From positions 1 through 41,643 of the forward strand of contig CAJOKR010000001.1 of NCBI GenBank assembly GCA_905235135.1: a DNA stretch of 41,643 nucleotides. Direction: 5' to 3'. This document shows, in pieces, positions 1 through 41,643 of the stretch. Position 1 is the first letter of the stretch, and every line of letters starts with the position of its first letter. The position numbers and the translations under genes were made by a program. The DNA is from an uncultured Bacteroidales bacterium (GTDB lineage Bacteria > Bacteroidota > Bacteroidia > Bacteroidales > WCHB1-69). The notes under the pieces are model-generated. The model was not told where the DNA came from. It was given only the letters and a program-made list of their open reading frames with translations, and searched no databases.

Positions 1-1
1 C

Positions 2-214
2 GACGACCTCCTGTTCGTGGAACTGCGCGGGGCGGGGATTGCCAACGTCGCGTTGTATGACCTGCAGGGGCGGGTCGTAGAGACGTTGCGCGCAACGTCT
101 CTACAGGACGGAACCGCCACCCTGAACGTGAAATCCCTTCCCGCGGGCGTGTATGTGTTGCGTGTGAAAGATGCGGACGGGCGGGAATACCAACAGAAGG
201 TTGTGAGGCGGTAA
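2..214 (+). CDS. C-terminal fragment of a T9SS-exported protein (type A sorting domain), 5' end outside window
   Basis: The frame is open from the left window edge, so only the last 70 residues are seen. They have the shape of a Por secretion (T9SS type A) C-terminal sorting domain: a VALYDLQGRVV strand, a turn, then LNVKSLPAGVYVLRV and a basic tail ending KVVRR. Such domains carry Bacteroidota proteins across the outer membrane and are removed or linked to lipopolysaccharide at the surface. The identity of the cargo protein is lost. A perfect 28-bp palindrome of the family found all over this window (77-104) lies inside the reading frame and encodes the ETLRATSL segment between the two conserved strands. 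The GTG at 17 could be read as a start but is much more likely an internal Val. Confidence 0.8.
   Translation, partial: DDLLFVELRGAGIANVALYDLQGRVVETLRATSLQDGTATLNVKSLPAGVYVLRVKDADGREYQQKVVRR
77..104. repeat. 28-bp palindrome, copy 1 (inside coding sequence)
   Basis: This is a perfect inverted repeat with 14-base arms starting GTAGAGACG and centre TTGCGCGCAA. Unlike the other copies it lies wholly within a reading frame, that of the T9SS sorting domain, and keeps it open. Confidence 0.9.
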
Positions 215-229
215 CGATTTGCGAGGTTT

Positions 230-257
230 GTAGAGACGCAAAATTTTGCGTCTCTAC
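230..257. repeat. 28-bp palindrome, copy 2
   Basis: This is a perfect inverted repeat with arms GTAGAGACG and centre CAAAATTTTG, 15 bp after the stop of the sorting-domain gene. It is identical to the copy at 34507-34534. No T-run follows, so it does not look like a simple intrinsic terminator. Confidence 0.9.
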
Positions 258-329
258 GGTCTCTCGCAACACCATATTCTCGCGTATCTTTCGTCAAAAA
301 TTCTGACGGCTACGGACGATAAAAAATCG

Positions 330-337
330 TATTTTTG
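330..337 (+). promoter_or_regulatory. Bacteroidota -7 box (TATTTTTG) for the GH3 fusion gene
   Basis: TATTTTTG matches the TAnnTTTG -7 consensus of the Bacteroidota primary sigma factor and ends 21 nt before the ATG at 359. A -33 TTG is not clear. Confidence 0.6.
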
Positions 338-358
338 CCGCTCCATTAGCCGTATGTT

Positions 359-3247
359 ATGAAACCTGTTTTTCGATATATTACTCTATTTTTCGCACTG
401 CTGCTGTTGACGCTCTCCTCGGGAGTGCGGAAGCCAGACCCTAACCTTAACCAGCTGGACCAGATGACGTTGGAGGAGAAAATCGCCCAACTCATCATCA
501 TCCGCGTCAGCTCAACGGAAGATGAGAAGTACAACCGCGAACTGGTGGACAAGGTGGCCCGCATCCAGCCCGGCGGCGTCTGCTTTTTCAAAGGCGGCCC
601 CGTCAGGGAGGCCCGACTCACCCAACGCCTACAGGCCGTCAGTAAGATTCCGCTCTTCGTAGCCATCGACGGCGAATGGGGACCTTCCATGCGTCTCGAC
701 AGCTGCGTGGCCTTCCCTCGGCAGATGACCCTCGGCGCCCTCACAGAAGAAAACGACTCCCTGATCTACCAGATGGGACTCGAGGTGGCCGAACAGTGCA
801 AGGCCGTGGGCGTCAACCTCAACTTCGCCCCTTGCATCGACATCAACAACAACAGCCGTAACCCCGTGATTAACAGCCGTTCCTTTGGCGAAAACCGCGA
901 CAAGGTATGCCGCAAAGCCACCCTCTACATGCACGGGATGCAGGACGGCGGCATCGCTACCTCCATCAAGCATTTCCCCGGTCACGGTGACACCGAAAGC
1001 GACTCGCACCTCGCCCTGCCCACCATCCGCAAAAGCCGCATCGAACTTGACGAGATGGAACTTTACCCCTACCGACAACTCATCGACGAGAATCCCGACA
1101 TGGTGATGGTCGGGCACCTCAATATCCCCGCCTTAGATTCCACCGACAATTCCGTCTCTTCTCTATCCTATCAAATTGTGTCACAGTTGCTTAAGAAGGA
1201 AATGGGCTATAACGGTCTGATTATCACCGATGGTATGGAGATGAAGGGTGTGCGCAACCAAAACCGTTTCGAAGGCGATGTGGAGATTCGCGCCCTGCTG
1301 GCTGGGGCTGACATCCTTCTGCTGCCCGGCGAAACCGATTCCGTCATCGCGGCCATCAAACGGGCGGTGGAACAGGATATTATCCCTGAAGAACTCATCA
1401 ACGAACGCTGCCTGCGCGTGCTGCAGTTCAAACAGAGCCGCGGCATTACGAACTACACCTCCAACAGCAGCGCGGAGATTAACAAATGGATGAACCGTTC
1501 GGAAGCCACTTGGGTGAACCGGCAGATTGAGGAAAAGGCCCTCACGCTGCTGAAAAACGAGGACAACATCTTGCCGCTGAATACGAAAACCACTGAAAAG
1601 ACGGCGTTCCTGTGCGTGGACCGCAAAGCCTACCAGAGCGATTACAAGCGGATTGTGGGCGAATACAACCTTCCCTATTTTTATATGGACAAGAAGATTT
1701 CCGCGAAAGAGCAGTCTAACCTCCTCGCGCAACTGGCTCCCTATAAGCAAATTATCGTGGCTTTTGGGGGTTCCAACCAGTTGGGCGGCTCTGGCTACGG
1801 TATCGACATGTCGTCGGTGAAACTGCTCAACCGTTTGGCAAAGGAGAAACAGGTGATACTCATCCACTTAGGGAATCCTTACGCACTCAACTATTTCGAT
1901 TCGCTGACCAACTACCGCGCCGTCATCGGGGCTTACCAGTTCACGCCCACCACCGTGGCAGCGGCGATGAAGGCCTGCTACGGGCAGATTGTCTGCGAGG
2001 GCACCCTGCCGGTCAGCATCAACGAATATCCCGCCGGCAGCGGCATCCTGATGAGCAAGTCCATTGAGAATTTCTCCGCCCTGCCCGACGACATCACCCG
2101 CAGTCTGGACCAAATGCTCGAAGACGGCATTCGCAACCAAATCTACCCGGGCTGCGTGGTAATAGCCCTGCATCACGGGCAGCCCATCTATCACAAGGCT
2201 TTCGGCTATTTGGACTACAATCGTCAGGACAAGGTGACCCCGCAGACGATGTACGACATCGCCTCGCTGACCAAAGTGGCGGCTACCACGTTAGCTGTCA
2301 TGAAGTTATACGACAACCACGAGATTCATCTTACCGACAAGATTGGCAAGTACCTGCCCTATTTGTCCGGCACCGACAAAGCAAGCCTCACCCTCGAGGA
2401 ACTGCTCACGCACACGTCGGGATTGCCGGCATTTATCCCGTTCTACAAGTCCATCCAGGGCAACGAAAAGTACCTCCGCGCCTATAAGACAGAGAATTTC
2501 AGCATTCAGGTGGCCGAAAACCTTTACCTGCGCAACGACTATCCCGATACCATCCGCTACAAAGTGGCGCACTGCAAGCTGAAGGAGAAAAAGTACGAGT
2601 ATAGCGACCTCAACTTTCTGTTACTCAAAGACATGGTGGAAATGGTCACCATGCTGCCGATTGAGCAGTTCTTAGCCGAGACGTTCTACCAGCCGATGGG
2701 GCTTTCGCACACCTCGTTCATGCCGCTACATCATGGCTTCCACAAGCAGGAAATCGCCCCGACGGAGAAAGACGAGACCTTCCGCAAGCAGCTGGTGCAT
2801 GGCTATGTACACGACCAAACCTCCGCGCTGATGAACGGCAATGCCGGCAACGCGGGACTGTTCTCCACGGCGGAGGAAATTGGTGCTATCTTCCTGATGC
2901 TGCAAAACGGTGGTGTCTATGAGGGGAAACGGTATCTGTCGGAGGCCACCGTCGCGGAATTCACGAAGATGCACCACTTGCACGGATGCCAGCTTCGCGG
3001 TTTCGGTTTCCACACCCCGAAGGCATCCGGCGAATCCTCCATCGTGCCCGGTGCCGCCTCCACCCATATCTTCGGCCACCAAGGCTTCACCGGCACCGTA
3101 GTCTGGTGCGACCCCAAAGAAGAACTCATTTTCGTCTTCCTCTCCAACCGCGTCTGCCCCAACGCCGAACCCAACAAGCTGGCCAAGAGCGGAATCCGGC
3201 TGAAAGCCCACGATCTCATTTATAAGGGAATAGGCAGCAGGCAGTAG
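359..3247 (+). CDS. GH3 beta-N-acetylhexosaminidase fused to a class C beta-lactamase-like serine hydrolase
   Basis: The 962-residue exported enzyme starts with a hydrophobic signal segment (about 6-22, no lipobox Cys). Residues about 30-360 are a GH3 N-terminal barrel with the NagZ-type KHFPGHGDT loop (204-212, catalytic His/Asp pair) and the nucleophile in ITDGMEMKG (Asp291). Residues about 380-570 resemble the GH3 C-terminal domain. Residues about 580-960 are a penicillin-binding/beta-lactamase (AmpC, esterase) fold with S-x-x-K (SLTK, Ser636/Lys639), a YSD at 748 in place of Y-x-N, and HQG at 907-909 where K-T-G would be. This domain pair recurs in Bacteroidota. By family it should cleave GlcNAc-containing muropeptides or chitooligosaccharides in the periplasm; the role of the serine hydrolase half, perhaps on peptide stems or esters, is inferred. 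A promoter lies at 330-337. The next gene, tsaB, follows after a structured repeat. Confidence 0.9.
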   Translation: MKPVFRYITLFFALLLLTLSSGVRKPDPNLNQLDQMTLEEKIAQLIIIRVSSTEDEKYNRELVDKVARIQPGGVCFFKGGPVREARLTQRLQAVSKIPLFVAIDGEWGPSMRLDSCVAFPRQMTLGALTEENDSLIYQMGLEVAEQCKAVGVNLNFAPCIDINNNSRNPVINSRSFGENRDKVCRKATLYMHGMQDGGIATSIKHFPGHGDTESDSHLALPTIRKSRIELDEMELYPYRQLIDENPDMVMVGHLNIPALDSTDNSVSSLSYQIVSQLLKKEMGYNGLIITDGMEMKGVRNQNRFEGDVEIRALLAGADILLLPGETDSVIAAIKRAVEQDIIPEELINERCLRVLQFKQSRGITNYTSNSSAEINKWMNRSEATWVNRQIEEKALTLLKNEDNILPLNTKTTEKTAFLCVDRKAYQSDYKRIVGEYNLPYFYMDKKISAKEQSNLLAQLAPYKQIIVAFGGSNQLGGSGYGIDMSSVKLLNRLAKEKQVILIHLGNPYALNYFDSLTNYRAVIGAYQFTPTTVAAAMKACYGQIVCEGTLPVSINEYPAGSGILMSKSIENFSALPDDITRSLDQMLEDGIRNQIYPGCVVIALHHGQPIYHKAFGYLDYNRQDKVTPQTMYDIASLTKVAATTLAVMKLYDNHEIHLTDKIGKYLPYLSGTDKASLTLEELLTHTSGLPAFIPFYKSIQGNEKYLRAYKTENFSIQVAENLYLRNDYPDTIRYKVAHCKLKEKKYEYSDLNFLLLKDMVEMVTMLPIEQFLAETFYQPMGLSHTSFMPLHHGFHKQEIAPTEKDETFRKQLVHGYVHDQTSALMNGNAGNAGLFSTAEEIGAIFLMLQNGGVYEGKRYLSEATVAEFTKMHHLHGCQLRGFGFHTPKASGESSIVPGAASTHIFGHQGFTGTVVWCDPKEELIFVFLSNRVCPNAEPNKLAKSGIRLKAHDLIYKGIGSRQ

Positions 3248-3302
3248 GCAATAGTAATTTAGAAACGATCGAAGGACCATATATTATGAATATCTTCCAT
3301 GA

Positions 3303-3370
3303 GCAGCCTCGAAGAGGCAACACGCGCGAAGCGCAATTAACCCCACATAAGGCGAAGCCGCAATGTGGGG
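3303..3370 (+). repeat. 69-bp structured repeat, copy 1, in the tsaB leader
   Basis: This 68-bp element shares almost all its sequence with 4100-4168. It can fold into successive small hairpins: GCCTC-GAA-GAGGC, GCGC-GAA-GCGC, then an outer stem CCCCACAT/ATGTGGGG enclosing GGC-GAA-GCC. It ends 5 nt before the tsaB ATG at 3376. Confidence 0.8.
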
Positions 3371-3375
3371 CGCTT

Positions 3376-4080
3376 ATGACCCCAGTAATCCTCCACATCG
3401 AAACCGCCACCGACGTATGTTCCGTGGCCCTGTCGCGAGGCGAAGAAATCATCGGCCTGAAAGAGGAGGCCGGTGGCAACAACCACGCCAAAAACCTCCT
3501 GCCCTTCGTTGAAGAAGCGTTGAAACAGGGCGGATGCACCGTCAAAGACCTTAACGGTGTGTCCGTGAGCATCGGTCCGGGCTCCTACACAGGCTTGCGC
3601 ATCGGTGTCTCGACCGCCAAGGGCATCGCCTACACCGCCGGCATTCCCGTCATGGCCATCAGCACCTTGGAAGGTATCGCACAGGGTGCCAGAGCGTTAT
3701 GGCAGGAAACCTCCTCAGAGCAACCGCAGATCATCCCGATGATCGATGCCCGCCGCATGGAGGTCTTCACCACCCGCTACGATTTCGCGATGAATCCGTT
3801 AGAGGAGGTCACCTCCAAAATCGTAGATGAGAGCACATTCTTGGAACTACTTGCGAAACAACCCGTTATCTTCTGTGGCAACGGAATGCCCAAATGCCGC
3901 GAACTCCTCTCCGCCTCCCCCAACGCCCACTTTGTTGACACTCCCGTCTCCGCCAAAAACCTACTTCTCCCCGCCCTCCAAAAATGGCAAAACCATGATT
4001 TCGAGGACGTTGCCTACTTCGAACCGTTCTACCTGAAGGAGTACGTAGCCGCAAAACCTGTAGTAAAAGGACTACATTAA
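3376..4080 (+). CDS. tsaB: tRNA N6-adenosine threonylcarbamoyltransferase complex subunit TsaB
   Basis: The 234-residue protein belongs to the ASKHA-fold TsaB family. It starts ILHIETATDVCSVAL and carries the GPGSYTGLRIG motif at about 65-75. TsaB is the scaffold that pairs with TsaD (and TsaE) to make the t6A37 modification of ANN-decoding tRNAs in the cytoplasm. The frame stays open upstream to an ATG at 3286, but those 30 residues are just a translation of the repeat 3303-3370. The family N-terminus begins at the ATG at 3376, which is the start chosen. The gene lies between the GH3 fusion and the Usp gene on the same strand. No separate TAnnTTTG promoter is visible, so it may be cotranscribed with the GH3 gene. 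Confidence 0.92.
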   Translation: MTPVILHIETATDVCSVALSRGEEIIGLKEEAGGNNHAKNLLPFVEEALKQGGCTVKDLNGVSVSIGPGSYTGLRIGVSTAKGIAYTAGIPVMAISTLEGIAQGARALWQETSSEQPQIIPMIDARRMEVFTTRYDFAMNPLEEVTSKIVDESTFLELLAKQPVIFCGNGMPKCRELLSASPNAHFVDTPVSAKNLLLPALQKWQNHDFEDVAYFEPFYLKEYVAAKPVVKGLH

Positions 4081-4099
4081 ACATAAAATAATTCCTTAA

Positions 4100-4168
4100 G
4101 CAGCCTCGGAGAGGCAAAACGCACGAAGCGCAATTAACCCCACACAAGGCGTAAGCCGCAGTGTGGGG
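4100..4168 (+). repeat. 69-bp structured repeat, copy 2, in the Usp gene leader
   Basis: This is the second copy of the 3303-3370 element. The outer stem here is CCCCACAC/GTGTGGGG, a paired change from CCCCACAT/ATGTGGGG in copy 1. The inner hairpin becomes GGC-GTAA-GCC and the first becomes GCCTC-GGA-GAGGC. It ends 19 nt before the ATG at 4188. Confidence 0.8.
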
Positions 4169-4187
4169 CCTCCCACAAAAAACGAAT

Positions 4188-5024
4188 ATGGAAGTACACG
4201 AACCGATAAAGCGAGACAAGAACCTGAACATCACGGTGATAGCCGACAATTCCCCCTTCGGGCGGATAGCGGCAAAACACGGTGTGCATCTGGCCGAGGT
4301 GTTCCAAGCCTCGCTGACGGTCATGGCAAATTTCGGGTTCCAACTTCCCGACAGCACTTCCGAGCCTGACAAAGCGTTCGTGACAGAGCTGCAAAACATC
4401 GTCCAGGAGGCCAAAAACAACCAGGTTATCACAGATTACGTATTTCCGGAAACGCTCTTCAAGTATGCGGAAGAGCACAACACCGCCATGCTCGTCATCG
4501 GGATTGATAAGACAGCGAAAGAGGGTCTCTTCAGCGTCAAGAAAGCGCTCAAGTTCATCCGCCAGTCGCGGTTTCCCGTCATGACCGTCACGGAAACCGT
4601 TGAGGATACCACCCGCTACAAACATATCCTGCTAACACTGGATATCGAGCGGCAGAACAAGGAAAAAGCACTGTGGGCGGGCTACTTCAGCCGATTTTAT
4701 GGCTCCGTCATCCACATTCTCTATCCCGAATACAAAGACGAGGGACTGGCCAAGTTAGTGCGCGACAATGTGGATTTCGTGGAAAAACTGTACGAAAATC
4801 TGGAGATTTCATACGACAAGTACCCGGTGCCATCGCAAAGCCATTTGGATGCGTATGCCCTGACTGACACCCACGAGTCCGGTGCGCTGGTCATCATGAT
4901 GACGCGCTACTACACCCTCGGCGACATCCTGACGGGTCCCCGCGAGCGCAAAATCATCGGACAAACGGGGCTGCCGGTACTCTGCATCAACCAACGCGAC
5001 GACTTGTACGTACTTTGCACGTAG
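4188..5024 (+). CDS. Tandem universal stress protein (UspA-like)
   Basis: The 278-residue cytoplasmic protein has two Usp-like halves. The first (about 10-140) runs from LNITVIADNSPFG to FPVMTVTE and includes LVIGIDKTAKEG. The second (about 150-278) runs from YKHILLTLDIERQ to GLPVLCIN. The canonical ATP-binding G-x2-G-x9-G loop is not clear in either half, so nucleotide binding is doubtful. Usp proteins are linked to stress and growth arrest, but the partner is unknown. A GTG at 4161 would extend the frame into the structured repeat, so the ATG at 4188 (MEVHEPIKRDK) is preferred. The stop TAG (5022-5024) is formed by the first bases of a degenerate palindrome copy. Confidence 0.8.
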   Translation: MEVHEPIKRDKNLNITVIADNSPFGRIAAKHGVHLAEVFQASLTVMANFGFQLPDSTSEPDKAFVTELQNIVQEAKNNQVITDYVFPETLFKYAEEHNTAMLVIGIDKTAKEGLFSVKKALKFIRQSRFPVMTVTETVEDTTRYKHILLTLDIERQNKEKALWAGYFSRFYGSVIHILYPEYKDEGLAKLVRDNVDFVEKLYENLEISYDKYPVPSQSHLDAYALTDTHESGALVIMMTRYYTLGDILTGPRERKIIGQTGLPVLCINQRDDLYVLCT

Positions 5025-5048
5025 CGCCGTCCATGGCAACGTCTCTAC
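5021..5048. repeat. 28-bp palindrome, degenerate copy 3
   Basis: The length is the usual 28 bp and the right arm (GGCAACGTCTCTAC) is intact, but the left arm has drifted (GTAGCGCCGTCCAT). Its GTAG supplies the TAG stop codon of the Usp gene. Confidence 0.7.
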
Positions 5049-5060
5049 GCAAAAAAATTG

Positions 5061-5068
5061 TATTTTTG
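5061..5068 (+). promoter_or_regulatory. -7 box (TATTTTTG) for the pseudouridine synthase gene
   Basis: TATTTTTG matches TAnnTTTG and ends 29 nt before the ATG at 5098, immediately after a palindrome copy. Confidence 0.6.
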
Positions 5069-5097
5069 CAGGTTTTTTCAAAGAGAAATAAATATCA

Positions 5098-6312
5098 ATG
5101 GCCAGACATTTCAACAAGGACAATTCAGAGGAGGATTTCACCCCGAGGCGCGCGCCACGGAAGACCTCCTTTCAAGATAAAAAACGACCTTCAGGCTACA
5201 AAAAGCCGCGGAGAGAGCACTTCGACGACGAGGATTCTTTCGAAGATTCCGACCGCAAGTTCTCCAAAAAGCGCTATCCGCGCGAAAACGACGGGGAACG
5301 GAAATTCAGCCGCGAACGGAAGTTTGACGGCGGACGCGACGTCGAAAAACGTTACAGCCGCGACCGCAAATTCGACCGCGACGAAAATCGCGAGAAAGGG
5401 CGTGACCGATCCTTCAAACGCGGTTTCCGTAAAGACAATGACGATTCGAAACCCCGCAAACGCGATGTGGTTGCCGAATCAGAGATCCTGACCGAAATTA
5501 TCGGTCGCCGTCGAAGCGAAGGCCGCACCCTGCCGAGAAAGCAGCGTGTACTATCGTTGGAATACGAGGAAAAACATGGTCCCATCCGTCTCAACAAGTA
5601 CATTGCCAATGCCGGCATCTGCTCCCGCCGCGAGGCAGACATCCTTATCGCCACGGGTGCCATCACCGTCAATGGGGAGGTGGTCACCGAGATGGGCCAC
5701 AAAGTGATGCCCACCGATGAGGTCCGCTACGGCGACAAGATTCTGCAACGGGAGAAGCCCGTTTACGTATTGCTCAACAAGCCAAAGGATTACATCACCA
5801 CCACCGACGACGAAAGGGGTCGTGCCAACGTTATGGAGCTCGTGCGCGATGCTTGTGAAGAGCGTATTTATCCCGTTGGCCGCCTCGACCGAGACACCAC
5901 AGGTCTGCTGCTGTTTACCAACGACGGCGACCTCACCAAAAAGCTCACCCACCCGAGCTCCGAAATTGAGAAAACCTACGATGTGGAACTCGACAAGCCT
6001 TTCGCCTCTGTGGATATGGACCTGTTGCGCGAAAACGGTGTGGAACTTCACGACGGGAAAATAAAACCCGATGAGGTGGAATATGTCGGGGAAGGCAAAC
6101 GCGAGGTTGGCATCACCATCCATTCCGGCAAAAACCGCATCGTGCGCCGCATTTTCGAATCCCTTGGTTACGAAGTGGTTAAGCTCGACCGCGTTGTATT
6201 TGCGGGTCTCACCAAGAAGGACCTGCCGCGTGGCCGCTGGCGTTTCCTCTCCAAAAGCGAGGTCAATTTCCTGAAGATGCTCGCCAAACCGAAAGATCAA
6301 GACACCCTGTAG
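5098..6312 (+). CDS. rluB: RsuA/RluB-family 23S rRNA pseudouridine synthase with long charged N-terminal tail
   Basis: Residues about 161-220 form an S4 RNA-binding domain (IRLNKYIANAGICSRREAD). Residues about 220-395 form the RsuA/RluB catalytic domain with GRLDRDTTGLLL, where Asp264 is the family nucleophile. RluB makes pseudouridine in helix 89 region of 23S rRNA (U2605 in E. coli); the specificity here is inferred from family resemblance. The first 125 residues are a low-complexity Arg/Lys/Asp/Glu-rich tail with repeated RKF and RDR-type units, predicted disordered, and much longer than in the enteric enzyme. The frame ends TTG CAC-like context at Leu then TAG (6310-6312), the TAG being part of a palindrome copy. 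A promoter lies at 5061-5068. Confidence 0.9.
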   Translation: MARHFNKDNSEEDFTPRRAPRKTSFQDKKRPSGYKKPRREHFDDEDSFEDSDRKFSKKRYPRENDGERKFSRERKFDGGRDVEKRYSRDRKFDRDENREKGRDRSFKRGFRKDNDDSKPRKRDVVAESEILTEIIGRRRSEGRTLPRKQRVLSLEYEEKHGPIRLNKYIANAGICSRREADILIATGAITVNGEVVTEMGHKVMPTDEVRYGDKILQREKPVYVLLNKPKDYITTTDDERGRANVMELVRDACEERIYPVGRLDRDTTGLLLFTNDGDLTKKLTHPSSEIEKTYDVELDKPFASVDMDLLRENGVELHDGKIKPDEVEYVGEGKREVGITIHSGKNRIVRRIFESLGYEVVKLDRVVFAGLTKKDLPRGRWRFLSKSEVNFLKMLAKPKDQDTL

Positions 6313-6336
6313 AGACGCAATGCATTGCGTCTCTAC
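6309..6336. repeat. 28-bp palindrome, copy 4 (supplies a stop codon)
   Basis: This is a perfect inverted repeat with arms GTAGAGACG and centre CAATGCATTG. Its second to fourth bases are the TAG stop of the pseudouridine synthase gene. The sequence is identical to copy 14921-14948. Confidence 0.9.
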
Positions 6337-6370
6337 AATAGATTCCATGCCCTCAACCAACCTGACAATT

Positions 6371-7609
6371 ATGATAGAAATCATGTCGCCGGTAGGCTCG
6401 TATGAGTCATTATCTGCCGCCATCGCTGCCGGTGCGGGTTCCGTCTATTTTGGGGTAGGCGCGATGAACATGCGTTCCCGTTCCGCGGCCAATTTCACCC
6501 TCGACGACCTGGCTAATCTCGTCAGCATCTGCAAAGAACACAACGTGAGCAGCTACCTCACCGTCAATACTATTATATATAATGACGAGCTTGGCAAGAT
6601 GCGGGAGTTGTTGGATGCTGCGAAAGCCTGCGGGGTCACGGCCATCATCGCCTCCGATATGGCAGTCATCCAATATGCCCGCGAAATCGGCATTGAAATC
6701 CACCTTTCCACGCAGTGCAACGTCACAAATGTGGAGGCCGTTCGTTACTATGCCCAGTTTGCCGATGTGGTGGTGTTGGGTCGAGAATGCACGCTGCAAC
6801 AAATCGCAGATATCTGTCAAGAGATTAAGAATCAGAATATTACTGGACCGAAAGGTGACCTCGTAAAAATCGAAATGTTCATCCACGGGGCACTCTGCAT
6901 GGCTGTTTCCGGACGTTGTTACCTCAGCCTTGACAATTACAACTCCCCCGCAAACAGGGGCGCATGTCTGCAACCCTGCCGCCGCGCCTACGAGGTTCGG
7001 GACATCGAGGATGGGTTGGAACTGCGCGTCGATAACCCTTACATCTTCTCTCCCAAGGACTTATGCACCATCGGCTACCTTGACAAAATCGTGCGGGCGG
7101 GTGTTTCAATCCTGAAAATCGAAGGTCGCGGTCGTTCGGCGGAATACGTGAAGATGGTGACCGAATGCTACCACGAAGCTTTGGAATCCATTTACAACCA
7201 GACCTTTAGCCTCGAAAAAATCGACAATTGGATGACCCGTCTGCGCAGTGTCTATAACCGCGACTTTTGGGGCGGCTACTATCTCGGTCGCACCGCTGGC
7301 GAATGGGCTGACAAATACGGCTCGCAGGCCACCCGCATGAAACGGCGCATCGGCAAGATCACCAACTATTTCGGAAAACTCGGGGTGGCGGAGATTTGCA
7401 TGGAAGAGGACACCCTTTCCGTGGGCGACGATCTGCTGATTATCGGTCCGACCACCGGCGTTTACGAGGACACCGTGCAGGAAATCCGCGTGGAGGACGA
7501 AACGGTGGAAAACGTCGGAAAAGGAATCTACTGCTCGGTAAAAACCAAATCGCTTGTGCGCCGTGGCGACCAAGTTTACAAGTGGATTTGGGTAAAAGAT
7601 GAATTCTAA
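6371..7609 (+). CDS. Peptidase U32 family protein, TrhP (YegQ)-like
   Basis: The 412-residue protein starts MIEIMSPVGSYESL, the usual U32 N-terminus. It contains IHGALCMAVSGRCYLS and ACLQPCRRAYEV, the U32 core whose conserved cysteines can hold an Fe-S cluster, then SPKDLCTIGYLDKIV and GVSILKIEGRGRS. The barrel is followed by a beta-rich C-terminal domain (about 320-412). The best-known relatives, E. coli TrhP and RlhA, take part in tRNA wobble uridine hydroxylation and rRNA cytidine hydroxylation, so an RNA-modification role is more likely than proteolysis; this is inferred. The frame is open upstream to GTG/ATG codons at 6320 and 6347 in or after the palindrome. The ATG at 6371 gives the family start. 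Confidence 0.85.
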   Translation: MIEIMSPVGSYESLSAAIAAGAGSVYFGVGAMNMRSRSAANFTLDDLANLVSICKEHNVSSYLTVNTIIYNDELGKMRELLDAAKACGVTAIIASDMAVIQYAREIGIEIHLSTQCNVTNVEAVRYYAQFADVVVLGRECTLQQIADICQEIKNQNITGPKGDLVKIEMFIHGALCMAVSGRCYLSLDNYNSPANRGACLQPCRRAYEVRDIEDGLELRVDNPYIFSPKDLCTIGYLDKIVRAGVSILKIEGRGRSAEYVKMVTECYHEALESIYNQTFSLEKIDNWMTRLRSVYNRDFWGGYYLGRTAGEWADKYGSQATRMKRRIGKITNYFGKLGVAEICMEEDTLSVGDDLLIIGPTTGVYEDTVQEIRVEDETVENVGKGIYCSVKTKSLVRRGDQVYKWIWVKDEF

Positions 7610-7646
7610 CCCTAACCTCTAAACCTTTAACCTTTAACCTTAAACT
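7607..7646 (+). repeat. Degenerate heptad array (TAACCCT / TAAACCT / TTAACCT)
   Basis: About 5-6 imperfect units of 7 bp, C-rich on the + strand, start at the stop of the U32 gene and run to just before the -7 box of the next gene. The vocabulary matches the large arrays at 36757 and 38447. Confidence 0.7.
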
Positions 7647-7654
7647 TTTTTTAT

Positions 7655-7662
7655 TATTTTTG
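7655..7662 (+). promoter_or_regulatory. -7 box (TATTTTTG) for the lipoprotein gene
   Basis: TATTTTTG lies 17 nt before the ATG at 7680, immediately after the heptad array. Confidence 0.6.
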
Positions 7663-7679
7663 CCGCAAAATTCAGAACA

Positions 7680-8108
7680 ATGAAAAAAATATTCGTCATC
7701 ATCGCGGTTTTGGCCCTCGCCCTCACCTCCTGCAACAGCGGAGACATCATCGGCGGCCGCTATTACGGCACCTTCCAAAACCAGCTGAACGGCCAGATTG
7801 AGGCCGGCAGCCTGAGCTTCAAATACGTCAACGAAGAAGGAATCATCTACTTCATGATGAACGATCTTGTCCCCATGACCCAGATGGCGGAGAAAAAGTT
7901 CGCCGGTGTAGCAGACGGGCACACGCTCGAAGAGCTGCTGAAGACCATGCCCGCCATCGACAGCATCCAGATTTGCGATTCCCTGGAAACCATCCGCCTC
8001 ATGAACGTGGATGCCGAATTTATGAGCAATTCCGTGAAAGCCATCATGACCTTCACCACCTCCACCGATAAATTGGTGGACGTGCAATTTGTCGGGTATT
8101 ACGAATAA
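7680..8108 (+). CDS. Small secreted lipoprotein of unknown function
   Basis: The 142-residue protein begins with a basic start, a hydrophobic core (FVIIAVLALAL) and the lipobox LTSC with Cys18, so it should be lipidated by Lgt and anchored in the membrane. No recognised domain follows. The mature part is about 124 residues and acidic. Its stop codon (8106-8108) abuts the stop of lgt on the other strand (8109-8111) with no base between, so the two transcripts must run into each other unless terminated inside coding sequence. Gene neighbours do not point to a pathway. Confidence 0.8.
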   Translation: MKKIFVIIAVLALALTSCNSGDIIGGRYYGTFQNQLNGQIEAGSLSFKYVNEEGIIYFMMNDLVPMTQMAEKKFAGVADGHTLEELLKTMPAIDSIQICDSLETIRLMNVDAEFMSNSVKAIMTFTTSTDKLVDVQFVGYYE

Positions 8109-8969
8109 TTACGCGGCTTCTTCCTTATAAGGACATTCCGGATATTTCGGTTTTACAAACGAGTAAATCAACAAGGTTAATCCCATGATTATCAGCGGGA
8201 TGCTAAGCCATTGGCCGTTGTTGAGCACGTGGCCGGCCTCGCTTTGCACCTGCACTTCCTTGAAAAATTCGATAATGAAACGGGCGGTGAAAATCACCGT
8301 GAGGGTGATGCCGGAGGTGCGACCGGCAGGCACCTTACCCTTGGCATATTTGAAATAATAGATGCACAACCCGACGAAAACCAGCATATAAACGATGGAT
8401 TCGTAAAGTTGTGCAGGATGGCGGTACGTGCCAGCAATCCCGAAGCCGCCGTAAATGAAATCGAAGGCCCAAGGCACCTCCGTGATGCGGCCCACAATCT
8501 CATGGTTCATCAGATTGCCGATGCGCACAAACGAGGCCGCCACCGGCACCGCAATGGCCAAACGGTCCAAAATCCAGAGGAAGTTGATCTTATGTTTCCA
8601 ACAGTAGTAAATCAGGAATCCGAAAATACCAATCACCCCGCCGTGGCTTGCAAGTCCTTGGTAACCAATAAAGTGCCAGTTTTCGTCCACGGGAAAGATA
8701 ATCTGCAGCGGATGGGTGACGAACATCTCCGGTTCATAGAAGAGGAAATGCCCGATCCGCAGACCCACAATCGTCCACACAATCGTCCAAATGGAGATTT
8801 TATCTAACAATTTCTGCGAAAGATGCTCGGTTTTGAATATCTGCTGAAGCGTGTAGTAGGCCAACAGAAAACCCACCGCCAGAAAGATACCGTACCAGCG
8901 AACCTCCACAGGTCCAAGGTGGAACGCCACCGGATTCACCTTCCAAGTGATATAAGCTAATGTGTTCAT
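8109..8969 (-). CDS. lgt: Prolipoprotein diacylglyceryl transferase
   Basis: The 286-residue integral membrane enzyme transfers diacylglycerol from phosphatidylglycerol to the lipobox Cys of prolipoproteins. It has several hydrophobic segments, the Lgt signature RIGNLMNHEIVGR, the N-terminal VRWYGIFLAVGFL and the C-terminal HPAQLYES. The frame is open upstream to 9131, but a -7 box (TACTTTTG, minus strand) at 9003-9010 puts the transcript start near 8996. The start is therefore one of three close ATGs at 8981, 8975 or 8969. MNTLAYITW at 8969 fits the family best, while 8975 has the better spacing from AGAGGA. The gene is convergent with a lipoprotein gene and divergent from metK. Confidence 0.93.
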   Translation of the reverse strand: MNTLAYITWKVNPVAFHLGPVEVRWYGIFLAVGFLLAYYTLQQIFKTEHLSQKLLDKISIWTIVWTIVGLRIGHFLFYEPEMFVTHPLQIIFPVDENWHFIGYQGLASHGGVIGIFGFLIYYCWKHKINFLWILDRLAIAVPVAASFVRIGNLMNHEIVGRITEVPWAFDFIYGGFGIAGTYRHPAQLYESIVYMLVFVGLCIYYFKYAKGKVPAGRTSGITLTVIFTARFIIEFFKEVQVQSEAGHVLNNGQWLSIPLIIMGLTLLIYSFVKPKYPECPYKEEAA

Positions 8970-9002
8970 AAACATATTCATATCCTCTATTATAAAGCGG
9001 TG

Positions 9003-9010
9003 CAAAAGTA
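9003..9010 (-). promoter_or_regulatory. -7 box (TACTTTTG) for lgt
   Basis: On the minus strand this reads TACTTTTG, about 33 nt before the chosen lgt start. It excludes the far-upstream start codons. Confidence 0.6.
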
Positions 9011-9020
9011 CATTTTTTTT

Positions 9021-9048
9021 GGCTGTTGGCCATTGGAGATTGGCGATT
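9021..9048 (+). repeat. Four degenerate heptads of the GGNNATT type
   Basis: The units read GGCTGTT, GGCCATT, GGAGATT, GGCGATT in register. They lie in the lgt/metK divergent spacer and resemble the GGGGATT array at the right window edge. Confidence 0.6.
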
Positions 9049-9105
9049 AAAACCAATGTATTTATATCGGAAAAAAGTGTATTTTCGCGGCCGAAAACCG
9101 GTGGA

Positions 9106-9113
9106 TAGATTTG
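9106..9113 (+). promoter_or_regulatory. Candidate -7 box (TAGATTTG) for metK
   Basis: TAGATTTG matches TAnnTTTG but lies 89 nt before the ATG at 9203, giving an A/T-rich leader. TATTTTCG at 9080-9087 is an alternative one-mismatch box. I could not recognise a SAM riboswitch in this leader. Confidence 0.35.
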
Positions 9114-9202
9114 TAATGATTGCAACCACAAGAAAAAATGCTAAAACATATTTTTCCACGATTTTCAGTTTTTATTTTTTTTTATAATTTAAAATACTGA
9201 TT

Positions 9203-10441
9203 ATGAGTTATTTATTCACATCAGAATCGGTGTCAGAAGGACACCCTGACAAAATTTGCGACCAGATTTCGGACGCCTTATTGGACAATTTCCTCGCGCA
9301 GGATCCCGAGTCGAAAGTGGCATGTGAGACACTTGTTACTACCGGACTTGTGGTCTGTGCGGGCGAAGTGAAGACCGAAGGTTATGTCTCCGTTGATGAC
9401 GTGGCACGCCGGGTCATCCAAAAAATTGGCTACAACAAGAGTGACTACCAGTTCGACTACAAATCCTGCGGCGTGATTTCCACCATCCACAGCCAGTCGC
9501 CCGACATCAACCAGGGCGTGGAACGGGCGGCGTTGGAAGAGCAAGGTGCCGGCGACCAGGGCATGATGTTCGGATACGCCTGCAACGAGATGGACAACTA
9601 TATGCCACTGCCCGTGGAACTGGCCCATCGTTTCGTGCAGGAGCTGGCTGCCATCCGCAAGGAGGGCAAAAAGATGACCTACCTGCGTCCCGACTCCAAA
9701 TCGCAGGTTACCGTACAATATTCCGAACGCCATCGTCCTGAGCGCATTGACAGCATTGTCATTTCCACCCAGCACGACGAATTTGCGGACGAAGCCACTA
9801 TGTTGGAGACCATCCGCCGCGATGTCGAGAAAATCCTGATTCCCCGCGTGAAGAAAAGCTGCCCGAAGAACGTGCAGAAGCTGTTCAACACTGACTATCA
9901 GCTGTTTGTAAACCCGACGGGCAAGTTCGTCATTGGCGGTCCGCACGGCGATACGGGTCTCACCGGCCGAAAGATTATCGTTGATACTTACGGCGGACGC
10001 GGTGCCCACGGCGGCGGTGCTTTCTCTGGCAAAGACCCCTCAAAGGTCGATCGTTCAGCCGCTTACGCCACCCGCCACATCGCCAAGAACATGGTGGCCG
10101 CCGGTCTTTGCGACCAAGTCCTCATCCAAGTGGCCTACGCCATCGGCAAGGCCGAACCTGTAGGACTTTACGTCAACACCTACGGCACCGCCAAGGTGAA
10201 AATGCACGACAGCGAGATCGCCATGCGCATCCGCGAGATTTTCCCGATGCGTCCTTACGACATCATCAACCGTTTCCAGCTGAAGAACCCGATTTACGAG
10301 CCCACCGCCTCCTACGGCCATTTCGGCCGCGACACCTACGAAGCCGAGGTGGAGACCGCCCAAGGCCCCCGCACCGTCACCTTCTTCCCCTGGGAACGCC
10401 TCGATTACGTTGACATTGTGAAAAAAACGTTTGGATTGTAA
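9203..10441 (+). CDS. metK: S-adenosylmethionine synthetase
   Basis: The 412-residue cytoplasmic enzyme makes S-adenosylmethionine from ATP and methionine. It starts [18 protein letters not shown], the ATP-binding N-terminus with its metal and phosphate ligands. It has [12 protein letters not shown] in the first third, and [14 protein letters not shown] and [19 protein letters not shown], the phosphate-binding loops, in the second half. The length is as expected for Bacteroidota. A palindrome copy separates it from fabD, and an atypical leader lies upstream. Confidence 0.97.
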
Positions 10442-10450
10442 TTACCTATT

Positions 10451-10478
10451 GTAGAGACGCACGGCCGTGCGTCTCTAC
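10451..10478. repeat. 28-bp palindrome, copy 5
   Basis: This is a perfect inverted repeat with centre CACGGCCGTG. It follows the metK stop by 9 bp and is followed directly by TAACCYA heptads. Confidence 0.9.
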
Positions 10479-10483
10479 ATCAA

Positions 10484-10504
10484 TAACCTATAACCCATAA
10501 CCAT
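10484..10504 (+). repeat. Three heptads (TAACCTA, TAACCCA, TAACCAT) in the fabD leader
   Basis: Three in-register 7-bp units without G on the sense strand end 9 nt before the fabD ATG. Confidence 0.55.
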
Positions 10505-10513
10505 AAATAAAGA

Positions 10514-11404
10514 ATGAACGCCTACATATTTCCCGGACAAGGTTCCCAGCATCCGGGCATGGGTTTGCAGCTGTACGAGCAGTTCCCGCTGGCGCAGGAG
10601 CTGTTCCGGTATGCAGACAAGATTCTGGGCTATCCCATCTCCGACATCATGTTCCACGGCACGGAGGAGCAGCTTAAGCAGACTAAATACACGCAATTAG
10701 CGATGTTTCTGCATGGTTACATTGCTTTCAAATGCCTGCACGTGGCGGATCCCGACATGACCGCCGGTCACTCGTTGGGTGAATATACCGCCTTGGCAGC
10801 CGCGGGGTGTCTTTCCTTTGAAGATGCTCTCCAGCTGGTGGAAAAACGTGCCAACGCCATGCAGAAAGCCTGCGAGCAGGTGCCGTCGGGCATGGCCGTG
10901 ATCCTGAAATTCGATGACAAAACCATCGAAGAGGTTTGCGCCTCCATCACCGAAGAGGTGGTCGTGCCGGCTAACTACAACTCCCAGCAGCAGCTGGTGA
11001 TTTCCGGCAGCGAGAAGGGCATCGAAATCGCTATTGAGCGGCTGAAAGAGGCTGGTGCCAAGCGCATTATGAAGCTCAACGTGGGTGGCGCTTTCCATTC
11101 CCCGCTGATGCAGAGTGCCCAGGACGAGCTAGCTGAGGCAATCTACAATTGCGCCTTCCACGCTCCAATATGCCCTGTCTATCAGAATGTCACCGCCGAA
11201 CCTTCCACCAACGCCGACACCATCCGGATGAATCTGGTCTTGCAACTCACTGCCCCCGTGCGCTGGACGCAGACCGTGCTGAACATGATCCGCGATGGCG
11301 CAACTTGCTTCACCGAATTCGGCCCTGGCCCCACCCTCGGAAACCTCGTCAAACGAATCGTTCCGGAAACCACTACCGAGTGCCTCGGCGCGGATGGAGA
11401 ATGA
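10514..11404 (+). CDS. fabD: Malonyl-CoA:ACP transacylase
   Basis: The 296-residue enzyme loads malonate onto acyl carrier protein for fatty-acid synthesis. It begins AYIFPGQGSQHPGMG, the FabD oxyanion loop, and has AGHSLGEYTAL with the nucleophilic Ser. Later it has GGAFHSPLM with the catalytic His. The start ATG at 10514 follows a palindrome and short heptad run after metK. No fab partners are present in the window. Confidence 0.95.
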   Translation: MNAYIFPGQGSQHPGMGLQLYEQFPLAQELFRYADKILGYPISDIMFHGTEEQLKQTKYTQLAMFLHGYIAFKCLHVADPDMTAGHSLGEYTALAAAGCLSFEDALQLVEKRANAMQKACEQVPSGMAVILKFDDKTIEEVCASITEEVVVPANYNSQQQLVISGSEKGIEIAIERLKEAGAKRIMKLNVGGAFHSPLMQSAQDELAEAIYNCAFHAPICPVYQNVTAEPSTNADTIRMNLVLQLTAPVRWTQTVLNMIRDGATCFTEFGPGPTLGNLVKRIVPETTTECLGADGE

Positions 11405-11473
11405 TTTTTCAACGTCCTTTTGTAGGGGCAAATATTTATTCACCAATACCGTTTAATCATTCCAAAAAAAGTG

Positions 11474-11481
11474 TATTTTTG
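11474..11481 (+). promoter_or_regulatory. -7 box (TATTTTTG) for the TPR protein-ribH unit
   Basis: TATTTTTG ends 27 nt before the ATG at 11509. Confidence 0.6.
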
Positions 11482-11508
11482 CACCCTTAAAAAATTAGAC
11501 GAACAATT

Positions 11509-12213
11509 ATGGCAAATAACGAAAATCTGGGTTCCAAGAAAATGGAACAAACGGCTGAAAATGAGAACTTTCTGACAAGATTCTTCACTTTCTTCAGCAA
11601 ATATCAGAACATCATCTACGGTGTCATTATTGGCATCTTAGTCATCATTCTCGCCATTTTGGCCTTCAACCGCTTCTATCTCCAGAAGAAAAACGCCGAG
11701 GCTTCCGCACAGATTGTGCAACCCATCCACTGGTTCACCCAAGGCGATTCCGCTTCTTTGAAGAAAGCCCTCGAAGGCGATGGTGAAAACGACGGTTTCC
11801 TCGATATCGCCAGCGGTTATAAAATCACCCGCACTGCCAACACCGCCAACTACTATGCCGGTCTGACTTACATGAAGCTGGGTCAGAAGGACGAGGCTTT
11901 GGATTATCTGAAGAAATTCAAAAAGAAAGAAAATGTGCTGTGGTACGGTTGTCAGGCTGTGATCGGCGACCTTTATGACGAGCAGGGCGATGAGGCTAAG
12001 GCCATCAGCTACTACGAGAAGGCTGTGAAGGGCAATGATCCCTACTTCACCCCCATCACGCTCTTCAAGCTGGGTCAGATGTACGAGCGCAAAGGCGACT
12101 GGAAGAAAGCCCTCGATGCTTACGAGACCATTGAGAAAGATTTCTACACCGAGTACAACAAGATGAGCATCGCTCAATACGCCGAAAGAGCGAGAGCGAA
12201 CGCTTCTAAATAA
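11509..12213 (+). CDS. Single-pass membrane protein with TPR domain (YfgM-like)
   Basis: The 234-residue protein has a short polar N-terminus, one transmembrane helix (about 36-54, IYGVIIGILVIILAILAF) and a soluble region with TPR-like helix pairs (about 105-225: YYAGLTYMKLGQKDEALDYLKK, ALDAYETIEKDFY). The layout matches the YfgM/ancillary SecYEG-associated family, whose members dock to the translocon and periplasmic chaperones. That role is inferred and other TPR_21-type anchors are possible. It is 6 bp from ribH and probably cotranscribed with it. Confidence 0.75.
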   Translation: MANNENLGSKKMEQTAENENFLTRFFTFFSKYQNIIYGVIIGILVIILAILAFNRFYLQKKNAEASAQIVQPIHWFTQGDSASLKKALEGDGENDGFLDIASGYKITRTANTANYYAGLTYMKLGQKDEALDYLKKFKKKENVLWYGCQAVIGDLYDEQGDEAKAISYYEKAVKGNDPYFTPITLFKLGQMYERKGDWKKALDAYETIEKDFYTEYNKMSIAQYAERARANASK

Positions 12214-12219
12214 TATATA

Positions 12220-12711
12220 ATGACAGAAAAGAAGAAAAACTTATCGGAATTTACGCCGTTTGAGTTTTCTTCCGCCAACAAAACAAGAATCGGTATTGTG
12301 GTCAGCGAATGGAACGACCGCATTACCGATTCGCTTTTTAAGGGTGCGGAAGAGAGCCTGCTTGAGCACGGCATTCTCAAAGAAAACATCCTCGTGAAGC
12401 ACGTTCCCGGCAGCTTCGAACTGCCCTTAGGTGCCCAGTGGATGCTCGACAAAACCCCCGTTGACGCGGTGATCTGCATCGGCTGCGTCATCCAAGGGGA
12501 AACCCGCCATTTCGACTTCATCTCCCAAGCGGTGGCCGACGGCATCATGAACGTCGGGCTGAAGTTCTCCAAACCGGTGATTTTCAGCGTGCTAACCTGC
12601 AATACGATGGAACAGGCCGAGGACCGCGCCGGTGGAAAACACGGCAACAAGGGGGTGGAAGGCGCTGTCAGCGCACTGAAAATGTTGGAATTGTTGCACG
12701 GTATCGAATAA
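12220..12711 (+). CDS. ribH: 6,7-dimethyl-8-ribityllumazine synthase
   Basis: The 163-residue enzyme condenses 5-amino-6-ribitylaminouracil with dihydroxybutanone phosphate, the step before riboflavin synthase. It has the substrate-binding SEWN loop near the N-terminus, VPGSFELPLGAQ, GCVIQGETRHFD with the catalytic His, and FSVLTCNTMEQAEDRAGG. About 20 N-terminal residues precede the core. It lies 6 bp after the TPR gene. Other rib genes are not in the window. Confidence 0.96.
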   Translation: MTEKKKNLSEFTPFEFSSANKTRIGIVVSEWNDRITDSLFKGAEESLLEHGILKENILVKHVPGSFELPLGAQWMLDKTPVDAVICIGCVIQGETRHFDFISQAVADGIMNVGLKFSKPVIFSVLTCNTMEQAEDRAGGKHGNKGVEGAVSALKMLELLHGIE

Positions 12712-12719
12712 TGTTCCCC

Positions 12720-12747
12720 GTAGAGACGTGCCATTGCGCGTCTCTAC
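12720..12747. repeat. 28-bp palindrome, copy 6 (imperfect centre)
   Basis: The arms GTAGAGACG and CGTCTCTAC are kept, while the centre TGCCATTGCG pairs imperfectly. It lies between ribH and fmt. Confidence 0.85.
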
Positions 12748-12787
12748 AGCCACGTTAACATACGTTAAACACAAAAACGAGCCATTT

Positions 12788-13759
12788 ATGAGGAAATTAC
12801 GTGTAGGATTCATGGGTACGCCCGAATTTGCAGTGGCGACGTTGGATGCCATCCGCAATGCCGGGCATGAGGTAGTCTGTGTGGTCACCACCCCCGACAA
12901 ACCCGCCGGCCGCGGACAGCAGATGCACTGCTCCGACGTGAAACGCTATGCCCTGGAGCACCAACTGCCTGTTTTGCAGCCCGAAAAGCTCAAAGACGAC
13001 AGTTTCGTGGAGGATTTGCGCGACTATCGTCCCGACGTGTTCGTGGTGGTGGCTTTCCGGATGCTGCCCCGATGTGTCTATGCGATGCCGATGTTGGGCA
13101 CCTTCAATGTTCATGCCTCGCTGCTTCCTCAGTATCGAGGTGCCGCGCCCATCCAGCGGGCTATCATGAACGGGGAAACCAAGACTGGTGTCACCACTTT
13201 CCTGCTCGATGAACATACCGATACTGGCTCGATGCTACTGCAAAAGGAGGTGGAAATCACCCATGAGGACAATGCCGGCACCCTGCACGACAAATTGATG
13301 GTTGCCGGTGCAGAACTGGCTGTCGAAACCTTGCGCCAGCTGGCCGAAGATACTGCCACCCCAATTCCGCAACCCAGCGTCGAAAACCTGATTCCCGCCC
13401 CGAAGATCTTCAAGGAGGACATGCACATCCGTTGGGACAACACGGCCGAGAACATTTACAACCATATTCGCGGCCTCTCCCCCTATCCTGCCGCGTTCTC
13501 CCTTATCGGTTTCCGCCACCCCGAAAACGAGGAGTTGAAAGACTGCGTTTTGAAGATTTTTGAGGTTGAAATCACAGACCGCCCGAGCAGTGGGAAACCT
13601 GGAAAAATCACGCTTGAAAACGACCAACAGCTGTTCGTTTCGACAAAAAATTTCGATATTTCTGTCAAAATACTCCAATTGGAGGGAAAAAGACGTATGA
13701 AAACCAAAGACTTCCTGTCTGGGTTTAGGTTTAATAACTATACTGACTATTTGTATTGA
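12788..13759 (+). CDS. fmt: Methionyl-tRNA formyltransferase
   Basis: The 323-residue enzyme formylates initiator Met-tRNA from 10-formyl-THF. It starts RVGFMGTPEFAVATL. The active-site stretch is FNVHASLLPQYRGAAP (Asn and His), with the Asp in DEHTDTGSML. A C-terminal OB-like domain follows (about 205-315). A GTG at 12728 in the palindrome would extend the frame, but the ATG at 12788 gives the family N-terminus. Spacing and strand suggest expression from the unit starting at 11509. Confidence 0.96.
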   Translation: MRKLRVGFMGTPEFAVATLDAIRNAGHEVVCVVTTPDKPAGRGQQMHCSDVKRYALEHQLPVLQPEKLKDDSFVEDLRDYRPDVFVVVAFRMLPRCVYAMPMLGTFNVHASLLPQYRGAAPIQRAIMNGETKTGVTTFLLDEHTDTGSMLLQKEVEITHEDNAGTLHDKLMVAGAELAVETLRQLAEDTATPIPQPSVENLIPAPKIFKEDMHIRWDNTAENIYNHIRGLSPYPAAFSLIGFRHPENEELKDCVLKIFEVEITDRPSSGKPGKITLENDQQLFVSTKNFDISVKILQLEGKRRMKTKDFLSGFRFNNYTDYLY

Positions 13760-13851
13760 TGTAACAAAACACTTTATCGGCTCGCTCTTATTAACTAATC
13801 TAAATAAATATCCACAATTTGAGATTAGGACTTGTTTCTTACAATTTTTAC

Positions 13852-13859
13852 TAACTTTG
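13852..13859 (+). promoter_or_regulatory. Promoter of the HU gene (-7 TAACTTTG, -33 TTG at 13832-13834)
   Basis: TAACTTTG matches TAnnTTTG, and a TTG lies 17 bp upstream. The leader to the ATG at 13901 is about 35 nt. Confidence 0.65.
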
Positions 13860-13900
13860 TGGCTCAAACTCATTTATTAACCTTTTTAAATTTTAACAGC

Positions 13901-14170
13901 ATGAACAAGAGTGAATTAATCGCCGCAATGGCATTGAAAGCCGGTTTAACAAAAGTCCAAGCCAAGAACGCTTTGGAAGCCTTAATGGACAGCTCAAAGG
14001 AAGCCTTGAAGAAAGGTGAGAAGATCGCCTTGATCGGATTCGGCACCTTCAGCGTTGCCAGCCGCAAAGCCAGAACGGGTCACAACCCCGCCACCGGCAA
14101 ATCCATCAAGATTCCGGCAAAGAAGGTTGTCAAATTCAAACCCGGTTCCGCTTTTGCAAAGATGAAATAA
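13901..14170 (+). CDS. HU-family DNA-binding protein
   Basis: The 89-residue histone-like protein starts MNKSELIAAMALKAGLTK and has the HU signature GFGTFSVASRKARTGHNPATG leading into the DNA-wrapping beta arms, then KKVVKFKPGS. HU dimers bend and compact DNA. The frame is open upstream to 13832, but that start lies upstream of the -7 box, so the ATG at 13901 is correct. It is a monocistronic unit with its own promoter and a strong terminator at 14191-14216. Confidence 0.97.
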   Translation: MNKSELIAAMALKAGLTKVQAKNALEALMDSSKEALKKGEKIALIGFGTFSVASRKARTGHNPATGKSIKIPAKKVVKFKPGSAFAKMK

Positions 14171-14190
14171 TCGGATTTCACACACAATCG

Positions 14191-14216
14191 AAAAAGCCCT
14201 GAACAAGGGCTTTTTT
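14191..14216 (+). terminator. Intrinsic terminator after HU gene
   Basis: The hairpin GCCCT/AGGGC is flanked by A-run and T-run (AAAAA before, TTTTTT after) and starts 20 nt after the stop codon. Confidence 0.85.
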
Positions 14217-14228
14217 ATTTTATTTGCT

Positions 14229-14924
14229 ATGGTAAAGATAGAGGATAAAGAATTGAGAGACAAGATTGTTGAGTATCTTCAGCAATTCGTTACGGAGAAT
14301 CGGCAGGAACGGCTGATGGAAATCCTGCAATATCGCACGCGGCATGTCACGGTGGTGCTGGAGGACCTTTTTCAAGCCCAAAACATCAGTGCGGTGTTGA
14401 GGACCTGCGACTGTTACGGCGTGCAGGATGTGCATGTGATCCAACATCGTAACACCTTCGAAGCGAACAAGGATATCAGCATGGGGGCCGACAAATGGCT
14501 CACCATCCACGAATACCCGCACAGCGAACATAACGTGAAAGATTGCATTGACCGGCTGCATGAGCAGGGCTATTGGGTAGCCGCCACCCTCCCCGACGAG
14601 AAAAAGCGCACCATTTTCGACCTGCCAGTGGAACAGAAGACCGCTTTCCTATTCGGCACCGAGCTGACTGGCCTCTCCGACGAAGCCGTAAAATATGCCG
14701 ACGGTAACGTTCTTATCCCGATGTACGGTTTCACCGAGAGCTTCAACATTTCCAACTCCGCTGCCATCATCCTCTCCCACTTCACCGAAAAGATGCGCCG
14801 CTCCGATGTGAAATGGCAACTTTCCAACGAAGAAAAGGCCGAACTCTACTTCGAATGGCTGCAAAAAACCGTCAAAGACCCCGAGGGACTGATCCGCCAA
14901 TATTACAGCCGTTCCGGTTTGTAG
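14229..14924 (+). CDS. trmH: SpoU/TrmH-family RNA 2'-O-methyltransferase
   Basis: The 231-residue SPOUT methyltransferase has motif 1 NISAVLRTCDCYG, motif 2 FGTELTGLSDEA and motif 3 IPMYGFTESFNISNSAA, the trefoil-knot SAM site. The N-terminal 20-40 residues and C-terminal tail of about 35 residues resemble tRNA (Gm18) methylase TrmH rather than the rRNA enzyme RlmB, which carries a separate N-terminal domain. Specificity is therefore likely but inferred. The stop TAG (14922-14924) is made by the palindrome copy at 14921. The HU terminator lies just upstream, so expression must come from a promoter I could not place or from readthrough. Confidence 0.85.
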   Translation: MVKIEDKELRDKIVEYLQQFVTENRQERLMEILQYRTRHVTVVLEDLFQAQNISAVLRTCDCYGVQDVHVIQHRNTFEANKDISMGADKWLTIHEYPHSEHNVKDCIDRLHEQGYWVAATLPDEKKRTIFDLPVEQKTAFLFGTELTGLSDEAVKYADGNVLIPMYGFTESFNISNSAAIILSHFTEKMRRSDVKWQLSNEEKAELYFEWLQKTVKDPEGLIRQYYSRSGL

Positions 14925-14948
14925 AGACGCAATGCATTGCGTCTCTAC
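14921..14948. repeat. 28-bp palindrome, copy 7 (supplies a stop codon)
   Basis: This is a perfect inverted repeat with centre CAATGCATTG, identical to copy 6309-6336. Its TAG ends the trmH reading frame. Confidence 0.9.
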
Positions 14949-15003
14949 GGTGGTCGGTAAGAATGCCGACTCGCCTAAATAAAAAAGTTGATGCGTAAGC
15001 CCT

Positions 15004-15038
15004 GACTGATCACAGTTCACTGATCACAGTTCTCTAAA
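15004..15038 (+). repeat. Five heptads (TGACTGA, TCACAGT, TCACTGA, TCACAGT, TCTCTAA)
   Basis: The units are in exact 7-bp register and use the same words as the array before ackA (35394-35442). They sit just before the mutA promoter. Confidence 0.7.
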
Positions 15039-15045
15039 AAATTGT

Positions 15046-15053
15046 ATCTTTGC
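15046..15053 (+). promoter_or_regulatory. -7 box (TATCTTTG) for mutA
   Basis: TATCTTTG ends 20 nt before the ATG at 15074. Confidence 0.65.
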
Positions 15054-15073
15054 ACGCTCAAATATAAAAGGTT

Positions 15074-16921
15074 ATGACTGACGAAAAATTGTTCCCCGAA
15101 TTCCCGCCCGTGACCACGGAACAGTGGGAAGCCACCATCAATAAAGACCTCAAAGGCGCTGATTACGAGAAGAAACTCGTGTGGCGCACCGACGAAGGTT
15201 TCCAAGTTCGGCCTTATTACCGCGCCGAAAACATGCAGGATCTGGACTACCTGAAGACCATGCCGAATGAGTTCCCATACACGCGCGGCACGAAAGCCCG
15301 CGACAACCATTGGGACATCGTGCAGGAGATTGAAGAAGCTGATCCCGCAAAAGCCAATGCCATCGCAGTGGATGCTTTGAAACGCGGTGCCACCTGCATT
15401 GCCTTCAATGCAGCCAACATCGACAACGATGCGGCTTTGGAAACGCTGCTCAAGGACATTGACCTGAATGTCAACGGTGTGCAGTTCAACCACGTGAAAA
15501 GCTACCTCGACCTGATGAAACGTTTTGTCAGCTACGTGGAAGCGCACAATTTCGACAAGGAAAAAGTACAGGGCAGCCTTAACTTTGACCCGCTAATTTA
15601 CCGTTTGCGCCACAACAAGTTCTGGAAATCTGCCGAAGAAGATATGCAGCAGGCCGTTGAACTTTTGGAGATGAACGGCTGTATGCGGAATTTCAAGGTC
15701 ATTAACGTAAACGGTATTGTGCTGCACAACGCTGGCGCAACCATCGTGCAAGAGTTGGCATACGCGCTCGGATTGGCTAACGAATACCTCGCTTTTTGCA
15801 CCGGCAAGGGCCTCAAACCCGAAAAGGTAGCCTCACGGATGCAGCTCACGCTCTCCGTCGGTTCCAACTATTTCATGGAAATCGCCAAACTGCGCGCTAC
15901 CCGTCTGCTTTGGTCCACCATGGTGGCCCAATACAAGCCCGAATGCGACTGCGCGTACAAAATCCATATCAACACTGTGGCATCTACCTGGAACAAAACC
16001 CTTTACGACCCGTATGTCAATATGTTGCGTAGCACAACGGAAGGCATGTCGGCAGCCATCGGCGGTTCCGACAGCATCTCGCTGCAACCCTTTGATGTGG
16101 CCTATAAGGAATCCGATGAGTTCTCCCGCCGCATTTCCCGCAACGTGCAGGTGATTTTGCAAGAAGAAGCCTTCATGGATCGTGTGGTGGATCCCGCCGC
16201 TGGTTCCTACTATGTGGAGAACCTCACCAATTCCATCGCGGAGAATGCTTGGAAACTGTTCCAAAGTGTTGAACAGCAGGGCGGTGCGCTCGCAGCTATC
16301 GAAAATGGTTCGATGCGTGAGGCAATCGAGGCCAGCTGCCAAAAACGTGATATGAATATCGCCACCCGCCGCTATATCCTGCTCGGCACCAACCAATATC
16401 CGAACATCAACGAGACGATGGCCGACAAGATTGAGCGTATGAAAAAGGACGACTGCGAAGGTTTAAAGACCTATCGCGGCGCCATGGCATTCGAAGAGTT
16501 GCGTCTCGAAACGGAGAAATACGCCGCCAAGAACCATCGTCCGTCGGTCTATCTGCTGAAAGTCGGTAATCTAGCCATGCGTCAGGCGCGCGCCGGATTC
16601 ATCACCAATTTCTTCGGCTGTGCCGGCTATAAGATTGTCGAGCCCGCCGGTTTTGCAACCGTGGAAGAGGGTGTGAAGGCCGCTGGCGAGGCAAAACCCG
16701 ACCTCATCGTGGTATGCAGCTCCGACGACGAATATGCCACCCTCGGTGTGGAAGCTGCCAAGCAGTGCAAGGCCCAGTTCCCGAACATCCCGTTCCTCGT
16801 GGCCGGTAACCCGACCGAGTGTATCGATGCTCTCAAAGAGGCTGGTGCTGATGACTTTATCCACGTGAGAGTCAACATCTTGGAATCCTTACGGAAATAT
16901 AACCAACTGCTGTTGAAATAA
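15074..16921 (+). CDS. mutA: Methylmalonyl-CoA mutase small (beta) subunit
   Basis: The 615-residue protein has the mutase TIM barrel (about 30-440) and a C-terminal flavodoxin-like domain (about 490-615). It ends its barrel with VVDPAAGSYYVENLT. In the C-terminal domain the B12-binding D-x-H-x-x-G is absent (the equivalent stretch around GFITNFFGCAGYKIVEP lacks it), as expected for the non-catalytic small subunit. The partner MutB, which holds adenosylcobalamin and interconverts succinyl-CoA and methylmalonyl-CoA in the propionate pathway, normally lies directly downstream but is missing here. The next gene is xylA, after a terminator. A promoter lies at 15046-15053. Confidence 0.9.
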   Translation: MTDEKLFPEFPPVTTEQWEATINKDLKGADYEKKLVWRTDEGFQVRPYYRAENMQDLDYLKTMPNEFPYTRGTKARDNHWDIVQEIEEADPAKANAIAVDALKRGATCIAFNAANIDNDAALETLLKDIDLNVNGVQFNHVKSYLDLMKRFVSYVEAHNFDKEKVQGSLNFDPLIYRLRHNKFWKSAEEDMQQAVELLEMNGCMRNFKVINVNGIVLHNAGATIVQELAYALGLANEYLAFCTGKGLKPEKVASRMQLTLSVGSNYFMEIAKLRATRLLWSTMVAQYKPECDCAYKIHINTVASTWNKTLYDPYVNMLRSTTEGMSAAIGGSDSISLQPFDVAYKESDEFSRRISRNVQVILQEEAFMDRVVDPAAGSYYVENLTNSIAENAWKLFQSVEQQGGALAAIENGSMREAIEASCQKRDMNIATRRYILLGTNQYPNINETMADKIERMKKDDCEGLKTYRGAMAFEELRLETEKYAAKNHRPSVYLLKVGNLAMRQARAGFITNFFGCAGYKIVEPAGFATVEEGVKAAGEAKPDLIVVCSSDDEYATLGVEAAKQCKAQFPNIPFLVAGNPTECIDALKEAGADDFIHVRVNILESLRKYNQLLLK

Positions 16922-16927
16922 CCGATT

Positions 16928-16955
16928 GTAGAGACTTGCCATGGCGCGTCTCTAC
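16928..16955. repeat. 28-bp palindrome, copy 8 (imperfect)
   Basis: The arms are GTAGAGAC and GCGTCTCTAC with centre TTGCCATGGC. It lies 7 bp after the mutA stop. Confidence 0.85.
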
Positions 16956-16971
16956 GGTAATACGTACAAAT

Positions 16972-16999
16972 CCCCCCGCCTCTTGACGGGGGTTTATTT
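16972..16999 (+). terminator. Intrinsic terminator between mutA and xylA
   Basis: The stem CCCCCG/CGGGGG with an 8-nt loop is followed by TTTATTT. It ends about 10 nt before the xylA start, so it could act as a leader attenuator for xylA as well as ending mutA. Confidence 0.7.
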
Positions 17000-17008
17000 C
17001 TTAAAGTT

Positions 17009-18337
17009 ATGGAATTTTATCAAGGCAAAACCGCTTTCTTCCCCAATGTCGGGAAAATCAACTTCGAAGGCAAAGAGTCCAAAAACCCGATGGCCTTCCA
17101 CTATTATGACGAAAACCGCGTGGTGATGGGCAAAACCATGAAAGAACATCTCAAGTTCGCCATGGCCTACTGGCACACGCTCTGCGCCGATGGTGTGGAT
17201 CAGTTTGGGGGTCCGACGAAGACCTTCCCATGGAATAATGCCGCTGACCCGATTTCCCGCGCCAAGCTCAAGATGGATGCGGCTTTCGAGTTCATGACCA
17301 AATGCGGCATTCCCTACTACTGCTTCCACGATGTGGATGTGGTGGAACCGGGCGACACGTTGGCGGAGTTCGAGAAACGGTTGGCCACGATGGTGGAGCA
17401 CGCGAAAGGGGTGCAACAGGCTACGGGCAAGCAGCTTCTCTGGTCCACGGCCAACGTCTTCGGGCACAAGCGCTACATGAACGGCGCGGCCACCAACCCC
17501 GATTTCCACGTCACGACGTTCGCGGCCACGCAGATCAAGAACGCCATCGACGCGTGCATCGCCTTGGGCGGCCGGAACTACGTCTTCTGGGGCGGAAGAG
17601 AGGGATACATGTCGCTGCTCAACACCGACATGAAGCGCGAGAAAGAGCACCTCGCCATGATGTTGACGATGGCCCGCGACTATGGTCGCAAGAACGGCTT
17701 CAAAGGCACCTTCCTCATCGAGCCGAAACCGATGGAACCGACTAAGCACCAGTACGATGTGGATGCCGAGACGGTCATCGGGTTTCTCAGGCACTACGGT
17801 TTGGACAAGGATTTCGCTCTGAACATCGAGGTGAACCACGCCACCTTGGCCGGCCACACCTTCGAGCACGAGCTGCAGTGCGCCGCTGACGCGGGGATGC
17901 TGTGCAGCATCGACATCAACCGGGGCGACTACCAGAACGGCTGGGACACCGACCAGTTCCCCATCGACATCTATGAGCTGACGATGGCCTGGTTAGTCAT
18001 CTTGCAGGGCGGCGGATTCACCACCGGCGGCACCAACTTCGATGCCAAAACGCGCCGTAATTCCACCGATTTGGAAGACCTCTTCTACGCCCACATCAGC
18101 GGTATGGATGCTTTCGCACGGGCATTGCTCACCGCTGCCGCCATCCTCCAACATTCAGACCTCCCCAAGATGCGTGCCGCCCGCTACGCCTCCTTCGACG
18201 AAGGCAACGGCAAGGCTTTCGAAGAGGGCAAACTCACGTTGGAAGATATGCGCAATATCGCCCTGCAACTACCTGAGCCGAAACAGATTAGCGGCCAGCA
18301 GGAGCTGTACGAGATGATCGTGAACATGTACGTATAA
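17009..18337 (+). CDS. xylA: Xylose isomerase
   Basis: The 442-residue TIM-barrel enzyme converts D-xylose to D-xylulose. It has the catalytic FHDVD (His107, Asp110), VFWGGREGY, the metal ligands in LIEPKP (Glu238) and NIEVNH (Glu274, His277), and SIDINRGD with its Asp pair. It is full length. The XylE-type symporter at 18864-20414, convergent and one gene away, gives uptake and isomerisation together, but no xylulokinase or regulator is in the window. It starts only 10 nt after the mutA terminator hairpin, which leaves little room for its own promoter and hints at control by attenuation; that is inference. Confidence 0.97.
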
Positions 18338-18344
18338 AATTGTG

Positions 18345-18352
18345 TACTTTTG
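18345..18352 (+). promoter_or_regulatory. -7 box (TACTTTTG) for ridA
   Basis: TACTTTTG lies 21 nt before the ATG at 18374, directly after the xylA stop. Confidence 0.6.
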
Positions 18353-18373
18353 CAATTTCAAAAATAACCCATT

Positions 18374-18748
18374 ATGAAGAAAGTAATCCACACCAACAAT
18401 GCACCGGCCGCCATCGGGCCGTACAGCCAGGCTATCGAAGCTAACGGCATGTTATTCATCTCCGGTCAGATTCCCGTGAATCCCGCCGACGGCACTGTGC
18501 CTGAGGGCATTACCGCCCAAACCGAGCAGGTGATGAAGAACATTGCCGCCATCCTTGACGAGGCTGGCTACACTTTCGACAATGTGGTGAAGACCACCTG
18601 TCTGCTCAGCGATATCGCCAATTTCGGCGCGATGAACGAGGTCTATGCGACCCGCTTCCCCTCCAATCCACCCGCCCGCGCCGCTTTCGCCGTGCGCGAT
18701 CTCCCCAAGGGCGTGATGGTCGAAATTGAGGTCATTGCCGCGAAATAA
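18374..18748 (+). CDS. ridA: RidA-family reactive enamine/imine deaminase
   Basis: The 124-residue protein matches RidA (YjgF) throughout: NAPAAIGPYSQAI near the N-terminus, LFISGQIPVNP, and NPPARAAFAVRDLPKGVMVEIE, with the conserved Arg and Glu of the trimer-interface active site. RidA hydrolyses 2-aminoacrylate and related imines released by PLP enzymes. It has its own promoter (18345) and terminator (18774). Confidence 0.95.
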   Translation: MKKVIHTNNAPAAIGPYSQAIEANGMLFISGQIPVNPADGTVPEGITAQTEQVMKNIAAILDEAGYTFDNVVKTTCLLSDIANFGAMNEVYATRFPSNPPARAAFAVRDLPKGVMVEIEVIAAK

Positions 18749-18769
18749 GACTTGAGACTTAGGACTTAA
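18749..18769 (+). repeat. Three heptads (GACTTGA, GACTTAG, GACTTAA)
   Basis: These are in exact 7-bp register. In reverse complement they use the AAGTCTC/AAGTCCT words of the array at 38679-38797. Confidence 0.55.
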
Positions 18770-18773
18770 AGAA

Positions 18774-18815
18774 AACGTGTGGCGTTGGGTTTTCCTGACG
18801 CCACACGTTGTTTTT
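18774..18815 (+). terminator. Strong intrinsic terminator after ridA
   Basis: A perfect 12-bp stem (18774-18785 with 18798-18809) and a 12-nt loop are followed by TTTTT. Confidence 0.88.
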
Positions 18816-18863
18816 ATTCTTTGACAATTCTGGTATTCCCGAAAGAAGTTACCGTCCTTCACT

Positions 18864-20414
18864 CTACCGTTTCTCCTTCCAATATTCCTCCATCTCCTCT
18901 AATGATTTCCCCGTCGTCTCCGGAACCATCTTCCAGATGAAGAGGGCGGCGAGGACACCCATCAGACCGTAAATCCAATAGGAGAAACCGTGGTTGAAAA
19001 GCGCGGTGAGGGTTTCGTTTTTGTCGAGCATCGGGAACGTCCAGGAAACCAGGAAGTTGGAAATCCACTGTGAGGCCACGGCGACGCTCATCACCATGGA
19101 ACGGATGGAGTTGGGGAAAATTTCCGAGAGCAGCACCCAGCAGACGGGTCCCCACGACATGGCAAATCCCGCCGTATAGACCAACATGCAGATGAGTGAA
19201 CCGATGCCCACATTGTGCATGAAGAAGGTGGTGCCGAGAATGAACATCGAGAGTGCCATCACCAATGCGCCCACAATCATCAGCGGACGACGACCGAACT
19301 TATCGACCGTCAGGATAGCGAGGATGGTGAAGGAGAGGTTCACCGCCCCGACGATAATCTGCTGCATCAAGGCCGTGTCGGTGGCCGCACCCATGGTCTT
19401 GAAGATTTCCGGCGCATAGTAAAGCACCACATTGATGCCGATAAACTGCTGCAGCGAAGCCAACAGCACGCCCACCAAGATGATGGCGCGGCCGTAGGTG
19501 CGCAAGGGGAAAATGAGTGCAACCAAGAAGCTAATGAGCAGCGAAATCTCGAATGCACTGGTGACTTTGCACAATTTCAGGAGGATGAAGCCGGCCACAA
19601 AGAGGATAACCCAGGTGAGCACGAAGGTATAGAACGGCCGCATGGACTGGGCTTTTTCGTTCAGGCTTTCGCGGATGGCAGACATCTCCCGTTCGGCATT
19701 GTCGCCAGAAGTTTTGCGCAACACGGCGAGAGCTTTCTCCTCACGACCGCGCATGACAAGGTAGCGGGGCGTTTCTGGCACGAAAAACAGCGCAATGAGG
19801 AAGAGACCCGCGGGAATCATTTCGGAGGCAAACATCTGCCGCCAGCCGATGGTATGAAGCCATTCCGCATCGCCGCGACGGGCAATATTGTAGTTCACAA
19901 AGTAGATGATGAGCATACCGAGAATGATGGCGAACTGGTTAAGGGAGACCAATGTGCCGCGCCGGTTGGCGGGTGCGATCTCGGCAATGTACATCGGAGA
20001 AAGCATCGAAGCGATACCGACTCCCACGCCGCCGCTGATACGGTAGAAAACGAAATGGTTGATGAAATGATAGTCACCATCGCCAGGCATCCCCCAGAAA
20101 ATCTCCGGCCATGCAGAGCGTATGGCAGAGAGCAGGAAAAGTACGGCAGCAATCATCAGCGAGGGTTTGCGACCGAGTTTCTGGGAGAGCCAGCCGGCAA
20201 AGCAGGCCCCGATAATACAGCCGATCAGGGTGCTGCTCACCACAAAGCCTTCTAAAGCATTTGCCTGTGCCGCAGGAAGGCCCTGTGGTTCGATGAAAAA
20301 GACCCGCAGCGACTCCACCGTGCCGGAAATCACCGCCGTGTCGTAACCGAACAGAAGGCCGCCCATGGTGGCCACTAACGTCAGCGCGAAAATATACAGT
20401 CTGTTATTCTTCAT
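18864..20414 (-). CDS. xylE: D-xylose:proton symporter, XylE-like MFS sugar porter
   Basis: The 516-residue 12-helix transporter closely follows E. coli XylE: GGLLFGYDTAVISGTVES in helix 1, FYRISGGVGVGIASMLSP, the VPETPR motif before the central loop, QQFIGINVVLYYAPEIFK in helix 7, DKFGRRPL, and GPVCWVLLSEIFPNSIR in helix 10, ending with VPETTGKSLEE. The central cytoplasmic loop and the following helix pair (around residues 225-300) are longer than in XylE. Xylose is the likely substrate given xylA close by. The ATG at 20414 is chosen over 20432 because the promoter at 20444-20451 leaves a normal leader. Confidence 0.92.
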   Translation of the reverse strand: MKNNRLYIFALTLVATMGGLLFGYDTAVISGTVESLRVFFIEPQGLPAAQANALEGFVVSSTLIGCIIGACFAGWLSQKLGRKPSLMIAAVLFLLSAIRSAWPEIFWGMPGDGDYHFINHFVFYRISGGVGVGIASMLSPMYIAEIAPANRRGTLVSLNQFAIILGMLIIYFVNYNIARRGDAEWLHTIGWRQMFASEMIPAGLFLIALFFVPETPRYLVMRGREEKALAVLRKTSGDNAEREMSAIRESLNEKAQSMRPFYTFVLTWVILFVAGFILLKLCKVTSAFEISLLISFLVALIFPLRTYGRAIILVGVLLASLQQFIGINVVLYYAPEIFKTMGAATDTALMQQIIVGAVNLSFTILAILTVDKFGRRPLMIVGALVMALSMFILGTTFFMHNVGIGSLICMLVYTAGFAMSWGPVCWVLLSEIFPNSIRSMVMSVAVASQWISNFLVSWTFPMLDKNETLTALFNHGFSYWIYGLMGVLAALFIWKMVPETTGKSLEEMEEYWKEKR

Positions 20415-20443
20415 AATCAAGGGGTTATACAAATTTCAGACGG

Positions 20444-20451
20444 CAAAAATA
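20444..20451 (-). promoter_or_regulatory. -7 box (TATTTTTG, minus strand) for xylE
   Basis: On the minus strand this reads TATTTTTG, 29 nt before the ATG at 20414. Confidence 0.6.
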
Positions 20452-20568
20452 CACATTTTTCGGGTTAATTAAACATTCGGCCGAAAGGGGAATCTATCGC
20501 CCCAAAATAATGAACCAAAACCTATTAATAAAATTTTTCACCGAGTGCGCGACAATTCATAAAAAGTG

Positions 20569-20576
20569 TATTTTTG
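20569..20576 (+). promoter_or_regulatory. -7 box (TATTTTTG) for the ferredoxin gene
   Basis: TATTTTTG lies 28 nt before the ATG at 20605. The preceding GTG start of the same frame (20566) overlaps it and is therefore not used. Confidence 0.65.
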
Positions 20577-20604
20577 CGGCTCAATCAACAACCAAAAAAG
20601 TATT

Positions 20605-20775
20605 ATGGCTTACAAAATTAGTGAAGATCTTTGCGCCGCTTGCGGAACCTGCATCGGCGAATGCCCCCAAGAGGCTATCTCCGAGGGCGCGACTTACTCC
20701 ATCAACCCCGATCTCTGCATCGAGTGCGGTGCCTGCGCAGACGTTTGTCCGTGCGAGGCTATCAGCCTGGAGTAG
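20605..20775 (+). CDS. Clostridial-type 2[4Fe-4S] ferredoxin
   Basis: The 56-residue protein has two C-x2-C-x2-C-x3-C-P motifs (CAACGTCIGECP and CIECGACADVCP), the complete ligand set for two [4Fe-4S] clusters. It is a low-potential electron carrier for anaerobic metabolism such as pyruvate:ferredoxin oxidoreductase, Rnf or hydrogenase; the partner here is unknown. It is monocistronic, with its own -7 box and a terminator 26 nt after the stop. Confidence 0.96.
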   Translation: MAYKISEDLCAACGTCIGECPQEAISEGATYSINPDLCIECGACADVCPCEAISLE

Positions 20776-20800
20776 TCTGGACTTTATTGTCTAACAACCA

Positions 20801-20830
20801 AAAAGAGGCGCGGAATTCCGTGCCTCTTTT
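20801..20830. terminator. Bidirectional terminator between ferredoxin and the surE unit
   Basis: A near-perfect 30-bp palindrome (AAAAGAGGC...GCCTCTTTT around CGGAATTCCG) has A and T runs on both sides, so it can stop transcripts from either direction. Confidence 0.85.
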
Positions 20831-20854
20831 CGTTGGTTCAAAGTTCAACAACCA

Positions 20855-21166
20855 TTACAGCAAGAACTGCGCGGCCAAGAACACGATAGCCCAGGCGAAG
20901 GTGACCCCGAGGATGCCGCGGCCTGTCTTGTCGAATTTCAGCTTCAACAGATAGTAGCGTAGGATGAAGATGTTCGGGATCAGGGCAAGAAGGATGAATT
21001 TCGGAATCAGGTCCTTCGTAAGGTCGGGATTCCTGGCAATCACTTGCGGGTTGGCATGCATTATCAGCGCATAAATGCCGTAGATGATGCCGAACAGCAC
21101 CACCGTGACGACAAATCCCAAAATCACGCCCACGGCATAGGAGTCTCTTCTCAGTTTTTCCATCAT
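20855..21166 (-). CDS. Small integral membrane protein, unknown function
   Basis: The 103-residue protein has about three hydrophobic helices (12-34, 55-72, 84-101) separated by basic loops, for example MMEKLRRDSYA and LKLKFDKTGR. I do not recognise a family. Its ATG (21164-21166) overlaps the surE TGA stop as ATGA, so it is translationally coupled to surE and likely the last gene of the minus-strand unit that ends at the terminator 20801-20830. Confidence 0.75.
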   Translation of the reverse strand: MMEKLRRDSYAVGVILGFVVTVVLFGIIYGIYALIMHANPQVIARNPDLTKDLIPKFILLALIPNIFILRYYLLKLKFDKTGRGILGVTFAWAIVFLAAQFLL

Positions 21167-21936
21167 AATTCCAAGAATTTAAGGGTTTCGATATATTGGT
21201 ATGCGGTAAGATCATACTGCACGGGCTGCACCGAGATATAGTTATGCTGCAAGGCCCATTCGCAGGTGTCTTCTTCCTGCTCCAATCGCTCCAACCAGCC
21301 GGTCAGCCAGTAGTATTTCCCGCCGTAAGGATCAACACGCTCCTGCAGATCCTCATGCCAGGTGGCATGGCACTGCCGTGTGATCCGAACGCCTTTGATT
21401 TCCTCGATAGGAACCTTCGGGAAATTGACATTCAAGCAGATATGAGGCGGAAGACCTTTCTCCAACACCTTCTCCACAATCGGGCGACCGAAATGGACGG
21501 CAGCGGTGAAATCGGCATTGGCACTGTAGTCCAACAGGGAAAGTCCCACCGCCGGAATGCTGTCGAAGGAAGCTTCAATGGCAGCAGCCATCGTACCGGA
21601 ATAGATCAGGCTCACCGAGGAGTTGGAACCGTGGTTGATGCCCGAAAGCAGCAGGTCGATTTTGCGGTCGCGCAAAACTACCTTCTCACCCAACTTCACA
21701 CAATCGACGGGGGTACCGTTGGTCTTGTAGTAAGCCACCCCATCTTCGTTTTTGTAGTTGTGAAGTCTCAGCGGCTCACCCATTGTGATGGCGTGTCCCA
21801 TACCAGAACGCGTCCGGTCAGGCACTACCACCACCACCTCGCCCAACGGCTTGGCAATCTCCACCATCGCCTCCAGCCCCTTCGCTGCGAAGCCGTCGTC
21901 GTTGACAATCAGAATTAACGGTCTCTTCTCTTGCAT
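21163..21936 (-). CDS. surE: 5'/3'-nucleotidase SurE
   Basis: The 257-residue metal-dependent phosphatase dephosphorylates nucleoside monophosphates. It has the SurE signature: ILIVNDDGFAAKGLEAM (metal-binding Asp pair), VVPDRTRSGMGHAITM, and LLSGINHGSNSS with SGTMAAAIEA. It starts 3 bp after the C25 protease stop and overlaps the membrane-protein start, so it sits inside a tightly packed unit. Confidence 0.95.
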   Translation of the reverse strand: MQEKRPLILIVNDDGFAAKGLEAMVEIAKPLGEVVVVVPDRTRSGMGHAITMGEPLRLHNYKNEDGVAYYKTNGTPVDCVKLGEKVVLRDRKIDLLLSGINHGSNSSVSLIYSGTMAAAIEASFDSIPAVGLSLLDYSANADFTAAVHFGRPIVEKVLEKGLPPHICLNVNFPKVPIEEIKGVRITRQCHATWHEDLQERVDPYGGKYYWLTGWLERLEQEEDTCEWALQHNYISVQPVQYDLTAYQYIETLKFLEL

Positions 21937-21939
21937 ACG

Positions 21940-24900
21940 TTACTTCTTGACGATTTTGGCAGTTTGAATCTGATGCTGACGGTTTTCAACATTCAAGATA
22001 CAAATCCCAGAAGGATAGTTACTTACATTAATATCCGTCTGATTACCCTCTATCCGACCGCCTTGCAGCAGTTTGCCGTTCAAGTCGTAGAGACGGAAAG
22101 TATAACCCTGTTCTTCATCGTTTGTGGTTACATGGATGTAATCCGTAGTAGGATTCGGCCATACTTGAGCCGTAGCAACGTTTTGCTCTATTTCGCTGAT
22201 GCCCACAGGATTGTTCACTTTGCCGCACGGGAAGGAGATGAGGTCGATGTAGGCACAGTCATGGCCACTCGAACCATAGTAGTCTTTCGAATAGGTCCAC
22301 TGATAGGTATGCACCCCGGCAGTCACCGGATAGGCAGCGCGAGTCCAACCGGTAACGCCGCTCCATTCATCCTTCGTCTGACCGTCAATCTTGAAAGTCA
22401 GCTTGTCGTAGGTCGCTTCGCTCGACACTTTGTAGTAAAAAGAGATAGTATCGGTGACGGTGGCCGTGTCGGTGATGGACAGGCGGGTGGAAGAACTATG
22501 GCTGATGACACCGGATTTTGCGCAATAAGTGCCTTCGTAGGGGGAGCTCGTAACGATGGTCCACGGTATTGACGAATTGTTAACCCAGTTCATATTCGTG
22601 AAATCGCCGCTTTCCCAATCTTCAGCCACTTCTCCAATCTTGACGGGGAAGTTGGTGTTTGCGAAATAGTAGTTGACCCAAAGGGACGTTTTGATGTAGG
22701 CGATGGTTGGCTCCTGAATGGAGCTGTTAGCGGTGGCCTCAAAAGTCACAGTGGTGGTTCCATTGACATCAACCGCTTGGAAGGGGATATTACCCCCCGG
22801 CAAAGAGATTTCATCGCCCTCATTATTCACAAAGAAAGCACCGCCCACAATCGGCATGTTGCCGGTGTTGGCGATAGTGGCGGTACATTGGAACGTCTCA
22901 CCGTAGTCCACTCGACCGTTGCCGTTGCCCGTACCAGCGTCATTAATGGACATGGAGGTAATCGCTAACGTGGGGGCGTAAAGTTTCACCGTCTTGTTCT
23001 GAACCAGCGTATCATTGCCGAAGATGACCTCCATCTTGATGGTGGCATTGTGGTTGGCCGGGGCTATGTCGCTCACTTTGAATGTGAAAGTGGGCGATGA
23101 GGAAAGGGTGTCATGAGCGGCCACTGTCGCAACAGTCAACTCTTGGGTGCTGCCCAATGTGATGTAGGAATCCTCCGTGGAGAGTTTGATACGAACATTT
23201 GTGGCAGCCTCATTACCGATGTTGATAATCTGCGGAGCAACCTGCAGGGTCTTTCCAAATTCAGGCAGGTTGTTGTGCCGGTTGTTCACGAAAGGTACGG
23301 TCTTGTCGGTCAGATCCAAATCACCAATAAGCACATACGGTCCTTCGTTGGGGATGAAATTGATTGTCCCCTCGTAAGGCAGGTAGTTGGGCGCGGTGGC
23401 CAGCACGTGGAGGGTGTCGGTGGGCAGGTAGGTCTGGTTGAATGCCATCGTGTATTGGCCATTCTGAATGTTCCCGACAGCAATGACTTCCGTGCCTTTG
23501 GTAACCGCAATCCGGGCGTTCTCCACCGAAGAGGTGAAAGTAACGGACGGAGTACCGACGGGGAAGGTAGCGTTGTGGGAAACCTCCAACTGTGCCGGCT
23601 CAGCAGTACGCATCAGCAGTGTCGGATCGCCGAAGAGAATCCAAGTGCGAAAGACCTCCACATCGTTATAGACATCCAACATGTGGATCATCCCGTTGAA
23701 AACGATGCCGCCATATCTGAAATACTGGTTGCCGGGCGTGGTGCCGACCAACAGGTCAATCATCCTATCCTGGGCACACATCGGGGAGTTCCAAGGCTGG
23801 TTGATGGTAGAACCAATCATGCTGACTGCACCGGTAGGCTGACCGTCGTACGTGGCGCGCAACCAAGCCTCCGCAAAGCAGGTACCCGTATGGTATTCGC
23901 CGTTCACGCAGGCCACTGACAGGATTAACGGCAGCTTGCCTACATTGGTCAACGAATTGACATTATTGTTGTTGAAGTTGGTTGTAACCCACATCTGCAC
24001 ATCGCCATGACCGCAATAACTGATAATGCCCACACCGTCGTTGACAGCTGTGCTGACCATGGTTGCCGTCGGGTTTCCGGAAGCATCCAAGCCGCCTTGA
24101 TTGCCCTCAAAAAGCTCATAGCCAGAGGTATAGGTATAGCCTTGCAACTTGTTGTCAATGTTACGGATATGCTGGTAGTCGTACTCGTTGTTGTCGCCAG
24201 GACCCTGGTTGGAGGCGATACCCATAAACGATGTGAAATGGGAGGTCTCCGGCGGATTCTGTTCATACTCGATAAAGCGCTGCACCTGCGTCTCCACCTG
24301 GGAAACATTCTCGGCGGAAATCTTACCCAGGATGATGTCGGGATAAGAGTCGTTGCCGGCAATTTCCGTGAAGTTGTTGTCAACCTTATTACCGCCGATT
24401 GTCGGGGTGGGGAACTGTGCATTGTCACCCACGATAATCACGAAGGCGAGGTTGTGTTCGTTGTAATAGCTTTGAATGTAGCTCTTAATGGTTTGGGCAG
24501 TGCTGCCGGCAGTGGAAAGGGGAACCATCTCCGTGTTGAATCCGTTGCGGATTTTCCAGTCCACGTAAGGCTGCATGGCTTCCATAAAGTTTTCGGGACA
24601 GATAATGAGAATGTCACCCTCCTCAACCACGGGTGTGCCGCGCAAACCGCTGTAGTTCAGGAAATGCTGGGTATAGATGGCATCGAAGGTGCGGTTGTTC
24701 TTTTGGGATTGGACAAAGGAACGCCCGCTGTTGTAACGCACTTTTACCGTCACCGACGAATAAACCTTCAGCTTTTGTGCCGACGGGTTGTAGTCGAAGG
24801 GGTAAACTTTGACGCTAACACCGTGAATGTCACGAAGTTGGTAATCATCACCCACTGCGGCGGCGCTGCCCAACAGGTAGTTGGCAGACTGGTAATCCGC

Positions 24901-25281
24901 GTTCTTCGTGTAGGGGATAGTCGCCGGATCGATGTTGCGGTAGAGCTTACCCTTGGACGGGGCGAGGACAAAGTTCGGAATTTCCACGAACTGTGCGTCC
25001 AAGATTTCCGTTTCCGGGTTACTGCCTTCGGGCACCATCAGGGAGAAGGCCGTCTGCAACAACTCGGGACTTCCCTTTTTCAGGACAGGATAAGCACTCT
25101 CCATGTGGAGTGTCTGCATTTCTGTACCGTCAACGGTCACGGTTTCCGTGTGATAGGTGCCGAAATCCACCCGCACCACGGCCTCTCTCTGGTTGGAGCT
25201 CAGCAGGGTGTATTGGATGTTTTGGGCCTGCCCGAAGGTTACTGCGAGCAGAAGGATGAGGAATGTTGTGATCTTTTTCAC
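21940..25281 (-). CDS. Gingipain-like C25 cysteine protease exported by T9SS
   Basis: The 1113-residue protein has a signal peptide (1-20, cut after GQAQ), a propeptide (about 21-215) and a C25 catalytic domain (about 220-570) with the His of YCGHGD (His425) and the Cys of SVACVNGEY (Cys458). Ig-like and CARDB-like repeats follow (about 575-880). After them comes a MAM/cleaved-adhesin-type jelly roll (about 885-1035, from EDWESGDF to YIDLISFP). The T9SS type A sorting domain (about 1045-1113) runs from VWPNPTTDYIHV through FRLYDLNGKLLQGG to TAKIVKK. By family it is a surface or secreted endopeptidase; whether it prefers Arg or Lys cannot be told. It lies 61 bp after the aminotransferase gene and 3 bp before surE. 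Confidence 0.93.
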   Translation of the reverse strand: MKKITTFLILLLAVTFGQAQNIQYTLLSSNQREAVVRVDFGTYHTETVTVDGTEMQTLHMESAYPVLKKGSPELLQTAFSLMVPEGSNPETEILDAQFVEIPNFVLAPSKGKLYRNIDPATIPYTKNADYQSANYLLGSAAAVGDDYQLRDIHGVSVKVYPFDYNPSAQKLKVYSSVTVKVRYNSGRSFVQSQKNNRTFDAIYTQHFLNYSGLRGTPVVEEGDILIICPENFMEAMQPYVDWKIRNGFNTEMVPLSTAGSTAQTIKSYIQSYYNEHNLAFVIIVGDNAQFPTPTIGGNKVDNNFTEIAGNDSYPDIILGKISAENVSQVETQVQRFIEYEQNPPETSHFTSFMGIASNQGPGDNNEYDYQHIRNIDNKLQGYTYTSGYELFEGNQGGLDASGNPTATMVSTAVNDGVGIISYCGHGDVQMWVTTNFNNNNVNSLTNVGKLPLILSVACVNGEYHTGTCFAEAWLRATYDGQPTGAVSMIGSTINQPWNSPMCAQDRMIDLLVGTTPGNQYFRYGGIVFNGMIHMLDVYNDVEVFRTWILFGDPTLLMRTAEPAQLEVSHNATFPVGTPSVTFTSSVENARIAVTKGTEVIAVGNIQNGQYTMAFNQTYLPTDTLHVLATAPNYLPYEGTINFIPNEGPYVLIGDLDLTDKTVPFVNNRHNNLPEFGKTLQVAPQIINIGNEAATNVRIKLSTEDSYITLGSTQELTVATVAAHDTLSSSPTFTFKVSDIAPANHNATIKMEVIFGNDTLVQNKTVKLYAPTLAITSMSINDAGTGNGNGRVDYGETFQCTATIANTGNMPIVGGAFFVNNEGDEISLPGGNIPFQAVDVNGTTTVTFEATANSSIQEPTIAYIKTSLWVNYYFANTNFPVKIGEVAEDWESGDFTNMNWVNNSSIPWTIVTSSPYEGTYCAKSGVISHSSSTRLSITDTATVTDTISFYYKVSSEATYDKLTFKIDGQTKDEWSGVTGWTRAAYPVTAGVHTYQWTYSKDYYGSSGHDCAYIDLISFPCGKVNNPVGISEIEQNVATAQVWPNPTTDYIHVTTNDEEQGYTFRLYDLNGKLLQGGRIEGNQTDINVSNYPSGICILNVENRQHQIQTAKIVKK

Positions 25282-25299
25282 TGCGTTGTTATTAACTAA

Positions 25300-25327
25300 G
25301 TAGAGACGGGGCGCGCCCCGTCTCTAC
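25300..25327. repeat. 28-bp palindrome, copy 9
   Basis: This is a perfect inverted repeat with centre GGGCGCGCCC, in the 61-bp gap between the aminotransferase and C25 genes. Confidence 0.9.
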
Positions 25328-25342
25328 AATCATTGTACGTAA

Positions 25343-26575
25343 TTAACGAAGGGCCTCGACTGCAGCCTTGATGCGCTGGCAGGCCTTCACAAGATTCTCT
25401 TCGGATGTGGCGTAGGAGAGGCGGATGCAGTCGTCATCACCGAAGGCGGTGCCTTGGACAGTGGAGACGCTGGCATCGAGCAGGAAGTAGAAGGCCAGGT
25501 CGGTGGAGTTCTCGATGATCGTCTTGTTGTACTGGGCGGCGAATTTAGAGTCGGCGGGGACATGTTTGCCAAAGAGGCTGCTCACCTTCGGGAAGAAGTA
25601 GAAGGCGCCCTGCGGCAGGCTCACTTCGAAGCCGGGAATCTCCTTCAGCAAACCATAGACCAGGTCGCGACGTTTGAGGAAGGTGTCGCGCATGGTGATG
25701 ATATCCTCGGAGGTTTTCGGATCCATCTCCATGGCGCGCAATGCAGCACGTTGTGAGATGGAACCCGTGGCAGACGTAATCTGACCCTGCAGCTTGTTAC
25801 AAGCCTTGGCCACATCCACGGGGGCACCGATGAAACCGATACGCCAACCAGTCATGGCGAAACCCTTTGCCACACCGTTCACCGTGACCACCTGATCCTT
25901 GATGAAATCGAACTGGGCAATGCTTTCGTGACCGCCCACAAAGTTGATGTGTTCGTAAATCTCGTCCGACATGATCATCATCTGCGGGTGCTTGGCCACC
26001 ACCTCAGCGATGGCGCGGAGTTCTTCCTTGGAGTAAATCATGCCCGTGGGGTTTGAAGGGCTGCTGAACATCATCAGTTTGGTCTTCGGGGTGATGGCAG
26101 CCTCCAATTGGGCGGGAGTAATCTTGAAGTCGTTCTCAATCTTGCAGGGAACGTACTTGATGTCGGCCTCCGCCATTTGCGCGATGGCACGGTAGGAAAC
26201 CCAGTAAGGAGTGGGGATAATCACTTCGTCGCCAGGGTTCACCAAAGCCATAACAGCCTGATAGATAGACTGCTTACCGCCAGTAGAAACCACAATTTGT
26301 TGCGTCGTGTAATCCAAGCCGTTGTCTCTTTTGAACTTGTTGCTGATCGCTTTCAGCAGATCCGCATAACCGGGCACGGGCGGGTAGTGCGTAAAGTTGT
26401 CATCGATGGCCTGTTTGGCGTATTCCTTCACCGTTTCCGGCGTGTTGAAATCGGGCTCACCGATACTCAGGCTGATTACATCCTGACCTTTTTCCTTTAA
26501 CTCACGTGCCAATGCAGTCATGGCTAACGTCTCTGAAGCGGGCATTCCCAGCACTCTCTTTGATATTCTTTCCAT
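25343..26575 (-). CDS. Class I PLP-dependent aminotransferase (aspartate aminotransferase-like)
   Basis: The 410-residue fold-type I enzyme has SLSIGEPDFNTPE near the N-terminus, SSPSNPTGMIY (Asn175 for the cofactor ring), SDEIYEH and VNGVAKGFAMTGWRIGF with the PLP Lys237, and a C-terminal IRLSYATSEENL with the substrate-carboxylate Arg. It resembles the Bacteroidota aspartate aminotransferases of the 1-beta group. The ATG at 26575 is used because the -7 box at 26613-26620 lies downstream of the longer alternative start at 26638. It is the first gene of the minus-strand unit that continues to the C25 protease. Confidence 0.92.
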   Translation of the reverse strand: MERISKRVLGMPASETLAMTALARELKEKGQDVISLSIGEPDFNTPETVKEYAKQAIDDNFTHYPPVPGYADLLKAISNKFKRDNGLDYTTQQIVVSTGGKQSIYQAVMALVNPGDEVIIPTPYWVSYRAIAQMAEADIKYVPCKIENDFKITPAQLEAAITPKTKLMMFSSPSNPTGMIYSKEELRAIAEVVAKHPQMMIMSDEIYEHINFVGGHESIAQFDFIKDQVVTVNGVAKGFAMTGWRIGFIGAPVDVAKACNKLQGQITSATGSISQRAALRAMEMDPKTSEDIITMRDTFLKRRDLVYGLLKEIPGFEVSLPQGAFYFFPKVSSLFGKHVPADSKFAAQYNKTIIENSTDLAFYFLLDASVSTVQGTAFGDDDCIRLSYATSEENLVKACQRIKAAVEALR

Positions 26576-26612
26576 ATTTTTTGAATTGATATATTCTGAA
26601 AATTTAGGGCGG

Positions 26613-26620
26613 CAAAGATA
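26613..26620 (-). promoter_or_regulatory. -7 box (TATCTTTG, minus strand) for the aminotransferase-C25-surE unit
   Basis: On the minus strand this reads TATCTTTG, 37 nt before the ATG at 26575. Confidence 0.65.
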
Positions 26621-26655
26621 CTGAAAATTCGAATACATACGGTGGGGTATTTTCC

Positions 26656-26683
26656 GTAGAGACGCACGGCCGAGCGTCTCTAC
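26656..26683. repeat. 28-bp palindrome, copy 10
   Basis: The centre is CACGGCCGAG, one mismatch from the perfect copy at 10451. It lies in the divergent spacer between the aminotransferase and grpE. Confidence 0.88.
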
Positions 26684-26717
26684 AACATTTTTGGCAAATT
26701 ATTTGCTATATGACATC

Positions 26718-26747
26718 GGCGGTTCGAAACAAACATTCGACACCGCT
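26718..26747. promoter_or_regulatory. Inverted repeat upstream of grpE, possible operator
   Basis: GCGGTTCGAA and TTCGACACCGC form imperfect arms around a 7-nt centre, 40 bp before the grpE start. No TAnnTTTG box is visible for grpE-dnaJ, so control by a heat-shock sigma factor or repressor is possible. It does not match the CIRCE sequence. Confidence 0.35.
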
Positions 26748-26786
26748 GGTTAATTGTGTGTGTAAGTAATTGAAAATAAACGTAAT

Positions 26787-27416
26787 ATGGAAGAGAGTCA
26801 AGAAAATATGGTTCAGGAAGAGCAGGTGCAAGAGCCTGAACTGAATGTGGAAGAACAGGAAAATACTGACAATTTGTCGGAAAAAGAGGAAAATACTGAC
26901 AAAAACAAGAAAGGTTTCTTTGGCAAAAAGAAGGACAAAGACAAAGAAAAAATTCAGGAGTTGCAGGCGGAAATTGAGAAGCTGAATGCCGAGAAGGCCG
27001 AGCTCAACGACCGTTTCCTGCGCCTCTTTTCCGAATTTGACAACTACAAGAAACGGGTCAGCAAGGAAAAGCTCGACCTGATTTCCACCGCCTCTGAGAA
27101 GGTGATTGTGAGCATTCTACCTATCATCGATGATTTCGAACGCGCTATCACCGCTAACGAAAAAGCCGATAATATTGACTCTATTAAGGAAGGTTTTAAC
27201 CTGATTTACAATAAGTTGCTTCAGATGATGAAACGCTTCGACGTGGAAGAGATCCAAGCCAAGGGTAAGGAGTTCAACACCGATTACCACGAGGCCGTCA
27301 CCCACTTCCCCGCACAAAATGAGGAAGACAAGGGCAAGGTCATCGACGTGACGGAGAAGGGCTACAAACTCAAGGATAAGGTTATCCGCTACGCGAAAGT
27401 GGTTGTTGGACAATAA
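26787..27416 (+). CDS. grpE: Nucleotide exchange factor GrpE
   Basis: The 209-residue co-chaperone releases ADP from DnaK. It has an acidic disordered N-terminus (1-40), a Lys-rich linker (GFFGKKKDKDKEK), a long coiled coil (about 55-110, IQELQAEIEKLNAEKAEL), and the GrpE head with RFLRLFSEFDNYKKRV, ILPIIDDFERAI and the C-terminal GYKLKDKVIRYAKVVV. dnaJ follows 119 bp downstream, while dnaK is elsewhere. Confidence 0.95.
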   Translation: MEESQENMVQEEQVQEPELNVEEQENTDNLSEKEENTDKNKKGFFGKKKDKDKEKIQELQAEIEKLNAEKAELNDRFLRLFSEFDNYKKRVSKEKLDLISTASEKVIVSILPIIDDFERAITANEKADNIDSIKEGFNLIYNKLLQMMKRFDVEEIQAKGKEFNTDYHEAVTHFPAQNEEDKGKVIDVTEKGYKLKDKVIRYAKVVVGQ

Positions 27417-27420
27417 TTTT

Positions 27421-27455
27421 GGCTATTGGCTTTTGGCTATTAGCCTTCGGCTCAA
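27421..27455 (+). repeat. Degenerate heptads (GGCTATT, GGCTTTT, GGCTATT, AGCCTTC, GGCTCAA)
   Basis: Five 7-bp units in register lie between grpE and dnaJ and belong to the GGNNATT group. Confidence 0.55.
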
Positions 27456-27535
27456 AATTACTCGCCAACAGCAAACTTCCAACAGTCAAAGTAACATAGT
27501 TAAAGTATTAGGTAAGAGAGGAGTTTAAGATAAGT

Positions 27536-28696
27536 ATGGAAAAAAGAGACTATTATGAGGTGCTGGGCGTCTCGAAAGAGGCCTCGGCTGACGAAATAAA
27601 GAAGGCCTACCGGAAAAAGGCCATGCAGTACCACCCCGACCGCAACCCTGGCGACAAGGAGGCGGAGGAGAAGTTCAAGGAGGCTGCGGAGGCTTACGAT
27701 GTGCTGAGCAATCCTGACAAGAAGGCGCGTTACGACCAGTTCGGCCACGCTGGTATGGGTGCCGAGGCCAGCGACTTCTCCGGCATGAACTTCAGCGACA
27801 TCTTCAGCCACTTCGCCGATGTGTTTGGCGGCGGCTTCGGAGGTGGCTTTAGTGGCTTCAACTTCAGCGGCTTTGGCGGTGGTGGCGGCCAGCAACGGCG
27901 CGTGCGCAAGGGTGGTGACATCCGCATCAAAGTGAAACTGTCTTTGGAGGAGGTAGCCGCTCCGATTGAGAAGAAGGTAAAAATCAACAAGCAGGTGGTC
28001 TGCCCGCACTGCCACGGTACGGGTGCCAAGGATACCAACAGCATCACAACCTGCCCCGACTGTCACGGCAGCGGACAGGTGGTAAGACAACAACGCAGTA
28101 TGTTCGGCATCATCCAGCAGGCGAGCGTCTGCCCGAAATGCGGCGGTTCTGGTGAAATCATCAAGGATCCTTGTCCGCACTGCCACGGCAACGGCACAGT
28201 GTCGGGTGAGGAGATCATCACCATCAACATCCCCGCCGGTGTTGATAACGGTATGCAAATGACGGTGCCGCAGAAAGGGCACGCAGCCCAGCGCGGCGGC
28301 GTGAATGGCGATCTGTTAGTCGTTTTCGAAGTGGCCGACCACGAACTTTTCGAGCGCGAGGGCAACAACCTCTACCTCAACTACTATATCAGCGTTCCGC
28401 AGGCCGCGCTCGGTGCTTCCGTGGAGATTCCCACGCTCACCGGCAAGGCCAAGATCAAGATTGCCCCGGGCACGCAAAGCGGTCAGATTTTACGGCTGCA
28501 GGGCAAGGGCCTCCCGCAGGTCAATTCGCGCATTGTCGGCGACCTCATCGTCAACGTCAATGTCTGGACCCCGAAGTCCCTGACCAAGGAGGAAAAAGCG
28601 ATGTTGGAACAACTGAGCACACACGAGAATTTCGTGCCGAAGCCCGGCAAAAACGACAAGAGCGTGTTCAATCGCGTAAGACAATTCTTCCAGTAA
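27536..28696 (+). CDS. dnaJ: Chaperone protein DnaJ (Hsp40)
   Basis: The 386-residue type I J-protein has a J domain (1-70, with HPD in YHPDRNPG), a Gly/Phe-rich region (about 75-125), and a zinc domain with four C-x2-C-x-G-x-G-like repeats ([32 protein letters not shown]). The C-terminal substrate-binding and dimerisation domains follow. It stimulates DnaK ATPase and delivers clients. It pairs with grpE just upstream and ends in a long inverted repeat shared with rsmE. Confidence 0.98.
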
Positions 28697-28698
28697 TT

Positions 28699-28789
28699 AT
28701 TGCGGAAATATTTGCGGAAAGGCGGAAAAGTGCGGAAATTTACAATAGGCTTCCGCGTTTTTTCCGCCTTTTCGCATTATTTCCGCAAT
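28699..28789. terminator. Long imperfect inverted repeat, bidirectional terminator between dnaJ and rsmE
   Basis: Arms of about 39 bp (28699-28738 and 28751-28789) are built from GCGGAAA words on the left and TTCCGC on the right, with T-runs in the right arm. The right arm overlaps the last four codons and stop of rsmE, so the rsmE 3' end is part of the hairpin. Confidence 0.65.
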
Positions 28790-29487
28790 ACATTCACAGA
28801 TGCCGCAAGGCATCCATATAGCCCCGCTGTTTCCGTGCGCAGTCGCCGGTCGCCGAGCTTCACTTCTATATAACCAGACTCGCGCGCTTTAGCAATTTCC
28901 TCTTCACTAAAGTCGCCTTCGGGACCGATTAGCAATATCATTTCCGGGAACTTTCGTGGCATCTCCACCAGCTGCCGCTGGTTGTTTTCGTCACACCACG
29001 CGATAAACTTATCGGCTTGTGTATCTGTGTTTTGCTGGATAAAATCCGCAAACTTCATCATCTTGATGGGCGGCAGCCATGCCGTTTGCGACTGTTTCAG
29101 CGCGGCCACCGACAACCGCTGCAACCGGTCGAGATTGAGGTGCGTGCGTTCGGAATGGTCGCACTGCAGGAATGCCAGCGAGCAGATGCCGATTTCGATG
29201 GCCTTCTCTAACAGCCACTCCATGCGGTCGGCATTCTTGGTGGGAGCCACAGCAAGATGCAACCCGTTGTGGGTAAGGACGTTGTCGGTTATCGTTTCAC
29301 GAATTTCCAGCAAGCACTTTTTGGGGTGCGCTTCCGCGATAATCGCTTCCGCCACGTGTCCGCACCCATCCGTGACACGCACAATATCGCCTTCACGGTG
29401 GCGCATCACACGCACGCAATGCTCTGATTCTTCGTTACTTAACGTAACAAACGGCTGGGATATGTCGGGGGCGTAGAAATAATGCAT
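28777..29487 (-). CDS. rsmE: 16S rRNA (uracil(1498)-N3)-methyltransferase
   Basis: The 236-residue SPOUT methyltransferase modifies U1498 of 16S rRNA. It has an N-terminal PUA-like region (HCVRVMRHREGD), the KNADRMEWLLEKAIEIG stretch, and the knot motifs LLIGPEGDFSEEE and LGDRRLRTETAGL. It starts 2 bp after the ABC-F stop and is cotranscribed with it. Its 3' end is part of the inverted repeat with dnaJ. Confidence 0.95.
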   Translation of the reverse strand: MHYFYAPDISQPFVTLSNEESEHCVRVMRHREGDIVRVTDGCGHVAEAIIAEAHPKKCLLEIRETITDNVLTHNGLHLAVAPTKNADRMEWLLEKAIEIGICSLAFLQCDHSERTHLNLDRLQRLSVAALKQSQTAWLPPIKMMKFADFIQQNTDTQADKFIAWCDENNQRQLVEMPRKFPEMILLIGPEGDFSEEEIAKARESGYIEVKLGDRRLRTETAGLYGCLAASVNVLRK

Positions 29488-29489
29488 GG

Positions 29490-31373
29490 CTAACCTTCTT
29501 TTTCGGACAGTTCCATCCAGCGTTCGGTCTTCTCATCCAAAAGCTGGTTGATTTCATTGTAACGTTTTCCCCACTCGGCAAAATCTTCGGGTGTGCCCTT
29601 TCCAATCGACATCTTCTCTTCGAGAATCTTTTTTTCAATTTCCATGTTGGCGATGTCGGTCTCCAATGTCTCCAACTCCCGTTTCTCCTTGTAAGTCAGT
29701 TTGTTGGGTTGCGGTTCCCGTTGCGCCTTCACCGGCTCGGGACGGGCGGCTTTCTCGATCCGTTTCTGGATACGCCGCTCCTTCTCGCGCTGCTGCCGAT
29801 AATCCTCATAGTTGCCCCAACAGTCACGGATGACACCATCACCCTCAAACACGAAAAGATGGTCCACTAACTTGTTCATCAGCCAACGGTCGTGGGAGAC
29901 AATCAGCAGACAGCCTTCGAAGTTGCCGAGGAAATCCTCCAAGAGGTTCAGCGTGTCGATGTCGAAGTCGTTGGTAGGCTCGTCCAGAATGAGGAAATTG
30001 GGGTTTTTCAGCAGCGTGATAAGCAGGTGCAGTTTCCGTTTTTCGCCGCCGCTGAGGTCGTCGTAATACGTGTATTGCAGGCTGTACGGAAATCCAAAGT
30101 GGTTCAGGAAATTGCTGGCACTCATGTAGTTGCCATTATCCATCCGGATTACCTCGGCATGTTCCTTCACTAACTCCAACACGATTTTATTACCCGCGTA
30201 GAGCATCCCGTTCTGCGAGAAATAACCGAACTTGATGGTCTGTCCGGGGGTGATTTTGCCGCCGTCGGGAATCACCTCGCCCATGATCATCTTCAAGAAG
30301 GTGCTCTTGCCGGAGCCGTTCTTACCCACGATGCCGCACTTCTCCCCTTTCTTGAAAATGTAGGAAAAGTCCTTGACGATGGTCTGGTCGGGGTAGGCGA
30401 AGTCCAGATGGCTGATTTCCAAAATCTTGTGACCGATACGTTCTGCTTGCACCTTAAAGGCTTCGGGAGCAGCCTCACTGCGTACGCTTACCTGCTCCTG
30501 CAGCTTTTCGAAATTGTTGATGCGGGCGCGGGCCTTTGACGTGCGGGCCTGCGGGGAGGTATGCACCCATGCAAGCTCGCGACGGTAAAGCTGCCGCAAT
30601 TTTTCCTGTTCGGCGGCGGCATTGGCCAACCGTTCGGCTTTTTTCTCCAAAAAGTAGTCGTATTTGCCCCGATAATGGTACAAATTGCCGTTGGAAAGCT
30701 CGAAAATGTCGTTGCAAACGCGGTCGAGGAAGGAACGGTCGTGGGTGACCATCAGCAGGGTAATGTTGGCGGAAGAGAGGTAGTTTTCCAACCATTCGGT
30801 CATCTCGATGTCGAGGTGGTTGGTAGGCTCATCGAGGATGAGGAGGTCGGTGTCGGCGATGAGGGTTTTGGCGAGAGCAGCCTTTTTTCGCTGTCCACCA
30901 GAGAGTTCGCCCACATTTTTCAGCACATCGTGGATGCCGAACTTCGACAGAATCTCCTTCACTTTCGATTCATAATCCCAAGCTTGCAGCCGGTCGAGGT
31001 CGGAGATAGCCTTCTCCATCCGCTCCTGCGGCACCTCGTGTCCGCTCTCCATCAGCGTGAGACAGGTTTCATACTCCTTAATTGCCTCGAATACTGGTGT
31101 TTGCGTGTCGAAAAGGGTGTCTAGTACCGAGCTGTCATCATTGAAATCGTCCCGTTGCGGCAGATACGACACCACAATATCGTTGCGGATGATGACCTGC
31201 CCCTCGTCGGGAGTGTCGAATCCGGCAATGATGTTGAGAAGCGTACTTTTTCCCGTGCCGTTGCGGGCGATGAGGGCGCTCTTCTGCCCCTTCTCCAGCC
31301 CGAACGTAATCTGGTGGAAGAGCTCCTTCTCCCCCACCGACTTGGAAACCTTATCAACTGTTAGATAGTTCAT
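29490..31373 (-). CDS. ABC-F family ATPase, Uup-like
   Basis: The 627-residue soluble protein has two ABC domains without membrane segments. Domain 1 has Walker A ARNGTGKST (36-44, Ala where Gly is usual), signature LSGGQRKK and Walker B LLILDEPTNH. Domain 2 has VGKNGSGKST, LSGGEKRK and LILDEPTND. A linker of charged helices lies between them, and a C-terminal coiled coil (about 555-627, KLTYKEKRELETLETDI) is typical of Uup. ABC-F proteins act at the ribosomal E site; Uup relatives affect translation and DNA transactions. The target is inferred. A promoter lies at 31406-31413. Confidence 0.9.
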   Translation of the reverse strand: MNYLTVDKVSKSVGEKELFHQITFGLEKGQKSALIARNGTGKSTLLNIIAGFDTPDEGQVIIRNDIVVSYLPQRDDFNDDSSVLDTLFDTQTPVFEAIKEYETCLTLMESGHEVPQERMEKAISDLDRLQAWDYESKVKEILSKFGIHDVLKNVGELSGGQRKKAALAKTLIADTDLLILDEPTNHLDIEMTEWLENYLSSANITLLMVTHDRSFLDRVCNDIFELSNGNLYHYRGKYDYFLEKKAERLANAAAEQEKLRQLYRRELAWVHTSPQARTSKARARINNFEKLQEQVSVRSEAAPEAFKVQAERIGHKILEISHLDFAYPDQTIVKDFSYIFKKGEKCGIVGKNGSGKSTFLKMIMGEVIPDGGKITPGQTIKFGYFSQNGMLYAGNKIVLELVKEHAEVIRMDNGNYMSASNFLNHFGFPYSLQYTYYDDLSGGEKRKLHLLITLLKNPNFLILDEPTNDFDIDTLNLLEDFLGNFEGCLLIVSHDRWLMNKLVDHLFVFEGDGVIRDCWGNYEDYRQQREKERRIQKRIEKAARPEPVKAQREPQPNKLTYKEKRELETLETDIANMEIEKKILEEKMSIGKGTPEDFAEWGKRYNEINQLLDEKTERWMELSEKEG

Positions 31374-31405
31374 TACCTATTCTCTTCGCACTATTTTCGA
31401 GGCGG

Positions 31406-31413
31406 CAAAGATA
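31406..31413 (-). promoter_or_regulatory. -7 box (TATCTTTG, minus strand) for the ABC-F-rsmE unit
   Basis: On the minus strand this reads TATCTTTG, 32 nt before the ATG at 31373. Confidence 0.65.
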
Positions 31414-31772
31414 GCATTTTTGGGGATTGGCAATTCAGTGAATTATTCTCCCTCTCAAGATCACTACCCCAATGGCGGAATCCTCCGCCGAAGCAATTTT
31501 TTGACCCAAAATTTTTTTTCTTGAATAAGTCGCTAATAATCAATCCAAAAAAAATATCAACGGCTTTTTGTTAATAATTATCGTAATGGGGGATGGTGAA
31601 AGTCCAATACAATTGACTATTTTAGCAACCTCGAAATATAAGCTTTTGCTTGTTCGTAAATTGCTATAAACTAACCAATTAACCAATCTCGTGAGATGAA
31701 GGCGGGGTAGCGTGGGTTATATTTTGAGAGAAACGGCCAAATAAAGAAGTAAAACCAAAAAACCGATAATTT
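31414..31772. other. Divergent non-coding spacer upstream of nrdJ
   Basis: The spacer is about 360 bp and A/T-rich. It begins with two heptads (GGGGATT, GGCAATT at 31422-31435) and a hairpin GGCGGA-ATCC-TCCGCC (31474-31489). A GGTGAAAGTCC string lies near 31592, but no full cobalamin riboswitch core or B12 box could be recognised. No clear TAnnTTTG for nrdJ is seen. Confidence 0.5.
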
Positions 31773-34493
31773 ATGAAAGACAATCTATCTCTTTTCAGTG
31801 AGGCGAATGAAGAGGATGTGCAGCAGGAGGTACTGAACCAACAGCTGCAGAAATCGATGAGCGAGTTGATTGCCACCCGTAACTCAGCCATGCAGAAGTA
31901 TGCGCAGGAGACGGTCGCGGCGGCACCCGAAGAGGAGGTGCAGGAACCGGTCCCGGAACCGACGGTATTCACCAAGGAGGAGATTTTCCAGGATGTGGCC
32001 CGCTATTTCGGCGGCGACGAGCTGGCGGCGGGGGTCTGGATCGACAAATACGCGCTCAAGAACGCCAACGGCGAACTGGTGGAGCATACCCCCGAGGATA
32101 TGCACCGCCGTATGGCCCGCGAGTTCGCCCGCATTGAGCGGAGATATCCCAACCCGATGAGCGAAGAGCTGATTTTCAACCTGTTCGACCATTTCAAGTA
32201 CGTGATTCCCCAAGGCAGCCCCATGGCCGGCATCGGCAACAAGTACCAGGTGGTCTCCCTCTCCAACTGCTTCGTCATCGGAAATAGCGGCAACGCCGAC
32301 TCCTATGGCGGCATCATGAAGATGGACGAGGAACAGGTGCAGCTGATGAAACGCCGCGGCGGTGTCGGTCACGATATGTCCGACATTCGTCCCTCCGGCA
32401 GCCACGTGCAGAACTGCGCTCAAACCTCCACCGGCATCGTCCCCTTCATGGAACGTTTCTCCAACTCCACCCGTGAGGTGGCCCAGGATGGTCGTCGCGG
32501 TGCCCTGATGCTCTCCATCTCTATCAAACATCCTGATGCAGAGCAGTTTATAGATGCAAAAATGACGCAAGGCAAAGTCACCGGAGCCAATGTCTCCGTA
32601 AAAGTGGATGATGAATTCATGCAAAGCGTCCAAAACCATACCCCTTATACCCAACAGTATCCCATCAGCGGCGACAACCCCAAAGTGAAACGGGAAACCG
32701 ACGCCAAGAAGCTGTGGGACAAGATCATCCACAACGCGTGGAAATCCGCCGAACCCGGCGTCCTCTTCTGGGACAACATCCGCAGGGAGTCCATCCCCGA
32801 CTGCTACAAGGACGAGGGTTTCGAAACGGTTTCCACCAACCCTTGCGGCGAAATCCCGCTCTGTCCCTACGACAGCTGCCGTCTGATTTCCATGAACCTC
32901 TACAGCTATGTCGATGAACCCTTCACCGAACGCGCCGTCTTCAACATGCCGCGCTTCCGCCAGCATGTGCAGTACGCGCAACGGCTGATGGACGACATCA
33001 TCGACCTGGAACTGGAGAAAATCGACTCCATCCTCGCCAAAATCGAGAGCGACCCGGAGAGCGAGAACGTGAAGCGCGTGGAAAAAGAGCTCTGGCTCAA
33101 GATCCGCAAGCAGTCCCTCAAGGGCCGCCGCACCGGATTGGGCATCACCGCTGAAGGCGACATGCTCGCCGCCCTCGGCCTGACCTACGGCACCGACGAG
33201 GCCAACGCCTTCTCCACGGAAGTGCACAAACAGTTAGCACTCGCCGCCTACCGTTCCTCCGTCACCATGGCCAAGGAACGCGGCGCATTCCCCATCTACA
33301 GCTGCATCAAGGAGGGTCACAACCCCTTCATCCAGCGCCTTCGCGACGCGGATCCAAAACTCTACGACGACATGATCCGTTACGGCCGCCGCAATATCGC
33401 CTTGCTCACCATCGCCCCGACGGGAAGCGTAAGTATCTGCACGCAAACCACTTCCGGCATTGAACCCGCCTTCAACGTGGTCTATAAGCGTCGCCGCAAA
33501 ATCAACCCTAACGACATGGCCTCCAAGAAAACCGTGTTGAAAGACACGGTGGGTGACCTGTTTGAGGAATACATGGTTTTCCACCACAAATTCGTGGTTT
33601 GGGCCGAAACCAAAGGCTACACCTTGGAGCAGATGAAGAACATGAGCGAAAAGGAGATTTTCGCCCTCGTGGAACAGTCGCCCTACTACAAAGCCACTGC
33701 CGCCGACACCGACTACATCAAGAAAGTGGAGCTGCAAGGTTCTGTGCAAAAGTGGGTTGACCACTCCATCTCCGTCACCGTGAACTTGCCGTCCGACATC
33801 ACCGAGGAGGTGGTTGGCGACCTCTACATGAAAGCGTGGGAGGTGGGCTGCAAAGGCCTCACCGTCTATCGCGAAGGTTCCCGCGACGGTGTGCTCAACT
33901 CCCTCGACCAGTCGAAAAAGGAGGAGCAGAAGGAGAAACCCAAGAATTTCAAGCGCCCCCGCGAGCTGCGTGCCGATGTCATCCACTTCAAGAACAACAA
34001 CGAGGACTGGGTGGCCTACATCGGGCTGTATGAGGGCAAACCCTACGAGATTTTCACCGGCAAGACCGGCGACGAGAGCTTCCTGCTGCCCAAGTGGGTC
34101 GATCACGGCACGATTGTGAAGAACCGCAACGAGGACGGCACCAAATCCTACGACTTCATCTATCAGGACAAGGCCGGCTACGATGTGATTTTGCGCGGTT
34201 TGGACCGCTGCTTCGACCAAGAGTTCTGGAACTATGCCAAGATGACCTCCGCGCTGCTGCGTAACGGCATCCCCGTGAACCACATCGTGAACATCATCTC
34301 CGGCCTCAACTTCCGTCAGGAGAGCATCAACTCATGGCGCAACGGCGTCTGCCGCGCCCTCAAGAAATTCATCGCGGACGGCACCAAGCAGAAAGGCGTG
34401 GAATGCCCCAACTGCCACCAGAAAGACACGATGGAATTCAAGGAAGGCTGCCTCACGTGCTCGAACTGCGGATATGCCAAATGCGGTAATTAA
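31773..34493 (+). CDS. nrdJ: Class II (adenosylcobalamin-dependent) ribonucleoside-diphosphate reductase
   Basis: The 906-residue enzyme reduces ribonucleotides to deoxyribonucleotides using a B12-derived thiyl radical, so it works with or without oxygen. An acidic N-terminal extension (1-65) precedes the barrel. Visible core motifs are SLSNCFVIGN (redox Cys166), RRGGVGHDMSDIRPSG, STNPCGEIPLCPYDSC, GLGITAEGDMLAALGL and APTGSVSICTQTTSGIEP. The last 30 residues form a zinc ribbon with two C-x2-C pairs (CPNC, CSNC) and a terminal Cys pair region, as in TIGR02504-type NrdJ. It shares the B12 requirement with mutA in this window. Confidence 0.94.
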   Translation: MKDNLSLFSEANEEDVQQEVLNQQLQKSMSELIATRNSAMQKYAQETVAAAPEEEVQEPVPEPTVFTKEEIFQDVARYFGGDELAAGVWIDKYALKNANGELVEHTPEDMHRRMAREFARIERRYPNPMSEELIFNLFDHFKYVIPQGSPMAGIGNKYQVVSLSNCFVIGNSGNADSYGGIMKMDEEQVQLMKRRGGVGHDMSDIRPSGSHVQNCAQTSTGIVPFMERFSNSTREVAQDGRRGALMLSISIKHPDAEQFIDAKMTQGKVTGANVSVKVDDEFMQSVQNHTPYTQQYPISGDNPKVKRETDAKKLWDKIIHNAWKSAEPGVLFWDNIRRESIPDCYKDEGFETVSTNPCGEIPLCPYDSCRLISMNLYSYVDEPFTERAVFNMPRFRQHVQYAQRLMDDIIDLELEKIDSILAKIESDPESENVKRVEKELWLKIRKQSLKGRRTGLGITAEGDMLAALGLTYGTDEANAFSTEVHKQLALAAYRSSVTMAKERGAFPIYSCIKEGHNPFIQRLRDADPKLYDDMIRYGRRNIALLTIAPTGSVSICTQTTSGIEPAFNVVYKRRRKINPNDMASKKTVLKDTVGDLFEEYMVFHHKFVVWAETKGYTLEQMKNMSEKEIFALVEQSPYYKATAADTDYIKKVELQGSVQKWVDHSISVTVNLPSDITEEVVGDLYMKAWEVGCKGLTVYREGSRDGVLNSLDQSKKEEQKEKPKNFKRPRELRADVIHFKNNNEDWVAYIGLYEGKPYEIFTGKTGDESFLLPKWVDHGTIVKNRNEDGTKSYDFIYQDKAGYDVILRGLDRCFDQEFWNYAKMTSALLRNGIPVNHIVNIISGLNFRQESINSWRNGVCRALKKFIADGTKQKGVECPNCHQKDTMEFKEGCLTCSNCGYAKCGN

Positions 34494-34506
34494 GATATGC
34501 CATTTC

Positions 34507-34534
34507 GTAGAGACGCAAAATTTTGCGTCTCTAC
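34507..34534. repeat. 28-bp palindrome, copy 11
   Basis: This is a perfect inverted repeat with centre CAAAATTTTG, identical to copy 2 at 230. It lies 13 bp after the nrdJ stop and 7 bp before a heptad array. Confidence 0.9.
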
Positions 34535-34541
34535 ACCCTCA

Positions 34542-34590
34542 TAAACCTTAAACCTTAAACCTTAAACCTTAAACCTTAAACCTTAAACCA
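34542..34590 (+). repeat. Seven-unit TAAACCT array in the leader of the CCG-domain gene
   Basis: Seven nearly identical 7-bp units (last one TAAACCA) run to 6 nt before the ATG at 34597, so they form the G-free 5' leader of that gene. Confidence 0.85.
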
Positions 34591-34596
34591 AAAAGA

Positions 34597-35355
34597 ATGA
34601 GCGATTCGCAACAAACAGTATTCCTGTACGTTCCCTGCCAGATGGACCTCTTCCAGGCGGAAACGGTGACGAGTGCCATCACGGTGCTCAACCGGCTGGA
34701 TCAGTTCTGCCATTACGACAAGGAAAGCACCTGCTGCGGCCGCCGTTTCTTCATGGAGGGTGAGATGCAGTACGCCAAAGACCTTGGCTATCAGGTCATC
34801 CAAACCTACACGGAGTATTGCAACCTGCACAGGACCACCTTTCCCGTGGTGGTTCCCGATGCCGCCTGCGCGGGTTTCATGCGCAAGCATTTCGACCTGA
34901 TTCTGAAAAACGCCACCCTGCCCAACGAGCTGAACACCTTCATCAGCAACGTCTATGAACTGTGCGATTATATCGTCAACGTGTTGAAGGTGAACAAATT
35001 GGGGAATAGTTTCCGCCACCGCGTGTTCTACTTCAAATCCTGCTCGTCCAAACATCTCTATCCCGACAACAACGCTCCCGAGACGCTTTTAAGCAACACG
35101 CTTGGACTGGACCTGATCGAGGATACGGAGGAGAAAAACTGCTGCTGCGGGGCCAACGGCCGTTTCCCGATGCTGAACCCCGAGGCCGCTGAAAAGATGA
35201 CTGGCGAAATTGTGCTCCGCGCCTACAACCAGGGGGCCGAATACATCACCTCCACCGACATCCACTGCCTGCAACTGCTCGATGCTTACAAACAGCAACA
35301 CGATGTCGATATTGACATTATCCATATTTCTGACATCCTCCGCGGCGAAGAATAA
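34597..35355 (+). CDS. LutA/YkgE-like (Fe-S)-binding CCG-domain protein
   Basis: The 252-residue protein has two cysteine-rich CCG domains. The first has CCGRRFFMEGE and PDAACAGFMRKH. The second has KSCSSKH, NCCCGANGRFPM and TSTDIHCLQLLD. This is the arrangement of LutA, the small subunit of the LutABC lactate oxidation complex, and of heterodisulfide reductase HdrB. LutB and LutC are absent, and acetate kinase lies next. A role in lactate or glycolate oxidation is possible but unproven. The first domain lacks one of the usual paired cysteines in a strict CX(n)CCG reading. The leader is a TAAACCT heptad array. Confidence 0.85.
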   Translation: MSDSQQTVFLYVPCQMDLFQAETVTSAITVLNRLDQFCHYDKESTCCGRRFFMEGEMQYAKDLGYQVIQTYTEYCNLHRTTFPVVVPDAACAGFMRKHFDLILKNATLPNELNTFISNVYELCDYIVNVLKVNKLGNSFRHRVFYFKSCSSKHLYPDNNAPETLLSNTLGLDLIEDTEEKNCCCGANGRFPMLNPEAAEKMTGEIVLRAYNQGAEYITSTDIHCLQLLDAYKQQHDVDIDIIHISDILRGEE

Positions 35356-35393
35356 TTTGATCTCCGCGTATCACTCGTATCTACACGTATCTA

Positions 35394-35442
35394 TCTCTAA
35401 TCTCTAATCTCTAATCACAGTTCACTGATCACTGATCACTCT
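35394..35442 (+). repeat. Seven-heptad array (TCTCTAA x3, TCACAGT, TCACTGA x2, TCACTCT) before ackA
   Basis: The units are in exact register. The words TCTCTAA, TCACTGA and TCACAGT also make the array at 15004-15038, 20 kb away. TCTCTAA differs by one base from TCTCTAC, the last heptad of the palindromes. Confidence 0.8.
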
Positions 35443-35479
35443 TACAATAAATATATAAAGTCACAAAAAATAAAAGAAT

Positions 35480-36676
35480 ATGAAGATATTAGTACTTAAC
35501 TGCGGCAGTTCCTCCATCAAATATCAATTGTTGGAGATGGAGCCGCAACCCGAACTTTTGGCTAAAGGTTTGGTTGAGCGCGTCGGTTTGGAAATGGGTG
35601 AGTTCACCCACAAGCCCGTCGGCAAGGAGAAATGCTACGTGCAAACCCCCATCCCGACCCACGAGGAAGGCATCAAGCTGGTGCTGAACATGTTGACCGA
35701 TCCCGAGCACGGTGTCATCAAATCCTTAGACGAGATTGGCGCGGTGGGTCATCGTGTGGCGCACGGCGGTGAATACTTCAAAGAGAGCTGTGTCATCGGC
35801 GACAAAGAGCGTGAGGAGATCGCAAAACTTTGCGCCTTGGCTCCCCTGCACAATCCTGCCAGCCTCACCGGCATCGACGCAATGAAAAAGCTGCTCCCGA
35901 ACGTGAAGCACGTCGGTGTGTTCGACACCTCTTTCCACCAGACCATGCCGTCAGAGGCGTTCCTCTATGCCCTTCCTTACGAGTATTACACCGAGAAGAA
36001 GATCCGTCGCTACGGTTTCCACGGCACGAGCCACAAATACGTGGGTCCGAAGGCCGCTGAAATTGCCGGAATTCCTTACGAAAGCGCGAAGATTGTGAGC
36101 TGCCACCTCGGCAATGGCGCTTCCATCTGCGCCATCAAGGATGGCAAATCCATCGACACCTCCATGGGCTTCACCCCGGTGGAAGGCCTCGTGATGGGCA
36201 CCCGCGTGGGTGACATCGATGCCGGCGCCCTGCTTTACATCATGGACACCGAAGGCCTGAACACCAAGGAGATGAACACCCTCATCAACAAGAAGAGCGG
36301 TCTGTTGGGCATCTCCGGCAAGAGCGTCGATATGCGTGACATTCGCGCCGGCCGCGATGCTGGTGACGAACGCAGCACGGACGCCTTCAACATGTTCGCC
36401 TACCGCGTGCGCAAGTACATCGGCGCGTATGCAGCCACTATGGGCGGTGTGGATGTGATTCTCTTCACTGGCGGTATCGGCGAGAATGCCTGGTTCCAAC
36501 GCGAGAAGATTTGTGAAAATCTGGAATGGATCGGTGCCAAACTCGACCCCGAAGCCAACCAGAAGTACTGTGGCGAAGATGGCATCATCTCCACCCCCGA
36601 TTCCACCACGAAACTCGTGGTTGTGACCACCAACGAAGAGTTGGTGATTGCTACCGACACCTACAATCTACTGTAA
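35480..36676 (+). CDS. ackA: Acetate kinase
   Basis: The 398-residue enzyme of the ASKHA fold makes ATP from acetyl phosphate in fermentation. It has the phosphate-binding LNCGSSSIKYQL at the start, GHRVAHGG, GVFDTSFHQTMP, YGFHGTSHKYV and CHLGNGAS in the order of the family. Phosphotransacetylase, its usual neighbour, is not adjacent. A heptad array is in the leader and a strong terminator at 36703-36743. Confidence 0.97.
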   Translation: MKILVLNCGSSSIKYQLLEMEPQPELLAKGLVERVGLEMGEFTHKPVGKEKCYVQTPIPTHEEGIKLVLNMLTDPEHGVIKSLDEIGAVGHRVAHGGEYFKESCVIGDKEREEIAKLCALAPLHNPASLTGIDAMKKLLPNVKHVGVFDTSFHQTMPSEAFLYALPYEYYTEKKIRRYGFHGTSHKYVGPKAAEIAGIPYESAKIVSCHLGNGASICAIKDGKSIDTSMGFTPVEGLVMGTRVGDIDAGALLYIMDTEGLNTKEMNTLINKKSGLLGISGKSVDMRDIRAGRDAGDERSTDAFNMFAYRVRKYIGAYAATMGGVDVILFTGGIGENAWFQREKICENLEWIGAKLDPEANQKYCGEDGIISTPDSTTKLVVVTTNEELVIATDTYNLL

Positions 36677-36702
36677 AACAAGTTTTTACGGTTTGTATAA
36701 AC

Positions 36703-36743
36703 AAACGGACGATTCCGAAAGGGGTCGTCCGTTTATTGTTTTT
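36703..36743 (+). terminator. Intrinsic terminator after ackA
   Basis: The 10-bp stem AAACGGACGA/TCGTCCGTTT with a 12-nt loop is followed by a T-rich run. Confidence 0.88.
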
Positions 36744-36948
36744 CAAGTTTCAAGTTAAACCCCAAACCCTAAACCCCAAACCCTAAACCCCAAACCCTAA
36801 ACCCCAAACCTTAAACCCCAAACCTTAAACCCTAAACCTTAAACCCTAAACCTTAAACCCTAAACCTTAAACCTTAAACCCTAAACCTTAAACCCTAAAC
36901 CTTAAACCTTAAACCCTAAACCTTAAACCTTAAACCCTAAACCCTAAA
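36741..36948 (+). repeat. Telomere-like heptad array, C-rich on + strand (CCCTAAA / CCTTAAA)
   Basis: About 29 units of 7 bp begin with TTTCAAG words and go on with mixed CCCCAAA, CCCTAAA and CCTTAAA. The whole array lacks G after its first few units. It is inverted relative to the array at 38447-38670. Confidence 0.9.
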
Positions 36949-37132
36949 CTAATATGCACTACGGCCAATATGTCAAAGATCGTTAGAAATCATTCGCGAA
37001 CTGATTTCCTTTTTTGAGATAAGACGGGCATGCCTCTTACCCCAAACATTTTTGCAAATATACACAAAAAAACGCCCTTTGTCAAGAGGTAAATGCATTT
37101 TTAACAATTTTTAAGGTGTAGGACGCACCTCC
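36949..37132. other. Non-coding spacer with a leftward promoter
   Basis: There is no gene of useful length. A strong minus-strand promoter lies at 37055-37085. The region also holds a 10-codon ATG frame (36954) that stops early; one frame over, the sequence stays open for about 45 codons, so a decayed short gene is possible. Confidence 0.45.
37055..37085 (-). promoter_or_regulatory. Orphan promoter reading into the C-rich array
   Basis: On the minus strand TTGAC (-33 side, 37081-37085) is followed by a 18-20 bp spacer and TATATTTG (37055-37062), the best consensus promoter in the window. Downstream there is no gene, only a possible 19-codon frame and then the heptad array, which would be transcribed as UUUAGGG/UUUAAGG RNA. 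Confidence 0.6.
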
Positions 37133-38446
37133 TTACTTCAACACCTTCTTCAGATACTCCGTCGTGATTTCCACCGGGCGGTAGATGCAATTGGTGAAGT
37201 TATGGTCGTAGTATTCGAGTTCGTAGTATTCACTGCCGTTCCAAAGTTGGTGGAAACGCTCGCCGCAGGTGAAGGGTACGAGACGGTCGCCATTGCCGTG
37301 GATGATGCAGGCATTGCCGAGATATTTAGCCGAAGTCTCGAAAATGGGGAGATAGAGCGCGGTTTTGAGGTAGCGGCGACCAAGGGCGATACCGTTGACC
37401 AGCACGAGGCTATCAGGCGGATCGAGGGGGTTGAAGTCGATGCCGAAGAGATTACCGCGGGCTATGTCGTCGCGCACAGAGGAAGCCGGAGCCAGCAATG
37501 TCACCGCCTTGATGTCCTCAGGATGCTTGCCCGCCACCATCGCCGCCACTATAGCCCCTTGCGAGTGACCCACCAAGGCGATATCATCCACAAACCGCAA
37601 ATCTTGCGCGTAGGCCAGCACCTGCTCCAAATCCTCAATCTCGTTCGGGATTGTCATCTCGGAGAATCGACCGTCACTCTTGCCGTGACCGTTGAAGTCG
37701 AACATCATCGTGGCGAAACCTGCCGATCTTAACTGTATGGCAATCCGCTGCATCAATTCGAAGTCGTGGTCACAGTTCAGCCCATGACACAAAACCACCA
37801 AATCGCAACGCTGACCCGGGTTGAGTTGAGGCTTGTACAGTTCAGCCCACAACTTGCCTTTGCCACCATCTATCGTTATGGTGTCACAAGTTCCAGAGAG
37901 CTTAGCGGGAAGAGGTTCAGCAAAGACATCGTACAGCTTTTTCTCAATCTTATACGATAACACCGTGCTAACCAGTACTTTGCCATCGGGTCCAATAAGA
38001 TAAATAGAAGGAATCCAGCGCACGCCGTAGGCTTTGGCCACCTCCGACTGGTTCATCCGTTTCAGCTCGCTCACCTGAGGGTATGGCACGCCTGATTTGG
38101 CGATATAGTCCGGCCACTTCTCCTTGTCCGTGTCGAAAGAGACCCCAAGGAACTCCACCCCATTCTCATGGAACTGGTTGTATAGGCGGATGATTTCGGG
38201 GAGGTCTTTGCGACAATCGGGGCACCAGGAGGCCCAAAAGTCGATAACAACGTACTTCCCCTTGGCAAAGTCACTGAACTTAAGCGTTTTGCCATCAGGT
38301 GTCTGCAGTTGGAAATCCGGCGCGGGTGTCCCCGGTTTCAACAGTTCCTGCGCGTAGGTCTCGTCAAAATCCAACACCACCTGCGCATGCACGTCCGCAA
38401 ACGCGAAGGCCAGAAGGAATAGCCATAAAAGTCGTATGTTTCTCAT
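37133..38446 (-). CDS. Secreted TlpA-type thioredoxin fused to an alpha/beta hydrolase
   Basis: The 437-residue protein has a signal peptide (1-22, cut after DVHAQ). A TlpA/ResA-type thioredoxin domain follows (about 35-170) with W-C-P-D-C (Cys75, Cys78) and the cis-Pro loop WIPS (144-147). An alpha/beta hydrolase of the serine aminopeptidase/esterase type makes up about 185-437, with HG at 221-222, the nucleophile elbow GHSQG (Ser295), Asp387 in GNGDRLVP and His415 in YYDHNF. Both active sites look intact. It would act in the periplasm. The substrate is unknown; redox control of the esterase or joint handling of thioesters is speculation. Its ATG abuts the G-rich array with no spacer, and the promoter seems to lie about 390 bp upstream. 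Confidence 0.88.
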   Translation of the reverse strand: MRNIRLLWLFLLAFAFADVHAQVVLDFDETYAQELLKPGTPAPDFQLQTPDGKTLKFSDFAKGKYVVIDFWASWCPDCRKDLPEIIRLYNQFHENGVEFLGVSFDTDKEKWPDYIAKSGVPYPQVSELKRMNQSEVAKAYGVRWIPSIYLIGPDGKVLVSTVLSYKIEKKLYDVFAEPLPAKLSGTCDTITIDGGKGKLWAELYKPQLNPGQRCDLVVLCHGLNCDHDFELMQRIAIQLRSAGFATMMFDFNGHGKSDGRFSEMTIPNEIEDLEQVLAYAQDLRFVDDIALVGHSQGAIVAAMVAGKHPEDIKAVTLLAPASSVRDDIARGNLFGIDFNPLDPPDSLVLVNGIALGRRYLKTALYLPIFETSAKYLGNACIIHGNGDRLVPFTCGERFHQLWNGSEYYELEYYDHNFTNCIYRPVEITTEYLKKVLK

Positions 38447-38670
38447 AAGGTTTAAGGTTTAGGGTTTAAGGTTTAGGGTTTAAGGTTTAAGGTTTAGGGT
38501 TTAGGGTTTAAGGTTTAGGGTTTAAGGTTTAGGGTTTAAGGTTTAGGGTTTAAGGTTTAGGGTTTAAGGTTTAAGGTTTAGGGTTTAGGGTTTAGGGTTT
38601 AAGGTTTAGGGTTTAAGGTTTAAGGTTTAAGGTTTAGGGTTTAAGGTTTAAGGTTTAAGGTTTAGGGTTT
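38447..38670 (+). repeat. Telomere-like heptad array, G-rich on + strand (TTTAGGG / TTTAAGG)
   Basis: Thirty-two units of 7 bp, each TTTAGGG or TTTAAGG, end exactly at the start codon of the minus-strand fusion gene, of which they are the 5' leader. The array is inverted relative to 36741-36948. Confidence 0.92.
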
Positions 38671-38678
38671 ATAGTTTT

Positions 38679-38797
38679 AAGTCTCAAGTCTTAAGTCTTA
38701 AGTCCAAAGTCCAAAGTCTCAAGTCTCAAGTCTTAAGTCCAAAGTCCAAAGTCTCAAGTCTCAAGTCTTAAGTCTCACGTCTCACGTCTAAAGTCTT
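38679..38797 (+). repeat. Seventeen-unit AAGTCTC-type heptad array
   Basis: Seventeen units in exact register are drawn from AAGTCTC, AAGTCTT, AAGTCCA, ACGTCTC and ACGTCTA. It lies directly beyond the TTTAGGG array, with 8 bp between. Confidence 0.9.
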
Positions 38798-38835
38798 CAT
38801 TATCAACAAGTAGAAGAACAAACGAAATTAAACAG

Positions 38836-38843
38836 CAAAAGTA
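38836..38843 (-). promoter_or_regulatory. Candidate -7 box (TACTTTTG, minus strand) for the fusion gene
   Basis: On the minus strand this reads TACTTTTG and faces the fusion gene 390 bp away. If used, the leader would consist almost wholly of the two heptad arrays. A -33 TTG is not clear. Confidence 0.45.
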
Positions 38844-38856
38844 CCAAAAAATAGTG

Positions 38857-38864
38857 TATCTTTG
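38857..38864 (+). promoter_or_regulatory. -7 box (TATCTTTG) for the gpsA-like gene
   Basis: TATCTTTG ends 20 nt before the ATG at 38885. Confidence 0.65.
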
Positions 38865-38884
38865 CACGCTTAAAAAATGTTAAA

Positions 38885-39934
38885 ATGACGAACGAACATC
38901 TGTCTTCGACAATCATGCCGCGCAGCCGGAAAATGCGCGCCCGATATAGGGTTGCGGTGATTGGCAGCGGGAGCTGGGCGACGGCCATTGTGAAGATCAT
39001 CTCGGTGAACTTGGAGCACATCCACTGGTGGGTGAGGCAGGAAGAGGTGGCGGAAAGCATCATGAAATACGGTCACAACCCCAAATATCTCAGCTCCGTC
39101 TTCATCAATCCGGAAGACGTGAAGGTGAGCACTGACATCAAAAGTACCGTGGCGCGGGCGGATTATGTGATTATCGTCACCCCGTCGGCCTATCTGCACA
39201 AGACTTTGGAACCGCTCAAACGGTCGCAGCTGTCGAAAAAGAAGATCATCCTCGCGGTGAAGGGCATCGTGCCCGAGACCATGCAACTCATCAGCGACTA
39301 CATGCAGTCGCAGTTCAAAGTGCCTTTAGATCAGCTATGTATCATCAGCGGCCCGTCACATGCCGAAGAGATTGCGCAGGAGAAATTCACCTTTCTGACC
39401 GCCGCTTCCACCAACACGGAGTTGGCTGAGACGGTCGCGAAATTCTTCACCACCCGCTACTGCCGCACCTCCGTCTCCAACGACGTGATGGGCGCGGAAC
39501 TGGCCATCGTGCTGAAAAACATTTACGCTCTCGGGGCCGGCATTTACAGCGGTCTCGGTTACGGGGACAACTTCATCGCCGCCTACGTGTCGAACTGCGT
39601 GAAGGAGATGAAGTACTTTGTATCAGAGGTTTACCCCAACGAGAACCGCCATATTTCCGACTCGGTCTATCTGGGCGACCTTTTGGTGACCGCCTACTCC
39701 ACCTTCAGCCGCAACCGGCTTTTCGGCATCATGATCGGGCACGGTCTTTCCGTGCGCGTATCGCTGATGGAGCTGCGGATGGTCTCTGAAGGCTACACTG
39801 CCTGCCGCTGCGTGCATGAAATCAACAAAAAAATCGGTGCTAACATCCCCATAGTGGAGACCATTTACGGCATTTTGTACGAAAACAACAACGTCTCCTC
39901 TGAGATGAAGCGCATTGCTGAACACTTTGTGTGA
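38885..39934 (+). CDS. gpsA: NAD(P)-dependent glycerol-3-phosphate dehydrogenase
   Basis: The 349-residue enzyme makes sn-glycerol 3-phosphate from dihydroxyacetone phosphate for phospholipids. It has the nucleotide-binding VAVIGSGSWATAI (about 24-36), ILAVKGI, ISGPSHAEEIAQ, the catalytic-Lys stretch GAELAIVLKNIYALGAG and YLGDLLVTAYSTFSRNRLFG. About 20 residues precede the Rossmann fold. Its TGA overlaps the ATG of the next gene (TGATG), so the two are translationally coupled. Confidence 0.93.
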   Translation: MTNEHLSSTIMPRSRKMRARYRVAVIGSGSWATAIVKIISVNLEHIHWWVRQEEVAESIMKYGHNPKYLSSVFINPEDVKVSTDIKSTVARADYVIIVTPSAYLHKTLEPLKRSQLSKKKIILAVKGIVPETMQLISDYMQSQFKVPLDQLCIISGPSHAEEIAQEKFTFLTAASTNTELAETVAKFFTTRYCRTSVSNDVMGAELAIVLKNIYALGAGIYSGLGYGDNFIAAYVSNCVKEMKYFVSEVYPNENRHISDSVYLGDLLVTAYSTFSRNRLFGIMIGHGLSVRVSLMELRMVSEGYTACRCVHEINKKIGANIPIVETIYGILYENNNVSSEMKRIAEHFV

Positions 39935-40911
39935 TGATCCGGTTTCTCCAACATTCCGAAATTGACCCCGACAAATGGAACCAAGCTGTACGTAACAGTT
40001 TGTCTCCTAACGTATTGGCCGAATATGAGCTGTTGGATCTGCTCACGGGTGACGATACGTGGCACGCATTGGTCGATGACGACTACCAAGCCGTGATGCC
40101 GCTCCCGACCCGCCAAAAAGGAGTGTTAAAATATGTTTACACGCCGTTCTTTTTGCCGCAAATGGGCATCTTTTATCGACAAGAGCTGCATCCCGAAGAA
40201 ACAGATGCTTTCTTGCAAGAGATTTCCAAACACTATGTTTTGGCAGATGTGCTTCTTAACGAGACACAAGTATCACAGAAGCCATACAATTCCAATTTCA
40301 CTTCTTACAAACTTGATTTACAACCCGCTTATAATGAACTGTTTTGCCAATTCCATGAGAACACGAGGCGGAACATCAAGAAGGGTGAAAAGATGCTATG
40401 CAGGGTGACCGTAGAAGAAGAATCGGTGGCGGACATTATCGCACTTTTCCGAACAAACAAGGGTTCAGAAGAAACTGTACATTTTCGAGAGAACGATTAT
40501 GCAAGATTACAGCGCGTTTCCGATTACTTGCTGGAGCACAATCTGTTAGATATTTATGGTGTGCGTACTGCCGACGGACAATTGGCAGCAGGCGCCTTAT
40601 TTGTGAAGGACGGGAAACGTCGCTGGTTCTGGTTCTCCGGTCGCGACAACCGACTGTCGGAAAGCAAACCCATGTTCCAGCTGCTCGATGCCTATATCCG
40701 CAACCATGCGGAATCGGACCTTTACCTCGACTTTAACGGATCCTCAAACCCGAATGTTGCAAGATTGTACCAGAGTTTCGGCAGCTCAAAGCTCTTCATC
40801 CCGTTTGTGCGACGGTTCAAGAACCGGTTTTGGGAGAGAGTGGGAGAGAGTAATATATATTTCTTTATTTTTCCATTAATATTTACTAACAAAAATTTTT
40901 CTTTTTTTTAA
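39934..40911 (+). CDS. FemAB/GNAT-like acyltransferase with an AT-rich, probably foreign, C-terminal tail
   Basis: The 325-residue protein resembles Bacteroidota acetyltransferases of the FemAB/GNAT_acetyltran_6 type: TRRNIKKGEK (a stretch binding phosphate in the family), GVRTADGQLAAGALFVKDGKRRWFWFSGRDN, LYLDFNGSSNPNVARLYQSFGS. The substrate is unknown. The start ATG at 39934 overlaps the gpsA stop. Up to about residue 302 the composition matches its neighbours. A tandem 10-bp duplication (40831-40850) then leads into very AT-rich DNA, and the last 20 residues (IYFFIFPLIF...) are hydrophobic, of low complexity and unlike the family. The native C-terminus has probably been replaced. Confidence 0.75.
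   Translation: MIRFLQHSEIDPDKWNQAVRNSLSPNVLAEYELLDLLTGDDTWHALVDDDYQAVMPLPTRQKGVLKYVYTPFFLPQMGIFYRQELHPEETDAFLQEISKHYVLADVLLNETQVSQKPYNSNFTSYKLDLQPAYNELFCQFHENTRRNIKKGEKMLCRVTVEEESVADIIALFRTNKGSEETVHFRENDYARLQRVSDYLLEHNLLDIYGVRTADGQLAAGALFVKDGKRRWFWFSGRDNRLSESKPMFQLLDAYIRNHAESDLYLDFNGSSNPNVARLYQSFGSSKLFIPFVRRFKNRFWERVGESNIYFFIFPLIFTNKNFSFF
40831..40850 (+). repeat. 10-bp tandem duplication at the composition boundary
   Basis: TGGGAGAGAG occurs twice in tandem, and the next base begins DNA with almost no G or C. It may be a junction scar of an insertion or an assembly join. Confidence 0.7.
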
Positions 40912-41518
40912 CTTTTGTTCGTTTTAGCTCTAATTTATTCTCATATTCTAAATTAGACAATATTTTCTTAAAAATTTCTGAACTAATAAATTTTTCTCCT
41001 AATTTTTCAAATATCTCATCAATAGATTGATTTTCAAGTGCTGAAGTTTCAAAAAAAATTGCATCAATTTCTTTGGAAAATTCTTTAGCTTCTTTACTTT
41101 TGACTTTTTCCTTTGTATATAAATCACATTTATTTCCTGCAATAGCAAAAATTATTTCAGATATAGAATTATTTTTAACTGAATTATACCAATAACTTTT
41201 AATATTTTGAAACGTCTCTGAATTTGTTATATCATATACTAAAATACAAGCATAGGCTTCTTTATAAAATATAGAATTAACAGATCTAAAACGTTCTTCA
41301 CCGGCGGTATCCCATATATCGAAACTAATTTTGTATTGTCCTATTATTTGCGATTTAGTTGAATATGATGCACCTATGGTCGACTTTTCATTTTCTTTAA
41401 AAGAATCTAGATAACGTTTGATTATAGATGTTTTTCCAACACCACTATCACCAACAACTATGACTTTACAAGATATTGGTTTATCATTTTTTGTTTCTAT
41501 TTGTTTCTTATTTGACAT
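40886..41518 (-). CDS. Eukaryote-type Rab-family small GTPase
   Basis: The 210-residue protein is a complete Rab-like GTPase: G1 GDSGVGKTS (23-31), switch I Thr47 in STIGASY with the Rab F1-type IGASY, G3 WDTAGEERFRS (69-79), Rab F4-like FYKEAYACILVYDIT, G4 NKCD (129-132), G5 ETSAL (157-161). It ends in a Lys-rich tail with a single terminal Cys (KKKKNFC), a possible prenylation site. The catalytic Gln of DTAGQE is Glu74 here, so intrinsic hydrolysis may be low. IGASY recalls the Rab5/21/22 group. The frame is uninterrupted, uses TAG stop and CAA for Gln, and two counted 60-base lines are 25% and 18% GC. Upstream there is no TAnnTTTG box. An AATAAA lies about 16-22 nt after the stop, but this is not surprising in AT-rich DNA. 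Origin: transfer from a protist or anaerobic fungus, or a chimeric contig. Confidence 0.88.
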   Translation of the reverse strand: MSNKKQIETKNDKPISCKVIVVGDSGVGKTSIIKRYLDSFKENEKSTIGASYSTKSQIIGQYKISFDIWDTAGEERFRSVNSIFYKEAYACILVYDITNSETFQNIKSYWYNSVKNNSISEIIFAIAGNKCDLYTKEKVKSKEAKEFSKEIDAIFFETSALENQSIDEIFEKLGEKFISSEIFKKILSNLEYENKLELKRTKVKKKKNFC

Positions 41519-41598
41519 ATTTTTTAATTTTATAATTATTATTATTATAATTAAATAATTTTTTATTTTTTTAATATTGTAATAAATCTGTTGAAAAT
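41519..41598. other. AT-rich upstream flank of the Rab-like gene
   Basis: Eighty bases are nearly all A/T, with ATT/TTA runs. There is no bacterial -7 box or Shine-Dalgarno sequence; it looks like intergenic DNA of an AT-rich protist. Confidence 0.6.
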
Positions 41599-41643
41599 GG
41601 GGATTGGGGATTGGGGATTGGGGATTGGGGATTGGGGATTGGG
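41599..41643 (+). repeat. GGGGATT heptad array reaching the window edge
   Basis: Six full GGGGATT units and three more bases are perfectly regular, and the array continues beyond the window. The unit fits the GGNNATT heptads at 9021, 27421 and 31422 in clearly bacterial spacers. The G-runs could form quadruplexes. Confidence 0.9.

Follow-up and report, generated by a model that had tools for sequence, protein, structure and literature searches.

The contig analysed here (CAJOKR010000001.1 of assembly GCA_905235135.1; 41,643 nucleotides, hereafter designated the window), assigned to an uncultured Bacteroidales bacterium, carries close to its end an intact gene for a Rab-family small GTPase. 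We conclude, at a probability of about 95%, that the contig is a chimera of bacterial DNA and the end of a macronuclear chromosome from a gut ciliate, that is, an artefact rather than a case of gene transfer. The conclusion draws on the telomere-type end of the contig, the composition of the adjoining segment, the family to which the gene belongs, a truncated bacterial gene, and parallel contigs in other collections (for the features, see Table 1). A misjoined metagenomic contig had been offered merely as the alternative in the preliminary description of this DNA, and it is this alternative that the telomere-type contig end, the cut acetyltransferase gene, and the parallel fusions bear out.

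Table 1 Features at the junction and contig end of the window
Feature	Position	Strand	Remarks
Bacterial GNAT/FemAB-like acetyltransferase gene	39931-40836	+	3' end cut; Pfam PF13480, E 1.2e-10; recognisable bacterial part ends here
Junction zone	40837-40850	.	Adjoins or overlaps the 10-bp direct repeat TGGGAGAGAG x2 (40831-40851); may belong to either the ciliate or the bacterial side
AT-rich 3' trailer of the Rab gene	40851-40885	-	8.6% GC; starts with TAA right after the TAG stop
Rab-family small GTPase gene	40886-41518	-	210 aa; intron-free in frame; TAG stop; Rab22/31/5-like by best matches
Subtelomeric 5' leader	41519-41597	-	79 nt; 5.1% GC; compare the Entodinium subtelomere of ~100 bp (PMC6211341)
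Ciliate-type telomere	41598-41643	+	46 nt, perfect (GGGGATT)n; opposite strand (CCCCAAT)n; G-rich strand faces outward; contig end

The AT-rich segment encodes a Rab GTPase

The frame at 40886-41518 runs uninterrupted from ATG to TAG over 210 codons, with a TAA directly after the TAG, and thereby agrees with the intact, intron-free Rab frame that had been reported for it. Its product matches the Ras model of Pfam (PF00071) with an E value of 1.4e-47 (161.7 bits, versus a cut-off of 21.6). In a search of PDB sequences, the highest-ranking solved structures are those of Rab22A, Rab31, and Rab5B (E 7.7e-37 to 2.3e-35), and the best 60 of the 895 matches are all named Rab or Ypt, which by this search places the protein nearer to Rabs than to Ras, Rho, or Arf proteins. 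It is 44% identical to the aligned fragments of Rab22A and Rab31.

The G motifs, the Lys-rich tail, and the terminal Cys of the preliminary description are also seen, with Glu in place of Gln in G3. The protein resembles the Rab5/21/22/31 group in its G1 (GDSGVGKT), G3 (DTAGEE), G4 (NKCD), and G5 (TSAL) motifs, in the TIGA switch, and in a basic tail that ends in KKKNFC and carries a C-terminal Cys. It differs from the group in two respects. The usual Rab G3 motif is DTAGQE (in full WDTAGQE), of which the Gln is the usual catalytic residue and is present in both aligned Rabs (Rab22A and Rab31), whereas G3/switch II of the window protein reads WDTAGEE, with Glu at residue 74. Furthermore, the usual Rab C-terminus is CC or CXC, whereas the window protein has a single terminal Cys. 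The Rab gene is real, yet it is almost certainly non-bacterial. In a ciliate, its product would act as an ordinary Rab5/22/31-like switch that binds GTP, is anchored through the basic tail and the terminal Cys, and recruits effectors in what, by the best matches, is probably endosomal or phagosomal traffic.

Distribution of the Rab gene

A match to the Rab at E ≤ 1e-18 was found in one of the 393 genomes of the order, namely the genome of the window itself (hereafter designated G000), in a scan in which up to seven candidates were scored per genome; no close strain is among the 393. The occurrence of the same gene in related genomes, which had been proposed as a check, is accordingly not seen in the other 392 at this threshold. 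Among 59 relatives besides G000, 56 have no match and three have domains of 25-33% identity lying in frames of 713-1085 aa. In G000, an assembly of 88.2% completeness and 4.8% contamination, the Ras model has three further matches, all of them weak (E values of 2.8e-7 or worse) and located in frames 400-595 aa long.

Single-sequence searches of genome contigs and viral contigs confirmed no close relative of the Rab, a three-sequence alignment search of viral contigs that used two short peptide patterns only gave none, and there was no match in phage records. Plasmid records gave five matches at 25.5-30.1% identity and 58-78% query cover, all of them distant bacterial Rab-like genes; the annotation of two reads Rab family GTPase.

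Composition and codon usage

The break in GC content placed at about 40851 in the preliminary description, between an AT-rich block and neighbours near 50%, was confirmed by measurement: the segment 40851-41597 has 22.0% GC, whereas the two genes upstream of it (38885-40836) have 50.9%. Within the segment, the GC content is 24.8% in the Rab coding sequence and falls to the values given in Table 1 in the trailer and in the leader.

Synonymous codon usage was compared, in bits per codon, between tables made from five ciliate-type ORFs and from eleven genes of the window. The Rab gene scored +1.30 bits/codon towards the ciliate-type set, within the leave-one-out range of the ciliate-type ORFs (+1.04 to +1.53). 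The bacterial set of eleven scored -1.20 to -1.82 bits/codon with the table that it had itself trained, and the acetyltransferase gene on the junction side, which was outside the training set, scored -0.69 bits/codon. GC at third codon positions is likewise 0.13 in the Rab gene, 0.15 in the five ciliate-type ORFs, and 0.73 in the eleven bacterial genes. Codon usage thus sets the Rab gene apart from the bacterium but does not set ciliates apart from other AT-rich eukaryotes, as it mostly reflects AT content.

The contig ends in a ciliate-type telomere

Overlooked in the preliminary description, the array at 41598-41643 consists of 6.6 perfect copies of TGGGGAT, and its last base is the end of the contig, with nothing beyond. 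The unit (GGGGATT)n occurs in G000 only at this contig end; within the genus, two of 40 genomes have it, one of them G000 itself.

The same unit is published for gut litostome ciliates. Entodinium caudatum has putative telomeric (CCCCAAT)n repeats and a subtelomere of ~100 bp with a 15-bp AT periodicity (PMC6211341), and a GC content of 21.5% is given for it in a table of PMC10978948. According to the latter report, Balantidium ctenopharyngodoni has telomeric (CCCCAAT)n repeats, nanochromosomes, a mean GC content of 32.78%, and an AT-rich subtelomere, and according to another (PMC11316547), Muniziella cunhai has a (CCCCAAT)n telomere, an AT-rich genome, and the standard code, with TAA as the commonest stop. 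With this unit, the G-rich strand facing outward, an AT-rich leader, and one gene, the window end has the form of a gut litostome chromosome end. By the same token, the anaerobic fungus that had been put forward as a source is not indicated, since the telomere unit is the one of gut litostome ciliates. The gene-sized chromosomes of the three ciliates share with the window the (CCCCAAT)n telomere, the AT-rich genome, and the AT-rich subtelomere, and the Rab frame is compatible with the standard code given for Muniziella; it differs in stopping at TAG (followed by TAA), whereas the commonest stop in Muniziella is TAA. In contrast to these chromosomes, the window has one telomere only, its other end being bacterial DNA, so that the ciliate molecule is incomplete. 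The low GC contents of the leader and the coding sequence (5.1 and 24.8%) fit a litostome macronuclear chromosome, being a trait that is not specific to litostomes.

Intergenic heptamer arrays are found in the bacterium's own DNA as well; they lie in the window at 34542-34589, 36755-36949, and 38446-38796 and also at another locus (L171). Their units are TAAACCT, TTAAACCCTAAACC, TAAGGTT, AAGTCTC, and others; they are telomere-like, and one array is perfect over 48 bp. Because the bacterium has such arrays of other units, a heptamer array alone is no proof of a telomere.

Inner flanks of arrays of the telomere unit

Scanning the named genomes for a 32-base pattern yielded at least 119 loci, making, with the window, 126 arrays in 120 loci. 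After seven arrays with less than 60 nt of inner flank had been dropped, 119 arrays were measurable among the matches listed. The inner flank had 15% GC or less in six of these 119 listed arrays, namely those of the window, of four other contigs (L088, L091, L134, and L156), and of a fusion contig (L115). The next lowest value among the matches listed was 0.19 (L153, from a Bacteroidales metagenome-assembled genome, MAG), and the median of all listed arrays outside the window was 0.51. Five of the six low-GC-flank arrays lie at a contig end, those of the window, L088, L091, L134, and L156, with lengths of 46, 44, 49, 47, and 46 nt, respectively. This agreement near 46 nt is only partial, because the arrays of L115 and of three loci from a virus collection (L167, L168, and L170) range from 33 to 60 nt.

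The assignment of the terminal array to the bacterium's own heptamer repeats was rejected on this control. We regard as exceedingly improbable a reading built on that assignment, in which the AT-rich block comes from another eukaryotic source (anaerobic fungus, amoeba, or giant virus). Bacterial contigs do carry other heptamer arrays, AT-rich Rab genes occur in many protists, and codon usage does not separate AT-rich eukaryotes, all of which speak for such a source; nevertheless, the unit is found nowhere else in G000 and is the exact litostome telomere, the array abuts 5% GC DNA like four other contig ends, against the median of 0.51 among the listed arrays outside the window, and neither of the two viral scans (the second with the two short peptide patterns only) gave a Rab relative.

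In L153 (JAOZVK010000414.1), a (GGGGATT)n array at 4625-4666 lies 674 nt from the contig end, with an inner flank of 19% GC and degenerate repeats beyond. At two contig starts, L105 (46 nt, 1-46) and L017 (G018:C83, 29 nt, 1-29), the latter from a congeneric genome, (CCCCAAT)n stands beside DNA of ordinary GC content; these two are either fusions at a telomere or bacterial repeats and were not counted as support.

Parallel contigs in MAG and virus collections

L088, L091, L134, and L156, filed under Firmicutes, Clostridium, Firmicutes, and Methanobrevibacter, respectively, are telomere-capped AT-rich contigs of 3.1-4.0 kb and 26-30% GC with one long ORF each. By Pfam, the ORFs of L088 and L091 encode cation-transporting P-type ATPases, that of L134 a rhamnosidase (a family named as bacterial), and that of L156 an M8 leishmanolysin; the best solved-structure matches of the L091 ATPase are plasma-membrane calcium ATPases. 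In L115 (CAJOLR010000078.1, a reindeer Bacteroidaceae MAG), an AT-rich stretch and telomere at 1-120 run straight into DNA of ~50% GC. L115 is a fusion of a ciliate-type end with bacterial DNA, of the same sort as the window.

In IMG/VR, four loci (L167-L170) matched a 33-base pattern. L168 (IMGVR_UViG_3300010998_001116; 3,253 bp) carries two arrays, of 53 and 60 nt, one close to either end and each followed on its outer side by 10-13 nt of inverted repeat, and a single ORF of 928 aa encoding an SNF2 helicase (Pfam); it has the form of a complete gene-sized chromosome of a ciliate, entered in the collection as a virus. In L167 (IMGVR_UViG_3300028833_000049), also filed as a virus, arrays of 46 and 40 nt face each other at 469-574 between AT-rich arms. 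L170 is the start (1-1300) of a viral contig of 103,909 bp (IMGVR_UViG_3300021400_000885), where a 33-nt (CCCCAAT)n array lying 55 nt from the end is followed by an AT-rich ORF of 304 aa, a G run, and then DNA of ~35% GC with ORFs that look phage-like by eye; it is an apparent ciliate-phage chimera. A Pfam search of the 304-aa ORF found no family and the L134 match is to a bacterial-named rhamnosidase, so that the assignment of L170 and L134 to ciliates rests on telomere and composition. The arrays of L169 lie inside DNA of 63% GC and are unrelated.

L088, L091, L134, L156, and L168 and the fusions L115 and L170 have in common with the window the telomere unit and the AT-rich inner flank; the whole contigs have one long ORF each, and L115 and L170 show the same abrupt switch to prokaryotic or phage DNA. 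All seven differ from the window in carrying genes other than Rab and arrays of 33-60 nt. L115 differs also in that its junction is the telomere itself; in the window, as in L170, the two kinds of DNA meet on the trailer side of the gene.

The junction lies within an acetyltransferase gene

Counting G000 itself, 38 of the 40 genus genomes carry the acetyltransferase gene that lies upstream of the AT-rich segment. In all 15 relatives compared (L019-L033; 57-77% identity), the protein extends 8-11 residues past the position matching 40836, whereas the window frame continues past this point with RVGES and then with AT-rich codons. The join therefore lies inside the gene, between 40836 and 40851.

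The genes downstream of the acetyltransferase gene were inspected in the 15 relatives, and those of two were searched for in G000. AHCY, the downstream gene in L019, proved to be internal to contig C20 of G000, and rpsP, from L025, to contig C23, at 3.2 kb from the contig start. Because both genes lie inside other contigs, the search is uninformative, and it did not locate the true bacterial continuation. Six other relatives have, after the acetyltransferase gene, an Fe-S-type gene that by eye is like the window ORF at 34597-35355, which indicates that the gene order is not conserved. Elsewhere in the window, the long ORF at 21940-25281 has by eye a sorting-like C-terminus, which fits a Bacteroidota host.

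We give very little credence to a real but very recent transfer, in which a ciliate chromosome end, telomere included, would have integrated inside the acetyltransferase gene and the assembly would have broken in the telomeric repeat. Equally slight is the likelihood of the setting in which this would have occurred, a gut Bacteroidota living with or inside such ciliates and receiving the nanochromosome end with its intact Rab gene. Both kinds of DNA do lie on one contig, the Rab ORF is intact, and the array ends the contig, so that the sequence beyond it is unseen. Against these points, bacterial DNA is on one side only and the contig ends in a telomere-type array; 56 of the 59 relatives are without a match, the other three having the 25-33% identical domains, and the 392 other genomes of the order are without one at E ≤ 1e-18; the codon usage and GC content of the Rab gene are unameliorated; and similar fusions occur in unrelated contigs, one of them a phage contig. 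A recent transfer into the bacterial chromosome, with the gene possibly used against or within a host, had been advanced in the preliminary description. It is unsupported, because the AT-rich segment is bounded on its far side by a ciliate-type telomere, where the contig ends, and not by bacterial DNA. Nothing in the sequence calls for a true insertion.

Discussion

On the best explanation, 40851-41643 (perhaps from 40837) derives from a gut litostome ciliate (Trichostomatia, of the rumen type) and represents an end of one of its gene-sized macronuclear chromosomes, in which the telomere is followed by a short AT-rich leader, one Rab gene read inward, and an AT-rich trailer. A chimera formed in the library or during assembly would have joined this end to the bacterial contig within the last codons of the acetyltransferase gene; a litostome as the host species and either of these steps as the origin of the join are what we infer from the features above. 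Telomeres embedded in this way have a precedent in the Balantidium report, where ~3% of the contigs in the assembly and 48% of the Nanopore reads after correction contained them; they are ascribed there to chimeras or artefacts (PMC10978948).

The presence of the Rab gene in this Bacteroidales genome is therefore almost certainly an artefact, produced by the false joining of a telomere-capped ciliate end to bacterial DNA, and not a gene transfer. The claim of a transfer from a eukaryote to this bacterium should be dropped. The practical use of the finding lies in recognising ciliate-type chromosome ends in prokaryotic MAGs and virus records, where they can pass for eukaryotic-like genes of bacteria or phages. 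Among the loci of this analysis, such ends were marked by a (CCCCAAT)n/(GGGGATT)n array whose inner flank did not exceed 15% GC.
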